A stretch of DNA of 64,000 nucleotides from Mesorhizobium sp. (GTDB taxonomy: Bacteria; Pseudomonadota; Alphaproteobacteria; Rhizobiales; Rhizobiaceae): positions 112,896 to 176,895 of the forward strand of contig NZ_JAFKID010000010.1 in NCBI RefSeq assembly GCF_017306545.1, read 5' to 3'. How positions within the stretch are numbered: the stretch's first letter is position 1; each line of letters opens with the position of its first letter. Of the stretch, positions 1 to 64,000 are shown one piece after another. Under the pieces are notes generated by a model, which saw only the letters and a list, made by a program, of their open reading frames with translations, searched no databases and was not told the origin of the DNA. Position numbers and translations under genes: made by a program.

Positions 1-741
1 GGCATGCGGCGTGCAGCCATTGCCGTAGACGAGCCCCATCTTGGTCGTCTCGGGCGCGCCGCTGACGCTGAGGCCGACGACGACCTCCGACATGTGGTCG
101 CCGAGCAGCTTGCTGCTCAGCCGGTAGATTTCGGCATTCTTGAAAGCATCGAGCATGCTGGTCAGCTTCGACGGATTGAAATCCTTCCACCCGGTATCGG
201 GTTCGGGCGAGAAAGAAAGTTCCCCCGCCGTGGTCAACCCGGCGTTGGGCGACCAGGTCTGCACCTGCGCGGTGTCGCCGGGCAGCAGGTAGGGCAGGAA
301 GACGATGCGGTCGTCCGACACGGAGGCCGGCGGCGCGCCGCATTCTTCCTCGCCGACGGTAAGGCTTTGGATTTCGCCGCCCTTCGGCTTCCAGACCAGC
401 ACCTCAGCCGGGCCGCAGGCATTGCCGCCGTTGCCGACCGCCACCAGCGCCACGTTGACGCCGCCGACCGTGACGACCTTGTCGAAATTCACCTGATAGT
501 TCTTCGCCAGTTCCTTGCCGTCATAGGCGAGGGTCTTTTCGCCGTATTCTTCCTGCTCGGTGATGGTGAGCTTGCCGCCTTCGAAGTCGATGGAAGTCGG
601 CGGCTCATCCCCGGCAGCGGCATCGTTCGGGGTGGGCTCCGCGGCGGCCGGCAGCTCCGCCGCCTGCTGGGCATGCGCGCCGACGACGGAGAAAACAAGG
701 AACGCCGATACGCAGGTTCCGGCAAGCAACGACCGCGTCAT
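1..741 (-). CDS. Secreted protein of unknown function (3' end beyond window)
   Basis: The reading frame is open on the minus strand from an ATG at 741 to the window edge, giving 247 codons with no stop, so the C-terminus is missing. The first ~24 residues form a signal peptide (Arg at position 3, a hydrophobic core, then an AHA-Q type cleavage site), so the product is predicted to be periplasmic. After a short Ala/Pro-rich stretch the rest is hydrophilic with several cysteines (in AACGP-like, EECGAP and NGCTPH contexts), compatible with disulfides. I do not recognise the family. It lies 43 bp downstream of leuD on the same strand and could be co-transcribed with it. Confidence 0.75.
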   Translation of the reverse strand, partial: MTRSLLAGTCVSAFLVFSVVGAHAQQAAELPAAAEPTPNDAAAGDEPPTSIDFEGGKLTITEQEEYGEKTLAYDGKELAKNYQVNFDKVVTVGGVNVALVAVGNGGNACGPAEVLVWKPKGGEIQSLTVGEEECGAPPASVSDDRIVFLPYLLPGDTAQVQTWSPNAGLTTAGELSFSPEPDTGWKDFNPSKLTSMLDAFKNAEIYRLSSKLLGDHMSEVVVGLSVSGAPETTKMGLVYGNGCTPHA

Positions 742-784
742 GACACGTCTCCCCGACTGGCCGGCACGCCTTGCCGCATCGAAA

Positions 785-1390
785 TCACGCCCAGGGGCGG
801 ACTTCCGCGTTGCGCTTCTCGAAGCTGGCGATCGCGCCGGCCTTTTCCATGGTGAGCCCGATGTCGTCGAGGCCGTTGAGCAGGCAATGGCGCTTGAAGT
901 CGTCGATGTCGAAGGTGACGACGCCGCCGTCCGGCCCGCGGATTTCCTTGGCTTCCAGATCGACCGAGATGGTGGCGTTGGCGCCGCGCTCGGCGTCGTC
1001 CATCAGCTTGTCGAGATCCTCGTGGCTGACGGTGATCGGCAGAATGCCGTTCTTGAAGCAGTTGTTGTAGAAAATGTCGGCGAACGAGGTCGAGATGACG
1101 CAGCGGATGCCGAAGTCGAGCAACGCCCACGGCGCGTGCTCACGGCTCGAACCGCAGCCGAAATTGTCGCCGGCGACGAGAATCTGCGCCTTGCGGTAGG
1201 CGGGCTTGTTGAGCACGAAATCCGGGTTCTCCGAGCCGTCCTCGTTGTAGCGCATCTCGGCGAACAGGCCGGTGCCGAGGCCGGTGCGCTTGATCGTCTT
1301 GAGGTAATCCTTGGGGATGATCATGTCGGTGTCGACATTGACGATCGGCAAGGGCGCGGCGACGCCGGTGAGCTTGGTGAACTTGTCCAT
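785..1390 (-). CDS. leuD: 3-isopropylmalate dehydratase small subunit
   Basis: This 201-residue protein has the usual length and start of LeuD ([14 protein letters not shown], then the conserved [14 protein letters not shown] segment at residues ~18-31). The small, swivelling subunit pairs with LeuC to isomerise 2-isopropylmalate to 3-isopropylmalate in leucine biosynthesis in the cytoplasm. The segment [14 protein letters not shown] is the substrate-recognition loop of aconitase-type small domains. The partner leuC is 51 kb away in this window, a split arrangement common in rhizobia. The neighbouring DUF72 gene is divergent, with 138 bp between starts. Confidence 0.97.
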
Positions 1391-1528
1391 GGCCTGATGC
1401 CCGTCTTGAAAAGGTTGCGGGGATTTTGTCCCGGTTTACACAAAGGCGGCGGCAAAGAAAAGGCGGCGCGTGCCGCTGCGTCCGTCATGGCCCTTGACGC
1501 CATGGGTTCGGCCGCCACATGCGCCTCT

Positions 1529-2287
1529 ATGGCAAAGCTCTTCATCGGAACCGCCGGCTGGAGCATCGGCGCGCGCTACGCCGCGCATTTCCCGGCGGAG
1601 GGCACGCACCTCGAACGCTACGGCGCCCGGCTCGGTGCCGTCGAGATCAACTCGTCCTTCTATCGTCCGCATCGGCGCGAAACCTACGAGCGCTGGGCGG
1701 CGTCGGTCCCCGCCGGCTTTCGATTCAGCGTGAAACTGCCGAAAGCGATCACGCACGAGCGCCGCCTTGCCGGCTTCGAGGCGCCGCTCGACCGCTTCAT
1801 GACGGAGGTCTGCGGGCTCGGCCGCAGGCTCGGCGTGTTGTTGGTCCAGATGCCGCCGAGCCTTCGCTTCGAGGAGCGCACTGCCGCTGCCTTCTTCGAG
1901 CGGCTCGTCGCAGCGAGCGATGCGGCAATCGTGTGCGAGCCGCGCCATGCGAGCTGGCGGGAAGCCGAGCCTCTGCTGCAAGGCTTGAGGGTGGCCCGCG
2001 CGGCCGCCGATCCGCCGCCCTACCCCGGCGCGGACCGTCCGGGCGGATGGAAGGGCCTCGCCTATTTCCGCCTGCATGGCGTACCGCACATCTACCGCTC
2101 GGACTATTCCGCCGAGCGGCTGAACGACGTCGAAAGGCAGCTTCTGGCGAGCAAGGAGGCCGGCGCGGAAGCCTGGTGCATCTTCGACAACACCGCCGAA
2201 GGCCATGCGCTGGGAAACGCGCTGGCGGTGCATGATGCGCTTCGCCGGCCCGCAGCGGACACAAAAGCCTTGGCGCAGCCCGGCTGA
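1529..2287 (+). CDS. DUF72 (YecE-like) family protein
   Basis: The 252-residue product starts MAKLFIGTAGWS, which is the typical N-terminal strand of the TIM-barrel-like DUF72 family. Other family signatures are EINSSFY (39-45), EPRHASW (137-143), YFRLHG (179-184) and an NT-GHA-NA segment near the C-terminus. The open frame continues upstream, but the ATG at 1529 gives the canonical family start. The biochemical role of DUF72 proteins is not established. The stop lies 7 bp from the argG stop, so the two genes converge. Confidence 0.9.
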   Translation: MAKLFIGTAGWSIGARYAAHFPAEGTHLERYGARLGAVEINSSFYRPHRRETYERWAASVPAGFRFSVKLPKAITHERRLAGFEAPLDRFMTEVCGLGRRLGVLLVQMPPSLRFEERTAAAFFERLVAASDAAIVCEPRHASWREAEPLLQGLRVARAAADPPPYPGADRPGGWKGLAYFRLHGVPHIYRSDYSAERLNDVERQLLASKEAGAEAWCIFDNTAEGHALGNALAVHDALRRPAADTKALAQPG

Positions 2288-2294
2288 TCCCGCC

Positions 2295-3521
<1,227 letters not shown>

Positions 3522-3712
3522 TGGTCACCGTTCCGCGCCAGGATTTTGCGTGGCGAGGTATCACGCCGCTTCCCCGTTCCGCAAGAGACGAACCCGAAGC
3601 CGGCAGGACGGCGGGACGCTGGCCCAGTCCGCAACGATCGCAGCCGTCTGGCTGCAGCACCGCATTTGCGCTAAAGCAGCCCGTACCGAAGCGCCGCGCC
3701 GCGAGACCATCC

Positions 3713-4354
3713 ATGTCCTTCATTCCCGACACCACGACGCTGGTGCAGTTCGCCATCGCCTCGATCATCCTGGCGATCACGCCGGGACCGGATATGACGC
3801 TGTTCGTCTCGCGTACGCTTTCGCAGGGCCGCGCCCGAGGCTTCGCCTCGATGATGGGCGCGCTCAGCGGCACGTTGGTCCACACGACGCTGGTGGTCGT
3901 CGGCATTTCCGCGCTGATCGTCGCCTCGCCGATGGCCTTCCTCGTGCTGAAGATCTTCGGCGCCGGTTATCTTGTCTTCCTGGCCTTCCAGGCGATCACC
4001 AAGGGTTCCGCGTTCTCGCCAGAGGCGAAGACGGGGCCGGGCGTCTCCCTGTTCAGGAGCTGGGCGGCCGGACTTGGCGTCAATCTTCTTAATCCGAAGG
4101 TCATCCTGTTCTTCATGACCTTCCTGCCGCAGTTCGTCTCCGCGCACGACCCGCACGCGCCGGGCAAGCTGTTCTTTCTCGGCGCACTGTTCGTGGCGGT
4201 ATCGATCGTGGTGACGGCGCCCATGGTGCTGGCGGCGGAAAAATTCGCCGCTGCGATGAAGGCGAGCCCGCGCGTCACCCGCGTGGTGGACTACCTGTTC
4301 GCCAGCGTGTTCTCCGCCTTCGCGCTGAAGATCATCACGGCGCAGGCGAAATAA
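3713..4354 (+). CDS. LysE/RhtB family amino-acid exporter
   Basis: The 213-residue protein is almost entirely hydrophobic, with about six predicted membrane helices. It carries the LysE/RhtB signature ITPGPDM (residues 22-28) followed by a GRARGFASMMGAL segment, and the central NLLNPKVILFFMTFLPQF motif. Such proteins export amino acids or homoserine lactone-like compounds with proton antiport; the substrate cannot be told from sequence. The ATG at 3713 was chosen because it gives the normal family N-terminus; the longer open frame from 3521 would add a hydrophilic, unlikely leader. Confidence 0.9.
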   Translation: MSFIPDTTTLVQFAIASIILAITPGPDMTLFVSRTLSQGRARGFASMMGALSGTLVHTTLVVVGISALIVASPMAFLVLKIFGAGYLVFLAFQAITKGSAFSPEAKTGPGVSLFRSWAAGLGVNLLNPKVILFFMTFLPQFVSAHDPHAPGKLFFLGALFVAVSIVVTAPMVLAAEKFAAAMKASPRVTRVVDYLFASVFSAFALKIITAQAK

Positions 4355-4376
4355 AGCATCCCTCCCCAACGCGGGA

Positions 4377-4457
4377 ACCGGCTTCGGGACGCAGACATGC
4401 GTAAAATCAAGACATTAGAGCGTGCGGAGCGAATCTGAAAGATCGCGACGCGCTCTA
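4377..4457 (-). repeat. Type-B inverted-end palindromic element, copy 1
   Basis: On the minus strand this begins TAGAGCGCGTCGCG, then has a segment shared with 31223-31327 and 53779-53885 (GATTCGCTCC, then TTTTACGCATGTC and CCCGAA-CCGG). It fills the gap between the LysE gene and the small membrane-protein gene. The stop codon of the latter (4455-4457) is the element's own terminal TAG. Confidence 0.7.
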
Positions 4458-4898
4458 GAAGCGCCACGCCCCGGCCGAGCGCCCCGCGACCAGCCAATAC
4501 GCAATGCCGGCGACAAGGCCGGTGCCGACGACCGTCGCCATCATCCGGGGATCGAGAACCGTGAAACCGGCATCAGGCGCCTGGGACACGAAGGCGAGGA
4601 AGATCGCCGCCACGGCACCGCCGCCAATGGCGTAGGTGAGCCAATCGTGCCGGCCCAGCACCTCGCCGATCAGGATGATGACGACAGACGGGACGAAGCC
4701 GAAATAGGCGACGAACAGGGCGACGACAGGGACGGAGAAGACGAGCGGACCGGCCAGCAACGGCGGCGCGTCGTTCGGCTCGAAGCCGGCCCAGGCGAAG
4801 AGGATGACATGCAGGAAAGCGCTTGCCGCCAGCGAAGCGGTGGCGTAGCCGAGGAGGATGACGGCAAGGCGCAGCAGGCAGGCAAGCACACGGCTCAC
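4455..4898 (-). CDS. Small four-helix membrane protein of unknown function
   Basis: The 147-residue product has about four hydrophobic segments (roughly residues 5-30, 45-75, 85-108 and 118-140) and no recognisable catalytic motif. Its ATG overlaps the rlmN stop in an ATGA arrangement, so it is translationally coupled to rlmN. Its stop codon TAG coincides with the end of a type-B palindromic repeat (4377-4457), so the C-terminus may have been set by insertion of the element. Function unknown. Confidence 0.75.
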
Positions 4899-6127
4899 GC
4901 CTCGCCGTGCCCCGCGATCATCATCGCCTCAAGTGCCAGACGGTCCACTTTCCGCATGCGCTCCGATTCCGACTTCAATTGGCCGCAGGCGGCGAGGATG
5001 TCTCGGCCGCGCGGCGTGCGGATCGGCGAAGCGTAGCCGGCATTGTTGATGAAGTCGGCGAACTTTTCGATCGTCTCCCAGTCGGAGCACTGGTAGTTGG
5101 TGCCCGGCCACGGATTGAAGGGGATCAGGTTGATCTTGGCCGGAATGCCTTTCAAGAGCGCCACCAGCGCGCGGGCGTCGTCGAGGCTGTCGTTGACGTC
5201 CTTCAGCATGACGTATTCGAAGGTGATGCGGCGCGCGTTGGACAGACCCGGATAGGCGCGGCAGGCGGCGATCAGGTCCTTCAGAGGGAACTTCTTGTTG
5301 ATCGGCACCAGAAGGTCGCGTAGGTCGTCGTTGGTGGCGTGCAGCGAGATCGCCAGCATGACGCCGATTTCCTCGCCGGTGCGGGTGATTTCCGGCACCA
5401 CGCCGGAGGTCGACAACGTGATGCGGCGCTTCGACAGCGCCAGCCCGTCGCCGTCGGAAGCGATCAGCAGCGCCTTCTTCACCGCCTCGAAATTATACAG
5501 CGGCTCGCCCATGCCCATCATGACGATGTTGGACACCTTTCGCCCTTCCGCCGGCACGATGGCGCCGGCCGGCGTGTCGCGGTCGGGGAAGTCACCCAGC
5601 CGGTCGCGGGCGGTGAGAAGCTGTGCGAGGATTTCCTCGGCCGTCAGGTTGCGCACCAGCTTCTGCGTGCCGGTGTGGCAGAAGGAGCAGGTGAGCGTGC
5701 AGCCGACCTGGCTGGAAATGCACAGCGTGCCACGCCCTTCCTCGGGAATGTAGACCGTCTCGATCTCGACCGGACGGCCGGCGCCGCGAGGCGGAAACCG
5801 GAACAGCCACTTGCGCGTGCCGTCAGTGGAAATCTGCTCCTCGACGATCTCCGGCCGCGCCACGGTGAAGTGCCGATCGAGCGCCGCGCGCAGGTCTTTG
5901 GAGATATTGAACATGTGGGCGAAGTCGGAGACGCCGCGCACGTAGAGCCAGTGCCAGAGCTGGCTGACGCGCATCCTCGCCTGTTTTTCCGGCACGATGC
6001 CGGCGGCGACGAGCGCTTCGGCCATCTCGGCGCGGTCCATGCCGATCAGCGTCGGCTTTTCAGGCGTGACGGAAGCACGCAGCGCGTCGCGCGCGCCAGG
6101 GGCGGTAAGATCGAGCGAAAGGGACAT
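4895..6127 (-). CDS. rlmN: Dual-specificity 23S rRNA/tRNA adenine-C2 methyltransferase
   Basis: This 410-residue radical-SAM enzyme methylates C2 of A2503 in 23S rRNA and A37 in a subset of tRNAs. The cluster motif CTLTCSFC gives Cys143, Cys147 and Cys150. The two extra cysteines of the ping-pong mechanism are visible as Cys136 (GTLCISSQ) and Cys381 (ACGQL). The [11 protein letters not shown]-binding segment and the [12 protein letters not shown] and [10 protein letters not shown] motifs are also family hallmarks. It is first in a two-gene unit with the downstream membrane protein and is divergent from the ClC gene. Confidence 0.97.
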
Positions 6128-6314
6128 GGCCGGCCCAATATAAGCGATTTGCGGCCGATTTCAGCATCGGCCGCCAGGAAAGCGCGGCGCATAGCACAGG
6201 ATGGAGGAAGAGTCATTCGCCGGTGGCGGCAAAGGCTGCTCATATCTGATCAGACACGGGTTCAAGCCGCTCCGGCACTGTGTTACCGCTCGCTGAAACC
6301 AGGTAGCTTCGACG

Positions 6315-7664
6315 ATGACGGTCCCGGCCCGAAAATACCCTATGTTGCGACGCACGCGCGTTTTGTGGGGTTCGCGCCGGGTCTGGCAACCTCGCCTGGT
6401 GTTCTGGAGCGGTGCCATCGCCGTCGGCCTGATCAGCGTTCTGTTCGCGAAACTGGCCGATCTCGCGCAGGTCGGATTTCATACGATGGTCAATGACGGC
6501 CATGGCTGGCGCGGCTGGCTGCCGCTGGTCGTCACGCCACTCGGCTTCGTGGCGTGCGCCTGGCTCGCCTTCGCCTGCTTCCCCAACTCGCAGGGCAGCG
6601 GCATCCCGCAGGCGATCGCCGCGCGGCATCTTCGCTCCGACGAAGACCGCAGCCGCCTTCTTTCGCTTAAAATGGTGATCGGCAAGATCGGCCTGACCCT
6701 TCTGGGACTGCTCTGCGGCGCCTCGATCAGCCGCGAGGGGCCGACGGTGCAGGTGGGCGCCTCGGTCATGCTGCAAGCGGCGCGCTGGGGCGGCATCGCG
6801 CAGGAACGGGGGCTCATACTGGCCGGATCGGCGGCGGGCGTGGCGGCCGCCTTCAACACGCCGCTCGCCGGCATCGTCTTCGCCATAGAGGAAATGGGCC
6901 GCACCTACCAGGCACGCACCAACGGACTGGTGCTGACGGCGGTGATCTTCGCCGGCCTCGCTTCGCTGGGGCTTGTCGGCAACTACACCTATTTCGGCGT
7001 CGCCAAGGGCAGCGTGTCGTTCTCCGACTGGCCGCTGGTGCTCGCCTGCGGCGTCATCGGCGGCGGCTTCGGGGCGCTGTTCTCGTGGCTGACGCTCAAG
7101 GCGACGCGCCGCATCCGGCGCTGGAACACGCTGCAACCGCTGAAACGCACGCTGGTGGTGGCCGCGCTATGCGGGCTCGCCGTCGCCGCCATCGGGCTGG
7201 CCGCCGGCGGCCTGACGTTCGGGACCGGCTACAGCCAAGCGCGCAGCGCCATCGAAGGCACGCCGCTGCCGTGGTATTTCTTCGGCGCCAAGCTGGCGGC
7301 CGGCGTTCTATCGACGGTTTCGGGAATTCCCGGCGGCCTGTTTGCGCCGTCCCTGGCGGTAGGGGCCGGCGTCGGCAGCACGCTAGGCCTCCTCTTCGGC
7401 TCCTCCATAGGCACCGCCTCGCTGCTCGGCATGGCAGGTTATTTCGCCGGCGTGGTGCAGGCGCCGATGACCGCGTTCGTCATCATCCTCGAAATGACCG
7501 GCAATCACGACAACGTCATTGCGCTGATGCTGGCGTCGATGCTCGGCTATGGCACTGCGCGCATCGTCTCGCACGAACCGCTCTACCACGCCCTGTCGCG
7601 CATCTTCATCGCGGAGGCGATTCGCAGGCATCGGGCCGAGGCTCTGTCCGGCGCAGAAGACTGA
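6315..7664 (+). CDS. ClC-family chloride/proton antiporter
   Basis: The 449-residue polytopic membrane protein has the three ion-pathway motifs of ClC proteins: GSGIP (94-98), SREGP (139-143, with gating Glu141) and GGLFAPSLAVGAG (near 340). Both glutamates typical of antiporters rather than channels are present, Glu141 and the EE pair at 192-193 (NTPLAGIVFAIEEM). There are no C-terminal CBS domains. Likely role is chloride/proton exchange at the inner membrane, for instance in acid resistance. No clear Shine-Dalgarno precedes the ATG, so the start is only moderately sure. Confidence 0.93.
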   Translation: MTVPARKYPMLRRTRVLWGSRRVWQPRLVFWSGAIAVGLISVLFAKLADLAQVGFHTMVNDGHGWRGWLPLVVTPLGFVACAWLAFACFPNSQGSGIPQAIAARHLRSDEDRSRLLSLKMVIGKIGLTLLGLLCGASISREGPTVQVGASVMLQAARWGGIAQERGLILAGSAAGVAAAFNTPLAGIVFAIEEMGRTYQARTNGLVLTAVIFAGLASLGLVGNYTYFGVAKGSVSFSDWPLVLACGVIGGGFGALFSWLTLKATRRIRRWNTLQPLKRTLVVAALCGLAVAAIGLAAGGLTFGTGYSQARSAIEGTPLPWYFFGAKLAAGVLSTVSGIPGGLFAPSLAVGAGVGSTLGLLFGSSIGTASLLGMAGYFAGVVQAPMTAFVIILEMTGNHDNVIALMLASMLGYGTARIVSHEPLYHALSRIFIAEAIRRHRAEALSGAED

Positions 7665-7706
7665 GTCTTCGGTGGTCGACAGCCACCGTCACTGACGAGG
7701 TGATGC

Positions 7707-8210
7707 CTACTTGCAGGTCTTGATCGAATCCAGCGCCGCCGAGATGCCCTTGAGCGAGAAGACGTAGCTGGTCGTGTTGCCGCGGCCGGACTTCGCCTGC
7801 ACCTTCATATCGGAGCCGGCCTTCATGGCGGCGATCAGCACCGGCTCCTCGGCCGCGTTCTCCACCCAGGCGGACTTGCCCTTGGTGAACATGGAGAAGG
7901 ATTTCTTGTCGATGGTGACGGTGGCCTTCGAGCCTTCCTGGAAATTGTAGCCGGCGATGAACTGCGGCTCGTAGGAAACCTGCTGGCCCGGCCGCTGGCT
8001 GACGAAGAAGAACATGTCGCCGTGGTCGAGCGTCGGCGGCTGCTTGTCGGTCGGAACGGTCAGCACGTAGCAGACCTTGCCGCTGGAGGTCTTGTAGCTG
8101 TAGGTGCCCCAGGCGGCGTGCTGGCCGATCTTGGTCGCCTGTTGGGCGAGCGCCGGAGCAGCGCCCGCGACAAGGATGAGGCTCGCAACTGTGGCAATCA
8201 ATCCGCGCAT
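7707..8210 (-). CDS. Invasion-associated locus B (IalB)-like periplasmic protein
   Basis: The 167-residue product has a signal peptide (cleavage after ALA near residue 22) and a single domain resembling the IalB family of alphaproteobacteria. Seen are an early WGTYSYKTSSGKVCYVL strand, a central VSQRPGQ segment and a C-terminal cysteine (KTCK-end) that could pair with the Cys in KVCYVL. The family name comes from Bartonella invasion locus B, but its members are widespread in free-living rhizobia and the molecular role is not settled. It converges with the ClC gene. Confidence 0.8.
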   Translation of the reverse strand: MRGLIATVASLILVAGAAPALAQQATKIGQHAAWGTYSYKTSSGKVCYVLTVPTDKQPPTLDHGDMFFFVSQRPGQQVSYEPQFIAGYNFQEGSKATVTIDKKSFSMFTKGKSAWVENAAEEPVLIAAMKAGSDMKVQAKSGRGNTTSYVFSLKGISAALDSIKTCK

Positions 8211-8482
8211 CGCTTTTCCCGTATTCCCAAATGGTTCGAAAGGCGGGCCGGATCGCGCCCCGCCCCGTTCGCTTCATTTTGATTTAATCTGGGTTACCAA
8301 AGGATGAACGTTCCCGGAAAGGAACCTTTACCAAAGGAAACCGCCGCCGTCTCCGCGCCGCCGCCTTCCGGCGGCCGCACGATGTCCCTGGCCAGACTTG
8401 GAAAATAGGAAAGCGGCGAGAGTTTGACTGACTTCGAACCGCGATCGCGATCGGCAGGCACGGCGCGAGAGTGCCGCCCGGC

Positions 8483-8833
8483 TCAGTCTTTCGCCAGCGC
8501 CTCGCGCGCCGCCAGGCGGTGCGCCGGCGTGATGTGGGCGCGCACGGCGGCGATCGCGGCCGTCAGCACGGCGACGTCGTCGGTGAAGCCGAGACCGAAG
8601 ATGATGTCAGGGATGGCGTCGGTCGGCAGGACGAAATAGCCCAGCGCCGCCAACAGGATACCCTTGGCGCGAAGCGGCGTCTTGCTGTCCAGCGCGCAGT
8701 AGTAGGCGGCGACCACATCCTCCATGAAGGGGACGTGCCGCGCGGCCTTCTTCGCCGTACGCCAGAATTTCGCGCGAACCTCGCTTTCGTCGCCGGCGCT
8801 GCCGGAGAAATCGAAGCCGGGCTGCTTCACCAT
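8483..8833 (-). CDS. YkvA/DUF1232 family membrane-associated protein
   Basis: The 116-residue protein has the DUF1232 core: a hydrophilic N-terminal part, then a hydrophobic hairpin with the signature GYFVLPTDAIPDII at residues ~65-78 and GFTDDVAVL just after. Family members are small membrane proteins of unknown function. It is transcribed toward the IalB-like gene and is likely single. The 272 bp between them (8211-8482) holds two TTTACCAAAGGA-like direct repeats near 8294 and 8330 but no gene I can support. Confidence 0.85.
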   Translation of the reverse strand: MVKQPGFDFSGSAGDESEVRAKFWRTAKKAARHVPFMEDVVAAYYCALDSKTPLRAKGILLAALGYFVLPTDAIPDIIFGLGFTDDVAVLTAAIAAVRAHITPAHRLAAREALAKD

Positions 8834-8916
8834 CTGCCTGTCTCCTTTCGGCAGCCTCGGAGAGCCGCCTCAGAAGAATGTGGGGAACGTGCGCCGCCGC
8901 TGCAAGCCCCGCCGCA

Positions 8917-9213
8917 TCAGCGGGCGGCGAGCCGGTCGATCTTGCCCGCCAGGTCGAAATCGAGCGCGGTCAGGCCGCCGGCGTCGTGCGTGTTCAAAGT
9001 AATGTGAACGGTCTTGTAGACGTTCGACCAGTCCGGATGATGGTCCATCTTCTCCGCAGCCAGCGCCACACGCGTCATGAAGGCGAAGGCTTCGGAAAAA
9101 TTGCGGAACTCGAAGGTCCGGCTGATCGAGCCGCCGCCGGCCGCGAGCATCCAGCCGTCGAGACGCGCCAACGCCTCCTCGACGGCGACCGCAGAAAGCT
9201 TCTCGCGTGCCAT
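8917..9213 (-). CDS. phhB: 4a-hydroxytetrahydrobiopterin dehydratase (pterin-4a-carbinolamine dehydratase)
   Basis: The 98-residue protein has the family active site HHPDW (58-62), with the second histidine in NTHDAGG (His76). The enzyme dehydrates 4a-hydroxytetrahydropterin so that the cofactor of aromatic amino-acid hydroxylases can be recycled. No hydroxylase gene is seen nearby, so its partner here is unknown. The ATG overlaps the thpR stop by one base (TGATG), so the two are translationally coupled; the longer upstream frame is the shadow of thpR. Confidence 0.93.
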
Positions 9214-9809
9214 CAGCGCATCGCTCCCGACAGGCCGCGCGCATCGTCGCGGCGGTCGGAAACGCGACCCTCGCCGGCCAGCAGCGGCCAGGCTTCCTCC
9301 ACCACGTAGGGGCCGCCGCCGACCGAATCGCGCGACGACATCAGCACGAAACGGCCGACGCGGAACGGCACGGCGGCGAAATTGCCGCGCGCCGAAAGAT
9401 AATGGGCGACGTCGAGCGGGCTGGTGTTGCGCAGCCGGGCAAGCGTGACGTGCGGCATGAACTTGCGCGGATCGGAAGGCAGGCCGAGCCGCTGGCAGAT
9501 GCGCTCGATCTCGCCTTGCAGCGCCGCCATGTCCGGCGAGGCGGCGACGCCGGCCCACACCGCATGCGGCTTCTTGCCGCCGAAGGCGCCGACGCCCGAC
9601 AGGGTCAGCGTGAAGGAAGGACGCCGCACCCGGTCCAGCGCGTCGGCGATCTCGTCGGCGACATGGCCCTCGACGTCGCCGATGAAGCGCAACGTGATGT
9701 GATAGTTCTCGACGTCGATCCAGCGGGCGCCCGGCAAGCCTCCCCTGAGCAGGGAGAGGGAGAGGGCGGCGTCACGCGGAATTTCGAGGGCGGTGAAAAG
9801 ACGTGGCAT
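9213..9809 (-). CDS. thpR: RNA 2',3'-cyclic phosphodiesterase (2H superfamily, LigT/ThpR)
   Basis: The 198-residue protein has the two HxTx motifs of the 2H phosphoesterase fold: HITL with His37/Thr39 and HVTL with His120/Thr122. The start [11 protein letters not shown] is typical. ThpR-type enzymes hydrolyse 2',3'-cyclic phosphate ends of RNA to 2'-phosphate; the older name is 2'-5' RNA ligase. It is the first gene of a two-gene unit with phhB, joined through a TGATG overlap. Confidence 0.92.
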
Positions 9810-9947
9810 GGCAAGCCTCCTGTCCTCGAATCGAACTCTCGCCCTCGCAGCGAATCACCGATGGCCGGCCGGGGCAAGCTGTTTGTTGCCGAAGCCGTGC
9901 ATCGGCCTGTACCCGACAACCGCCGGGCCGCCGCACGGTTCCGTCGC

Positions 9948-10586
9948 CTATGACTTCGATTGCAGCGCCGTCACCGCTTTCTCGATCGCCGGCAGAATGC
10001 CTTCGACCATGCGCCGCACACCGGCGGCGTTGGGGTGCATGGCGTCGTCCAGCTCCAGCGCGGCATTGCCGGCGACGCCGTCGAGGAAGAAGGGGTAGAG
10101 CGGCACGCTGTATTTTTGCGCCAGGCGCGGATAGAGCGCGTCGAACGCCTCGCCGTAGGCATGGCCGAGGTTGGGGGCTGCCACCATGCCGGCGAGCAGC
10201 ACCGGGATGTTGCGCGCCTTCAGTCGCGCCAGCATGGCGTCGAGGTTCTGTTCGACCAGCGCCGGATCGACGCCGCGCAGCATGTCGTTGGCGCCGAGTT
10301 CGAGGATGACCAGCCCGGTCCCATCCGGCACCGACCAGTCGAGCCGGGCGAGCCCGGCGCTGGTGGTGTCGCCGGAGACGCCGGCGTTGACGACGGTCAC
10401 GTCCAGTCCCTTTGCGCGCAGCGCCTTTTCCAACTGGTCGGTGAAGCCTTCTCCGGGTGCCAGCCTGTAACCGGCCATCAGGCTGTCGCCGAAGCCGACC
10501 ACCGTGAACGGCTGAGCCCCGGCTTGCCTTGCCACGGCGGCGAATGCGAACAGGGCGAAGACGAAAACGAGATGTTTGAAAGCCAT
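9948..10586 (-). CDS. GDSL/SGNH esterase, TesA/arylesterase type, periplasmic
   Basis: The 212-residue product has a signal peptide (about residues 1-24) and the SGNH blocks: GDSL (33-36) with the nucleophile Ser35, the block II Gly near SGDT (71-74), GAND (98-101) and DAMHP with Asp181 and His184. This places it with E. coli TesA (multifunctional thioesterase/lysophospholipase). The gene is divergent from a YbbA/YbbP-type ABC pair, the same arrangement as tesA-ybbAP in enterobacteria. The start at 10586 was chosen for the signal peptide. Confidence 0.92.
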   Translation of the reverse strand: MAFKHLVFVFALFAFAAVARQAGAQPFTVVGFGDSLMAGYRLAPGEGFTDQLEKALRAKGLDVTVVNAGVSGDTTSAGLARLDWSVPDGTGLVILELGANDMLRGVDPALVEQNLDAMLARLKARNIPVLLAGMVAAPNLGHAYGEAFDALYPRLAQKYSVPLYPFFLDGVAGNAALELDDAMHPNAAGVRRMVEGILPAIEKAVTALQSKS

Positions 10587-10640
10587 GCGGACCGGCCCAT
10601 ATGAGCAAGGCACTTTTCTCCCATATAGGATGACCATGCC

Positions 10641-11342
10641 GTGAAGGAAGCCGTGATCGCATTGCGGGACGTGTCGCTCCGGCTCGGTGAAGGCGCGTCC
10701 GCCGTGCAGGTCCTCGACGCGGTCAGCCTCGACGTCCTGGCCGGCGAAGCGGTCGGCATCGTCGGGCCGTCCGGCTCGGGAAAATCGACCCTGCTGATGG
10801 TCCTGGCCGGACTGGAGCGGATCGATTCGGGAACCATCCGGATTGCCGGCGAATCGCTGATCGGCCAGAGCGAGAACCGGATCGCGTCGTTCCGGGGCCG
10901 CAACATCGGCATCGTCTTCCAGGCTTTCCATCTCATCCCCAACATGACGGCGCTGGAGAACGTCGCGGTGCCGCTGGAGCTTGCCGGCCGCCGCGACGCT
11001 TTCGAGGCGGCTGCGGCGGAATTGGCGGCGGTGGGGCTCGCCGGGCGCGTCACCCATTATCCCGGCGAACTGTCGGGCGGCGAGCAGCAGCGCGTGGCGA
11101 TCGCACGCGCCCTGGCGCCGGCGCCGCGCATCCTGATCGCCGACGAGCCGACCGGCAATCTCGACCAGAAAACCGGCCGGCAGGTGGCCGACCTGTTGTT
11201 CGCCAAGGCGGCCGAGCGCGGCACGACGCTGGTACTGGTCACGCACGACCCGGCGCTCGCGGCGCGTTGCCACCGGCAGGTGGCGATGCGCTCGGGCCGG
11301 ATCGAAAGCGCCGCGCCGCCGGCAAGGCTGGCGACCGCATGA
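10641..11342 (+). CDS. ABC transporter ATPase (YbbA/LolD-like)
   Basis: The 233-residue ATPase carries Walker A GPSGSGKST (42-50), signature LSGGEQQ (144-150) and Walker B LIADEPTGN (165-173). It belongs to the MacB/LolD-like export ATPases that partner FtsX-fold permeases. The start is GTG at 10641; the nearby ATGs at 10630 and 10636 lead into an immediate stop in another frame. Its stop overlaps the ATG of the permease (ATGA). The substrate of YbbAP-type exporters is not firmly known. Confidence 0.92.
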   Translation: MKEAVIALRDVSLRLGEGASAVQVLDAVSLDVLAGEAVGIVGPSGSGKSTLLMVLAGLERIDSGTIRIAGESLIGQSENRIASFRGRNIGIVFQAFHLIPNMTALENVAVPLELAGRRDAFEAAAAELAAVGLAGRVTHYPGELSGGEQQRVAIARALAPAPRILIADEPTGNLDQKTGRQVADLLFAKAAERGTTLVLVTHDPALAARCHRQVAMRSGRIESAAPPARLATA

Positions 11343-13897
11343 CGGGTCTGGCGCCTTGGCGCGCATTTCTGCTCGCCCTGCGCTTCGCGTTGCGCGAAAT
11401 GCGCGGCGGCCTGGCCGGCTTCTTCGTCTTCCTCGCCTGCATCGCGCTCGGCGTCGCCGCCATCGGCGGCGTCAACTCCGTCGCCCGCGCCATCGCCGCC
11501 GGTGTCGCCGACCAGGGCCAGGTGCTGCTCGGCGGCGACCTGCGTTTCGAACTCGGCCAGCGCGAGGCGACGCCGCAGGAGCATACTTTCCTCACCGACC
11601 TCGGCCAGTTGTCGCAAACCACCGGCATGCGCTCCATGGCGTTGCGCCTCGACGGCTCCGACCAGACGCTGGTCGAGCTGAAGGCGGTGGACGGCGCCTA
11701 TCCGCTTTACGGCACGCTGGAGACGCAGCCCGCCCTGTCGAACGAAGCGCTTTTCGCGATGAAGGACGGTGCTTTCGGCGCCGCCGCGCAGGATATGCTG
11801 CTGGAACGGCTGGGCCTGAAAATCGGCGACCGCATCATGGTCGGCAACGCCGACTATGAACTGCGGGCGACGATCGTCTCGGAGCCCGATGCCCTGTCGG
11901 GCGGCCTTGCGCTGGCGCCGCGCCTGATGATCTCGCAGGCGGGACTGGCCGCAAGCGGGCTGGTGCAGCCCGGCAGCCTGGTCAAGCATGCCTACAGGTT
12001 GCGCCTGCCGGCCGGCACCAGTGATGCCGAGGTCGAGGCGGTCAAGGCGCGCGCGGCCGACCGGTTTCCGCAGGCGGGCTGGTCGATCCGCACCCGCGCC
12101 AACGCGGCGCCCGCCCTCTCGGCCAATATCGAGCGGTTTTCGCAATTCCTCACGCTGGTCGGGTTGACGGCGCTGGTGGTGGGCGGCGTCGGCGTCGCCA
12201 ATGCGGTGCGCGCCTATCTCGAGACCAAGCGCGCGGTGATCGCCACCTTCAAGAGCCTCGGCGCCTCCGGCATCTTCGTCTTCACCGTCTATCTCGCGCA
12301 GATCCTGCTGATTGCCGGCATCGCCATCGCCGCCGGGCTGGCGCTCGGCGCGCTGATGCCGTTTGCGGCCGAGTGGGCGCTGCGCTCGCTGGTTCCCTTG
12401 CCGGCCGAAGGCGGCGTCTATCCCGGCGCGCTGGCGCTCGCCGCGCTGTTCGGCCTCATGGTGACGCTGGTCTTCGCCGTCCTGCCGCTCGGGCGTGCCG
12501 GCGACGTGCCGGCGGCCGCCCTGTTTCGCGAGGCCGGGATAGAAAGCCGCGGCCTGCCGGCTCCGGCCTATCTGGCGGCGGCCGCGGCCATCGCGCTGGC
12601 GCTCGCGGCGCTCGCCGTGCTGTCGGCCGAGGATCGGCGGCTGGCAACGATCTTCGTCGTCGCCACGCTGTTTTCCTTCGTCGTCCTGCGCGGCGTCGCC
12701 TGGCTGGTACAGCGGCTGGCGAAAGCGGCGCCGCGCCTGCATTCGACGGTCGCGCGGCTGGCGGTCGGCAACATCCATCGGCCGGGCGCGCTGACACCGT
12801 CGGTCGTTCTGTCGCTCGGGCTCGGCCTGACGCTTCTGGTGGTGCTGGCGCAGATCGACGGCAATCTCCGGCGCGAGATTTCCGGCAGCCTGTCGGAGCG
12901 CGCGCCGAACTTCTTCTTCGTCGATATCCAGGGTGCCGAGGTCGACGCCTTTTCGGCGCTGATCGCCAGGCAAGCGCCGCAAGGCGTGCTTGCCAAGGTG
13001 CCGATGCTGCGCGGCCGCATCATGGCGCTGAACGGCGTGCCGGCCGACAAGGCGCCGGTTTCGGCCGACGGCGCCTGGGTGCTGCGCGGCGACCGCGGCC
13101 TGACCTACGACGCCGAAAAGCCGGCCAACGCCACGCTGACGGAGGGCTCGTGGTGGCCGAAGGCTTATGCCGGCGAGCCGCTGGTGTCGTTTTCGGCCGA
13201 AGAAGCCAAGGCGCTCGGCCTGAAACTCGGCGAGAGCGTCACCGTCAACGTGCTCGGCCGCAACGTTACCGCCAAGGTGGCGAATTTCCGCCAGGTGCAG
13301 TGGGAGACGATGGGCATCAATTTCGTCATGGTGTTCTCGCCCAACACCTTTGCCGGCGCGCCCCACGCCTGGCTGGCGACGCTGACCGAGAAGGACGCCA
13401 CCGTGGCGAAGGATGCGCGCATCCTCAACGCCGTCACCCGCGCCTTTCCCACCGTGACGGCGGTGCGCGTCAAGGACGCGCTCGACATCGTCAACCGGCT
13501 GATCGGCCAGCTCGGCACCGCCATCCGCGCCGCGGCGGTCGTGGCGCTGGCCTCGTCCGTGCTGGTTCTGGCCGGCGCGCTCGCCGCCGGCAACCGGGCG
13601 CGCATCCGCGACGCGGTGGTGCTGAAGACGCTTGGCGCCACCCGGCGCACGCTGATGGCGGCGTTCGCGCTGGAATATGCGCTGCTGGGGCTCGCCACCG
13701 CCATCTTCGCGCTGGCGGCGGGAAGCGTCGCGGCCTGGTTCGTCACCGCCCGCGTCATGAAGCTGCCGGCCTATATGCAGCCGGACGTGGCAGTGGCGAC
13801 GCTCGCGGCAGCGCTGGTCGTCACCGTCGGCGTCGGGCTCGCCGGCACCTGGCGGGTGCTGGGACACAAGGCCGCGCCCGTCCTCAGAAATCTTTGA
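11339..13897 (+). CDS. ABC transporter permease, YbbP-type with FtsX domains
   Basis: The 852-residue membrane protein has an N-terminal helix, a periplasmic MacB-like domain of about 220 residues, then helices (~265-430), a second periplasmic region (~500-690) and a second group of three helices near the C-terminus. This double FtsX layout is that of YbbP. The ATG at 11339 overlaps the ATPase stop, which fixes the start (MTGLAPWRAF). Together with the upstream ATPase and the divergent GDSL esterase it forms the tesA-ybbA-ybbP neighbourhood, suggesting work on lipids or hydrophobic compounds, which is inference. Confidence 0.93.
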   Translation: MTGLAPWRAFLLALRFALREMRGGLAGFFVFLACIALGVAAIGGVNSVARAIAAGVADQGQVLLGGDLRFELGQREATPQEHTFLTDLGQLSQTTGMRSMALRLDGSDQTLVELKAVDGAYPLYGTLETQPALSNEALFAMKDGAFGAAAQDMLLERLGLKIGDRIMVGNADYELRATIVSEPDALSGGLALAPRLMISQAGLAASGLVQPGSLVKHAYRLRLPAGTSDAEVEAVKARAADRFPQAGWSIRTRANAAPALSANIERFSQFLTLVGLTALVVGGVGVANAVRAYLETKRAVIATFKSLGASGIFVFTVYLAQILLIAGIAIAAGLALGALMPFAAEWALRSLVPLPAEGGVYPGALALAALFGLMVTLVFAVLPLGRAGDVPAAALFREAGIESRGLPAPAYLAAAAAIALALAALAVLSAEDRRLATIFVVATLFSFVVLRGVAWLVQRLAKAAPRLHSTVARLAVGNIHRPGALTPSVVLSLGLGLTLLVVLAQIDGNLRREISGSLSERAPNFFFVDIQGAEVDAFSALIARQAPQGVLAKVPMLRGRIMALNGVPADKAPVSADGAWVLRGDRGLTYDAEKPANATLTEGSWWPKAYAGEPLVSFSAEEAKALGLKLGESVTVNVLGRNVTAKVANFRQVQWETMGINFVMVFSPNTFAGAPHAWLATLTEKDATVAKDARILNAVTRAFPTVTAVRVKDALDIVNRLIGQLGTAIRAAAVVALASSVLVLAGALAAGNRARIRDAVVLKTLGATRRTLMAAFALEYALLGLATAIFALAAGSVAAWFVTARVMKLPAYMQPDVAVATLAAALVVTVGVGLAGTWRVLGHKAAPVLRNL

Positions 13898-14135
13898 AAA
13901 GGCGTTGCGGACGGCGTCGAAAGGGCCGCGTTCCATTAAATTTCCGTCATGATTGCGCCTGCGCGCCGGCTTTTAAGGCCCTCCACGGCCTTCACGAAGC
14001 GTAACAGCCGGTCACGCCCTTGTTCTTGCGCGGAATAAGCCTCATATTTGCCGGCAGGCATGCTGGAGCTCCGCCAGCGGCGCCTGGGCTCGAAAGGCCT
14101 GACACCGGACGGGGCAGAAGCAACAGAGGACGTCC

Positions 14136-14909
14136 ATGGCTGAACCCCTTCGCAACTACCAAACCCGCGCCGTGCCCGCAGGCCGTGCCGACGCGGCGAT
14201 CGACCAGGGCCTGCGCGCCTACATGATCAAGGTCTACAACCTGATGGGTATGGGCCTGCTGATCACCGGCCTCGCCGCCGTCGCCACGATCATGCTGGCG
14301 ACGACCTCCACCCCGACCGCCTACCAGATCGCCAACGGCACGTACCTTACCGGCTTCGGCTACGCTCTCTTCGCTTCGCCGCTGAAGTGGGTGGTCATCC
14401 TGGCGCCATTGGCCGCGGTGTTCTTCCTGTCCTTCCGTGTGCAGTCGATGAGCGTGTCGGCCGCCCAGACCACGTTCTGGGTCTATGCCGGGCTGGTCGG
14501 CCTGTCGCTGTCGTCGCTCTTCCTGGTCTACACCACCGCGTCGATTTCGCAGACCTTCTTCGCCACGGCCGCTGCCTTCGGCGCGCTGTCGCTCTACGGC
14601 TACACGACCAAGCGCGACCTGACCGCGATGGGCTCGTTCCTCATCATGGGCGTGTTCGGCTTGGTCATCGCCATGCTCATCAACATCTTCCTGCAATCGT
14701 CGGCGCTCGCCTTCGCCGTCTCGGCGATCGGCGTGCTGATTTTCGCCGGCCTGACCGCCTACGATACGCAGAAGATCAAGGAGATGTATTTCGAGGGTGA
14801 CGACCAGCTCGTCGCCGGCCGCAAGTCCATCATGGGCGCGCTGACGCTCTATCTCGATTTCATCAACCTGTTCATGTTCCTGCTCCAGTTCATGGGCGAC
14901 CGCCGCTAA
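14136..14909 (+). CDS. Bax inhibitor-1/YccA family membrane protein
   Basis: The 257-residue protein has seven hydrophobic segments after a ~25-residue polar N-terminus and the family signature near its end, AYDTQKIKEMYFEGDD and an LYLDFINLFMFLL segment. Members act as membrane pH-sensitive calcium leak channels or as FtsH modulators (YccA); the role in rhizobia is unknown. It stands alone with a strong terminator directly after it (14937-14962). The preceding 238 bp (13898-14135) contain no gene I can support. Confidence 0.93.
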   Translation: MAEPLRNYQTRAVPAGRADAAIDQGLRAYMIKVYNLMGMGLLITGLAAVATIMLATTSTPTAYQIANGTYLTGFGYALFASPLKWVVILAPLAAVFFLSFRVQSMSVSAAQTTFWVYAGLVGLSLSSLFLVYTTASISQTFFATAAAFGALSLYGYTTKRDLTAMGSFLIMGVFGLVIAMLINIFLQSSALAFAVSAIGVLIFAGLTAYDTQKIKEMYFEGDDQLVAGRKSIMGALTLYLDFINLFMFLLQFMGDRR

Positions 14910-14936
14910 GGCGATCCCTGGACCAGCGTGTTTGCG

Positions 14937-14962
14937 AAGGGCGGCCCAACGGCCGCCCTTTT
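14937..14962 (+). terminator. Rho-independent terminator of the Bax-inhibitor-1 gene
   Basis: A perfect 10-bp stem (AAGGGCGGCC / GGCCGCCCTT) with a 4-base loop, running into TTTT, begins 28 bp after the stop codon. Confidence 0.85.
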
Positions 14963-15016
14963 CATTTGCCACTTGCTCTGCTGTCATAGCGAGCAGTGTG
15001 GAGCGATGCCTAAATT

Positions 15017-15586
15017 ATGAGCACGATTGCGATCCGTGATGCCGTTCCGTCCGATCTCAGCCGGATTACCGGCATCTATGCAGACGCGGTGACGAACGGC
15101 ACCGCCAGCTATGAACTGGACCCGCCATCGCTGGCCGAAATGCGCGCGCGCTTCGAAAGCCTGAAAGCCGGCGGCTTTCCCTATCTGGCGGCGGTGGACG
15201 AGACGGACACGGTGCTCGGCTACGCCTACGCCGGCGTCTTTCGTCCGCGCCCTGCCTACCGTTTCATCGTCGAGGATTCGGTCTACGTGGCGCCGGAGGC
15301 CAAGGGCCGCGGCGTCGGCCGCCTCCTGATGGAGCATCTGATCGAAGCGGTGCGGACGCTCGGCTTCCGGCAGATCGTCGCCGTCATAGGCGACGGCCGC
15401 GCCGACAGCGCGTCGGTAAAACTGCACGAGAGGCTGAGGTTCACCCATTCCGGACAGCTGACCGGTTCGGGCTACAAGCACGGCCGCTGGCTGGACACGG
15501 CCTTCATGCAACTCGAGTTGAACGGCGGCGCGACCTTGCCGCCCGATCCCGACTCCTGGCCGGAGCGGGCGTTCCGAGCGAAATAG
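15017..15586 (+). CDS. GNAT N-acetyltransferase, phosphinothricin-acetyltransferase-like
   Basis: The 189-residue protein has the GNAT fold order: an N-terminal IRDAVPSDLSRITGIYADAV strand-helix, the motif A acetyl-CoA loop KGRGVGRLLMEHLI (~95-108) and a C-terminal HSGQL-GYKHGRWLDTAFM segment. The pattern of the N-terminal helix and the GYKHGRW segment is typical of the Pat/Bar and MnaT subfamily acting on phosphinothricin, methionine derivatives or similar amines. The stop codon TAG is fused to a type-B repeat end (TAGAACATGTCC). Confidence 0.88.
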   Translation: MSTIAIRDAVPSDLSRITGIYADAVTNGTASYELDPPSLAEMRARFESLKAGGFPYLAAVDETDTVLGYAYAGVFRPRPAYRFIVEDSVYVAPEAKGRGVGRLLMEHLIEAVRTLGFRQIVAVIGDGRADSASVKLHERLRFTHSGQLTGSGYKHGRWLDTAFMQLELNGGATLPPDPDSWPERAFRAK

Positions 15587-15616
15587 AACATGTCCTTATC
15601 CCGAAATCGGTTCCCC
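15584..15616 (+). repeat. Partial type-B palindromic element, copy 4
   Basis: The sequence starting at the stop of the GNAT gene reads TAGAACATGTCCTTATCCCG and then AAATCGGTTCC. This matches the element end found at 31300-31327 and 53860-53885. Only about 33 bp are recognisable. Confidence 0.55.
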
Positions 15617-15633
15617 AATTCGAGCGACGTGGG

Positions 15634-16017
15634 TTAAGCCTTCACCAGTTTCAGCTTGCTGTCGAAGATGCCGAGCACGCGCGCCAGTTCGTGGCCGCGC
15701 TTCATGATGCGGCCGCCGGCCGCGATGACGGCGAAGGCGCCCTGCCGGCGCGCCAGCCGGGGGTCCTTGACGATCTGGTAAAGCGGCACGTCGTGGGCAC
15801 GGCGGAACACCGAGAAGACGGCGCGGTCGGAAAGGTGGTCGATGGCGTAGTCGCGCCACTCGTTGGCGGCCACCATGCGCCCGTAGAGCCTCAGGATCAT
15901 GTCGAGCTCGCGCCTGTCGAAAGCGACGGGCAGGTCGAGACGCTCGCGCCGCGCCTCGGCCAGCGGGATCAATATTGCGGATGCGTCCCCCTCCTCCGCT
16001 CCGCTTCCATCGGTCAT
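15634..16017 (-). CDS. DUF2794 family protein
   Basis: The 127-residue hydrophilic protein starts after a polar N-terminus and carries the conserved block PVAFDRRELDMILRLYGRMV and the segment WRDYAIDHLSDRAVFSVFRR. These are the features I associate with DUF2794, a family largely restricted to Alphaproteobacteria and of unknown function. The ATG at 16017 was preferred over the longer frame to 16374, whose extra residues look like translated non-coding sequence. Upstream is a 511-bp interval with a candidate small RNA. Confidence 0.85.
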   Translation of the reverse strand: MTDGSGAEEGDASAILIPLAEARRERLDLPVAFDRRELDMILRLYGRMVAANEWRDYAIDHLSDRAVFSVFRRAHDVPLYQIVKDPRLARRQGAFAVIAAGGRIMKRGHELARVLGIFDSKLKLVKA

Positions 16018-16231
16018 GCCGTATCCTCGTCCGTTGGTTCGCCGGCCAAGGGTCGCGCGTTCGCCGGGCAATTGCAAGACCGGCGGCGATTCGCGGGCGG
16101 CCGGAAGGTTTGCGAGCGTCCACTCACATTTGCGAAACACATGTTGGAATTGGTGATGTTGCGCCTTATTTCCGCCGCCTTTTATCCGCGCTCGCGCCCC
16201 AATGTCCGCCGAACTTACACCCGTTGCCTGA

Positions 16232-16393
16232 GACGGTTCGGTCCGGCACCGGCTCGTAAACCCCAAGCCCCCCGCCCACGGGTCTGCGTCGGATCGAACC
16301 AACCTCGGCCTTCCAGAGAGAAGGACCGGGTGTGCGACGATCCCGAAATCCTGAATCGCCGGCGTCGGAACCAAGCTGACGTCGGCTTTTTAT
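16232..16393 (+). ncRNA. Candidate structured small RNA ending at an orphan terminator
   Basis: The 511-bp gap 16018-16528 has no plausible gene. It does contain an 11-bp stem (16235-16245 with 16290-16300, GGTTCGGTCCG / CGGATCGAACC, one G-U pair) enclosing a C-rich region, a small CCTTC/GAAGG hairpin near 16309, and a terminator at 16358-16393. No plus-strand gene lies immediately upstream because DUF2794 is on the other strand, so the terminator must end a short transcript that starts in the gap. I cannot assign a known family, and the 5' end is a guess. Confidence 0.4.
16358..16393 (+). terminator. Rho-independent terminator with no upstream gene
   Basis: The stem GCCGGCGTC / GACGTCGGC (8 of 9 pairs plus a G-U) encloses an 11-base loop and is followed by TTTTTATT. 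It is on the strand opposite to both flanking genes. Confidence 0.7.
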
Positions 16394-16528
16394 TGGGCCG
16401 ACCTGTCTGCGCATGGCGCTTCACGGCGCCGCGGCGGGCCCTCGCCGTGCCGAAACGGCGCTCGGGGAGATTGTGAAAATCTACGGGAAAGACGCCACGG
16501 CCGCCGCGTGATCGGGCGGCCGGCCGGC

Positions 16529-17305
16529 TTATTGCGCGGGCTTGCGAATGAAGGCGGCGCCGAGGATCGGCCCCGGCAGGCCGTCCGGGCCGACCGCTTG
16601 CAGAAGCACGGCGCCGCCGCCCTTCTTGGAAATCTCGCTCAGCGGCAGTTCGTAGCGCTGCGCCTTGCCGTGCCACATGCCGGCGGTCTGGATATCCGAG
16701 ACGGCGTTCCAGTAGGTCAGCTTGCGGCCGTCGTTCTCGCCCTTGCCGATGGCGACTGTCTGCGGCGCATCGAAATAGACCACGATCACATGGGCGTTGG
16801 TGTCGCCGGCGCCCTTGGCCGCATCGCCGGCGTCGATCATCACGCCGTCGCCGGAACGGCTGACCCTGACGGCCACCTGCATGCCCCGGCCCGCCTTTTC
16901 CATGCCCGCGAGTTCGTCCGTGACGGCGGCGCGATTGGCGCCGTTGACATGGATGCGGCCGTTGATGACGGCTTGAGGCGTATAGACCGAGCGCCCGTTG
17001 AAGGCCCGCATATAGGCGTATTGCCGCTCGGTGTTCTCCTTGCGCGACAGCGTGTCCCGCCAGCCGAGATAGTCCCAGTAATCGACATGATAGGAGAGCG
17101 TCACGAGTTCGGGATCGGCGGCCAGCTCGGCGAAGAACTCGTCGGCCGGCGGGCAGGAATTGCAGCCTTGGCTGGTGAACAGTTCGACGACGCCGATCGG
17201 CTTGTCTGGCGCCGCCGTTTCGTCGGCGCGCGCCGTGGGAACACTCGCCAGCGCCGAAACCGCCAGCGCCGCAAACGCCAACCGGGTTCGTGGTCGAGAA
17301 TCCAT
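16529..17305 (-). CDS. DUF1223 secreted thioredoxin-like protein
   Basis: The 258-residue product has a signal peptide (residues ~1-27, twin Arg near the start) and the DUF1223 hallmark VELFTSQGCNSCPPAD (40-55), a CxxC pair (Cys48, Cys51) at the head of a thioredoxin-like fold. Other conserved parts are LSYHVDYWDYLGW and YTPQAVINGR. The family is periplasmic and probably redox active, but no substrate is known. The start at 17305 was preferred over 17374 because it places the signal peptide at the N-terminus. Confidence 0.87.
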   Translation of the reverse strand: MDSRPRTRLAFAALAVSALASVPTARADETAAPDKPIGVVELFTSQGCNSCPPADEFFAELAADPELVTLSYHVDYWDYLGWRDTLSRKENTERQYAYMRAFNGRSVYTPQAVINGRIHVNGANRAAVTDELAGMEKAGRGMQVAVRVSRSGDGVMIDAGDAAKGAGDTNAHVIVVYFDAPQTVAIGKGENDGRKLTYWNAVSDIQTAGMWHGKAQRYELPLSEISKKGGGAVLLQAVGPDGLPGPILGAAFIRKPAQ

Positions 17306-17414
17306 GACTGTTCCAGTTCCGGCCGACTTTGCCGGCCCATCATGGCCTGAATTCTTGGCAGAAGCGACGGTCAACGGGAAGTCACGTTGCGGTGAAATTT
17401 TTACGCCGACTTCC

Positions 17415-17538
17415 TTCGCCCCGTTTATGGGGAGAAGGTGGTCCGAAGGGGCGGATGAGGGGTCGCGCCGAGTTCGGGATGTCTGCGCCGCCCCTCACCT
17501 GCCTGCCGGCATCCTCTCCCCGTAAACGGGGAGAGGAA
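17415..17538. repeat. Type-A double-hairpin palindromic element, copy 1
   Basis: The left arm has GCCCCGTTTATGGGG followed by AGAAGGTGGTCCGAAGGGGCG; the right arm has CCCCTCACCTGCCTGCCGGC and TCTCCCCGTAAACGGGGAGA. The two ends are inverted copies of each other. The element fills most of the gap between the DUF1223 gene and the 3' end of acnA. Confidence 0.8.
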
Positions 17539-17547
17539 AGCTCTCCG

Positions 17548-20238
<2,691 letters not shown>

Positions 20239-20433
20239 GGGGCTACCACCTTTGGTCTGTTCTGCGGGGGAACGGACTCCGATGGCATGCAATCACGCGC
20301 AAAGGTGCGGGTACGGTCATTTCCGCTGTCCGCTCCCAAGCGTCCCAGCCGTATGTGCGGCAGGCGCTGGTCCGGCGCAATAAAGTTTGCCTTCCCCGAC
20401 CGCTGGGGTTGGTATGTCGGATATAGAGAAGTT

Positions 20434-20450
20434 CCTGGAATAGTTCTAGA
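20434..20450. promoter_or_regulatory. Candidate Irr (iron control element) box between acnA and ccmA
   Basis: CCTGGAATAGTTCTAGA matches 10 of the 14 fixed positions of the rhizobial ICE consensus TTTAGAA-N3-TTCTAAA. On the acnA strand it lies just upstream of a CTATAT -10-like hexamer at 421-426 of the 20 kb block (20421-20426), where a -35 region would be. Irr control of acnA is described in rhizobia; the site here is a reading by eye. Confidence 0.4.
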
Positions 20451-20516
20451 CGGTGTTTGGGCAATTTTGCCGCGCCGGACCGGAGCGGCGCTGCGACTTT
20501 CGGCGAAGGAGACGAA

Positions 20517-21137
20517 ATGCGGCTGATCGCCGAAGGGCTGGCGGGAGAACGGGGCGGCGAGTCGGTGTTTTCCGGCATCGACCTCGCGCTGGAAGACGGC
20601 GCCGCCTGCGTCGTCACCGGCCCGAACGGCTCCGGCAAGTCGACGCTGCTGCGCGTCATCGCCGGGCTGTTGCCGGCGGCCGGTGGCACGGTGAGACTGG
20701 ACGGCGGCGGCGCGGCGTTTCCCACCGTCGCCTCCGCTTCGCATTATCTCGGCCACCAGAACGCAATGAAGCCGGCGCTGACCGTGGCGGAAAATCTCGG
20801 CTTCTGGCGCGATTTTTCGGCGGACGCCGAGGCGAAGCCGGGACTGGGTGTCGAGGAAGCGCTGGAGGCGGTCGAGCTCGGCGGCATCGGCCACCTGCCC
20901 TTCGGCTACCTCTCCACCGGCCAACGTCGCCGCACGGCCATCGCCCGGCTGCTGGTCTGCCACCGGCCGATCTGGCTGCTCGACGAGCCGACCGCCGGGC
21001 TGGACAAGGCTTCGGAGCGGCGCTTTGCCGGACTGATGGGCGAGCACCTGCGCGGCGGCGGCATTATCGTGGCGGCGACACACCTGCCGCTGGGACTGGA
21101 AAGGGCGGTGGAACTGCGGATGGGGCTGGCAGGCTGA
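20517..21137 (+). CDS. ccmA: Heme exporter ATP-binding protein CcmA
   Basis: The 206-residue ATPase has Walker A GPNGSGKST (35-43), a divergent signature LSTGQRRR and Walker B LLDEPTAGLD. CcmA works with CcmB (and CcmC) in system I cytochrome c maturation, releasing holo-CcmE. A GGAG Shine-Dalgarno at 20508 sits 5-8 bases before the ATG at 20517 and decides against the longer frame from 20457. It is divergent from acnA. A type-A repeat separates it from ccmB, an unusual spacing for this operon. Confidence 0.95.
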   Translation: MRLIAEGLAGERGGESVFSGIDLALEDGAACVVTGPNGSGKSTLLRVIAGLLPAAGGTVRLDGGGAAFPTVASASHYLGHQNAMKPALTVAENLGFWRDFSADAEAKPGLGVEEALEAVELGGIGHLPFGYLSTGQRRRTAIARLLVCHRPIWLLDEPTAGLDKASERRFAGLMGEHLRGGGIIVAATHLPLGLERAVELRMGLAG

Positions 21138-21160
21138 TGCTTCATTCGCTGACGGCTGCG

Positions 21161-21285
21161 CCGCCCCTCACCTGCCTGCCGGCATCCTCTCCCCGTAAAC
21201 GGGGCGAGGAAGGCTGGTCGCAACGCCAGCGCCTCCTCCTTCTCCCCGTTTACGGGGAGAAGGTGCCCGCAGGGCGGATGAGGGG
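21161..21285. repeat. Type-A double-hairpin palindromic element, copy 2
   Basis: The left end CCGCCCCTCACCTGCCTGCC is followed by TCTCCCCGTAAACGGGG; the right part has TCTCCCCGTTTACGGGGAGA then AGGTGCCCGCAGGGCGGATG and AGGGG. The ends are inverted relative to each other. It lies inside the ccm operon between ccmA and ccmB and could attenuate or process the transcript. Confidence 0.8.
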
Positions 21286-21318
21286 CAGCTCCGACGCGAT
21301 AATAGAAGGCACGGCCCC

Positions 21319-21984
21319 ATGCTAGCCCTTTATCTTCGCGACCTGCGTCTCGCCTTCCGTGCCGGCAGCGGGGCGCTGACGGGCGTCATCTTCTTCCTCG
21401 CCGTCATCGCCACCATCCCCTTCGGCGTCGGGCCGGACCTCAACCTGCTCGCACGCATCGGCCCGGCGATCCTGTGGATCGGCGCGCTGCTGTCCTGCCT
21501 GCTCGGCCTCGACCGGCTGTTTCAGGCCGACCGCGAGGACGGTTCGCTCGACCTTCTGGTGCTGGAGGCCGACCGCCACATGCCGGCGCTGACGGTGCTG
21601 GTGAAATGCCTCGCCCACTGGACGGCGAGCGTGTTGCCGCTGGTGGTGGCCGCGCCCTTGCTCGGCCTGTTCATGAACATGAGCGCCACCGGCATCGGCG
21701 CGACCACCTTGACCCTGCTCGCCGGCACGCCGGCCATCGCCTTCATCGGCGCCGCCGGCGCCGCGGTGGCGGTGGCGCTGCCGCGCGGCGGCGTGCTGAT
21801 TTCGGTGCTGGTGCTGCCGCTCGCCATCCCGGTGCTGATCTTCGGCGTCTCGGCCAGCTACGGCGCCGTCAACGATCCCGACCCGTTCCTGCAACCCTTT
21901 CTCGTCACCGTCGCGCTGACGCTGTTCTCCGCCGTGGTCGGGCCGGTGGCGGCGGCGGTTGCGCTGCGGCACGGCGCCGATTGA
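21319..21984 (+). CDS. ccmB: Heme exporter membrane protein CcmB
   Basis: The 221-residue protein has six hydrophobic helices and the normal CcmB length. The N-terminal LYLRDLRLAFRAGSGAL segment and the LLSCLLGLDRLFQADREDGSLD region are family features. CcmB is the membrane subunit that pairs with CcmA in the inner membrane. The start is 33 bp after the end of the repeat element at 21285. Directly downstream, where ccmC should be, only a 25-codon remnant is found. Confidence 0.95.
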   Translation: MLALYLRDLRLAFRAGSGALTGVIFFLAVIATIPFGVGPDLNLLARIGPAILWIGALLSCLLGLDRLFQADREDGSLDLLVLEADRHMPALTVLVKCLAHWTASVLPLVVAAPLLGLFMNMSATGIGATTLTLLAGTPAIAFIGAAGAAVAVALPRGGVLISVLVLPLAIPVLIFGVSASYGAVNDPDPFLQPFLVTVALTLFSAVVGPVAAAVALRHGAD

Positions 21985-22054
21985 CCGCGATCCGGAACGG
22001 CCTGCGGCAGCGCGCGCGATTTACGCGGCGCGGCAGGCCCGCTATGGAAGCTTT

Positions 22055-22132
22055 ATGAGCAAGACGACGGGTATCGGGCCGATGCAGGCCGCCATCGCCA
22101 GCCGAAGCGCCGGCCAAGGCGGGGCGGCATGA
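22055..22132 (+). pseudogene. ccmC: Probable ccmC remnant (body of gene absent)
   Basis: Between ccmB and ccmD, where a gene of roughly 250 codons for the heme-handling protein CcmC is expected, there is only a 25-codon frame. It starts MSKTTGIGP, plausible as a CcmC start, and ends MQAAIASRSAGQGGAA, plausible as a CcmC C-terminal tail. Its TGA overlaps the ATG of ccmD (ATGA), which is how intact ccmC-ccmD pairs are often coupled. The simplest reading is a large in-frame internal deletion. Natural loss and assembly collapse cannot be told apart here, and the match of the two ends to CcmC is from memory. Confidence 0.55.
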
Positions 22133-22296
22133 GCGCGCACGCCCTTTATGTGACGGCGGCCTATGCCGCGACCGCGGTCATCCTGACCGGGTTGATCGGC
22201 TGGGTGCTGTTCGACCTCAGGGCGCGCAGGCGCGAACTTGCCGAGCTGGAAGCTGCCGGCATCCGGCGCCGCTCCGACAGGGCAGGCAAACCGTGA
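22129..22296 (+). CDS. ccmD: Heme exporter protein CcmD
   Basis: The 55-residue protein has one membrane helix (about residues 8-30) followed by a basic, charged tail with RARRRELAELEA, the standard CcmD design. CcmD is a small subunit that helps release holo-CcmE from the CcmABC complex. The ATG overlaps the stop of the ccmC remnant and its own TGA overlaps the GTG start of ccmG, so the genes are tightly coupled. Confidence 0.88.
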   Translation: MSAHALYVTAAYAATAVILTGLIGWVLFDLRARRRELAELEAAGIRRRSDRAGKP

Positions 22297-22889
22297 GTAC
22301 GGACCGGAACGGCGGCGTGCGGGAGACAGCGCCGGCCAGTCGGCGCCGGCTGATTCTGCTGGTGCCGCTGCTGGTCTTCGTCGGGCTGGCCGGCCTGTTC
22401 CTTATGCAGCTTCTGTCCGGCCGCGACGTTTCGGCGATCCCGTCGGCGCTGATCGGCCAGCCGGCGCCGCAGACGCATCTGCCGGCGCTGGAAGGAACGA
22501 ACCTGCCCGGCCTCGATACGAAGGATTTCGCCGGCAAGGTGACGCTGCTCAACGTCTTCGCTTCCTGGTGCGCGCCCTGCCGCGAGGAGCATCCGGTGCT
22601 GCTGGCGCTGGCGCAGGACAAGCGCTACCGGCTCGCTGCGCTCAACTACAAGGACAAGCCGGAGAACGCCCGCCGCTTCCTCGGCGAACTGGGCAATCCG
22701 TTCGCCGCCATCGGCGTCGACGAAGCCGGCCGCACGGCGATCGACTGGGGCGTCTACGGCGTGCCGGAAACCTTCATCGTCGGCAAGGACGGCAGGATCG
22801 CCTACAAGCATGTCGGGCCGCTGACGCCCGACTCAGTGCGCTCGAAACTCCTTCCCGAAATCGAGAAGGCGCTGGCCGTGCCGGGTTAG
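22293..22889 (+). CDS. ccmG: Cytochrome c maturation thiol:disulfide oxidoreductase CcmG/DsbE
   Basis: The 198-residue protein has an N-terminal membrane anchor (about residues 20-41) and a periplasmic thioredoxin fold with the active site WCAPC (Cys93, Cys96) and the family GVYGVPETF cis-Pro loop. It keeps apocytochrome c thiols reduced for heme ligation. The start is GTG at 22293 within the ccmD stop. Its TAG stop is the first three bases of a type-C palindromic element. Confidence 0.94.
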   Translation: MSTDRNGGVRETAPASRRRLILLVPLLVFVGLAGLFLMQLLSGRDVSAIPSALIGQPAPQTHLPALEGTNLPGLDTKDFAGKVTLLNVFASWCAPCREEHPVLLALAQDKRYRLAALNYKDKPENARRFLGELGNPFAAIGVDEAGRTAIDWGVYGVPETFIVGKDGRIAYKHVGPLTPDSVRSKLLPEIEKALAVPG

Positions 22890-22990
22890 AGCCAAATGCC
22901 GTTTCCCTGAATCGGTATTCCGCTCTAACCATTTGTTTTTGAAGCATGATGTTTTTCGAAAAGTCTGCGACTTTTCGGCATCGTGCTTTA
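22887..22990 (+). repeat. Type-C palindromic element, copy 1
   Basis: It starts TAGAGC at the ccmG stop, has GCTCTA about 35 bp later (inverted end), then a second hairpin CGAAAAGT-N5-ACTTTTCG (with one variant base in this copy) near 22955-22980. Copies 2 and 3 are at 24010-24112 and 31120-31222. The second hairpin may act as a terminator for ccmG and for DUF1127 in the other direction. Confidence 0.8.
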
Positions 22991-22991
22991 A

Positions 22992-23156
22992 TCAGCCGTA
23001 GACCTGCTTCATGACCTGATAGAGCATTTCGGAGCGGCTGGCGCGCATGTCGGCCAGGTCGCGCTCGCTCAACCCGTTGATTTCGCTGACGAGCTGGTTG
23101 TAGCGCTTGCGCTTGGCGATCGAGGCGCGGGCGCGGGAAACAAGGGTGTCGAACAT
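22992..23156 (-). CDS. DUF1127 (YjiS-like) small protein
   Basis: The 54-residue basic protein ends in the DUF1127 motif NGLSERDLADMRASRSEM. Such short proteins are numerous in Alphaproteobacteria; a few have been linked to RNA turnover and phosphate or carbon metabolism, but no function can be assigned here. The ATG at 23156 gives the typical family length; the longer frame to 23489 is not coding. Upstream lie two TGC-N3-GCA motifs and a 15-bp palindrome. Confidence 0.85.
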   Translation of the reverse strand: MFDTLVSRARASIAKRKRYNQLVSEINGLSERDLADMRASRSEMLYQVMKQVYG

Positions 23157-23258
23157 GGCGAACTCCTTCGCTTTGCCGTCGGACGCCCGATCATGGTGTC
23201 GGGATCGAGACGGCAGGTGGTTCCTCCCTGGTCGTCGCACAGCATGACATGGGGATTC

Positions 23259-23294
23259 TGCGGTGCAATAAAATATGTCGCAATGCAGCATTGC
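23259..23294. promoter_or_regulatory. Candidate operator: TGC-N3-GCA boxes and palindrome upstream of DUF1127
   Basis: The boxes TGCGGTGCA (23259-23267) and CGCAATGCA (23279-23287) are followed by the perfect palindrome GCAATGC-A-GCATTGC (23280-23294). The pattern resembles operators of PhaR-type regulators of polyhydroxybutyrate genes in alphaproteobacteria, but that is a resemblance only. Confidence 0.35.
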
Positions 23295-23327
23295 GCTGAA
23301 CGCATGAGAAGTCAGCCAGTGCATTTC

Positions 23328-23406
23328 CAGCAAAAGTGCGGAGCGGTTTCGCGTCCGGAAATGCGGCCGAATCAAAGGAATAGAGCGGTTTCGACGATTC
23401 CGCTTA
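23328..23406. repeat. Type-D intergenic element
   Basis: It reads CAGCAAAAGTGCGGAGCGGT and ends in GGAATAGAGCGG then GATTCCGCTTA. I recall near-identical intergenic sequences in other rhizobial genomes. The element end contains the TAA stop (23404-23406) of the FMN reductase gene on the minus strand. Confidence 0.5.
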
Positions 23407-23949
23407 AACGGGGATCGCTCCAGGGGTTGCGAAATCGACAAAACGCGATAGCGCATCGCGCATGGCGACGATGTTGGCCGCCCCGGCAAGAATCGCTTCA
23501 GCTTCCGGCGGCTTCTTGCCGATCAGCGCGATTTCCAACGCCTCGCCTTCGTAGAGAGAAAAGGACATGGTGCGCATGATCTCGGCCAGCGCCGCGCGTG
23601 CATAGGCCGAACGCGGCGAGGCATGTACCAGCATGGCCGGCTTGCCGACCGCCGCGTCGCGCGACACCAGCCAGTCCAGCGCGTTCTTCAGGCCGCCGGG
23701 CACGCCGTGTGCGTATTCGGGGCAGGACACGATGACGCCGTCCGCAGCCGTGACGGCTTCGATGAGCCGCGCCGCTTCGGCCGGCGTGCGCTCGCCTTCG
23801 TCGTCCGGATTGAAGATCGGCAGGTGTCCAAGGCCGCCGTAAAGGGCGACCTCGCAGCCCGAAGGCACGTTGCGGGCGAGCGCCTTCAGCAAGGCGGTGT
23901 TGGTCGAGGCGGCGCGCAGGCTGCCCGAGATGGCGATGAATGTCGGCAT
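23404..23949 (-). CDS. NADPH-dependent FMN reductase family protein
   Basis: The 181-residue flavodoxin-like protein has the phosphate-binding loop GSLRAASTNTALL (9-21) and the flavin loop SCPEYAHGVPGGLKNALDWL, both typical of the NAD(P)H:FMN/quinone reductases such as ChrR and YieF. It likely reduces FMN, quinones or metals in the cytoplasm. It appears to be transcribed alone. Its stop codon lies in a type-D intergenic element. Confidence 0.9.
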   Translation of the reverse strand: MPTFIAISGSLRAASTNTALLKALARNVPSGCEVALYGGLGHLPIFNPDDEGERTPAEAARLIEAVTAADGVIVSCPEYAHGVPGGLKNALDWLVSRDAAVGKPAMLVHASPRSAYARAALAEIMRTMSFSLYEGEALEIALIGKKPPEAEAILAGAANIVAMRDALSRFVDFATPGAIPV

Positions 23950-24009
23950 GGCTGGTTCAGGGCGAATCGGATCGCGCCGATCCTACCATGAGCTGGCGGC
24001 CCGATCGTC

Positions 24010-24112
24010 AGAGCGACATGCCGTTTCCCTGAATCGGCTTGTCGCTCTGACCCATTGTTTTTGAGCATGATGTTTTCCGAAAAGTCTGCAACTTTTCGGC
24101 ATCATGCGTTGA
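24010..24112 (+). repeat. Type-C palindromic element, copy 2
   Basis: The first hairpin has 10-bp arms CAGAGCGACA / TGTCGCTCTG; the second is CCGAAAAGT-N5-ACTTTTCGG followed by CATCATGC. It lies between the FMN reductase gene and the 3' end of yciB. Confidence 0.8.
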
Positions 24113-24113
24113 G

Positions 24114-24767
24114 CTACTTTTTCGCCTGTTCCTCCAGCGAATGGCGCATGATGAGCGGCATCTGGCAGGCGGTGAACAGGATGGTGATGGGCATCGTCGC
24201 CCAGACCTTGAAGGCGACCCAGAAATCGGTCGAGAAGTTGCGCCACACCACTTCGTTGATGATGGCGAGGAAGAAGAAGAACAGGCCCCAGCGGAAGGTG
24301 AGCTTCTTCCAGCCCTCTGCATCGAGCCGGAACGCCTCGTCGAAGACATAGCCGAGCAGCGACTTGCCGAAGGCGAGGCCGCCCAGCAACACGGCGCCGA
24401 ACAGCGTGTTGATGATGGTCGGCTTCATCTTGATGAACGTGTCGTCCTGCAAATAGAGCGTCAGCGCGCCGAAGATGAGCACGACGATGCCGGACACCAG
24501 CGGCATGATCGGCAGGCGGCGCACCAAAAGCCACGATGCGGCCAGCGCGATCACCGTGGCGGCCATGAAAAGGCCGGTGGCGATGAAGATCGGGGCGCCG
24601 AGATCGGCCAGAGCAGGAAATTTCTGTGCCAGCCATGCGCCGCGTGCGTTGGCGAAGAAGAACACCATCAGCGGCCCCAGCTCCAGCACCAGCTTGAGCA
24701 GCGGGTTGAGGGTTTCCTTCCCGGTCTTTTGCGGATCTGCGGGGTCGCGTTCGAGGATCTGGTTCAT
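24114..24767 (-). CDS. yciB: Septation protein A / YciB family inner-membrane protein
   Basis: The 217-residue protein has about six membrane helices and the YciB (IspZ) features [20 protein letters not shown] at residues ~21-40 and the LIWRNFSTD-type segment [16 protein letters not shown]. YciB is an inner-membrane protein linked to envelope synthesis and intracellular septation. It follows ftsY on the same strand with a 30-bp gap, and dapF-mtaB-ftsY-yciB reads as one unit. Confidence 0.93.
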
Positions 24768-24797
24768 GGTTTCCTGATTGTGCAGCGCTCGGGGCGG

Positions 24798-26660
24798 CTA
24801 TGCCACCCCGGCGATCGCCCTGGCGAAATCGTTTGCCGAAAAAGGTTCGAGGTCGTCGACCTGCTCGCCGACGCCGATGAAATAGACGGGCAACCTGTGC
24901 TTGGCCGCGATGGCGACCAGAATGCCGCCGCGCGCCGTGCCGTCCAGCTTGGTCATCACCAGCCCGTTGACGCCGGCGACGTTGCGGAAGATTTCGACCT
25001 GGTTGAGCGCGTTCTGGCCGGTTGTGGCGTCGACGGTCTGGAGCACCGTGTGCGGGGCTTCCGGATCGAGTTTGCCCAGCACGCGCACGATCTTTTCCAG
25101 TTCCGCCATCAGCTCGGCCTTGTTCTGCAAGCGCCCGGCGGTGTCGATGATGAGGACGTCGGAGCCGGCCTCCTTCGCCTTCTCGAAGGCGTCGTAGGCG
25201 AGGCCGGCGGCATCGGCGCCGAGCTTTGTCGCGATCACCGGCGAATGCGTCCGTTCGCCCCAGATTTTAAGCTGCTCGATCGCAGCGGCGCGGAAGGTGT
25301 CGCCCGCCGCCAGCATGACGGACAAGCCGCCGGCGGTCAGCTTCGCCGCCAGCTTGCCGATGGTGGTGGTTTTTCCCGTGCCGTTGACGCCGACGACGAG
25401 GATGACGTGCGGCTTGTGCGACAGGTCGAGTTCCAGCGGCAGCGCCACCGGGGTCAGCACCTTGCCGATCTCCTCGGCCATGATGGTGCGCACGTCCTCG
25501 TCCGACACGGTCTTGCCGTAGCGGCTGGAGGCGAGCGAATCGGTGACGCGCAGGGCCGTTTCGACGCCGAGGTCGGCGCGGATCAGGATGTCTTCGAGGT
25601 CTTGCAGCGTGTCCTCGTCCAGCTTGCGCTTGGTGAAGACGCCGGCGATGTTGCCGGTCAGCTCGCGCGACGAGCGCGCCAGCCCGTCGCGCATGCGCTG
25701 GAACCAGGATTTTTTCGGTTCCGGCGAGGACGATGGCGCCGCTTCCGCTTTTTGTTCGACCGCCTTCGCGACGGTGACTTTGCCGCCCTCCCTTTTCTCT
25801 GTTCGGTACGTTGGCGGTGGCGGTGGCGCGACAACGGCTTCCTTCTCCCCGCCTGCGGGGAGAAGGTCCGGCAGGGGATGAGGGGCGGTACTGCCGGAGG
25901 CGGGTTCTGGGGAAACGGCCGGCGATGCGACTTCCTGCGATGGCTGGCGCTGCCCCCCACCCTTACCCTCTCCCCGTGAACGGGGAGAGGGGGACACCGG
26001 CGCGGGTGCCTCGGCCCGCTCAGCCGGAGGAACTTCGGTCGGCGGTGCTGCCGGGGGCGTTTCCGGCACCGCCATCGGTATCTCGGCCGGTGCCGGTGCT
26101 TCCTGCGGTGGGGAAGATGGAATCTCCGCCGGCTGCTCCGGAGTTTCCGGCACTGGTGCGGGAAACTCCGGCCTTTCAGGCCGCGGCGCGGGCGCCGGAG
26201 GAACTTCAGGCGTCGGCTCGGGCCGCACGGGTTCCGGACGGGCGGGTTCCGGCGGAACCTCCTGTGGCTTTGACGGCTGCGTCTCCGGTTCCGGCGCCAC
26301 GGGTTGCTCAGGCGGCGGCGCGGGTTCGGTTTCCGGCTCCGGCTGGACTTCCGGCGTCGGCTCGGTTAGCGCAGGCTCTTCTCCCTCCTCGAGGGGGAGA
26401 TGGCCTGGAAGGCCAGAGGGGGTCGCCTCGACCGGGCTCGGCGTTTCAAGATCAAGGCCCCTCGCCGCTTCGCCGACCCTTTCCGACCGCTCCGCGATCA
26501 CACTCCCCTCAAGGGGGAGGGGGACGTTCGCCGCCACTTCTTCCGCCGGCTTCAGCGCGTCGAAATTCAACGGCGGCAGCGGGGTCGTCTCGTCGGGTTT
26601 TTCCTCGACGACTTCCTTCCTGCCGAAGGAAAAGACCTTCTTGATGAAACCGAATGCCAT
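24798..26660 (-). CDS. ftsY: Signal recognition particle receptor FtsY with a long repeat-expanded linker
   Basis: The 620-residue GTPase is the membrane-docking receptor for SRP-ribosome complexes. The C-terminal NG domain starts near residue 320; GVNGTGKTTT (near 424), DTAGRLQNK (near 503) and TKLDGTARGG (near 568) are the G1, G3 and G4 GTPase motifs. The N-terminus MAFGFIKKVFSFGRK is the basic membrane-targeting helix. Residues ~40-310 are a Pro/Glu-rich linker much longer than usual. Two stretches of it, about 45-94 and 223-270, are translated palindromic repeats (PSPRSRGEGKGGG and PLPDLLPAGGEKEA type). Gap to mtaB is 9 bp. Confidence 0.96.
   Translation of the reverse strand: MAFGFIKKVFSFGRKEVVEEKPDETTPLPPLNFDALKPAEEVAANVPLPLEGSVIAERSERVGEAARGLDLETPSPVEATPSGLPGHLPLEEGEEPALTEPTPEVQPEPETEPAPPPEQPVAPEPETQPSKPQEVPPEPARPEPVRPEPTPEVPPAPAPRPERPEFPAPVPETPEQPAEIPSSPPQEAPAPAEIPMAVPETPPAAPPTEVPPAERAEAPAPVSPSPRSRGEGKGGGQRQPSQEVASPAVSPEPASGSTAPHPLPDLLPAGGEKEAVVAPPPPPTYRTEKREGGKVTVAKAVEQKAEAAPSSSPEPKKSWFQRMRDGLARSSRELTGNIAGVFTKRKLDEDTLQDLEDILIRADLGVETALRVTDSLASSRYGKTVSDEDVRTIMAEEIGKVLTPVALPLELDLSHKPHVILVVGVNGTGKTTTIGKLAAKLTAGGLSVMLAAGDTFRAAAIEQLKIWGERTHSPVIATKLGADAAGLAYDAFEKAKEAGSDVLIIDTAGRLQNKAELMAELEKIVRVLGKLDPEAPHTVLQTVDATTGQNALNQVEIFRNVAGVNGLVMTKLDGTARGGILVAIAAKHRLPVYFIGVGEQVDDLEPFSANDFARAIAGVA
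25852..25993. repeat. Type-A palindromic element inside the ftsY coding sequence, copy 3
   Basis: The ends are TTCTCCCCGCCTGCGGGGAG and CTCTCCCCGTGAACGGGGAG, with AGGTCCGGCAGGGGATGAGG next to the left end. These are the same building blocks as the intergenic elements at 17415, 21161 and 59188. It is translated in frame as FtsY residues about 223-270. Confidence 0.75.
26380..26526. repeat. Type-E palindromic element inside the ftsY coding sequence
   Basis: The ends are CTCCCTCCTCGAGGGGGAGA and CTCCCCTCAAGGGGGAGG. The same motif pair, CCTCCCCCTTGAGGGGAGG and CCTCCCCTCAAGGGGGAGGG, occurs at 63852-63934. It is in frame as FtsY residues about 45-94. Confidence 0.7.
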
Positions 26661-26669
26661 GCGCCCGCC

Positions 26670-27968
26670 CTATGCCGCCCGCGCGGCGATGGGTGTTGCA
26701 AGAAGCCGGCCGCCCTCATGGCCGGTGATGACCGCCTCGACGATCTCGCCCGGCTGGCCGGTGTGAATCGCGGCGAGGGTAAAACCCTCGGTGCGGCCAA
26801 GGCCCTCGCGCTCGACCAGGATCGACTGGGACGTGCCGGCCAACGAAGCGAGATGCTTTTCGTAGGCCGTCTCTCCGGCCGCGCGCAGGCGTGCGGCGCG
26901 CTGCTTGACCACCTCGCGCCGCACCTGCGGCATGCGCGCCGCCGGCGTGCCTTCGCGCGGCGAGAAGGGGAAGACGTGCAGGTGGGTGAGCCCGCACTCC
27001 TCGACGATTTTTATCGAATTCTCGAACATGGCGTCCGTTTCGGTCGGGAAACCGGCGATGATGTCGGCGCCGAAGACGATGCCGGGGCGCAGCTTGCGCA
27101 CGTCCTGGCAGAAGCGGATCGACTGGTCGCGCAGGTGGCGACGCTTCATGCGCTTCAAGATCATGTCGTCGCCTGATTGCAGCGACAGGTGCAGGTGTGG
27201 CATCAGCCGCGCCTCTGTGGCTATGGCGTCGAGCAGGTCGTCGTCGGCCTCGATGGAATCGATGGAGGAGAGGCGCAGCCGTTTCAATTCCGGCACCTGT
27301 TTCAGAATGGTCTTCACCAGCTTGCCGAGTCGCGGCGCGCCCGGCAGGTCCGGGCCGTAGCTGGTCATGTCGACGCCGGACAGCACGACTTCGGCATAGC
27401 CGTTGCCGGCGAGCCGCCTCACCTGCTCGACCACGCCGCCCATCGGCACGGAGCGCGAATTGCCGCGGCCGTAAGGGATGATGCAGAAGGTGCAGCGGTG
27501 GTCGCAGCCGTTCTGCACCTGCACGAAGGCGCGCGCCCGGCCTTCGATGGCGTCGACCATGTGCGAGGCCGTCTCGCGCACGGAAAAGATGTCGTTGACG
27601 CGCGCCTTCTCGAAGGCGTTGACGCCGAAGTCGGGCAGGGCGCGATAGTTATGCGCTTTTAGCTTCTCCTCGTTGCCGAGCACGAGGTCCACCTCGTTCA
27701 TGGCGACGAAATCGTCCGGCTTGGTCTGTGCAGCACAACCGGTGACGATGATCCTCGCATTCGGATTTTCGCGCCTCGCCTTGCGGATCGACTGTTTGGC
27801 CTGCCGCACCGCCTCGCCGGTGACGGCGCAGGTGTTGAAGATGATGGCGCCGTTCTCCAGCGCGCCGAGGCCGGCCGCCTCCGCCTCGCGCTTCATGACT
27901 TCCGACTCATAGGTGTTGAGCCGGCAGCCGAAGGTGACGACCTCCACGCCTTTGGGATCGGCAGCCAT
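26670..27968 (-). CDS. mtaB: tRNA N6-threonylcarbamoyladenosine (t6A37) methylthiotransferase
   Basis: The 432-residue enzyme adds a methylthio group to t6A37 in ANN-decoding tRNAs. The UPF0004 domain has its three cluster cysteines Cys15 (FGCRLN), Cys47 (NTCAVT) and Cys78 (TGCAAQ). The radical-SAM motif is CDHRCTFC (Cys155, Cys159, Cys162), and a TRAM-like end closes the protein. The FGCRLN version of motif 1 separates MtaB from MiaB. The ATG overlaps the dapF stop by one base (TGATG), so the genes are coupled. Confidence 0.95.
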   Translation of the reverse strand: MAADPKGVEVVTFGCRLNTYESEVMKREAEAAGLGALENGAIIFNTCAVTGEAVRQAKQSIRKARRENPNARIIVTGCAAQTKPDDFVAMNEVDLVLGNEEKLKAHNYRALPDFGVNAFEKARVNDIFSVRETASHMVDAIEGRARAFVQVQNGCDHRCTFCIIPYGRGNSRSVPMGGVVEQVRRLAGNGYAEVVLSGVDMTSYGPDLPGAPRLGKLVKTILKQVPELKRLRLSSIDSIEADDDLLDAIATEARLMPHLHLSLQSGDDMILKRMKRRHLRDQSIRFCQDVRKLRPGIVFGADIIAGFPTETDAMFENSIKIVEECGLTHLHVFPFSPREGTPAARMPQVRREVVKQRAARLRAAGETAYEKHLASLAGTSQSILVEREGLGRTEGFTLAAIHTGQPGEIVEAVITGHEGGRLLATPIAARAA

Positions 27969-28849
27969 CACGCCGCGCTTTCCGCGTCGCGCTGCCAGGC
28001 GCCTGTCGTCGGATCGAAGCGGCCGGAAAACTCCCACTCGGCCGGGCCGGTGAGGACGACGTGATCGTCTTCGCGCCATTCGACGGTAAGCTGGCCGCCC
28101 GGCGCCGTCAGCGCCACGCGGCGGCCCGTGCGGTTGGTGCGGGCGGCGGCGACGGCGGCCGCACAAGCGGCCGAGCCGCAGGCCTTGGTGAGCCCGGCGC
28201 CGCGTTCCCAGGTGCGGACGACCATCGCTTCGCGCGACGTTACCTGAGCGATCGTGATGTTGGCGCGTTCGGGGAAGATCGGGTGGTTTTCGAGCAGCGG
28301 GCCGAACCGGTCGAGGTCGTAGGACCAGACGTCGTTGTCGACCCAGAAGATCGCGTGCGGATTGCCCATCGACACGACCGAGGGCGAGTGCAGCACCGGC
28401 GCGTCGATCGGGCCGATCTGCAATTCGATCATGCGGGTATCGCGGAACTCCTCGGCCAGCGGAATGTCCTGCCAGCCGAAACGCGGCCGGCCCATATCGA
28501 CCGAGATGAGCCCGTCGTCATGCTCGACCGCATTGAGGACGCCGGCGACCGTTTCGAAAGTGAACGCCTTCTGCCCCGTTTCGGCGCTCAATGCCTGCAC
28601 AACGCAACGCGTGCCGTTGCCGCAGGCCTGCGCCTTCGAGCCGTCGGAATTCAGGATGTCGATGAACCAGCCGGTGCCGGGCGTCTTCGCATCGTGGATC
28701 GCCATGATCTGGTCGAAGCGCGTCGCCGGATCGGCGTTGAGCGCGACCGCCGCCGCAGCGGTGACGCGGTCCGCGCGGCCGCGCATGTCGGCGACGATGA
28801 TCTCGTTGCCGATGCCGTTCATCTTGGCAAAGGAGGCGGTCGCTGCCAT
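27968..28849 (-). CDS. dapF: Diaminopimelate epimerase
   Basis: The 293-residue protein interconverts LL- and meso-diaminopimelate for lysine and peptidoglycan synthesis. The two catalytic cysteines are visible in ACGNGTRC (Cys76) and KACGSAAC (Cys224). The [12 protein letters not shown] start region and the [10 protein letters not shown] segment are also canonical. It is the first gene of dapF-mtaB-ftsY-yciB, with a one-base overlap to mtaB. Confidence 0.97.
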
Positions 28850-28931
28850 CGCATCCGGCGTTTCACTTGGCGTTGGGCGCTATATGGCGGAAACGGCCGG
28901 CAATTACCAGTGTTGCGGCGTGGGTTCGGCG

Positions 28932-29093
28932 TCATGTGACGGCGAAGACGCCGAGGATCACCAACAGGAAGATGATGAGCACGATGCCGATGAGGACGCG
29001 CGCGCCGGTGGCGGCCGCGCCCGCCAGCGACGGCATGCCCAGCAGGCTTGCGGCAGCGGCGACGATGAGCAGGATGATGATCCATTTGATCAT
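28932..29093 (-). CDS. DUF1328 (YtjA-like) small membrane protein
   Basis: The 53-residue protein is two hydrophobic helices (about residues 2-20 and 28-50) joined by a short GMPSLAGAAATGAR loop, which fits the DUF1328 pattern. No function is known; in other bacteria such proteins are stress related. It precedes dapF on the same strand with an 82-bp gap. The reading frame extends far upstream, but only this ATG gives the family length. Confidence 0.75.
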   Translation of the reverse strand: MIKWIIILLIVAAAASLLGMPSLAGAAATGARVLIGIVLIIFLLVILGVFAVT

Positions 29094-29330
29094 GGGGAAC
29101 CTCGTGCTGACACAGCGGAAATCTGCGTGACAACGCGAGCCCCGGCGGCCGGTTCCTTCCGGACCGGAACAGGCAGCCGCCTTTCCGACCCGAGAGCCCG
29201 TTGCGACAAAATTACAACAAGACCGCATGCAAAACTCTATTTTAACCATATCGGGTTGAAATTCCGCCATCGTCACCATTTTTGGTGGCGGGCCTGTCCA
29301 TTCGCCGCGCAGCCCCGCAGAGGTGTTCAT

Positions 29331-29873
29331 ATGACTTTTTCCAGACCGGGCCTTATCGCCGTATCGCTGGCCGCGCTGCTCGCCGGCGGCTGCTCGAGCA
29401 CGCGCTTTTCCTCCATGGATTCGACCCAGCCCGCGCCGCTCGAACCGGCCCCGTCCGGCACGATCTCGTCCAGCCAGTTGCCGCCCCCGGCGCAGCCCGG
29501 CGCCAGCGACCCGTCCCAGTTCCCGGCGGCGCCGCAGAACAACACCCAGGTTGCCGCGCTGCCGCCGAACGGCGCCGCACCGGCGGGAGCCCCCGACCTG
29601 ACGGCGTCCAGCGTCGCCGGCGTCTGGAACGTCAACGTCTCCGGCCAGAACTGCAAGGTGGCGACGCCGCAGACCAAGTTCGGCTCGGGCTATCGCGCCG
29701 GGCCGCTGCATTGCCCGCCGCCGATGGACAGCGTGAAATCGTGGAACGTCGCCGGCAAGCAGCTCACGCTCTACGACCAGGACGGCGGCACGCTGGCCCG
29801 GCTCTATTCCTCGGGCGGCGAAAAGTTCAACGGCCAGACTTCCAACGGCCTGCCCATCTCGCTTACAAGATAG
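29331..29873 (+). CDS. Omp19-like outer-membrane lipoprotein with Inh-type protease-inhibitor domain
   Basis: The 180-residue product has a lipoprotein signal with lipobox LAGGC (Cys21). A Pro/Ala/Gln-rich linker follows to about residue 88, then a compact C-terminal domain (SVAGVWNVNVSGQNCKV onward) with a cysteine pair in NCKV and LHCPPP. This layout matches Brucella Omp19 (177 residues), a surface lipoprotein with a protease-inhibitor-like fold. The ATG is preceded by a 237-bp gap (29094-29330) with no other gene. It is 34 bp upstream of zapE. Confidence 0.87.
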   Translation: MTFSRPGLIAVSLAALLAGGCSSTRFSSMDSTQPAPLEPAPSGTISSSQLPPPAQPGASDPSQFPAAPQNNTQVAALPPNGAAPAGAPDLTASSVAGVWNVNVSGQNCKVATPQTKFGSGYRAGPLHCPPPMDSVKSWNVAGKQLTLYDQDGGTLARLYSSGGEKFNGQTSNGLPISLTR

Positions 29874-29907
29874 GTCCTTTCAAACCCTGTCTTCGGCGAC
29901 GTGAAGC

Positions 29908-31071
29908 ATGCACCTGCGCGACGGCCTCCAGACCCACGCGACCGTCCGGCAGCGCTATGACCATCTGGTCGAGAACGGTGCGCTCCAGCGCGACGGCGCG
30001 CAGGAGCGGATCGCCGACCGTCTCGACCGGCTGATCCACGACATCGCCGACAAGCGCATCGCCCGCAAGTCGAGCGCGCTGGGCTGGCTGTTCGCCGGCC
30101 GGCGCCAGACCAGGGAGCCGGTGAAAGGCCTCTACATCCACGGCGGCGTCGGGCGCGGCAAGACGATGCTGATGGATTTCTTCTTCGAGCTGGTCCCGGT
30201 GAGGCGCAAGCGCCGCGTCCATTTCAACGACTTCATGGCCGACGTGCACGACCGCATCCAGAAGCACCGGCAGGCGCGCAAGGAAGGCACGGTCAAGGAA
30301 GACGACCCCATCCCGCCCGTCGCCCGCGCGCTGGCGGACGAGGCCTGGGTGCTGTGCTTCGACGAGTTCGCCGTCACCGACATCGCCGACGCGATGATTC
30401 TTTCGCGCCTGTTCTCGGCGTTGTTCGCCGGCGGCGTGGTGCTTGTGGCGACCTCCAACGTCGCCCCGCAGGACCTTTACCGCGACGGGCTGAACCGCCA
30501 GCTTTTCCTGCCTTTCATCGGCCTGATCGAGCGCAACACCGAGGTGTTGGCCCTCGATTCGCCGAAGGACTACCGGCAGGAGAAGCTTTCGCGCATGCCG
30601 GTCTACCTGACGCCGGACGGCGCGGCGGCCGACCGGGCGATGGACGAGGCCTGGGCGGCGGTCTCGAAAGGCGCCGAGACGGAAGAGGCGATCGCGCTCA
30701 AGGGCCGCAGGATCGCCGTGCCGTGCGCGGCCGGGCGTGCGGCCCGCTTTTCCTTCGCCGAGTTGTGCGACGCGCCGCTCGGCGCGCGCGACTATCTGGC
30801 CATCGCCGAGCGCTTCGACACCCTCTTCATCGACCATGTGCCGGTGCTCGACCAGACCCGGCGCAACCCGGCCAAGCGCTTCATCCTGCTGATCGACACG
30901 CTCTACGACAAGAAAATCCGCGTGGTGATGAGCGCCGAGGCGGCGCCGGAGAAGCTTTATGCCGGACGCGCAGGCGTCACCGAAGCGTTCGAGTTCGACC
31001 GCACTGCCTCGCGGCTGATCGAGATGCAGAGCAAGGACTGGCTGGCCGAGTGGGAGCAAAGGCACGCCTGA
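29908..31071 (+). CDS. zapE: Cell division AFG1-like ATPase ZapE
   Basis: The 387-residue protein has one P-loop ATPase domain of the AFG1/ZapE family: Walker A GGVGRGKT (79-86), Walker B LCFDEFAVTD (near 148) and the conserved HFNDFMADVHDR segment. ZapE interacts with FtsZ and affects Z-ring stability; the mitochondrial homologue handles respiratory subunits. In rhizobia it commonly precedes mdh-suc, as it does here, although cardiolipin synthase on the other strand intervenes. A composite repeat follows the stop. Confidence 0.93.
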   Translation: MHLRDGLQTHATVRQRYDHLVENGALQRDGAQERIADRLDRLIHDIADKRIARKSSALGWLFAGRRQTREPVKGLYIHGGVGRGKTMLMDFFFELVPVRRKRRVHFNDFMADVHDRIQKHRQARKEGTVKEDDPIPPVARALADEAWVLCFDEFAVTDIADAMILSRLFSALFAGGVVLVATSNVAPQDLYRDGLNRQLFLPFIGLIERNTEVLALDSPKDYRQEKLSRMPVYLTPDGAAADRAMDEAWAAVSKGAETEEAIALKGRRIAVPCAAGRAARFSFAELCDAPLGARDYLAIAERFDTLFIDHVPVLDQTRRNPAKRFILLIDTLYDKKIRVVMSAEAAPEKLYAGRAGVTEAFEFDRTASRLIEMQSKDWLAEWEQRHA

Positions 31072-31119
31072 GGCGCCGGTCTTCTTCCGAAAAGCCACCG
31101 GCAGCGCAGCGCGCTCCTC

Positions 31120-31222
31120 TAGCGCGAAATGCCGTTTCCCTGAATCGGTATTCCGCTCTAACCATTTGTTTTTGAAGCATGATGTTTTCCGAAAAGTCTG
31201 CAACTTTTCGGCATCATGCTAT
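31120..31222 (+). repeat. Type-C palindromic element, copy 3
   Basis: It shares about 90% of its bases with copies at 22887 and 24010, including ATGCCGTTTCCCTGAATCGG, GCTCTAACC and the CCGAAAAGT-N5-ACTTTTCGG hairpin. It is directly joined to a type-B element. Confidence 0.8.
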
Positions 31223-31327
31223 AAAGCGTGTCGCGATCTTACAGATTCGCTCCGTACGCTTTCGCTTCCTGGTTTTTGCGCATGTCTTTGTCCCGAAACC
31301 GGGACCACTTTCGGGAGACATGCTCTA
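31223..31327 (-). repeat. Type-B inverted-end palindromic element, copy 2
   Basis: On the minus strand it starts TAGAGCATGTCTCCCGAAAG at the stop codon of the cardiolipin synthase gene and ends GCGACACGCTTTA. The opposite end in copy 1 is TAGAGCGCGTCGCG, so complete elements have TAGAGC-type inverted termini. Confidence 0.75.
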
Positions 31328-32740
31328 CAGCACCGGCCCGACGACCGCGAAGGCGTTGAACCAGATGCACCGCGGGACCGACCAGGCCCTCACTGCTTCG
31401 GGATCGACCGGCGTCGATTCCGCCAGGTAGGCCATCTGCCGTTGGCGGACTTTGCCGGTCAGGGCCGGATCGCTGAACAGGATGTCGTTTTCGAAATTCA
31501 GGTCGAAGCTTCGGATATCCATGTTGGACGAGCCGAGAAACGTCGTTGCGCCGTCGATGGTCAGGGTCTTCGCGTGCAGCAGGCCGCCGCGATACTCGGC
31601 GATCTTCACCCCGGCGGCGATCAGGCGCGGATAGTAGGAGCGGCTGGCCCTGGAGACGAAGCCGGAATCGTTGCGGCTGGGCACGATCAACGTCACGTCG
31701 ACGCCGGACTGGGCAGCGCTCGTCAATGCCTCGCACACGGTTTCGCCCGGCACGAAATAGGGCGTCGAGACGATCAGCTCCCGGCGGGCCTCGTAGATCA
31801 GGCGTGAAAAAAGCTGCGCGGTGATGCCGTGCCTGACATCGGGCCCGGTGCCGACGGCCTGGGCGACGAAACCGCCGGGCAGGGCTTCCATGCCGGCGTC
31901 GAAATGCGCCAGTTCGCCGGGATGGCAGCATAGCCAGTCCTGTGCCAGAAGCAGATGCATCTGGCGCACCACCGGCCCTTCCAGGCGCATCATGATATCC
32001 ACCCACGGCGCGAATTTCGGCTTCACCCGGAACTCGGCGTCGGCGCAATTCTGGCTGCCGCAATGCAGGACCGCATTGTCGATGACGGTGATCTTGCGGT
32101 GGTTGCGCAGGTCGAGGCGGCGTTGGAACATTGTCACGATAGGGTTGCCGAGCGGCAGGGCGACCGCCGTCTTCACCCCGGCGGCCTGAAGCGCGGCCCA
32201 GGTCTCGCTTTTTATGAAGGCGCGCGATCCGATGGCGTCGACCATCGCCTTGCAGCGGACGCCGCGCCGCGCCGCCCGCATCAGCGCTTCGGCGACGGCG
32301 CGCCCGGTGCCGTCGTCAAGCCAGATGTAGTAGAGCACCGAAATGCTGTGCCTGGCGTTGTCGAAATCCTCGATCATGCGCGCCCTGGCGCCGGCCGGAC
32401 TGTCCAGCAGCTCGCCGCGATTGCCCTCGGTCGGACCGAAACCGTTGATCGAAGTGGCAAAGCCGCTGGCGACGCCGTAGCGCTCGAGGCTCGGCCTTTC
32501 GCCGCTGGCGGCGACGGAAGGCCCGGTTTCCGCTTCGGCGGCCCGGTGCGCGGCGCGGGCGGGGCCGCGAAAGCTGATCTCGCCGACGAAGACGTAAAGC
32601 AGGACGCCGAAGGCAGGCAGGATCAGCAGGACGAGAATCCACGCCACCCGCGTCGTCGGCAGCATGTCGGAGCGCGCCAGCACGCGCAAGGTGACGGCCG
32701 CGAAGAGCAGAAGATGCGCGATGGTGAGAAGCGTCGCCAT
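31325..32740 (-). CDS. cls: Cardiolipin synthase (phospholipase D superfamily)
   Basis: The 471-residue protein has two N-terminal membrane helices (about 1-20 and 30-52) and two phospholipase D HKD motifs: HRKITVID (His214, Lys216, Asp221) and HAKTLTID (near 388), each followed by a GS-N triad. This is the ClsA design, which condenses two phosphatidylglycerols into cardiolipin at the inner membrane. The stop codon TAG is the first three bases of a type-B repeat. Confidence 0.95.
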   Translation of the reverse strand: MATLLTIAHLLLFAAVTLRVLARSDMLPTTRVAWILVLLILPAFGVLLYVFVGEISFRGPARAAHRAAEAETGPSVAASGERPSLERYGVASGFATSINGFGPTEGNRGELLDSPAGARARMIEDFDNARHSISVLYYIWLDDGTGRAVAEALMRAARRGVRCKAMVDAIGSRAFIKSETWAALQAAGVKTAVALPLGNPIVTMFQRRLDLRNHRKITVIDNAVLHCGSQNCADAEFRVKPKFAPWVDIMMRLEGPVVRQMHLLLAQDWLCCHPGELAHFDAGMEALPGGFVAQAVGTGPDVRHGITAQLFSRLIYEARRELIVSTPYFVPGETVCEALTSAAQSGVDVTLIVPSRNDSGFVSRASRSYYPRLIAAGVKIAEYRGGLLHAKTLTIDGATTFLGSSNMDIRSFDLNFENDILFSDPALTGKVRQRQMAYLAESTPVDPEAVRAWSVPRCIWFNAFAVVGPVL

Positions 32741-32886
32741 GACCTATGTCTGGCAGGAAGCGGATCGCCGCGCCAGTGGGCGCCGACGGGCGCCGTGCCC
32801 ATCTCCTCGTCGCCCGCCGAGGGTCGTTCATAGGGATTTAACCCTGCCGGACTAAGTTCCCCGTCCTCATGGAGAGGTTGAAAGTT

Positions 32887-32902
32887 TTGACGTTTACGTC
32901 AA
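32887..32902. promoter_or_regulatory. 16-bp palindromic operator candidate upstream of mdh
   Basis: TTGACGTTTACGTCAA has perfect 7-bp arms around TT. It lies in the 323-bp gap 32741-33063 between cls and mdh, 162 bp before the mdh ATG; nothing else was recognised in that gap. Such short-spaced ACGT-containing palindromes are typical for MerR- or TetR-like regulators. Confidence 0.45.
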
Positions 32903-32934
32903 TCCCAAATAATCTAAACGATTGAAAACATTGA

Positions 32935-34032
<1,098 letters not shown>

Positions 34033-34063
34033 ACCGCAGCCTGACCAGCAAGGGACGCGAGCC

Positions 34064-35257
34064 ATGAACATTCACGAATACCAGGCCAAGCAGCTTCTCA
34101 AGGGTTTTGGCCTGCCGGTTGCCGACGGCGTCGCCATCATGAAGAAGGGCGAGGCGGAAGCGGCGGCGAAGAAGCTGCCCGGCCCGCTTTATGTGGTGAA
34201 GAGCCAGATCCATGCCGGCGGCCGCGGCAAGGGCAAGTTCAAGGAACTCGGGCCGGACGCCAAGGGCGGTGTCAGGCTGTCGAAATCGGTCGCCGAGGTG
34301 ATCGCCAACGTCAACGAGATGCTTGGGCATACGCTGGTGACGAAGCAGACCGGCCCCGCCGGCAAGCAGGTCAACCGCCTCTACATCGAGGATGGCGCCG
34401 ACATCGACCGCGAGCTTTACCTGTCGATCCTGGTCGACCGCTCGGTCGGCCGCATCGCCTTCGTCGTCTCGACCGAGGGCGGCATGGACATCGAGACGGT
34501 GGCACACGACACGCCCGAGAAGATCGTCACCGTTGCGATCGACCCGGAAAAGGGCGTCACCGATGCCGACGTGAAGGCGATCAACGCCGCGCTGAAGCTG
34601 ACCGGCGGCGCGGCCGACGACGGCGCGCTGGTGTTTCCGGCGCTCTACAAGGCCTTCGTCGAGAAGGACATGAGCCTGCTGGAAGTCAATCCGCTGATCG
34701 TCATGAAGAACGGCCGCCTCAGGCTGCTGGACGCGAAGGTGTCGTTCGACAACAACGCGCTCTTCCGCCATCCGGACGTGGTTGACCTGCGCGACACGAC
34801 CGAGGAGGACGAGAAGGAAATCGAGGCCTCCAAGTACGACCTCGCCTATGTGGCGCTGGACGGCAACATCGGCTGCATGGTGAACGGCGCCGGCCTTGCC
34901 ATGGCGACGATGGACATCATCAAGCTCTATGGCGCCGAGCCCGCCAACTTCCTCGACGTCGGCGGCGGCGCTTCCAAGGAGAAGGTCACCGCGGCGTTCA
35001 AGATCATCACAAAGGACCCGGCCGTGAAGGGTATCCTGGTCAACATCTTCGGCGGTATCATGAAATGCGACGTCATCGCCGAGGGCGTGGTCGCGGCGGT
35101 CAAGGAAGTCGGCCTCGAGGTGCCGTTGGTGGTACGCCTCGAAGGCACCAACGCCGAACTTGGCAAGAAGATCATCAAGGAGAGCGGGCTGAACGTCCAG
35201 CCGGCCGACGATCTCGACGACGCGGCCAAGAAGATCGTGGCGGCCGTCGGCAAGTAA
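34064..35257 (+). CDS. sucC: Succinyl-CoA ligase (ADP-forming) beta subunit
   Basis: The 397-residue ATP-grasp protein starts [16 protein letters not shown], the invariant SucC N-terminus, and contains [14 protein letters not shown] and the CoA-domain segment [15 protein letters not shown]. With SucD it makes succinate and ATP from succinyl-CoA in the TCA cycle. It follows mdh by 31 bp. A DUF1579 gene separates it from sucD, which in many bacteria follows directly. Confidence 0.97.
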
Positions 35258-35280
35258 ACGCAGGGCCGATTCCTCCGGCC

Positions 35281-35321
35281 CGGCCAAGGTGTGACCCCAA
35301 GGTTTGACCCAAGGTTTGACA
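35281..35321 (+). repeat. Three tandem 12-bp units carrying Shine-Dalgarno-like AAGG
   Basis: The sequence CCAAGGTGTGACC, CCAAGGTTTGACC, CAAGGTTTGACA runs in tandem directly before the ATG at 35322 of the DUF1579 gene, so the ribosome binding site appears triplicated. Confidence 0.6.
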
Positions 35322-35810
35322 ATGAGCGCCGCCCTCTCCCTGACCCCGCACCACCAGCGCCTGCAGGCGCTGGTCGGCGCGTGGCGCGGCGAGGAGGAAA
35401 TGTCGGCAACGCAATGGGCGCCTGCCGGCCGGGCCTCGGCGAAGGTCGAGGCGATGGCCGAGTTCGACGGCCTGTTCGTCGTCCAGCACTACCGGCAGAC
35501 GCGCGACGGGCAGGAGAGCTTCGCTTCGCGCAACGTCTTCGGTTTCGACCAGGCAGACGGGCTGACCAAGATGTTCGCCTTCGATTCGATGGGCTTCTTC
35601 CCGGCCGGTCCGGCCAGCGGCTCGTGGGACGGCGACCGGCTTGTGCTGGAGCGTTCGTCGCCGCGCGGGGCTGCCCGCGTCACCTACACGATCGATGGCC
35701 CTGACGGCTATCGCACCCGTCTGGAATTCAAACCCGCCGGTTCCGAAAACTGGCAAGACATGGCGAAGGGCACGTTCCGGCGTGTTTCGCCGTCCCAAAC
35801 AACCCTCTGA
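35322..35810 (+). CDS. DUF1579 family protein encoded between sucC and sucD
   Basis: The 162-residue cytoplasmic protein has the pattern of DUF1579 (a lipocalin-like beta-barrel family): an N-terminal [16 protein letters not shown], central [16 protein letters not shown] and later [14 protein letters not shown]. Function is unknown. It is co-directional with sucC (64 bp) and sucD (15 bp) and must be co-transcribed. The ATG at 35322 follows the repeated AAGG units; a TTG six codons earlier is the less likely alternative. Confidence 0.85.
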
Positions 35811-35825
35811 GCAAGAAGGTCCGGC

Positions 35826-36728
35826 ATGTCCATTCTCATCGACAAGAACACCAAGATCCTGGTCCAGGGCCTGACCGGCAAGACCGGAACCTTCCACACC
35901 GAGCAGGCGCTGGCCTATCACGGCACCAGGATGGTCGGCGGCATCCATCCCAAGAAGGGCGGCGAGACGTGGGAAGGCGCGAAGGGCGAAACCCTGCCGA
36001 TCTTCGCCACCGTCGCCGAGGGCAAGGAGAAGACCGGCGCCACGGCGTCGGTCGTCTACGTGCCGCCGGCGGGCGCCGCGGCGGCCATCATCGAGGCGAT
36101 CGAGGCCGAGATCCCGCTGATCGTCGCCATCACCGAAGGCATTCCGGTGCTCGACATGGTCAAGGTCAAGGCCAAGCTCGACAAGTCGAAGTCGCGCCTC
36201 ATCGGGCCGAACTGCCCCGGCATCGTCACGCCGGACCAGTGCAAGATCGGCATCATGCCCGGCAACATCTTCAAGAAGGGTTCGGTCGGCGTTGTTTCGC
36301 GCTCGGGAACGCTTACCTATGAAGCCGTGTTCCAGACCACCAATGCCGGCCTCGGCCAGACGACCGCCGTCGGCATCGGCGGCGATCCGGTGAAAGGCAC
36401 CGAGTTCATCGACATGCTCGAAATGTTCCTTGCCGACGACGAAACCAAGTCGATCATCATGATCGGCGAGATCGGCGGTGCGGCCGAGGAAGATGCCGCG
36501 CAATTCATCAAGGACGAGGCCAAGCGCGGCCGCAGGAAGCCGATGGCCGGCTTCATCGCCGGCCGCACCGCCCCTCCCGGCCGCACCATGGGCCATGCCG
36601 GCGCCGTCATTTCCGGCGGCAAGGGCGGCGCGGAAGACAAGATCGCGGCGATGGAAGCGGCCGGCATCAAGGTGTCGCCCTCGCCGGCACGGCTCGGCAC
36701 GACGCTGGTGGAAGCGATTAAAGGTTAG
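35826..36728 (+). CDS. sucD: Succinyl-CoA ligase (ADP-forming) alpha subunit
   Basis: The 300-residue protein has the CoA-binding start [13 protein letters not shown] and the phosphohistidine motif [12 protein letters not shown] (His near 251). It is the catalytic partner of SucC. It lies 15 bp after the DUF1579 gene. After it comes a 115-bp spacer with an imperfect inverted repeat before sucA. Confidence 0.97.
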
Positions 36729-36730
36729 GG

Positions 36731-36803
36731 GAGTATGGGAATAGGGCAGTAGGGGAATAGGAGCGCCAACATACTGCCCTACTCCCCTATTCACCTATTC
36801 CCT
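36731..36803. repeat. G-rich/C-rich inverted repeat between sucD and sucA
   Basis: The left part consists of GGGAATAGGGCAGTAGGGGA-like units and the right part of CTGCCCTACTCCCCTATTCA and CCTATTCCC units, which are near reverse complements. Transcribed as RNA this would fold into a long imperfect hairpin with a loop around 36763-36770. Confidence 0.65.
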
Positions 36804-36843
36804 TTCTTACCAAGGAGACGGAGCGGAAACTCCGAGGCGTAAA

Positions 36844-39843
36844 ATGGCACGACAAGATCAAACCAACGACCAGTTCTCCCTCACCTCCTTCCTCTATGGC
36901 GGCAATGCCGACTACATCGAGGCGCTGCATGCGGCCTATGAGGACGACCCCTCTTCGGTCGACCCGGAGTGGCAGGATTTCTTCGCAGCGCTGAAGGACG
37001 ACGCCGGCGACGTTCGCAAGAACGCCAGGGGCGCCTCGTGGTCGCGGCCGTCCTGGCCGCTGACCGCCAACGGCGAACTGGTTTCGGCGCTGGACGGCAA
37101 CTGGGGCCTCGCCGAGAAGGTCATCGAAAAGAAGATCCGCGAAAAGGCCGCCAACGGCGCCGCCGCGACCGGCAAGGTGATCTCGGAAGCCGACGTCCAC
37201 CAGCAGACGCGCGATTCGGTGCGCGCCATCATGATGATCCGCGCCTTCCGCATGCGTGGCCACCTGCACGCCAATCTCGATCCGCTGGGCATCGCCGGCC
37301 AGCTTGAGGACTACAACGAACTGTCGCCGCAAAACTACGGTTTCACCGAAGCCGACTACGACCGGCCGATCTTCCTCGACAACGTGCTCGGCCTGGAGTT
37401 CGGCACCGTCCGGCAGATGCTGGAAATCCTCACCCGCACCTATTGCTCGACGCTCGGCGTCGAATTCATGCACATCTCGGACCCGGCCGAGAAGGCGTGG
37501 ATTCAAGAGCGCATCGAAGGCGCCGACAAGGAGATCTCCTTCACCGCCGAAGGCAAGAAGGCGATCCTGTCGAAGCTCATCGAGGCGGAGGGCTTCGAGC
37601 AGTTCATCGACGTCAAGTACAAGGGCACCAAGCGCTTCGGCCTCGACGGCGGCGAATCGCTGATCCCGGCGCTGGAGCAGATCGTCAAGCGCGGCGGCCA
37701 GCTCGGCATGAAGGAGATCGTGCTGGGCATGGCCCATCGCGGACGCCTCAACGTGCTGTCGCAGGTGATGGCCAAGCCGCACCGCGCCATCTTCCACGAG
37801 TTCAAGGGCGGCTCCTACGCGCCCGACGACGTGGAAGGCTCGGGCGACGTGAAGTACCATCTCGGAGCCTCGTCGGACCGCGAGTTCGACGGCAACAAGG
37901 TGCACCTGTCGCTGACCGCCAACCCCTCGCACCTGGAAATCGTCGACCCGGTCGTGATGGGCAAGGCGCGCGCCAAGCAGGACCAGCTGTTCGGCCGCGG
38001 CCGCGAGGAGATCGTGCCGCTGGAAGAACGCGCCAAGGTGCTGCCGCTGCTGCTGCACGGCGACGCCGCCTTCGCCGGCCAGGGCGTGATCGCCGAAATC
38101 CTCGGTCTGTCGGGTCTGCGCGGCCATCGCGTCGCCGGCACGCTGCACTTCATCATCAACAACCAGATCGGCTTCACCACCAATCCGCGCTTCTCACGCT
38201 CGTCGCCCTATCCGTCCGACGTCGCCAAGATGATCGAGGCGCCGATCTTCCATGTCAACGGCGACGATCCGGAAGCGGTCGTGCACGCCGCCAAGGTGGC
38301 GATCGAGTTCCGCATGAAGTTCCACAAGCCGGTGGTGGTGGACATGTTCTGCTACCGCCGCTTCGGTCACAACGAGGGCGACGAGCCGGCCTTCACGCAG
38401 CCGATCATGTACCGCTCGATCCGCGGCCACAAGACGACTGTCCAGCTCTACGCCGACAAGCTGATCGCCGAAGGCCTGGTGACGCAGGCCGAATTCGACA
38501 AGATGAAGGCCGACTGGCGCGCGCATCTGGAAACGGAATGGGAAGTCGGCCAGCAATACAAGCCGAACAAGGCCGACTGGCTGGATGGCGCGTGGTCCGG
38601 CCTGCGTACCGCCGACAGCCAGGACGAGTTGCGCCGCGGCAAGACGGCGGTGCCGGTCAAGACGCTGAAGGAGATCGGCCGGAAGCTGACCGAGGTGCCG
38701 AAGGATTTCGAGGTGCACAGGACGATCCAGCGCTTCCTCGACAACCGCCGCCAGGCGATCGAGACGGGCGAGGGCATCGACTGGGCGACCGCCGAATCGC
38801 TCGCCTTCGGCTCGATCCTGCTCGACGGCAACCCGATCCGCCTGTCCGGCCAGGATTCGGAACGCGGCACGTTCAGCCAGCGCCATTCCGTGCTCTACGA
38901 CCAGCGCGAGGAGGCCCGCTACATTCCGTTGAACAACCTCTCGGCCGCGCAGGCCGGCTACGAGGTCATCAACTCCATGCTCTCGGAAGAGGCGGTGCTC
39001 GGCTTCGAATACGGCTATTCGCTGGCCGATCCGAAGGCGCTGACCTTGTGGGAAGCGCAGTTCGGCGACTTCGCCAACGGTGCGCAGGTGGTGTTCGACC
39101 AATTCATCTCGTCGGGCGAGCGCAAGTGGCTGCGCATGTCCGGCCTCGTCTGCCTGTTGCCGCATGGCTACGAAGGGCAGGGGCCGGAGCATTCTTCGGC
39201 TCGCCTCGAACGTTTCCTGCAATTGTGTGCGGAAGACAACATGCAGGTCGCCTACTGCACGACGCCGGCCAACTATTTCCATATCCTGCGCCGGCAGCTG
39301 AAGCGCGACTTCCGCAAGCCGCTGATCCTGATGACGCCGAAGTCGCTGCTGCGCCACAAGCGGGCCGTCTCGACGCTGTCGGAAATGTCGGGCGAGAGCG
39401 CCTTCCACCGCCTCTTGTGGGACGACGCGCAGTATCTCGGCGACCAGCCGATCAAGCTGGTCAAGGATTCCAAGATCCGCCGCGTCGTGCTGTGCTCGGG
39501 CAAGGTCTATTACGATCTCTACGAGGAGCGCGAGAAGCGCGGCATCAACGACATCTACCTGCTGCGCGTCGAACAGCTCTACCCCTTCCCGGCCAAGGCG
39601 CTGATCACCGAACTGTCGCGCTTCCGCAACGCCGAGATGGTATGGTGCCAGGAGGAGCCCAAGAACATGGGCGCCTGGTCGTTCATCGACCCCTACCTGG
39701 AATGGGTGCTCGCCCATATCGACGCCAAGCACCAGCGGGTGCGCTACACCGGCCGTCCGGCCTCCGCCTCGCCGGCCACCGGCCTGATGTCGAAGCACCT
39801 CGCCCAGCTCGCCGCCCTGCTCGAAGACGCGCTCGGCGGCTGA
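36844..39843 (+). CDS. sucA: 2-oxoglutarate dehydrogenase E1 component
   Basis: The 999-residue thiamine-diphosphate enzyme decarboxylates 2-oxoglutarate. The E1o N-terminal helix region ([20 protein letters not shown]) that docks the complex is present. The core motifs [10 protein letters not shown] (near 297) and [12 protein letters not shown] follow, and the C-terminal part has [15 protein letters not shown] and [13 protein letters not shown]. Length is normal for alphaproteobacteria. It is preceded by a good GGAG-containing ribosome binding site and followed 37 bp later by sucB. Confidence 0.98.
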
Positions 39844-39880
39844 GCCGGGCCCTCTCCCCTCGAACCAACGGAAACGATCC

Positions 39881-41164
<1,284 letters not shown>

Positions 41165-41201
41165 CGGCCGGCCGCCGGCCAGATCTGCCAAGGAGGCCGT
41201 C

Positions 41202-41603
41202 ATGGAAGCCGCTGCCGCATCGACCGAAATCGCCGTGCTCGGCTGGAGCGTCGTGCTCCTGCTGGCGCAGATCGTCTTGCAGGCCGTCTCGACCTACGAT
41301 CTGGGGCCGTATCTGCTGGGACCGCGCGACGACAACCGCCGGTCGGGCAATATATGGGCCGGCCGGCTCAAGCGGGCGCTGGAAAACCTGCTCGAAACCT
41401 ATCCGGCCTTCGTCGCGCTGGCGCTGGCGCTCGCCGTCACCGGCAAGACCGGCGGCATCGCCGCCACGGGCGCCTGGGTGTGGCTCACCGCGCGCGTCGT
41501 TTACGTGCCGCTCTACGCCTTCGGCGTGCCGGCGGTGCGCACGCTGGCCTGGTGCGCGTCGATCGTCGGCCTTCTGATGATGCTCGTAAGGCTGATGGCC
41601 TGA
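41202..41603 (+). CDS. MAPEG family membrane protein
   Basis: The 133-residue protein has four membrane helices and the MAPEG-type segments GRLKRALENLLETYPAFVALAL (as a helix start) and WLTARVVYVPLYAFGVP. Eukaryotic members are glutathione-dependent lipid enzymes; bacterial ones of this short type have no settled role. It lies 38 bp after sucB and 3 bp before the next gene in the same direction, so it is part of the TCA transcription unit. Confidence 0.88.
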   Translation: MEAAAASTEIAVLGWSVVLLLAQIVLQAVSTYDLGPYLLGPRDDNRRSGNIWAGRLKRALENLLETYPAFVALALALAVTGKTGGIAATGAWVWLTARVVYVPLYAFGVPAVRTLAWCASIVGLLMMLVRLMA

Positions 41604-41605
41604 CG

Positions 41606-42112
41606 ATGCCGGACCGCTTCGTCCGACGCTCGGCAGGCATGATCCTTGGTTGCGCGGCGATCGTCGCCGTCGCGCCGGCGCTTGCCGCCTGCCCGGTCGA
41701 ACTCGCTGTCTACGGCGACCGCGACAATGCAGCCGGCATCGATTTCCGGCCGGCGACGGGGCTGGCGACAGTGACCAACGCCTTCCGCATGACGCTGGAC
41801 AACGGCACCGCTTTCGACGGCATGGTGATGTGGAGCGAAGGAACGGAACGGCCTTACGGCACGCTCACCTACAAATGCCCCGACGGCGACGTTACCGGCA
41901 AGGAGATGGAAGCCTGCACCGTCTGGCAGGGCGTGATCTACACGGCTGACGAGGCCGGCGGCATCGACCTGCTGCCGAAGACGGGCGCCGCCCCGAAGGC
42001 GCTGATCTTCCCGGACCTCGGACCGTCGCTCAGGCTTTCGACCGTTTACGGAACGGCCGGCTTCTCCAGGGTGCCGTGGGACGTGTTTACCTTGAAGGGT
42101 TGCCAGGAATGA
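41606..42112 (+). CDS. Secreted protein of unknown function in the TCA cluster
   Basis: The 168-residue product has a signal peptide (Arg-rich start, hydrophobic core at residues ~10-27, cleavage after AALAA-like motif). The mature domain contains cysteines in ACPVE, YKCPDG, EACTVW and KGCQE contexts, allowing two disulfides. I do not recognise the family. The ATG lies 2 bp after the MAPEG stop and its TGA overlaps the SDR start (ATGA), so it is tightly coupled with both. Confidence 0.82.
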   Translation: MPDRFVRRSAGMILGCAAIVAVAPALAACPVELAVYGDRDNAAGIDFRPATGLATVTNAFRMTLDNGTAFDGMVMWSEGTERPYGTLTYKCPDGDVTGKEMEACTVWQGVIYTADEAGGIDLLPKTGAAPKALIFPDLGPSLRLSTVYGTAGFSRVPWDVFTLKGCQE

Positions 42113-42861
42113 GCACAGGCAAAGCGCTTCTCGTCACCGGCGGCAGCCGCGGCATCGGCGCCGAGGTCGTACGCATGGCGGCAGCGCGCGGCTGGCGCGT
42201 CGCTTTCGGCTACGTGTCCAACGAGGTTGCCGCCGATGTCCTCGTCCGGGAGATCGGGGAAGCCGGGGGCGAAGCATTCGCCGTGCGGACGGATGTCGGC
42301 ATCGAGGCTGACATTATGCGGTCCTTCGAGGCGGTGGACCGCCGTTTCGGCCGGCTCGACGCGCTGGTCAACAATGCCGGCGTCGTCGACGTCAAGGCGC
42401 GTGTCGAGGAAATGAACCTTGAGCGGCTGGAGCGCATGATGCGCATCAACGTCATCGGCTCCATGCTTTGCGCCCGCGAGGCGGTGAAGCGGATGTCGAC
42501 GCGGAACGGCGGCAGCGGCGGCGCCATCGTCAACCTCTCCTCGGCGGCGGCACGGCTGGGCAGCGCCGGAGAGTATGTCGACTACGCGGCCTCGAAGGGG
42601 GCCATCGACACCTTCACCATCGGGTTGGCCCGCGAGGTCGCCGACGAGGGCATCCGGGTCAACGCGGTTCGGCCCGGACTGATCGACACCGAGATCCACG
42701 CCTCCGGCGACCAGCCGGACCGGCTGCAACGGGTCCGCGGCCAGATTCCGATGAAGAGGGAAGGCCGGGCCGTCGAGATCGCGGCGGCCGTCGTTTGGCT
42801 TCTCGCCGAGGAAGCCTCATATTGCACGGGTGCGCTGCTCGACGTCAGCGGCGGCCGTTGA
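42109..42861 (+). CDS. Short-chain dehydrogenase/reductase (SDR)
   Basis: The 250-residue classical SDR has the cofactor motif TGGSRGIG (~8-15), NNAG (near 87), catalytic Ser in NLSSAAARLG, the YAASKGA motif (Tyr-x3-Lys, near 160) and the C-terminal LLDVSGGR. The specificity is unknown; similar genes lie between sucB and lpdA in related rhizobia. Its ATG overlaps the stop of the secreted-protein gene, and lpdA begins 24 bp after its own stop. Confidence 0.93.
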   Translation: MSTGKALLVTGGSRGIGAEVVRMAAARGWRVAFGYVSNEVAADVLVREIGEAGGEAFAVRTDVGIEADIMRSFEAVDRRFGRLDALVNNAGVVDVKARVEEMNLERLERMMRINVIGSMLCAREAVKRMSTRNGGSGGAIVNLSSAAARLGSAGEYVDYAASKGAIDTFTIGLAREVADEGIRVNAVRPGLIDTEIHASGDQPDRLQRVRGQIPMKREGRAVEIAAAVVWLLAEEASYCTGALLDVSGGR

Positions 42862-42885
42862 AGATCGCCAGGAAGGGAAAACGAA

Positions 42886-44289
42886 ATGGCATATGATGTT
42901 GTGGTGATCGGCTCCGGCCCCGGCGGCTATGTGTGCGCCATCAAGGCGGCGCAGCTGGGCTTGAAGGTCGCCGTGGTCGAGAAGCGCGAGACGTTCGGCG
43001 GCACCTGCCTCAACATCGGCTGCATTCCCTCCAAAGCGCTGCTGCACGCTTCCGAGATGTTTGCAGAGGCAGGCCATTCCTTCGAGACGCTCGGCGTCGA
43101 GGTGAAGCCGAAGCTCAACCTGACGAAGATGATGGCGCACAAGGACACCACCGTCTCGGCCAACGTCAACGGCGTCGCCTTCCTGTTCAAGAAGAACAAG
43201 ATCGACGCGTTCCGCGGCACCGGCAAGGTGCTGGGCGCGGGCCGGGTTTCCGTCACCGGCGAAGACGGCAAGACCGAAGAGATCGAGGCGAAGAACATCG
43301 TCATCGCCACCGGCTCCGAAGTCGCCGGCATTCCCGGCGTCAAGGTCGATATCGACGAGAAGGTGATCGTTTCCTCGACCGGCGCGCTGTCGCTGGCGAA
43401 GGTGCCTTCGAGCCTGATCGTGGTCGGCGGCGGCGTCATCGGGCTGGAGCTGGGCTCGGTCTGGGCGCGGCTCGGCGCCAAGGTCACGGTGGTGGAATTC
43501 CTCGACAGCATCCTTGGCGGCATGGACGGCGAAGTGTCGAAGCAGTTCCAGCGCCTGCTTTCCAAGCAGGGCTTCGAGTTCAAGCTGGGCTCGAAGGTCA
43601 CGGCAGTCGCCAAGGGCAAGAAGGGCGCCTCCGTCACCTTCGAACCGGTGAAGGGCGGCGGCGCCGAGACGATCGAGGCCGACGTCGTGCTGGTCGCCAC
43701 CGGACGGCGCGCCTATGCCGACGCCCTCGGCCTCACGGAAGCCGGCGTCGAGACGGACGAGCGCGGCCGGGTGAAGACCGACGGCCATCTCCAGACCAAC
43801 GTGCCGGGCATCTGGGCGATCGGCGACGTCGTCGCCGGGCCGATGCTGGCGCACAAGGCCGAGGACGAGGGCGTGGCGGTGGCCGAGCGCATTGCCGGTC
43901 AGGCGGGTCATGTGAACTACGACGTCATTCCGAGCGTCGTCTACACCAGCCCGGAAGTCGCTTCGGTCGGCAAGACCGAGGAGGAATTGAAGAAGGCCGG
44001 CGTCGACTACAAGGTGGGAAAATTCCCCTTCACGGCGAACGGCCGGGCACGCGCCATGCTGCATACGGACGGTTTCGTGAAAATCCTCGCCGACAAGAAG
44101 ACCGACAAGGTGCTCGGCGTCCATATCCTCGGCTTCGGCGCCGGCGAGATGATCCACGAGGCGGCGGTGCTGATGGAGTTCGGCGGTTCGTCGGAAGACC
44201 TTGCCCGCACTTGCCACGCGCATCCGACCATGTCTGAAGCGGTGAAGGAAGCCGCGCTCGCCACTTTCTTCAAGCCGATCCACATCTGA
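42886..44289 (+). CDS. lpdA: Dihydrolipoyl dehydrogenase (E3)
   Basis: The 467-residue FAD enzyme reoxidises lipoyl groups of the 2-oxo-acid dehydrogenase complexes. It shows the FAD loop GSGPGGY (9-15), the redox disulfide [13 protein letters not shown] (Cys41, Cys46), the NAD loop [10 protein letters not shown] and the C-terminal catalytic HAHPTMSE. It closes the mdh-suc cluster and is followed by a strong terminator at 44325-44350. Confidence 0.98.
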
Positions 44290-44324
44290 GCCCGTTTCAC
44301 CGGCGAGCAGCCCTGACGTTATGG

Positions 44325-44350
44325 AAAGGCCCGCCGGACGGCGGGCCTTT
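44325..44350 (+). terminator. Terminator of the mdh-suc-lpdA cluster
   Basis: A perfect 11-bp stem (AAAGGCCCGCC / GGCGGGCCTTT) with a four-base loop. Because the stem starts with AAA and ends with TTT it may work in both directions and also serve the convergent gene at 44366. Confidence 0.85.
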
Positions 44351-44365
44351 CGCGTTTTCGGCCGG

Positions 44366-44797
44366 TTAGTTGGCCGGCGCCGGCGTGGTCGAATTGTCGG
44401 CCGGCGGCGTTGCCGGCGCCGGATTGGCAGGCGCAGGGGCCGGAGTGGCGGGCGCCGGCGCGGTCGAATTGTCGGCGGGCGGCGTTGCGGGGGCCGGTGC
44501 GGGCTCCGCCGGTTTCGTCGGCTCGGCCGGTTTCATCGTACCGCCACCGGCGGGCGCCTGTTCGCCGGCGGTCGGCGGCTGCGCCGGCGCGGGCGGCTCG
44601 CTACGGCCGAACAGGTAGTAGGCGACGATCGCCAGAATCACCACGACAATGGCGATCAGCCAGCCGTTGCCGCCGCCGCGAGGCTGCACCACCGTGCGGT
44701 TGTCGATGACGGGATCGCCGGTGCCGAGCGGCTGCGTCGGGTTGAGCGGATCGGTCAGGCGCGGATCGTTGGGGTCCGGATTGCCGGGATTGGCCAT
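44366..44797 (-). CDS. Single-pass membrane protein with Ala/Pro-rich repetitive tail
   Basis: The 143-residue protein has a polar N-terminus (GNPDPNDPRLTDPLNP), one membrane helix (WLIAIVVVILAIVAYYLFG, about 55-73) and a C-terminal tail made of PAPATPPADNST units, of which two near-identical copies are visible, plus PAPAN repeats. Similar short Ala/Pro-tailed proteins are common in rhizobia; function unknown. The ATG at 44797 follows a GGA-rich site. It converges with lpdA. Confidence 0.75.
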   Translation of the reverse strand: MANPGNPDPNDPRLTDPLNPTQPLGTGDPVIDNRTVVQPRGGGNGWLIAIVVVILAIVAYYLFGRSEPPAPAQPPTAGEQAPAGGGTMKPAEPTKPAEPAPAPATPPADNSTAPAPATPAPAPANPAPATPPADNSTTPAPAN

Positions 44798-44889
44798 ATC
44801 GTCCTCCTTGCGAGAATGAACAAACAATTCATTCAACGCATGAAGGCCGAACCGGTTTCACGACAAGGAATCCCTGCCTGCCGGCAGGG

Positions 44890-45084
44890 TCAGGCGGCGG
44901 GAGCGCTCTGGCACGGCATGGCCGCCGCGCTGGCTCCGCCGCAGGCGGAAACCTCGGCATGCGCACGCCCACCGGCAACCAGAAGCCCCACCATGAAGGC
45001 CGCGAAAGCCAGCACATGCAGCACCGCAAGCAGCTTCAGCGAAACCAGTGCAACGCGGTCGGCGGTGGTGGCGGTTGGGTTCAT
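44890..45084 (-). CDS. Short secreted protein, possibly the truncated N-terminus of a TraB/GumN family gene
   Basis: The 64-residue frame begins with a signal-anchor-like segment (LVSLKLLAVLHVLAFAAFMV, then GLLVAGGRAHA) and the mature start EVSACGG. A hydrophobic leader ending in AHAE followed by an ACGG/ACTG motif is how rhizobial TraB/GumN proteins start, but here the frame stops after 14 more residues. It may be a remnant of a gene lost by deletion, or an unrelated small protein. The comparison is from memory. Confidence 0.5.
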   Translation of the reverse strand: MNPTATTADRVALVSLKLLAVLHVLAFAAFMVGLLVAGGRAHAEVSACGGASAAAMPCQSAPAA

Positions 45085-45155
45085 GTTCAGCGGTTTAGCG
45101 ACAAAACACAGCGAAACGGTTAACCGGTTCCGGCAAATTGTCGGCCGGGGCGGGA

Positions 45156-46094
45156 TCAGGCGCGCGGATGCGCCGCCTCGTAGATGTCGAGCAGGCGGGC
45201 GGTGTCGACGCCGGTGTAGATCTGCGTCGTCGACAGGCTGGCATGGCCGAGCAGTTCCTGGATGGTGCGCAGATCGCCGCCCCGACCGAGCAGGTGCGTG
45301 GCGAAGGAATGGCGCAGCGCATGCGGCGTGGCGGTGTCCGGCAGGCCGAGCGCCGAGCGCAGCCGGACCATCTCGCGCTGGACGATGGCCGGATTCAGCG
45401 GTCCGCCGCGAGCGCCGCGAAACAGCGGCCCGGCCGCGTCGAGATGATAGGGGCAGAGGCGGCGGTACTCACCTACGGCCGCGAAGGCGACGGGCAACAC
45501 CGGCACCAGCCGCGTCTTGCCGCCCTTGCCGGTGATGCGCAGCACCGCCTTGCGTGACGAAGAGAGATCGGCGCCGGTCAGGCCGAGCGCCTCGGAAATA
45601 CGCAGGCCACAGGCGTAGAGCAGCGTCAGCACGGCAGCGTTGCGGGCGGCGATCCAGGGTTCGTCGGCCAGTTGCTCGCCGGTCGAGACGACGCGGCGGG
45701 CATCGCCGGCGGTCAGCGGTTTCGGTAGCGATTTCGGCTGTTTCGGCGCGCGCAGCGCCGCCGCCCCTGCCGCATTGGCGAGGCCCCGCCGTTCGAGGAA
45801 GCGCAGCAGGGAACGCACGCCGGCCAGTCCGCGCCCCAGCGTGCGGGCACCGGCGCCGGTGTTGCGGCGCGATGCGAGGAACGCACGCAGGTCCGCCGGC
45901 CTCAGGTCGGCGATGTCGGCCAGACCCGGTGCGCCGCCGCAATGGCCGGTGAGGAATTGCAGGAACTGCCGGCTGTCGCGCTCATAAGCCTCGACGGTGA
46001 GCGCCGACAGACGCCGCTCGCCGGCGAGCGCCTTCAGCCAGCTTTCGCGCGCGGCCTGGAGGTCGGGTTTGGCCGGGAAGAGGAATTCCTGCAT
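45156..46094 (-). CDS. xerC: Tyrosine recombinase XerC
   Basis: The 312-residue recombinase has an N-terminal SAM-like core-binding domain (~10-100) and a C-terminal catalytic domain. The catalytic residues are in CGLRISEAL (Arg), GKGGKTR (Lys), HALRHSFATHLL (His, Arg), LGHASLSTTQIYT (His and nucleophile Tyr). With XerD it resolves chromosome dimers at dif. The ATG at 46094 gives the usual length; the frame from 46247 runs into the rimM promoter region. It is divergent from rimM. Confidence 0.93.
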   Translation of the reverse strand: MQEFLFPAKPDLQAARESWLKALAGERRLSALTVEAYERDSRQFLQFLTGHCGGAPGLADIADLRPADLRAFLASRRNTGAGARTLGRGLAGVRSLLRFLERRGLANAAGAAALRAPKQPKSLPKPLTAGDARRVVSTGEQLADEPWIAARNAAVLTLLYACGLRISEALGLTGADLSSSRKAVLRITGKGGKTRLVPVLPVAFAAVGEYRRLCPYHLDAAGPLFRGARGGPLNPAIVQREMVRLRSALGLPDTATPHALRHSFATHLLGRGGDLRTIQELLGHASLSTTQIYTGVDTARLLDIYEAAHPRA

Positions 46095-46161
46095 TGGCAG
46101 CGGAGGACCGATTGAATAAGGCAGTATGGATTGAGCGACGTTAGCAAGCGGTGAAGCCCGG

Positions 46162-46770
46162 ATGCCCCAGCCGAAAAACCCCATCCTGATGGCCGTCATC
46201 GGCGCCGCGCACGGCATCAGGGGCGAGTTGCGGGTGAAGACCTTCACCGGCGACCCGTTGGCGCTCGGCGACTACGGGCCGCTCCGCGCCAAGGACGGCC
46301 GCGCCTTCGAGGTTCTGGATATCCGCCCGGCCGGCACGGTCGCGGTGGTGCGCTTCAAGGGCGTTGCCGACCGCAGCGCCGCCGAAGCGCTGACCGGCAC
46401 GGAGCTGTTCGTCGATCGCTCGGCCCTGCCGGACGAGGAGGACGAGGACGATTTCTACCAGGCGGACCTGATCGGTCTTTCGGTGCGCGACGATACCGGC
46501 GCGACCGTCGGCACGGTCGTCGCCGTGCAGAATTTCGGCGGCGGTGATATCCTTGAGCTGACGCTCGGCGCGCGCAAAGGCGTGCTGATCCCGTTTTCCA
46601 AGGCGGCGGTCCCGGACGTTTCCATCGCCGATGGCTATATCCGTATCGATCCGATCGCGGCCGGGTTGGTCGAGGACGAGGACAGTGACAGGGGGACGGC
46701 ACCGGACCGTGCCGGCTTCGAGGCAAAACGCCGACCGCGCGGATCGAAGGGCTCAGGAGGCAATCGATAA
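46162..46770 (+). CDS. rimM: 16S rRNA processing protein RimM
   Basis: The 202-residue protein has the RimM N-terminal barrel ([20 protein letters not shown]) and the PRC barrel ([14 protein letters not shown] onward to [12 protein letters not shown]). It assists maturation of the head of the 30S subunit. A charged tail of about 25 residues follows. Its stop overlaps the trmD start by one base (TAATG), and the pair continues the usual rimM-trmD-rplS order, although a TSUP gene on the other strand separates rplS here. Confidence 0.96.
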
Positions 46771-47468
46771 TGTTCCGCGCCACAGTGCTTACGCTTTATC
46801 CGGAGATGTTTCCCGGTACGCTCGGCCTGTCGCTGGCCGGCCGCGCGCTGGAGACGGACACCTGGGCGCTGGAGGCGGTGCAGATCCGCGACTTCGCCAC
46901 CGACCGCCACCGTACGGTGGACGATACCCCGGCCGGCGGCGGCGCCGGCATGGTGATGCGCGCCGACGTGCTGGCGCGCGCCATCGACCATGCCTCGCCG
47001 GTGAGCGATCCGCGCCCGCGCCTTTTGATGAGTCCGCGCGGAAAACCGCTGACGCAGGAAAAGGTGCGCGACCTCGCCGCCGGGCCGGGTGCGGTCATCC
47101 TGTGCGGCCGCTTCGAGGGCGTCGACCAGCGGCTCATCGAAGCGCGCGGGCTGGAAGAGGTTTCCGTCGGCGACTTCATCCTCTCCGGCGGCGAGCCAGC
47201 GGCGCTGGTGCTGCTCGATGCGGTGGTGCGGCTGCTGCCCGGCGTCATGGGCAACGAAGCGTCCGGCGACGAAGAGAGCTTTGAAAACGGCCTGCTCGAG
47301 CATCCGCATTATACGCGGCCGCAGGAATGGGAAGGCCGCGCAATTCCCGACGTGCTTGTCTCGGGCAACCACAAGAAGATCGCGGCGTGGCGGCGCGCGG
47401 AGGCGGAGAAGCTGACTGCCGAGCGACGGCCGGACCTGCTCGCCCGGCCGGACAAGCCCGCTACTTGA
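46770..47468 (+). CDS. trmD: tRNA (guanine-N1-)-methyltransferase
   Basis: The 232-residue SPOUT enzyme methylates G37 of tRNAs. Conserved parts are the start [26 protein letters not shown] (near 51-63), the trefoil-knot SAM loops [12 protein letters not shown] and [11 protein letters not shown], and [16 protein letters not shown]. The gene is coupled to rimM (TAATG) and overlaps the convergent TSUP gene by 8 bp at its 3' end. Confidence 0.97.
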
Positions 47469-48210
47469 CGAAGTAGTAGACGGCGAGCAGCAGGCCGACG
47501 GCGATGACGATCCAGCGCATGACCGTTTGTGGCACGCGCTTGGCGACCCACACGCCGCTCCAGCCGCCGAGCGCGACGCCGGGGATCATGACGACGGCCT
47601 GCGGCCAGGCGACCACGCCGCCCGAGACGAAGACGACGATGGCGACGGCGGCGATCACCACCGCCAGCATGTTTTTCAGGGCGTTGAGGCGGTGATAGTC
47701 GCCGGCCTGCGACAGGCCGAGCGAAGCCAGCATCATCACGCCCATGCCGGCGCCGAAGAAGCCGCCATAGATGGCGGTGGCGAACTGCATCGCCGTACCG
47801 AAGAACGAGCCTACCGAGGCTTCCTGTCCAGGCTTCGGCTTTGGCTTGAGATAGGGACCGGCGGCGAACAGGGCGGTGGCGGCCAGCAGCAGCCACGGCA
47901 CCAGCGTGCGGAATTGCGGATTGTCGAGCTGGAGCAGGATCCATGAACCCAGCAGCGCGCCGGCGATGGAAGCGAGCGACAGCGCGATGGCGCCGCGCCA
48001 GAAGGTCTTGAAATCCTCCCAGTAGGCGAGCGTCGAGGTGATGTAGCCGGGAAACTGCGTGATCGACGATGTCGCGTTGGCGACCACCGGCGGGACGCCG
48101 ATCAGCGTCAGCGCGCCGAAGGACAGAAACGTGCCGCCGCCGGCCACCGCATTGATCATGCCGGTGAACACGCCGGCGACGAAAAGGAGAATGATGGTGA
48201 GAATATCCAA
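47461..48210 (-). CDS. TSUP family (TauE/SafE-like) membrane permease
   Basis: The product has about eight membrane helices and the TSUP duplicated motif: [20 protein letters not shown] in the first half and [15 protein letters not shown] in the second. Members transport sulfite, sulfoacetate or other anions; the substrate is unknown. I chose a TTG start at 48210 (DILTIILLF), which matches the usual family N-terminus of 249 residues; ATGs at 48243 and 48273 would add 11 or 21 residues. The 3' end overlaps trmD by 8 bp. Confidence 0.85.
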
Positions 48211-48365
48211 GGCGCGTCGATCCCCGATTTGAGGCCAAGGCATTAGGAAGGAGCGCCCGACCGCACAAGCCACATTGCGGCCTACTTACCGGTCCAGTGA
48301 CAGGCCCTGCAACCCGGCGGCAGCGGCCTGTGCGGCAAATCGCCGGGCGAAATTCGCTTTGGCGC

Positions 48366-48394
48366 GTGACAAGCGCGAAAATTCCCTGTATGTG
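48366..48394 (+). promoter_or_regulatory. Weak candidate promoter for rplS
   Basis: GTGACA (48366-48371), 17 bp, TATGTG (48389-48394). It lies in the 342-bp gap 48211-48552 between the TSUP gene and rplS, which otherwise shows no gene or clear structure to me. Confidence 0.25.
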
Positions 48395-48552
48395 CCCGCC
48401 CGAACCGGTGAAACTGCCGGGCCCGTCAACAAGGACGGTGCAATCGCCCCTGCCGAGATCGATCCGATCGAGGCATAGCCGAGCGGTCTTATGAACTGCA
48501 AGGCGAGCGCGGGCGCTCTGACTGTCGGAAGAACAAGAAGTGGATTTTTGAG

Positions 48553-49077
48553 ATGGATCTCATCCGTCAGCTCGAGGCCGAGCAGGCCGCCAAGATCGAA
48601 GCCAAGCGCAAGCTGCCCGAATTCCAGCCCGGCGATACCGTTCGCGTCAGCGTGCGCGTCACCGAAGGTTCGCGCACCCGCGTGCAGGCCTATGAGGGCG
48701 TCGTCATCGCCCGTTCCGGCGCAGGCCTCAACGAGAATTTCACGGTGCGCAAGATTTCCTACGGCGAGGGCGTGGAGCGCGTCTTCCCGGTCTATTCGCC
48801 GATGGTCGAGGGCGTCGAGGTCGTGCGCCGCGGCAAGGTGCGCCGCGCCAAGCTGTACTATCTGCGCGACCGTCGCGGCAAGTCGGCCCGCATCACCGAG
48901 AACACCGGCGTGCGCGCCCGTAAACTGAACGACGGGGAGCGCGAGGCGCTGGCCGCCGAGAAGGCCCGTATCGAGGCCGAGAAGGTCGCCGCCGCGCAGG
49001 CTCTGGCTGCCGAGAAGGCCGCGCAGGACGCCGCCGAGGCCAAGGCCGCGGAAGAAGCCGCCAAGGCCGCTGAATAA
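48553..49077 (+). CDS. rplS: Ribosomal protein L19 with Ala-rich C-terminal extension
   Basis: The 174-residue protein starts [20 protein letters not shown] and contains the L19 core [30 protein letters not shown] and [20 protein letters not shown]19 lies at the 30S-50S interface. After the core (about residue 120) comes an Ala/Glu/Lys-rich helical tail of ~45 residues, a known feature of alphaproteobacterial L19 that makes it longer than E. coli L19 (115 residues). A strong terminator follows. Confidence 0.97.
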
Positions 49078-49104
49078 GACTGCGGTTCCGGTTGTTTTTT
49101 CGAG

Positions 49105-49128
49105 AAAGGCGGCTTCGGCCGCCTTTTT
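49105..49128 (+). terminator. Terminator of rplS
   Basis: The 9-bp stem AAAGGCGGC / GCCGCCTTT closes a TTCG tetraloop and runs into a T tract. Confidence 0.88.
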
Positions 49129-49274
49129 CATGTCCAGGCGGAGCATGGCATTTCCCGGACGGCCGAGGCCGCGCGCATCGTTGCGGCTTGCAAGCCGGGT
49201 CGGGACGGCTAAAGTCTCACCGATTTTAAAGGCGCGGTCCCGCGCCTGCATCACACACGGTCGGGGATATTCAG

Positions 49275-50072
49275 ATGATGAGATCGAAACTGCTGCTGGC
49301 GGCGCTGTTCGCCTGCGTTCTCGCGCCCATGGCGCTCGCAGCCGACGCCCTGCCTGACCTCAAGGGCCGCAAGGTCGTCGTGGTGACGGAAAACGCTTAC
49401 CCACCGCTGCAATTCGTCGATCCCAAGAGCGGCAAGCAGATCGGCTGGGAATACGACGCGATGAACGAGATCGCCAAGCGGCTTAACTTCGCGGTCGAGT
49501 ACCAGAATACCTCATGGGACGCCATGATTCAGGCGGTGTCGGACAAGCAATACGATATCGGCATGACCGGCATCACCATCAACGACGAGCGCAAGGCCAA
49601 GGTCGATTTCTCCGACCCCTACATGCGCAACGAACAGTACATGCTGGTGCGCGGCGACGAGACCCGCTTCACCGACGCCAAGAGTTTCGGCGCCTTCAAG
49701 GACGGGCTGATCGGCGCCCAGCCCGGCACTTCGCCCTTCTATACGGCCGTCTATTCGGTCCTCGACGGCAACGAGCAGAATCCGCGCATAAAACTGTTCG
49801 AGACGTTCGGGGCTACCGTGCAGGCGCTTAAAGTGGGCGACGTCGACGTGGTGCTGACCGACTCCACCGCCGGCAAGGGCTATGTCGCCGCCTCCAACGG
49901 CAAGCTGAAGCTGATCGGCGGGCCGCTCGGCACCGAGGATTTCGGCTTCATCTTCGCCAAGGGCTCCGATCTCGTGGCGCCGGTTAACGCCGCGATCGCC
50001 GCGCTCAAGGCGGACGGCACTTTCGAGGCGCTGAACAAGAAGTGGTTCCTCGACTACAAGATCGGCGAGTAA
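49275..50072 (+). CDS. Amino-acid ABC transporter substrate-binding protein
   Basis: The 265-residue protein has a signal peptide (about residues 1-22) and the SBP_bac_3 fold: VVTENAYPPLQFVD, GWEYDAMNEIAKRLN, DIGMTGITINDERKAKVDFS and the C-terminal LKADGTFEALNKKWF. It should capture a polar amino acid or opine in the periplasm. It is followed 59 bp later by a permease gene, but no ATPase gene follows. Start could also be the second of two adjacent ATGs. Confidence 0.92.
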   Translation: MMRSKLLLAALFACVLAPMALAADALPDLKGRKVVVVTENAYPPLQFVDPKSGKQIGWEYDAMNEIAKRLNFAVEYQNTSWDAMIQAVSDKQYDIGMTGITINDERKAKVDFSDPYMRNEQYMLVRGDETRFTDAKSFGAFKDGLIGAQPGTSPFYTAVYSVLDGNEQNPRIKLFETFGATVQALKVGDVDVVLTDSTAGKGYVAASNGKLKLIGGPLGTEDFGFIFAKGSDLVAPVNAAIAALKADGTFEALNKKWFLDYKIGE

Positions 50073-50131
50073 GCGTTCATCTTGGCGTGCGACCCGCTCC
50101 ATAGACCCGACGGCGCGGCCATCCGCTGACG

Positions 50132-50935
50132 ATGGCCCCCGTCTCGAAGCCCGACTTCCCATGGTGGCTGGCCGTCGCCGTCGCGATTGCCGCGGCGGCG
50201 GCGCTCGGCATCGCCGCCAGCGGCCTCTACCGGCAGGTTTTTTCCACGGTCGTCGCCGGCATCGGCGTGACCGTCTTCGTCACCGTCGTCGGCTTCGCGC
50301 TGGCCTCCGCGCTCGGGCTTGCCGTGGCGCTGATGGCGCTGTCGGGTTCGCGCGTGCTGCGCGAAATCGCGCGCTTCTATGTCGAGATCATCCGCGGCGT
50401 GCCGATCCTCGTGCTCCTGTTCTGGATCGCCTTCGTCGGCGCGCCGGCCATCGTGGCGGGGTGGAACGCCGTCACCGCGCCGTTGCAGCAGGCCGGGCTG
50501 CTGGAGCCGTTGGTCGTGCGCGACCTCTCGCTCCTGTGGCGTGCCGTCATCGCGCTCACCATCGGCTATTCCGCCTTCATCGCCGAAGTGTTCCGCGCCG
50601 GCATCCAGTCGGTGGAGCCCGGCCAGATCGAGGCGGCCAAGGCGCTCGGCCTGTCGCGCGTGCAGCGCTTCCGGCTGATCGTCTTCCCGCAGGCGATCCG
50701 CACCATCCTGCCGCCGCTCGGCAACGATTTCGTCGCCATGGTCAAGGATTCCTCGCTGGTGTCGGTGCTCGGCGTCGCCGACATCACGCAGATGGGCAAG
50801 GTCTATGCCGCCGGCTCCTTCCGCTTCTTCGAGACCTATTCGATCGTCGCCTACATCTATCTCATCCTGACGGTCAGCCTGTCGCTGGCGTTGAGGGCGC
50901 TGGAGAGGCGCATGCGGCGCGGCCGCGAGGCTTGA
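50132..50935 (+). CDS. Amino-acid ABC transporter permease (HisM/GlnP type)
   Basis: The 267-residue inner-membrane protein has five or more helices, the HisMQ-type start of the permease domain (FSTVVAGIGVTVFVTVVGFA), the VEIIRGVPILVLLFW signature and the EAA loop EAAKALGLSRVQRFRLIVFP that contacts the ATPase. It works with the preceding binding protein. The two-gene set lacks an ATP-binding gene, so it must use an ATPase encoded elsewhere or be non-functional. Confidence 0.92.
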   Translation: MAPVSKPDFPWWLAVAVAIAAAAALGIAASGLYRQVFSTVVAGIGVTVFVTVVGFALASALGLAVALMALSGSRVLREIARFYVEIIRGVPILVLLFWIAFVGAPAIVAGWNAVTAPLQQAGLLEPLVVRDLSLLWRAVIALTIGYSAFIAEVFRAGIQSVEPGQIEAAKALGLSRVQRFRLIVFPQAIRTILPPLGNDFVAMVKDSSLVSVLGVADITQMGKVYAAGSFRFFETYSIVAYIYLILTVSLSLALRALERRMRRGREA

Positions 50936-50986
50936 CGGCGGACCGCTTCGCTCCCACGCTGGCGCAATTGCCGAGGGAGAAAGCGG

Positions 50987-51622
50987 ATGACCGTCGAAAA
51001 GGCCAATGCGGCGCTGGACTCCGTCTATTCCGCGCGCGATCCGCGCGAAGTCTCGGCCGCCTATGCCGCCTGGGCGGCGACCTACGACAGCGAGACGGCC
51101 GAACTCGGCTACCTGCTGCCGTTCCTCATCCCGGCCTGGGTGGCGCGCTATGTTCAGCCCGGCGACGGGCCGCTGCTCGACGCCGGCTGCGGCACCGGGC
51201 TTTCCGGCCCGCAGCTCAAGGCGCTCGGCTATGGGAACATCGCCGGGCTCGATCTCTCCGAAGAGATGCTGACGATCGCCGCCGGCCGCGACAGCTATGC
51301 CGAGCTGAAGCAGGCGACGCTGGGGGAGCGGCTGCCGTGGCCGGACGGGCATTTCCGCGCCTTCTTCTCCACCGGCGTGTTCACCATGGGCCATGCACCG
51401 GCCGCCGGCCTGCGCGATCTCGTGCGCATCACGAGGAGGGGCGGCCACGCCGTCTTCACGGTGCGCGACCAGGTTTTCGACGGTGGCGGTTTCCAGGCCG
51501 TGTTCGACGGGCTGGAAGCCGCCGGCAAATGGCGGCCGGTCGAGCAAAGCCCTTGGTTCCGCTGCTACGCGGTGGCCGAACCGGAAGCGCGGGTAAAAAC
51601 CTTCGTGTTCGAGGTTCTGTAG
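50987..51622 (+). CDS. Class I SAM-dependent methyltransferase
   Basis: The 211-residue protein has the SAM-binding motif I LLDAGCGTGLSG (~63-74), motif II acidic end GLDLSEEML and a methyltransf_11-like core. The N-terminal segment YSARDPREVSAAYAAWAATYD is typical of small-molecule methyltransferases related to the Williams-Beuren family (WBSCR27-like). The substrate is unknown. It begins 51 bp after the permease on the same strand, but a functional link is not evident. Confidence 0.88.
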   Translation: MTVEKANAALDSVYSARDPREVSAAYAAWAATYDSETAELGYLLPFLIPAWVARYVQPGDGPLLDAGCGTGLSGPQLKALGYGNIAGLDLSEEMLTIAAGRDSYAELKQATLGERLPWPDGHFRAFFSTGVFTMGHAPAAGLRDLVRITRRGGHAVFTVRDQVFDGGGFQAVFDGLEAAGKWRPVEQSPWFRCYAVAEPEARVKTFVFEVL

Positions 51623-51728
51623 GCCGGCGCACGCTTTCGTGATCGCGCGCGGGCCGTTTCGTTCAGCTTCCCTTCATCTCGCCGGGAGCAGCGTTCGCCA
51701 TGGGGGTGGCCCATGGAGAACCATAGTC

Positions 51729-52004
51729 ATGCTCACGAGATCCCTTTTTTCCGCAACCCTTGTCGCTGGCGCGCTGATGGCGTCGGCCGGCGTTTCGTCC
51801 GCCGTGCCGATGGTGACACAGCCGGCGGCGGCGCCCGCTCCGGTCGAAACCGTCGGCTGGCGCTGCGGCCCCGGCCGGCACATCAACCGCTGGGGCCATT
51901 GTGTGCTCAGCCGGCCGGTCGTGCGGGTCGTGCCGCGCGCCCGCGTCTGGCATGGGAGATATTGGGCCCATCACCGCTGGCATCCGGGTTACTGGAGCCG
52001 GTAA
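51729..52004 (+). CDS. Small secreted His/Arg-rich protein with RCGPGRH motif
   Basis: The 91-residue product has a signal peptide (about residues 1-24) and a short mature part with Cys-containing RCGPGRHINRWGHCV and a His/Trp/Arg-rich tail (VWHGRYWAHHRWHPGYW). Many such small secreted proteins occur in rhizobia and none has a proven role. A hairpin CCATGGG-N5-CCCATGG (51698-51716) lies just upstream of the start. A terminator follows at 52028. Confidence 0.75.
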   Translation: MLTRSLFSATLVAGALMASAGVSSAVPMVTQPAAAPAPVETVGWRCGPGRHINRWGHCVLSRPVVRVVPRARVWHGRYWAHHRWHPGYWSR

Positions 52005-52027
52005 GCCGGCTTCCGGCCGCTTTCAGG

Positions 52028-52053
52028 CCCGCCGCGCAAGCGGCGGGTCTTTT
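52028..52053 (+). terminator. Terminator after the small secreted protein gene
   Basis: The 8-bp stem CCCGCCGC / GCGGCGGG has a GCAA tetraloop and is followed by TCTTTT. Confidence 0.85.
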
Positions 52054-52116
52054 GCAGGAAGCCGCTTGAACGGCCCTCGATTGCCGTCCCGGCAAAAGAT
52101 TGATATTGAGCCTTTC

Positions 52117-52233
52117 ATGGAAGAGCTTTTCGGCGACCCCGCCTACAAGAAGTTTGTGTTGCAGGACCGCAAGCGCCTGCCGGCACGCTTCTTCGCGCGG
52201 ATTTCGGGCGCACTGACCAGCCGACTCGGCTGA
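52117..52233 (+). CDS. Possible 38-residue peptide upstream of leuC
   Basis: An ATG at 52117 opens a 38-codon frame (MEELFGDPAYKKFVLQDRKR start) between a terminator and leuC. It is rich in charged residues and has no run of leucine codons, so it does not look like a leucine attenuator peptide. There is no strong ribosome binding site. It is listed only as a possibility. Confidence 0.25.
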   Translation: MEELFGDPAYKKFVLQDRKRLPARFFARISGALTSRLG

Positions 52234-52296
52234 CCGCAAGCCACCTTTCCGGGCATGTGTCCGCTTTTCCATTCTCAAATCGACGGATTACGAAAA

Positions 52297-53709
52297 ATGA
52301 GCGCACCGCGCACCCTCTACGACAAGATTTTCGACGACCATCTGGTCGACCGCCAGGACGACGGCACCTGTCTTTTGTGGATCGACCGCCATCTGGTCCA
52401 TGAAGTGACCAGCCCGCAGGCCTTCGAGGGCCTGCGCATGGCCGGCCGCAAGGTGCGGCACCCGGAAAAGACGCTGGCCGTGGTCGATCACAACGTGCCG
52501 ACGTCGGCCGACCGCAAGCTCGGCATCAACCGCAACGAGGAAAGCCGCATCCAGATCGCGGCGCTGGCGAAGAACGCCGCCGACTTCGGCGTCGAGTACT
52601 ATTCCGAAACGGATCGCCGACAGGGCATCGTCCACATCATCGGGCCGGAGCAGGGCTTTACGCTGCCGGGCATGACCATCGTGTGCGGCGACAGCCACAC
52701 CTCCACGCATGGAGCGTTCGGGGCATTGGCGCACGGCATCGGCACTTCGGAAGTCGAACATGTTCTCGCTACCCAGACGCTGATCCAGCGCAAGGCCAAG
52801 AACATGCTGGTGCGCGTCGACGGGCAACTGCCGGCCGGCGTCACCGCCAAGGACATCATCCTCGCCATCATCGGCGAGATCGGCACCGCCGGCGGCACCG
52901 GCTACGTCATCGAATATGCCGGCGAGGCGATCCGCTCGCTCTCCATGGAAGGGCGCATGACGATCTGCAACATGTCGATCGAAGGCGGCGCCCGCGCCGG
53001 CCTGATCGCGCCGGACGAGACGACCTTCGCCTATGTCAAGGACAAACCGCGCGCGCCGCAGGGCGAGGCGTGGGACGCGGCGCTCGAATACTGGAAGACC
53101 TTGAAGTCCGACGAAGGCGCGCATTTCGACAAGATCGTGGTGCTGGACGCGGCGAAACTGCCGCCGATCGTCACCTGGGGCTCCTCGCCCGAGGACGTCG
53201 CCTCCGTGCTCGGCGTGGTTCCCGATCCCGACGCCATCGAGGACGAGAACAAGCGCAATTCCAAGAAGCGCGCGCTCGACTATATGGGCCTGACGGCCGG
53301 CACCAGGATCACCGACATCGCGCTCGACCGCGTCTTCATCGGCTCCTGCACCAACGGCCGCATCGAGGACCTGCGCGCCGTCGCGGCTGTCGCCAAGGGC
53401 AAGAAGGTCGCGCCGACGGTCAACGCCATGATCGTCCCGGGTTCGGGACTGGTGAAGGCGCAGGCCGAAGCCGAGGGGCTGGACAAGATCTTCATCGAGG
53501 CCGGCTTCGACTGGCGCGAGCCGGGCTGCTCGATGTGCCTCGCCATGAACGACGACCGGCTGGCCCCGCACGAGCGCTGCGCCTCGACCTCGAACCGCAA
53601 TTTCGAGGGCCGACAGGGCTTCAAGGGCCGCACGCACCTTGTCTCGCCGGCCATGGCGGCGGCGGCGGCGATCGCCGGCCATTTCGTCGATATCCGCGAC
53701 TGGAAATAA
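52297..53709 (+). CDS. leuC: 3-isopropylmalate dehydratase large subunit
   Basis: The 470-residue aconitase-family protein starts [17 protein letters not shown] and holds the [4Fe-4S] cysteines in [12 protein letters not shown] (near 350) and [11 protein letters not shown] (near 410-413). Other family motifs are [21 protein letters not shown] and [16 protein letters not shown]. It acts with LeuD in leucine synthesis. The ATG at 52297 gives the usual N-terminus; the frame upstream to 52255 is rejected. Confidence 0.97.
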
Positions 53710-53778
53710 TCGTCCCGGTCGTTTCGGAGTGCAGATTCGCCGGTGCCATCGTCTCTCGGGGTTAATGGCGCCGGCATT

Positions 53779-53882
53779 TAAAGCGTGCCGCGGATAGTTC
53801 AGAGCCGCTCCGGACGTTTCAGGTTTTTTGATTTTACGCACGTCTTTGTCCCGAAACCGGAACCTCTTTCGGGAGACGCGTT

Positions 53883-53885
<3 letters not shown>
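53779..53885 (-). repeat. Type-B inverted-end palindromic element, copy 3
   Basis: It shows TTTTACGCACGTCTTTGTCC, CGAAACCGG and TTTCGGGAGACGCG in the order seen in copy 2. On the minus strand it starts TAGAACGCGTC at the stop codon of the ABC exporter gene. The 69 bp from the leuC stop to the element show nothing notable. Confidence 0.75.
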
Positions 53886-55682
<1,797 letters not shown>

Positions 55683-55802
55683 ATGCGTCTTCTCCAGCGA
55701 ACGTCCGGTGCCGGAACCGAAGCCCGGCGCGGCGGCCTCGTTGCGGCGGCCAAGCCCGGCCTGACTTGATTTGCCGGCCTCTTTCAGAATTACGTGCGGC
55801 GC

Positions 55803-55832
55803 CTTGAGATTCGAATCCGGCTGATGTATAGG
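55803..55832 (+). promoter_or_regulatory. Candidate promoter for rpmE
   Basis: CTTGAG (55803-55808), 18-bp spacer, TATAGG (55827-55832), with a leader of about 100 nt to the rpmE ATG. It matches the CTTGAC-N17-CTATAT trend of alphaproteobacterial housekeeping promoters. Confidence 0.35.
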
Positions 55833-55939
55833 CCGACTGACCGTTTTGAAGCCGTGGCTTTCCATAGCTGCGGCTTTGAGTTTTAGAAAGAGGCGAGATC
55901 GACGCAGGCCGTCGCCGCCATGCCAGCAGGACAGGACCG

Positions 55940-56161
55940 ATGAAGGCCGATATCCATCCCGACTACCACACCATCAAGATCGTCATGACCAACGGCACCG
56001 AGTACGAGACGCGCTCGACCTGGGGCAAGGAAGGCGACACGCTGAACCTCGACATCGACCCCTCGACGCATCCGGCCTGGACCGGCGGCCAGCAGACCCT
56101 GCTCGACCGCGGCGGCCGCGTCACCAAGTTCAAGAACAAGTTCGCCAATCTCGGCATCTAA
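55940..56161 (+). CDS. rpmE: Ribosomal protein L31
   Basis: The 73-residue protein starts [20 protein letters not shown] and ends [11 protein letters not shown], the alphaproteobacterial L31 form. It lacks the CxxC zinc ligands of the C+ type. It is part of the 50S subunit at the intersubunit bridge. It is divergent from the ABC exporter, with a terminator 24 bp after the stop. Confidence 0.96.
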
Positions 56162-56184
56162 GCCGGGCCGACTTCGGAATTGAG

Positions 56185-56210
56185 AAACCCGCCCTTGTGG
56201 CGGGTTTTTT
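56185..56210 (+). terminator. Terminator of rpmE
   Basis: The 9-bp stem AAACCCGCC / GGCGGGTTT with a 5-base loop continues into a T tract. Confidence 0.87.
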
Positions 56211-56237
56211 GTTGGCTGGACCTGGCCTCGATTTACC

Positions 56238-56882
56238 TCAGTCGCCCAGCAGTTCGCGCAGTGCCATGCGCTTGTAGGTTTCGACCATCGCGTCTCCCTC
56301 CTGCCGCCCGACGGAGACGGCGAGCCGCACCGCCGCCTCGCCGAGTTGCCAGACGAAAAAAGCCGTTCGCTCGGCGGCCTCGCGCTCGCGGCCGGGCTGC
56401 GCGGCGAGCAGCGCCTTCGCCAGCAATGCGGCGCTGGCGCGGCTGTCGGCGAGTTCCAGCGCCCTTAGCGTCCTGTCGGCCTGCGTGCCCGACCAAATGT
56501 CGCGCATGACCGGCTCGGCCAGGAAAAGCGCATAATAGGTATCGACGAGGCCGTTGAAGGCGCTCCGAAAATCCTCGGTATCGCGCACCGGCGTCAGAGC
56601 CTCGGCAATGCAGGCACGGCCTTCCGCGGTGATGCGTTCCGCCAGCGCCCGGATGACGGCGCCCTTGTCCGGGAAGAACTGATAGAGCGAGCCGATCGGC
56701 ACGCTGGCGCGCTCCGCCACGTCCCGCATCTTCAGCGCGTCGGTGCCTTGCTCGGCGATCAGTTCGGAGGCAGCGGCCAGCATCCGCTCGACGCGTTCGC
56801 GGCTGCGCTGCTGGCTTGGCAGCCGGCGTGTCTCGGCAGCACTCCGCATCAGCGGTTGCACGCCGCGATCGCGCCCGTCCAT
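56238..56882 (-). CDS. TetR/AcrR family transcriptional regulator
   Basis: The 214-residue protein has an N-terminal TetR helix-turn-helix: RMLAAASELIAEQGTDALKM, then RDVAERASVPIGSLYQFFPDK (about residues 33-75), with the conserved GSLYQFFPDKG at the end of the recognition helix. The C-terminal ligand domain is not specific. It is divergent from a DUF1772 membrane-protein gene, which it probably represses. The ATG at 56882 is preferred over 56945, which would lie in the operator region. Confidence 0.92.
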   Translation of the reverse strand: MDGRDRGVQPLMRSAAETRRLPSQQRSRERVERMLAAASELIAEQGTDALKMRDVAERASVPIGSLYQFFPDKGAVIRALAERITAEGRACIAEALTPVRDTEDFRSAFNGLVDTYYALFLAEPVMRDIWSGTQADRTLRALELADSRASAALLAKALLAAQPGREREAAERTAFFVWQLGEAAVRLAVSVGRQEGDAMVETYKRMALRELLGD

Positions 56883-56897
56883 CGGCGTCTCCTCTGC

Positions 56898-56955
56898 TTG
56901 ACAGCCAGAATATGAGAGTTTATCACGTTTATCAAATATGAACATTACTCATATT
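56898..56955 (+). promoter_or_regulatory. Promoter and operator region of the TetR/DUF1772 pair
   Basis: A perfect -35 TTGACA (56898-56903) is followed after 17 bp by TATCAC (56921-56926). The inverted repeat AATATGAG (56909-56916) / CTCATATT (56948-56955) and the direct repeat GTTTATCA (56918-56925 and 56927-56934) overlay it, fitting a TetR operator. Confidence 0.5.
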
Positions 56956-57438
56956 ATGAAAGGATGCGCCGTGTTCGCACCGCTCTTTGCCGCCCTCACC
57001 GTGGCCGCCATCCTCGGCAGCGGACTGATGGCCGGCTTGTTCTTCGCCTTCTCGACGGCTGTGATGGCCGCGCTCGCCCGCCTGCCGGAAGGGCAGGGTG
57101 CAGCGGCGATGAACGCCGTCAATATCGTGATCCTGAATCCGGTGTTCCTCGCCGTCTTCATGGGCACGGCGCTGGTTTCGCTGGCGCTTGGCGCCAGGGC
57201 CGTCCTCGGCTGGAGCCAGCCGGGATCGGCATGGCTGCTCGCCGGCAGCCTTTTCTATCTGGTCGGAATCTTCGGCGTCACCGCCGTCTTCAACGTGCCG
57301 CTCAACGATGCGCTGGCGGCTGCGCCCGGCGATGCGCAGGCCTGGTCACGCTATCTCGCCGAATGGGTGCCGTGGAACAACGTCCGCACCCTTGCCGGCC
57401 TCGCCGCGCTGGCCTGTTTCGCCATGGTGCGGCAATAA
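56938..57438 (+). CDS. DUF1772 family membrane protein
   Basis: The product (166 residues from 56938) has four membrane helices and the DUF1772 hallmarks GSGLMAGLFFAFSTAVMAAL and a C-terminal W-x-PWNNVRTLAGLAAL motif. Fungal relatives are anthrone oxygenases; bacterial function is unknown. The start is uncertain: the ATG at 56938 lies within the operator, ATG 56956 is also possible, and GTG 56971 has an AAGGA 8 bases upstream and gives the most typical N-terminus. Probably controlled by the divergent TetR protein. Confidence 0.85.
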   Translation: MNITHIMKGCAVFAPLFAALTVAAILGSGLMAGLFFAFSTAVMAALARLPEGQGAAAMNAVNIVILNPVFLAVFMGTALVSLALGARAVLGWSQPGSAWLLAGSLFYLVGIFGVTAVFNVPLNDALAAAPGDAQAWSRYLAEWVPWNNVRTLAGLAALACFAMVRQ

Positions 57439-57446
57439 GGGGCGGC

Positions 57447-58016
57447 TCAGTCCTTGGCGCGCTCGACGTAGGAGCCGTCGGCGGTCATGACGACGATGCG
57501 CGTGCCGGCGGAAATGTGCGGCGGCACGGTGGTCTTGACGCCGTTCGACAGGACGGCCGGCTTGTAGGAGGACGAGGCCGTCTGGCCCTTCGTCACCGGC
57601 TCCGTCTCGACCACTTCGAAGACGGCCCGCTGCGGCAGCACGATGGCGATGCCGACGCCTTCATGGACAGACAGCGAAACCTTCATCTCTTCCTGGAGAT
57701 AGGGCGCGGCGTCGCCGATCACGTCCTCGGCGACGGTGATCTGGTCGTAGTTTTCCGGGTTCATGAAGTGGAAGCCTTCGGCGTCGCTGTAGAGGAAGGT
57801 GTGCTCGCGATCCTCGACATGGGCGCGCTCGACCTGCTCGGTGGTGCGGTAGCGCTCCGATACCTTCACGCCGTCGGAAATGCGGCGCATGTCGAGCTGC
57901 GTCACCGGCGTGCCCTTGCCGGGGTGGATGTTCTCGGAGAACAGGATGACGTAGAGCTTGCCGTCCTTGTCGACGACGTTGCCTTTGCGGAGCGAGCTGG
58001 CGATGACCTTGACCAT
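57447..58016 (-). CDS. efp: Elongation factor P
   Basis: The 189-residue protein has the three-domain EF-P form. Lys34 in the tip motif HPGKGTP is the residue that receives beta-lysine from EpmA, and the YMDPENYDQI-type segment is [16 protein letters not shown] relieves ribosome stalling at polyproline. It is divergent from epmA (87 bp between starts), which strongly supports modification by the EpmA pathway. Confidence 0.97.
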
Positions 58017-58103
58017 GAAATGTCCCGAAGCGTTCGTTGTTGCGCAGGCCCTTAGCGCATCTTAAAGCCTATCGCCAGTCTTCCCCGCAGATTCCGGACA
58101 CCG

Positions 58104-59147
58104 ATGACTGAAGCTTCCCCCTGGTGGACCCCGCACGTCCATGCCGACCGCCGGCCCCGCCTGATGGCGCGCAACCGTATCGCCGCCGCCTTGCGCGGCT
58201 GGTTCGCCGAGCGCGACTTCGTCGAGGTGACGACGGCCGGCTTGCAGGTCTCGCCCGGCAACGAGGCGCATCTGGCCGCTTTCGCCACCGAGGCGATCGG
58301 GACGGATGGTGCGCGAAAGCCGCTCTACCTGCACACCTCGCCGGAATTCTCCTGCAAGAAGCTGCTGGCGGCCGGCGAAAAGCGTCTGTTCTCCTTCGGG
58401 CCGGTGTGGCGCAACCGCGAGCGCGGGCCGTTGCACCATCCCGAATTCACCATGGTCGAATGGTATCGCGCCGGCGAGACCTACGAGGCGCTGATGGCCG
58501 ACTGCGGCACCTTCCTGAAGCTGGCAGCCGAGCGCGCCGGCACGAAACGCTTCACCTTCCGGGGCCGCGAGGCCGATCCCTTCGCCGAGCCGGAGAAGCT
58601 GACGGTGGCGGAGGCGTTCGAACGTCATGCCGGCATCGATCTGCTGGCGACTGTTTCCGCCGACGGCTCGACCGATGGCGGGGCGCTGCGCGCGGCGCTC
58701 GGCGGCGCCGGCATCCGCAGCGCGCCGGACGACGGCTGGGCCGACCTGTTCAGCCGCGTCATGGTCGAGCGTATCGAGCCCAATCTCGGGCAAGGTCGCG
58801 CGACCGTGCTGTGCGAGTATCCGGTTTCGGAAGCAGCCCTTGCCCGGCCCAGCGCCCGCGATCCGCGCGTGGCTGAGCGCTTCGAGCTTTATTGCTGCGG
58901 CGTCGAGCTCGCCAACGGTTTTGGCGAACTGACCGACGCCGCAGAGCAGCGCCGGCGTTTTGTCCTGGAGATGGACGAGAAGGAGCGCGTCTATGGCGAG
59001 CGCTACCCGCTCGACGAGGATTTCCTGGCGGCATTGGCCGTCATGCCCGAGGCCAGCGGCATCGCGCTCGGCTTCGACCGACTGGTCATGCTGGCGACGG
59101 GCGCGGTCCGCATCGACGACGTGATCTGGACGCCGGTGGCGGAGTAG
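58104..59147 (+). CDS. epmA: EF-P lysine aminoacylase EpmA (GenX/PoxA)
   Basis: The 347-residue class II aminoacyl-tRNA-synthetase-like enzyme lacks the anticodon-binding domain of LysRS, which gives its short length. Motif 2 is FRNRERGPLHHPEFTMVEWY-like (VWRNRERGPLHHPEFT, near 115) and motif 3 is GIALGFDRLVML (near 320). It attaches beta-lysine to Lys34 of EF-P. The usual partner EpmB (lysine 2,3-aminomutase) is not seen next to it; a type-A repeat follows instead. Confidence 0.95.
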   Translation: MTEASPWWTPHVHADRRPRLMARNRIAAALRGWFAERDFVEVTTAGLQVSPGNEAHLAAFATEAIGTDGARKPLYLHTSPEFSCKKLLAAGEKRLFSFGPVWRNRERGPLHHPEFTMVEWYRAGETYEALMADCGTFLKLAAERAGTKRFTFRGREADPFAEPEKLTVAEAFERHAGIDLLATVSADGSTDGGALRAALGGAGIRSAPDDGWADLFSRVMVERIEPNLGQGRATVLCEYPVSEAALARPSARDPRVAERFELYCCGVELANGFGELTDAAEQRRRFVLEMDEKERVYGERYPLDEDFLAALAVMPEASGIALGFDRLVMLATGAVRIDDVIWTPVAE

Positions 59148-59187
59148 GGCGGTTCGAGTGAGCGCAAAAGCGCGATATGTTCGCGCT

Positions 59188-59302
59188 GCCCCTCGCCTGC
59201 CTGCCGGCATCCTCTCCCCGTAGACGGGAGAGGAGAGAAGCTGAAACGTCGGCAGTCTCCCTCTCCCCGTTTACGGGCAGAGGGTAAGGGTGAGGGGCGG
59301 CA
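59188..59302. repeat. Type-A double-hairpin palindromic element, copy 4
   Basis: It contains CCCCTCGCCTGCCTGCCGGC, TCTCCCCGTAGACGGGAGAG, CTCTCCCCGTTTACGGGCAG and GGTAAGGGTGAGGGGCGG. It fills the convergent gap between epmA and the SelW-like gene. Confidence 0.8.
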
Positions 59303-59323
59303 CAACCGTCCGCACCTCAAGCC

Positions 59324-59611
59324 CTAGCCCTTTTTCTCCGAATGCCCCAGTTCCCGATCGGGCCAGACCTGGTCGCGCACGCGGCGCTTCAGTTCGGCGG
59401 CATCCGGAAAGCCGCCGTCGCGCTTGCGCTCCCAGATCAGCTCGCCATCGCATTCGACCGTGAAAATGCCGCCGGTGCCGGGCACCAGCGCCACCTCGCC
59501 GATGTCCGGCCCGAAGGTGGAGAGCAGCTCCTGCGCCATCCAGCCGGCACGCAGCAGCCATTGGCACTGCGTGCAGTAGGTGATGACGACGCGCGACTTG
59601 TCTTCGGCCAC
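59324..59611 (-). CDS. SelT/SelW/SelH (Rdx) family protein
   Basis: The 95-residue thioredoxin-like protein has the family CxxC at its N-terminus (ITYCTQCQW; Cys13, Cys16), where eukaryotic homologues have Cys-x-x-Sec, and the following GTGGIFTVECDGELIWERK strand. Members are small redox proteins with unknown partners. It starts 8 bp after the yebC stop on the same strand and is probably in its operon. Confidence 0.9.
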   Translation of the reverse strand: MAEDKSRVVITYCTQCQWLLRAGWMAQELLSTFGPDIGEVALVPGTGGIFTVECDGELIWERKRDGGFPDAAELKRRVRDQVWPDRELGHSEKKG

Positions 59612-59619
59612 GGAAAGCC

Positions 59620-60372
59620 TCAGGCGGCGCTAAGCTTGGCCAGCGTCGCCTCGTCGACCTCAAAGTTGGCGTAGACGTTCTGCACGTCGTCGTCGTCTTC
59701 CAGCGTGGCGACCAGCTTCATCAGCGACTGCGCGCGCTCCTCGTCGACAGGCACGTTGTTCTGCGGCTTCCAGATCGCCTTGACCGATGCCGCTTCCCCA
59801 AGTGCCGCTTCCAGCGCCTTGGAAACGTCACCGATAGCATCGAAAGCGCAGTAGATCGTGTGGCCTTCCTCGTCGTCGCTCTCGACGTCGTCGGCGCCGG
59901 CCTCGATCGCCGCTTCCATCACCTTGTCGGCATCGCCCGCCGAAACCGGGTAGGTGATTTCGCCGGCACGGTCCCACATGAACGACACCGAGCCGGTTTC
60001 GCCGAGCGCCCCGCCGGCCTTGGTGAAGGCGGCGCGCACGTTGGAGGCGGAGCGGTTGCGGTTGTCGGTCAGCACCTCGACGATCAGCGCCACGCCGCCG
60101 GGACCGTAGCCCTCGTAGCGCACTTCCTCGTAGTTCTCGGCGTCGCCGCCGGAAGCCTTGTTGATGGCGCGCTGGATGTTGTCCTTCGGCATCGACTCCG
60201 CCTTGGCCGCCTGCACGGCGAGCCTGAGGCGCGGGTTCATCGCCGGGTCGGGCGTGCCGAGCTTGGCCGCGACGGTGATCTCGCGCGCCAGCTTGGAGAA
60301 AAGCTTCGACCGCATCGCATCCTGGCGACCCTTGCGGTGCATAATGTTCTTGAACTGTGAATGGCCGGCCAT
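59620..60372 (-). CDS. yebC: YebC/PmpR family DNA-binding regulatory protein
   Basis: The 250-residue protein starts [19 protein letters not shown], the canonical family start, and contains [34 protein letters not shown] and the WDRAG-ITYP segment. YebC-type proteins act as transcriptional regulators and have been reported to help translation of proline-rich sequences, which would fit the nearby efp/epmA; the link here is inference. The 170 bp upstream (60373-60542) hold no gene. Confidence 0.95.
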
Positions 60373-60542
60373 GAAACCCCTATGGTCTGTTCGCGGCTAC
60401 CAAGCCGCCGGGCGTCCGCGAGGGCGCAACAAAAACAGCCTGGTATGTTGGTTGGGCAGCGGATTCGTCATGCGATCCGATGCTGGGAATGACGGGCTTA
60501 TACTGAAATCGGCAGAAAACGTCCAGCGCGGCCGTTTGCCGG

Positions 60543-60866
60543 TCAACCGTCCAGATCGGCCTTCAGCCGGTCGAGGATGCTCACGGCATGGGCGGCGTAT
60601 TCACCGATCCAGCGGTCGTGGATGCGTTTGATCGGCAATGCGTCGAGATGGTTCCAGCGCTCGCGCCCCTCGCGCTTCGCCACCACCAGTCCGGCCTCCT
60701 CCAAAACCTTGAGGTGCTGCATGACCGTGCAGCGGTCCATGTCGGAAAAGGTCTCGCACAGCGCGCCGGTGGTCTTCGGCCCGTCCCTCAGCTCGTCCAG
60801 CATCAGGCGTCGGCGCGGATGGGCCAAGGCTTTGAAAATACGGTCGTCCTGCGCTTTGCTTGACAT
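60543..60866 (-). CDS. ArsR family transcriptional regulator
   Basis: The 107-residue winged-helix protein carries the ArsR core: IFKALAHPRRRLMLDELRDG at residues ~10-29 and the recognition helix DRCTVMQHLKVLEEAGLVVA. No metal-binding cysteine pair is evident, so it is likely of the small-molecule or SRPBCC-linked type. It is divergent from an SRPBCC gene. Its start codon lies on the edge of the ATGTTAT-N6-ATAACAT palindrome, suggesting autorepression. Confidence 0.92.
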   Translation of the reverse strand: MSSKAQDDRIFKALAHPRRRLMLDELRDGPKTTGALCETFSDMDRCTVMQHLKVLEEAGLVVAKREGRERWNHLDALPIKRIHDRWIGEYAAHAVSILDRLKADLDG

Positions 60867-60889
60867 GTTATTTTTTTATAACATATGAT
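60860..60889 (+). promoter_or_regulatory. Promoter with embedded palindromic operator for the SRPBCC gene
   Basis: The -35 is TTGACA (60860-60865), the spacer is 18 bp and the -10 is TATGAT (60884-60889). The palindrome ATGTTAT-N6-ATAACAT (60865-60884) fills the spacer exactly, so a bound ArsR dimer would block RNA polymerase. Confidence 0.7.
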
Positions 60890-60904
60890 CGCCGCGATCA
60901 AGCA

Positions 60905-60910
60905 AGGAGG
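60905..60910 (+). promoter_or_regulatory. Consensus ribosome binding site deciding the SRPBCC start
   Basis: AGGAGG is 2 bases from the GTG at 60913 but 8 bases from the ATG at 60919, which makes 60919 the likely start. Confidence 0.8.
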
Positions 60911-60918
60911 CTGTGGAT

Positions 60919-61404
60919 ATGTCCATCGGGATCAGGGTTTCCGGCCGCATCGGCAAGCCGGCCGCGGAAGTGTTCGACGCTGTCGTCAATCCGAAAAAAC
61001 TGTCCGGCTACTTCACCACCATCAAGGGCGCCAGCGCGCCGCTGGTCGCCGGCACGACGGTGACGTGGTGGGGCTCGGTGCCGGTGGAAGTCGACGAGGT
61101 GGTGCCGGACAAGCGCATCGCGCTGCGCTGGGACGCGCCGGGCGAGGACGGCAAGCCCGCCTACAAGACGCGCATCGAGATGAATTTCGAGGTGCTGGAC
61201 GACGGCGGCACTTTCGTCACCATCGCCGAGTCCGGCTGGCACGAGGACGAGACCGGCCGCAAGAACTCCTACCTGAACTGCGAGGGCTGGGCGCAGATGC
61301 TGTCCTGCATGAAGGCCTATGTCGAATACGGCATCAACCTGCGTGACGGCTTTTATCCCAGCGAGATGCGTGGCGAACTGCCGACCGACGGAAACCGGAA
61401 ATAA
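60919..61404 (+). CDS. SRPBCC (AHSA1-like) family protein
   Basis: The 161-residue protein has the START/Bet-v1-like fold pattern of AHSA1 proteins: an N-terminal RVSGRIGKPAAEVFDAVVNP, central KRIALRWDAPG and the C-terminal GWAQMLSCMKAYVEYGI helix. Such proteins bind small hydrophobic ligands; ArsR-SRPBCC pairs are very common and the ligand is usually unknown. The start was set by the AGGAGG at 60905. It is probably repressed by the divergent ArsR protein. Confidence 0.9.
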   Translation: MSIGIRVSGRIGKPAAEVFDAVVNPKKLSGYFTTIKGASAPLVAGTTVTWWGSVPVEVDEVVPDKRIALRWDAPGEDGKPAYKTRIEMNFEVLDDGGTFVTIAESGWHEDETGRKNSYLNCEGWAQMLSCMKAYVEYGINLRDGFYPSEMRGELPTDGNRK

Positions 61405-61429
61405 CCGCCGCCCAGCCGGTCAGCGGCCT

Positions 61430-62194
61430 TCAATGGCCGCCGCCGCCCTTCGCCTTGCGGCTGCGCGCCAGCATGTTGAGCCCTTCGACCAGCGCGGAAA
61501 AGCCCATGGCGGCGTAGATGTAGCCTTTCGGCACATGGTAGCCGAAGCCGTCGGCGATCAGCGTCATGCCGATCATCAGCAGGAAGCCGAGCGCCAGCAT
61601 GACGATGGTCGGATTCCTCTCGATGAAGTTGGCGAGCGGGGTCGCCGCCAGCATCATCACCGACACGGCGACGATGACGGCGATGTACATGATGGCGATC
61701 TCGTCGGTCATGCCGACGGCGGTGATGATGGAATCGATCGAGAAGACCAGGTCGAGCAGCAGGATCTGAAAGATCGCGCCGGCCAGCGACAATTGCAGCG
61801 TTTTTGCCAGCGACGGATCGTCGTGTTCGGCCGGATCGACGGTGTGGTGGATTTCCTTGGTCGCTTTCCAGACCAGGAACAGGCCGCCGGCGATCAGGAT
61901 CATGTCGCGCCAGGAAAAGCCGTGGTCGAAGGCGGTGAAGACCGGATTGGTGAGCTGGACGATGAAGGAGATCGTCGCCAAAAGGATCAGCCGCATGACA
62001 AGGGCTGCCGAAATGCCGAGACGCCGCGCCGGCACCTGCTGTTCCTTCGGTAGCTTGTTGGTCAGGATGGAGATGAAAATCAGGTTGTCGATGCCGAGCA
62101 CGATCTCCAGCACCACCAGCGTCAGCAGCGCGGCCCATGCGGTGGGATCGTGGACGAAGGCGAAATAGGGGCCGAGGAAATCGATGAACGGCAA
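61430..62194 (-). CDS. TerC family membrane protein
   Basis: The 254-residue protein has seven membrane helices and the TerC motifs [16 protein letters not shown] (first half) and [18 protein letters not shown] (second half), each with an acidic residue in a helix. TerC/Alx/MntP-like proteins export manganese or take part in metal insertion for secreted enzymes; older annotations call them tellurium resistance. It converges with the SRPBCC gene with a 25-bp gap. Confidence 0.93.
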
Positions 62195-62277
62195 TGGCGT
62201 CGTCCCGGTCAGGAGGTGGCGGCGTCAGACAGGCTTCGGTTGACGGCAATTGGGTACGCGACCGGAAAACTTCAAGT

Positions 62278-63102
62278 TCATGCCCAGAACGACGGCGCCG
62301 TTTCCTCCAGCCGCGGTCCGCGGCGAAACGGCGCGATGCGCTCGGCAAGCCCCGTGCGGTCGGAAATGTCGATGCCGACGCCGCACAGCGTCGCCGGTCC
62401 GTCGGCCGCCTCGAAGCGCCCCTTCGGCACTTTCGAAAGGAAGCGGTTCAGCGGTTCCTCCTTGTCCATGCCGAGCGAGGAATCGTAGTCGCCGCACATG
62501 CCGGCATCGGAAATATAGGCCGTGCCGCCGTTGAGGATCTGGTGGTCGGCGGTCGGTTGGTGCGTGTGCGTGCCGACGACGAGCGAGGCGCGGCCGTCGA
62601 CGAAATGGGCGAAGCACATCTTCTCGCTGGTCGCCTCGGCGTGGAAATCGATGACCACGGCGTCGGCCTGCTCGCCGAGCGGACAGGCGGCGAGTTCGCG
62701 TTCACCGGCATGGAAGGGATCGTCCAGTTCCGGATGCATGAAGACGCGGCCCATGACGTTGGCGACCAGCACGCGCGCGCCGTTCTTCGCCAGGTAGACG
62801 CCGGAGCCGCGCCCCGGCGTGCCTTTCGGGAAATTGGCGGGGCGCAGGAAGCGCTCTTCGCGCGGCGCGAAGGCGAGCGCCTCGCGCTGGTCCCAGACAT
62901 GGTTGCCGGTCGTCACCACGTCGGCGCCGGCATCGAGGGTGGCCCGGAAAATTTCCTCGGTGATGCCGAAGCCGCCGGCGGCGTTCTCGCCGTTGACGAT
63001 GACGAAATCGAGCCGGAAGTCCGAGATCAGGCCGGGCAACTGCTCCCACACCGCCGTGCGGCCAGTCTTGCCCACCATGTCGCCAAGGAAAAGAAGTCTC
63101 AT
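62278..63102 (-). CDS. YmdB-type metallophosphatase (TIGR00282 family)
   Basis: The 274-residue protein starts MRLLFLGDMVGKTGR and shows the family metal-binding motifs NGENAAGGFG (Asn-Gly-Glu), TGNHVWDQRE, DFHAEATSEK and GTHTHQPTAD. The Bacillus member YmdB is a cyclic-nucleotide phosphodiesterase. The ATG at 63102 is preferred over the frame to 63366. It follows the 5-formyl-THF cyclo-ligase gene by 82 bp on the same strand, a gene order frequent in alphaproteobacteria. Confidence 0.93.
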   Translation of the reverse strand: MRLLFLGDMVGKTGRTAVWEQLPGLISDFRLDFVIVNGENAAGGFGITEEIFRATLDAGADVVTTGNHVWDQREALAFAPREERFLRPANFPKGTPGRGSGVYLAKNGARVLVANVMGRVFMHPELDDPFHAGERELAACPLGEQADAVVIDFHAEATSEKMCFAHFVDGRASLVVGTHTHQPTADHQILNGGTAYISDAGMCGDYDSSLGMDKEEPLNRFLSKVPKGRFEAADGPATLCGVGIDISDRTGLAERIAPFRRGPRLEETAPSFWA

Positions 63103-63184
63103 CAGATCACCACACCAGCCGTATGCAGTCACGCCCACAGGCACGCGCTCGCATTCGGTGGCAGGCGGTGCGCCAGCTTTCCTT

Positions 63185-63769
63185 TTACCCAGCGGAGGTA
63201 AAACTCCGCAACCCGTTCTCGGTGAGGATAGCCGAAAGCATGACGTCGTGCGGCTCGTCCGGCACCCGCTCGACTTCCTGGCAATCGAAGGCGACGCCGA
63301 TAAGGCGCGGGTTGCGGCCCTTGTCGTGCAGGCGCGCAATGGCGCGGTCGTAATGGCCGGCGCCATAGCCCAGCCGATGGCCGCGCCGGTCGAAGGCTGC
63401 GAGCGGCACCAGCATGATGTCGGGATCGAGAACGGCGGCCTCCGGCCCCGGCCCCGCCGTGCCGAAGCCGGTCGACACCATTTCGGCGCCGCGCACCAGC
63501 TCGCGAAAGACGATCGTCTCGCGGTCGAGCACGACCGGCAGGCTGAGCCGCGCGCCCCGGTCTGCGAGCGCCGCCATCAAGGGGCGCAGGTCCGCCTCGG
63601 AACGGATCGGCAGGAAGCCGGATACAACCGGGCCGTGGCCGAGATCGACCGCCGGCGCGTGGCTGGCCATGGCGAGCGAAGCCTCGATGCGCCAGGCAGG
63701 GTCGAGCGCATCGCGGCGGCCGAGCGCTTCCAGGCGCAGATGCTTTTTCAGATCTTTGAGGGAGGTCAT
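63185..63769 (-). CDS. 5-formyltetrahydrofolate cyclo-ligase
   Basis: The 194-residue protein has the family ATP/substrate motif VPLAAFDRRGHRLGYGAGHY and the N-terminal KKHLRLEALGRRDAL helix. The enzyme converts 5-formyl-THF to 5,10-methenyl-THF. In many proteobacteria the gene (ygfA, fau) lies just downstream of the 6S RNA gene and zapA, so the sequence upstream of 63769 and beyond the window edge is of interest. The ATG at 63769 was chosen for family length. Confidence 0.94.
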   Translation of the reverse strand: MTSLKDLKKHLRLEALGRRDALDPAWRIEASLAMASHAPAVDLGHGPVVSGFLPIRSEADLRPLMAALADRGARLSLPVVLDRETIVFRELVRGAEMVSTGFGTAGPGPEAAVLDPDIMLVPLAAFDRRGHRLGYGAGHYDRAIARLHDKGRNPRLIGVAFDCQEVERVPDEPHDVMLSAILTENGLRSFTSAG

Positions 63770-63851
63770 GATGTTCTCGCAGGCGTCGTCGGAGTGGCCC
63801 CCACCATGCCGCGATCCATGGTGGTTACGCAACGGTGCCCCGGCGCCATCG

Positions 63852-63934
63852 TCCCCCTCCCCCTTGAGGGGAGGGCTATCGCATATGGCGCAGTACCCCC
63901 ACCCTTGTTCCCTCCCCTCAAGGGGGAGGGAGAC
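63852..63934. repeat. Type-E palindromic element
   Basis: The inner ends CCTCCCCCTTGAGGGGAGGG and CCTCCCCTCAAGGGGGAGGG are reverse complements about 45 bp apart. The same pair of motifs lies inside ftsY (26380-26526). The rest of the 231-bp interval 63770-64000 includes the hairpin CCACCATG-N8-CATGGTGG (63811-63834) and possibly part of an RNA gene at the edge. Confidence 0.75.
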
Positions 63935-64000
63935 GCCGACGCCGCCTTTTCGTTCAAAATCGTCTGCGTTGGCGTGTCGTGGCAATGCCCTGAAGTCCCC

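Follow-up and report, generated by a model that had tools for sequence, protein, structure and literature searches.

The System I cytochrome c maturation genes (ccmABCDG) encode, among others, the CcmABCD proteins, which are reported to form one complex (PMC9616876). Leaderless transcripts are another described system of relevance here; in S. meliloti, 171 leaderless starts and a TTG motif have been reported, with a dependence on RpoD that the authors speculate upon (PMC3616915). The third is translational coupling, reviewed in PMC12548453, and a short frame for a nonsense peptide is described in PMC13255528 as boosting the next gene in a synthetic part.

The locus reported here lies in a stretch of 64,000 nucleotides from a Mesorhizobium genome, hereafter the window. 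It has the same genes and the same order as System I, and CcmE and CcmF are also encoded in the same genome (contig C25); it differs in that ccmC stands beside chvA, while a short frame occupies its place in the operon. The TTG-based element and the -10-like part right before the ccmC ATG are like those of alphaproteobacterial leaderless or near-leaderless transcripts, from which the locus differs in that the remnants of ccmC mostly carry a Shine-Dalgarno-like word and the start at the ccmC element is a predicted one. As in translational coupling through a short upstream frame, the stop overlaps the next start, the register is kept and the peptide is free to vary; unlike the known coupling frames, this one is natural and derived from the ends of a departed gene, and its coupling effect is a prediction. 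The explanation favoured here, with a probability of about 0.7, is that, after the relocation of ccmC, its former start region has persisted as a promoter and a minimal coupling cistron for ccmD.

Methods

The comparison set comprised the 80 named loci closest to the window by CcmB. Trees of CcmB and CcmC were inferred for 29 genomes, and ccmC matches were surveyed in 151 genomes of the family and in 99 genomes of the genus. A DNA profile of ccmC start regions was built from 14 in-operon ccmC starts, covering positions -60 to +33, and scored against a control of 1590 pieces. The search for the promoter-like element permitted spans of 25-27 nt, and the column information at TTG and TA arises by construction, since the search pattern demanded those letters.

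Results and discussion

Organisation of the ccm locus in the window

The features of the locus are as follows.

20517-21137, + strand: ccmA, heme ABC exporter ATP-binding protein (TIGR01189, 211 bits, cut-off 131.6)
21319-21984, + strand: ccmB, heme exporter protein, stop at 21982-21984 (TIGR01190, 253.6 bits, cut-off 156.2)
22002-22008, + strand: CTGCGGC block upstream of the promoter-like element, conserved in relatives (column counts, 66 relatives)
22020-22047, + strand: promoter-like element, probably ccmC-derived, TTTACG (TTGC in relatives) and then CTATGG, spaced as in relatives
22055-22132, + strand: footprint frame of 25 codons, the start side of ccmC plus a stop, proposed coupling cistron (ORF list, frame conservation)
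22129-22132, + strand: ATGA overlap of the short-frame stop and the ccmD start (direct reading; ccmC and ccmD overlap in relatives)
22129-22296, + strand: ccmD (TIGR03141, 54.2 bits, cut-off 25.95)
22293-22889, + strand: ccmG, DsbE-family thiol-disulfide protein (TIGR00385, 187.7 bits, cut-off 123.15)

The sequence, its ORFs and the NCBIfam matches bear out the first-pass annotation in that ccmA, ccmB, ccmD and ccmG are intact and in order, with only a 25-codon frame between ccmB and ccmD. This ATG frame translates as MSKTTGIGPMQAAIASRSAGQGGAA, and its TGA (22130-22132) overlaps the ccmD ATG (22129-22131), as had been noticed earlier and can be read directly in the window. No family of NCBIfam or Pfam, including those of CcmC (TIGR01191 and PF01578), matches the 25 residues. 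The frame is thus a footprint and not a CcmC.

Repeats are also present in the locus. A long imperfect palindrome with two 39-nt arms, 85% complementary and 21 nt apart, lies between ccmA and ccmB (21175-21273) and looks like a dispersed rhizobial repeat. An intergenic repeat occurs in two copies (22885-22989 and 24007-24110), which agree over stretches of 58 nt (83% identical) and 53 nt (89% identical) and each open with an inverted repeat; an ORF next to the relocated ccmC in locus L142, near 7065, begins with letters similar to this repeat.

Relocation of ccmC and its history

Among the 80 named loci, 64 have ccmB and ccmD without ccmC between them, 63 of these with gaps of less than 500 nt; in the remaining one, L004, the gap is 1.6 kb and holds an ORF of 403 aa, which we take for a transposase. 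The gene lies between ccmB and ccmD in ten loci, 2.3-4.5 kb behind ccmB in three (L035, L037 and L071) and in a ccmCDG cluster on a separate contig in one (L065), while in two (L007 and L052) the sequence ends near ccmB. The gap is found in Mesorhizobium, Aminobacter, Pseudaminobacter, Aquamicrobium, Corticibacterium and some MAGs. The ten loci with ccmC in the operon belong to Nitratireductor, two Chelativorans, Tianweitania, Pararhizobium, RMAD-H1, M. microcysteis and three MAGs, RMAD-H1 and M. microcysteis both being filed as Mesorhizobium. The body of ccmC is thus absent from its ancestral place, as first proposed. The suggestion that an assembly collapse or a deletion artefact conceals an intact ccmC at the gap has a negligible probability: nothing was found in its favour, the same gap recurs in the independent assemblies of the 64 loci, and G042, the sister genome, shows an identical arrangement.

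A single intact ccmC is encoded in the genome of the window, on a different contig (G000:C50:11944-12495, 267 bits, within a 251-aa ORF), and is the second copy that the first-pass annotation had allowed for; the expectation of that annotation that c-type cytochromes would be lost fails, since with an intact ccmC elsewhere in the genome they need not be. This ccmC is flanked by chvA, a glucan exporter gene (TIGR01192, 972.5 bits), and by a D-lyxose-isomerase-like gene (336.7 bits with Pfam; 228.1 with NCBIfam, under its cut-off of 350). The copy beside chvA (L142:7891-8643, - strand) is recognised as CcmC by both TIGR01191 (266.4 bits, cut-off 186) and PF01578 (129.9 bits).

Within the genus, ccmC was matched in 96 of 99 genomes, in 95 of them over the cut-off, and no genome had a second match. 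Of 30 fetched loci, 28 have chvA adjoining ccmC; the exceptions are L100 and L110, where chvA was undetected within the 1.35-kb ccmC flank. The other three genus genomes (G043, G086 and G088) gave no ccmC match, nor did they in a second search that used the protein. The chvA match of G086 stops 3 nt, and that of G088 103 nt, from the contig start, on the side where ccmC would follow, which makes an assembly gap the likely cause; G043 has no strong chvA match. Among the 14 genomes with an in-operon or split arrangement, seven have a strong chvA match, there apart from ccmC, and seven have weak matches only.

In the CcmB tree the relocated state falls on one branch (support 97/90). The free CcmC tree needs two changes, with Aminobacter and Corticibacterium placed apart with weak support; a single clade was not rejected (p 0.545), the tree constrained to it scoring 1.28 log units higher. 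The survey of the 151 family genomes gave one ccmC match in 148, two in G232 and G235 and none in G157, a genome of 1.5 Mb; leaving out the two-match genomes G232 and G235, no genome with both an in-operon and a relocated ccmC was seen among them. The trees indicate that the relocation is old, probably single and vertically inherited.

Other disruptions were observed in the family. Insertions of about 4.5, 4.4 and 2.35 kb separate ccmB and ccmC in L193, L194 and L195 (G101, G102 and G112), so that the ccmB/ccmC junction has been broken repeatedly. An independent split, with ccmA-ccmB on one contig and ccmCDG on the other, is seen in L065 and L196 (G109), where the genes ahead of the lone ccmCDG are presumably ATP-synthase genes, judging by a reading of the ORFs.

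Descent of the footprint from the ccmC start region

The sequence TTG-N-YTAT precedes ccmC, mostly 9-10 nt from its ATG, in 11 of the 14 distinct upstream regions from in-operon loci and in 33 of the 35 from relocated ones. Among 80 distinct ccmB-ccmD gaps of less than 600 nt, 69 have the related form TTG-N-YTAW at a distance of 8-11 nt ahead of an ATG, as compared with a window background of 5 element-linked ATGs in 1755. The window's own gap falls outside the 69, having TTTACG and not TTGC as its -35-like part, with spacing and frame unchanged. With spans of 25-27 nt permitted, the element spans 26 nt in all 75 gap matches. Two elements at a fixed spacing are therefore kept among relatives, as in a sigma-70-type promoter. 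Most relatives have TAAGGG as the -10-like part in place of an earlier TATNTA, and TATGTA is still present in L062 and L068. The ccmCDG cluster of G109 (L150), standing alone, still carries the promoter-like element, which supports the element belonging to ccmC.

The profile of in-operon starts scored 66 of the 80 gaps above the 99th percentile of the control and 39 above the control maximum. A joint profile scored 66 and 55 gaps above these levels, respectively, and the profile of relocated starts alone only 26 and 14. The sister genome G042 matches the in-operon profile with an E-value of 2.2e-6. The window scores 5.8 bits with that profile, under the control maximum of 6.0, and 8.9 bits with the joint profile, against a control maximum of 4.6. 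The earlier proposal of a ccmC origin for the front part of the short frame is thus upheld by a DNA-profile match that is strong in G042 and weak in the window. The corresponding check on the N-terminal peptide, in which the first 11 residues of the frame were compared with CcmC in ten loci, succeeded in G042 (p 0.001-0.007) and failed in the window and eight others. As peptide similarity is found in G042 only, the descent of the start region rests on the DNA profile, by which the footprint is identified as the old ccmC start region. Of the downstream end of ccmC, the stop/start overlap with ccmD is what remains at the old place; since this ATGA overlap of the ccmC TGA and the ccmD ATG occurs in 10 of 14 in-operon loci, it is ancestral.

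The conserved block is G+C-rich and lies upstream of the ATG, and might accordingly be attributed to an RNA leader (an attenuator or riboswitch) in place of a promoter. We consider this very improbable, because the consensus fold of 20 out of 28 sequences drawn has 2 pairs at -0.47 kcal/mol with no pair changed on both sides, and because the single Rfam match in 21900-22300 (E 0.51) is on the other strand and scores 12.4 bits where the gathering score is 200. A structured RNA leader was rejected on these grounds, there being no covarying helices and no Rfam match above the gathering score.

Maintenance of the short frame

The frame of the element-linked ATGs is open to the ccmD overlap in 68 of 69 cases, the exception, L123, stopping one codon early. 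Among the other ATGs in the same gaps, 76 of 200 are in frame and open, some of them being internal codons of the same frame. An earlier count of the first ATG behind the element had given 66 of 75 in frame and open. Another count, 68 of 70, leans favourable, as the ATG was picked with the aid of a loose form of the element, which applies also to the counts by script and on the tree given below; the repeat without such a choice gave the 69 of 80. The short frame is carried by 84 of 92 gaps of less than 600 nt (81 by script; L033, L034 and L056 by reading) and is absent in seven, six of which belong to one subclade with an insertion, the seventh being L060. The features of a coupling cistron, namely an upstream stop that overlaps or abuts the downstream start and a conserved register, are therefore present.

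On the ccmB tree of 70 rows, which are in frame by definition, the length of the short frame changes at least 22 times, giving 12 lengths of 7-25 codons. Set against 3 register-breaking events, which were counted by reading, these 22 give a binomial value of 2.3e-8, a rough figure obtained on the tree of a single short gene. Ahead of the frame, the spacer underwent 46 changes and occurs in all three registers (26/25/19), none of them preferred. Constraint on the peptide was not found in 25 pairs, where differences at codon positions 1, 2 and 3 number 50, 65 and 46.

These patterns bear upon a different explanation, that the remnant is a passive relic. On this view the old sequence, transcribed by read-through from ccmAB, would do no more than supply ccmD with a ribosome-binding leader, and the short frame would have no role. 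The unconstrained peptide, the degraded -10-like part of most relatives, the Shine-Dalgarno-like word that 55 of 69 short frames have ahead of the ccmD ATG and the gaps that manage without the frame (six of one subclade and L060) would all agree with it. A passive relic would, however, hardly account for the near-universal opening of element-linked frames onto the ccmD overlap, for the absence of a preferred register in the spacer just upstream or for the constant span of the element, and is considered unlikely. Thus, comparison across relatives indicates that the short frame is maintained, and the footprint, common to a whole group of genera, looks maintained as well.

Insertions were observed in some of the gaps. 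In L003, L025, L121, L127, L129 and L139, about 350 nt are inserted between ccmB and the element; this subclade has kept the element about 60 nt before ccmD and has lost the short frame, and the insert in L003 possibly encodes a small protein. In L048, an insert between ccmB and the element has terminal inverted repeats by eye and is MITE-like, and the promoter-like element and the short frame are intact.

Start type and proposed function

A Shine-Dalgarno-like word is rare before ccmC (2 of 14 in-operon and 5 of 35 relocated regions). Taken with the nearness of the -10-like part, this points to a leaderless or near-leaderless start for ccmC. Such a word is common before the footprint ATG (61 of 69), so that the type of start seemingly changed after ccmC departed. 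As the -10-like part changed while the Shine-Dalgarno-like word appeared, the promoter may have decayed.

The preferred explanation, of a surviving promoter and coupling cistron, involves the following events. As the comparison shows, in the ancestor of the Mesorhizobium-Aminobacter-Pseudaminobacter-Aquamicrobium-Corticibacterium group ccmC was placed downstream of chvA with its own promoter region, and the original body of the gene was lost from the operon, either before or after this copying. Left between ccmB and ccmD are the promoter-like element, a few codons headed by a start codon, and a stop overlapping the ccmD ATG. RNA polymerase would start at the element just ahead of the short frame, and ribosomes would translate the frame and restart at the overlapping ccmD AUG, whereby the frame would serve ccmD, and perhaps ccmG, as a minimal coupling cistron. 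What counts would be that the frame is translated, and not which peptide results. Since CcmC would be made from the new site, normal maturation of cytochrome c is expected. Sequence comparison establishes the relocation, the element in common, the register and the overlap; a promoter role of the element towards ccmD and ccmG, and translational coupling of the short frame to ccmD, we infer. Points against this explanation are the weak scores and diverged -35-like part of the window, the low yield of the profile of relocated starts, the possible decay of the promoter, the gaps that lack the short frame together with the early stop in L123, and the restriction of N-terminal peptide similarity to G042.

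In a more general form, for which the odds appear about even, selection would have kept the start signal and the stop/start junction of a departed gene as a ghost cistron coupling into the next gene, and the ghost of ccmC would have served ccmD across several genera while shifting from a leaderless-type to a Shine-Dalgarno-type start.

Conclusions

The change of place of a gene is ordinary. The retention of its two ends as a probable coupling device across genera is undescribed among the matches listed; likewise, a ccmC footprint is undescribed among the matches listed for ccmC in rhizobia and for such footprints, which consist of titles and abstract openings in which a report may be missed. 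As CcmC and CcmD are reported to belong to one complex (PMC9616876), the separation of their genes raises the question of how their amounts stay matched.

The locus also illustrates that a gene absent from its operon is not necessarily absent from the genome. It points to a way in which a middle gene may drop out of an operon and leave its neighbour undisturbed, the ends that would start transcription and pass on ribosomes being kept while the body is gone, and the many related species found at different stages of this process constitute a natural series.
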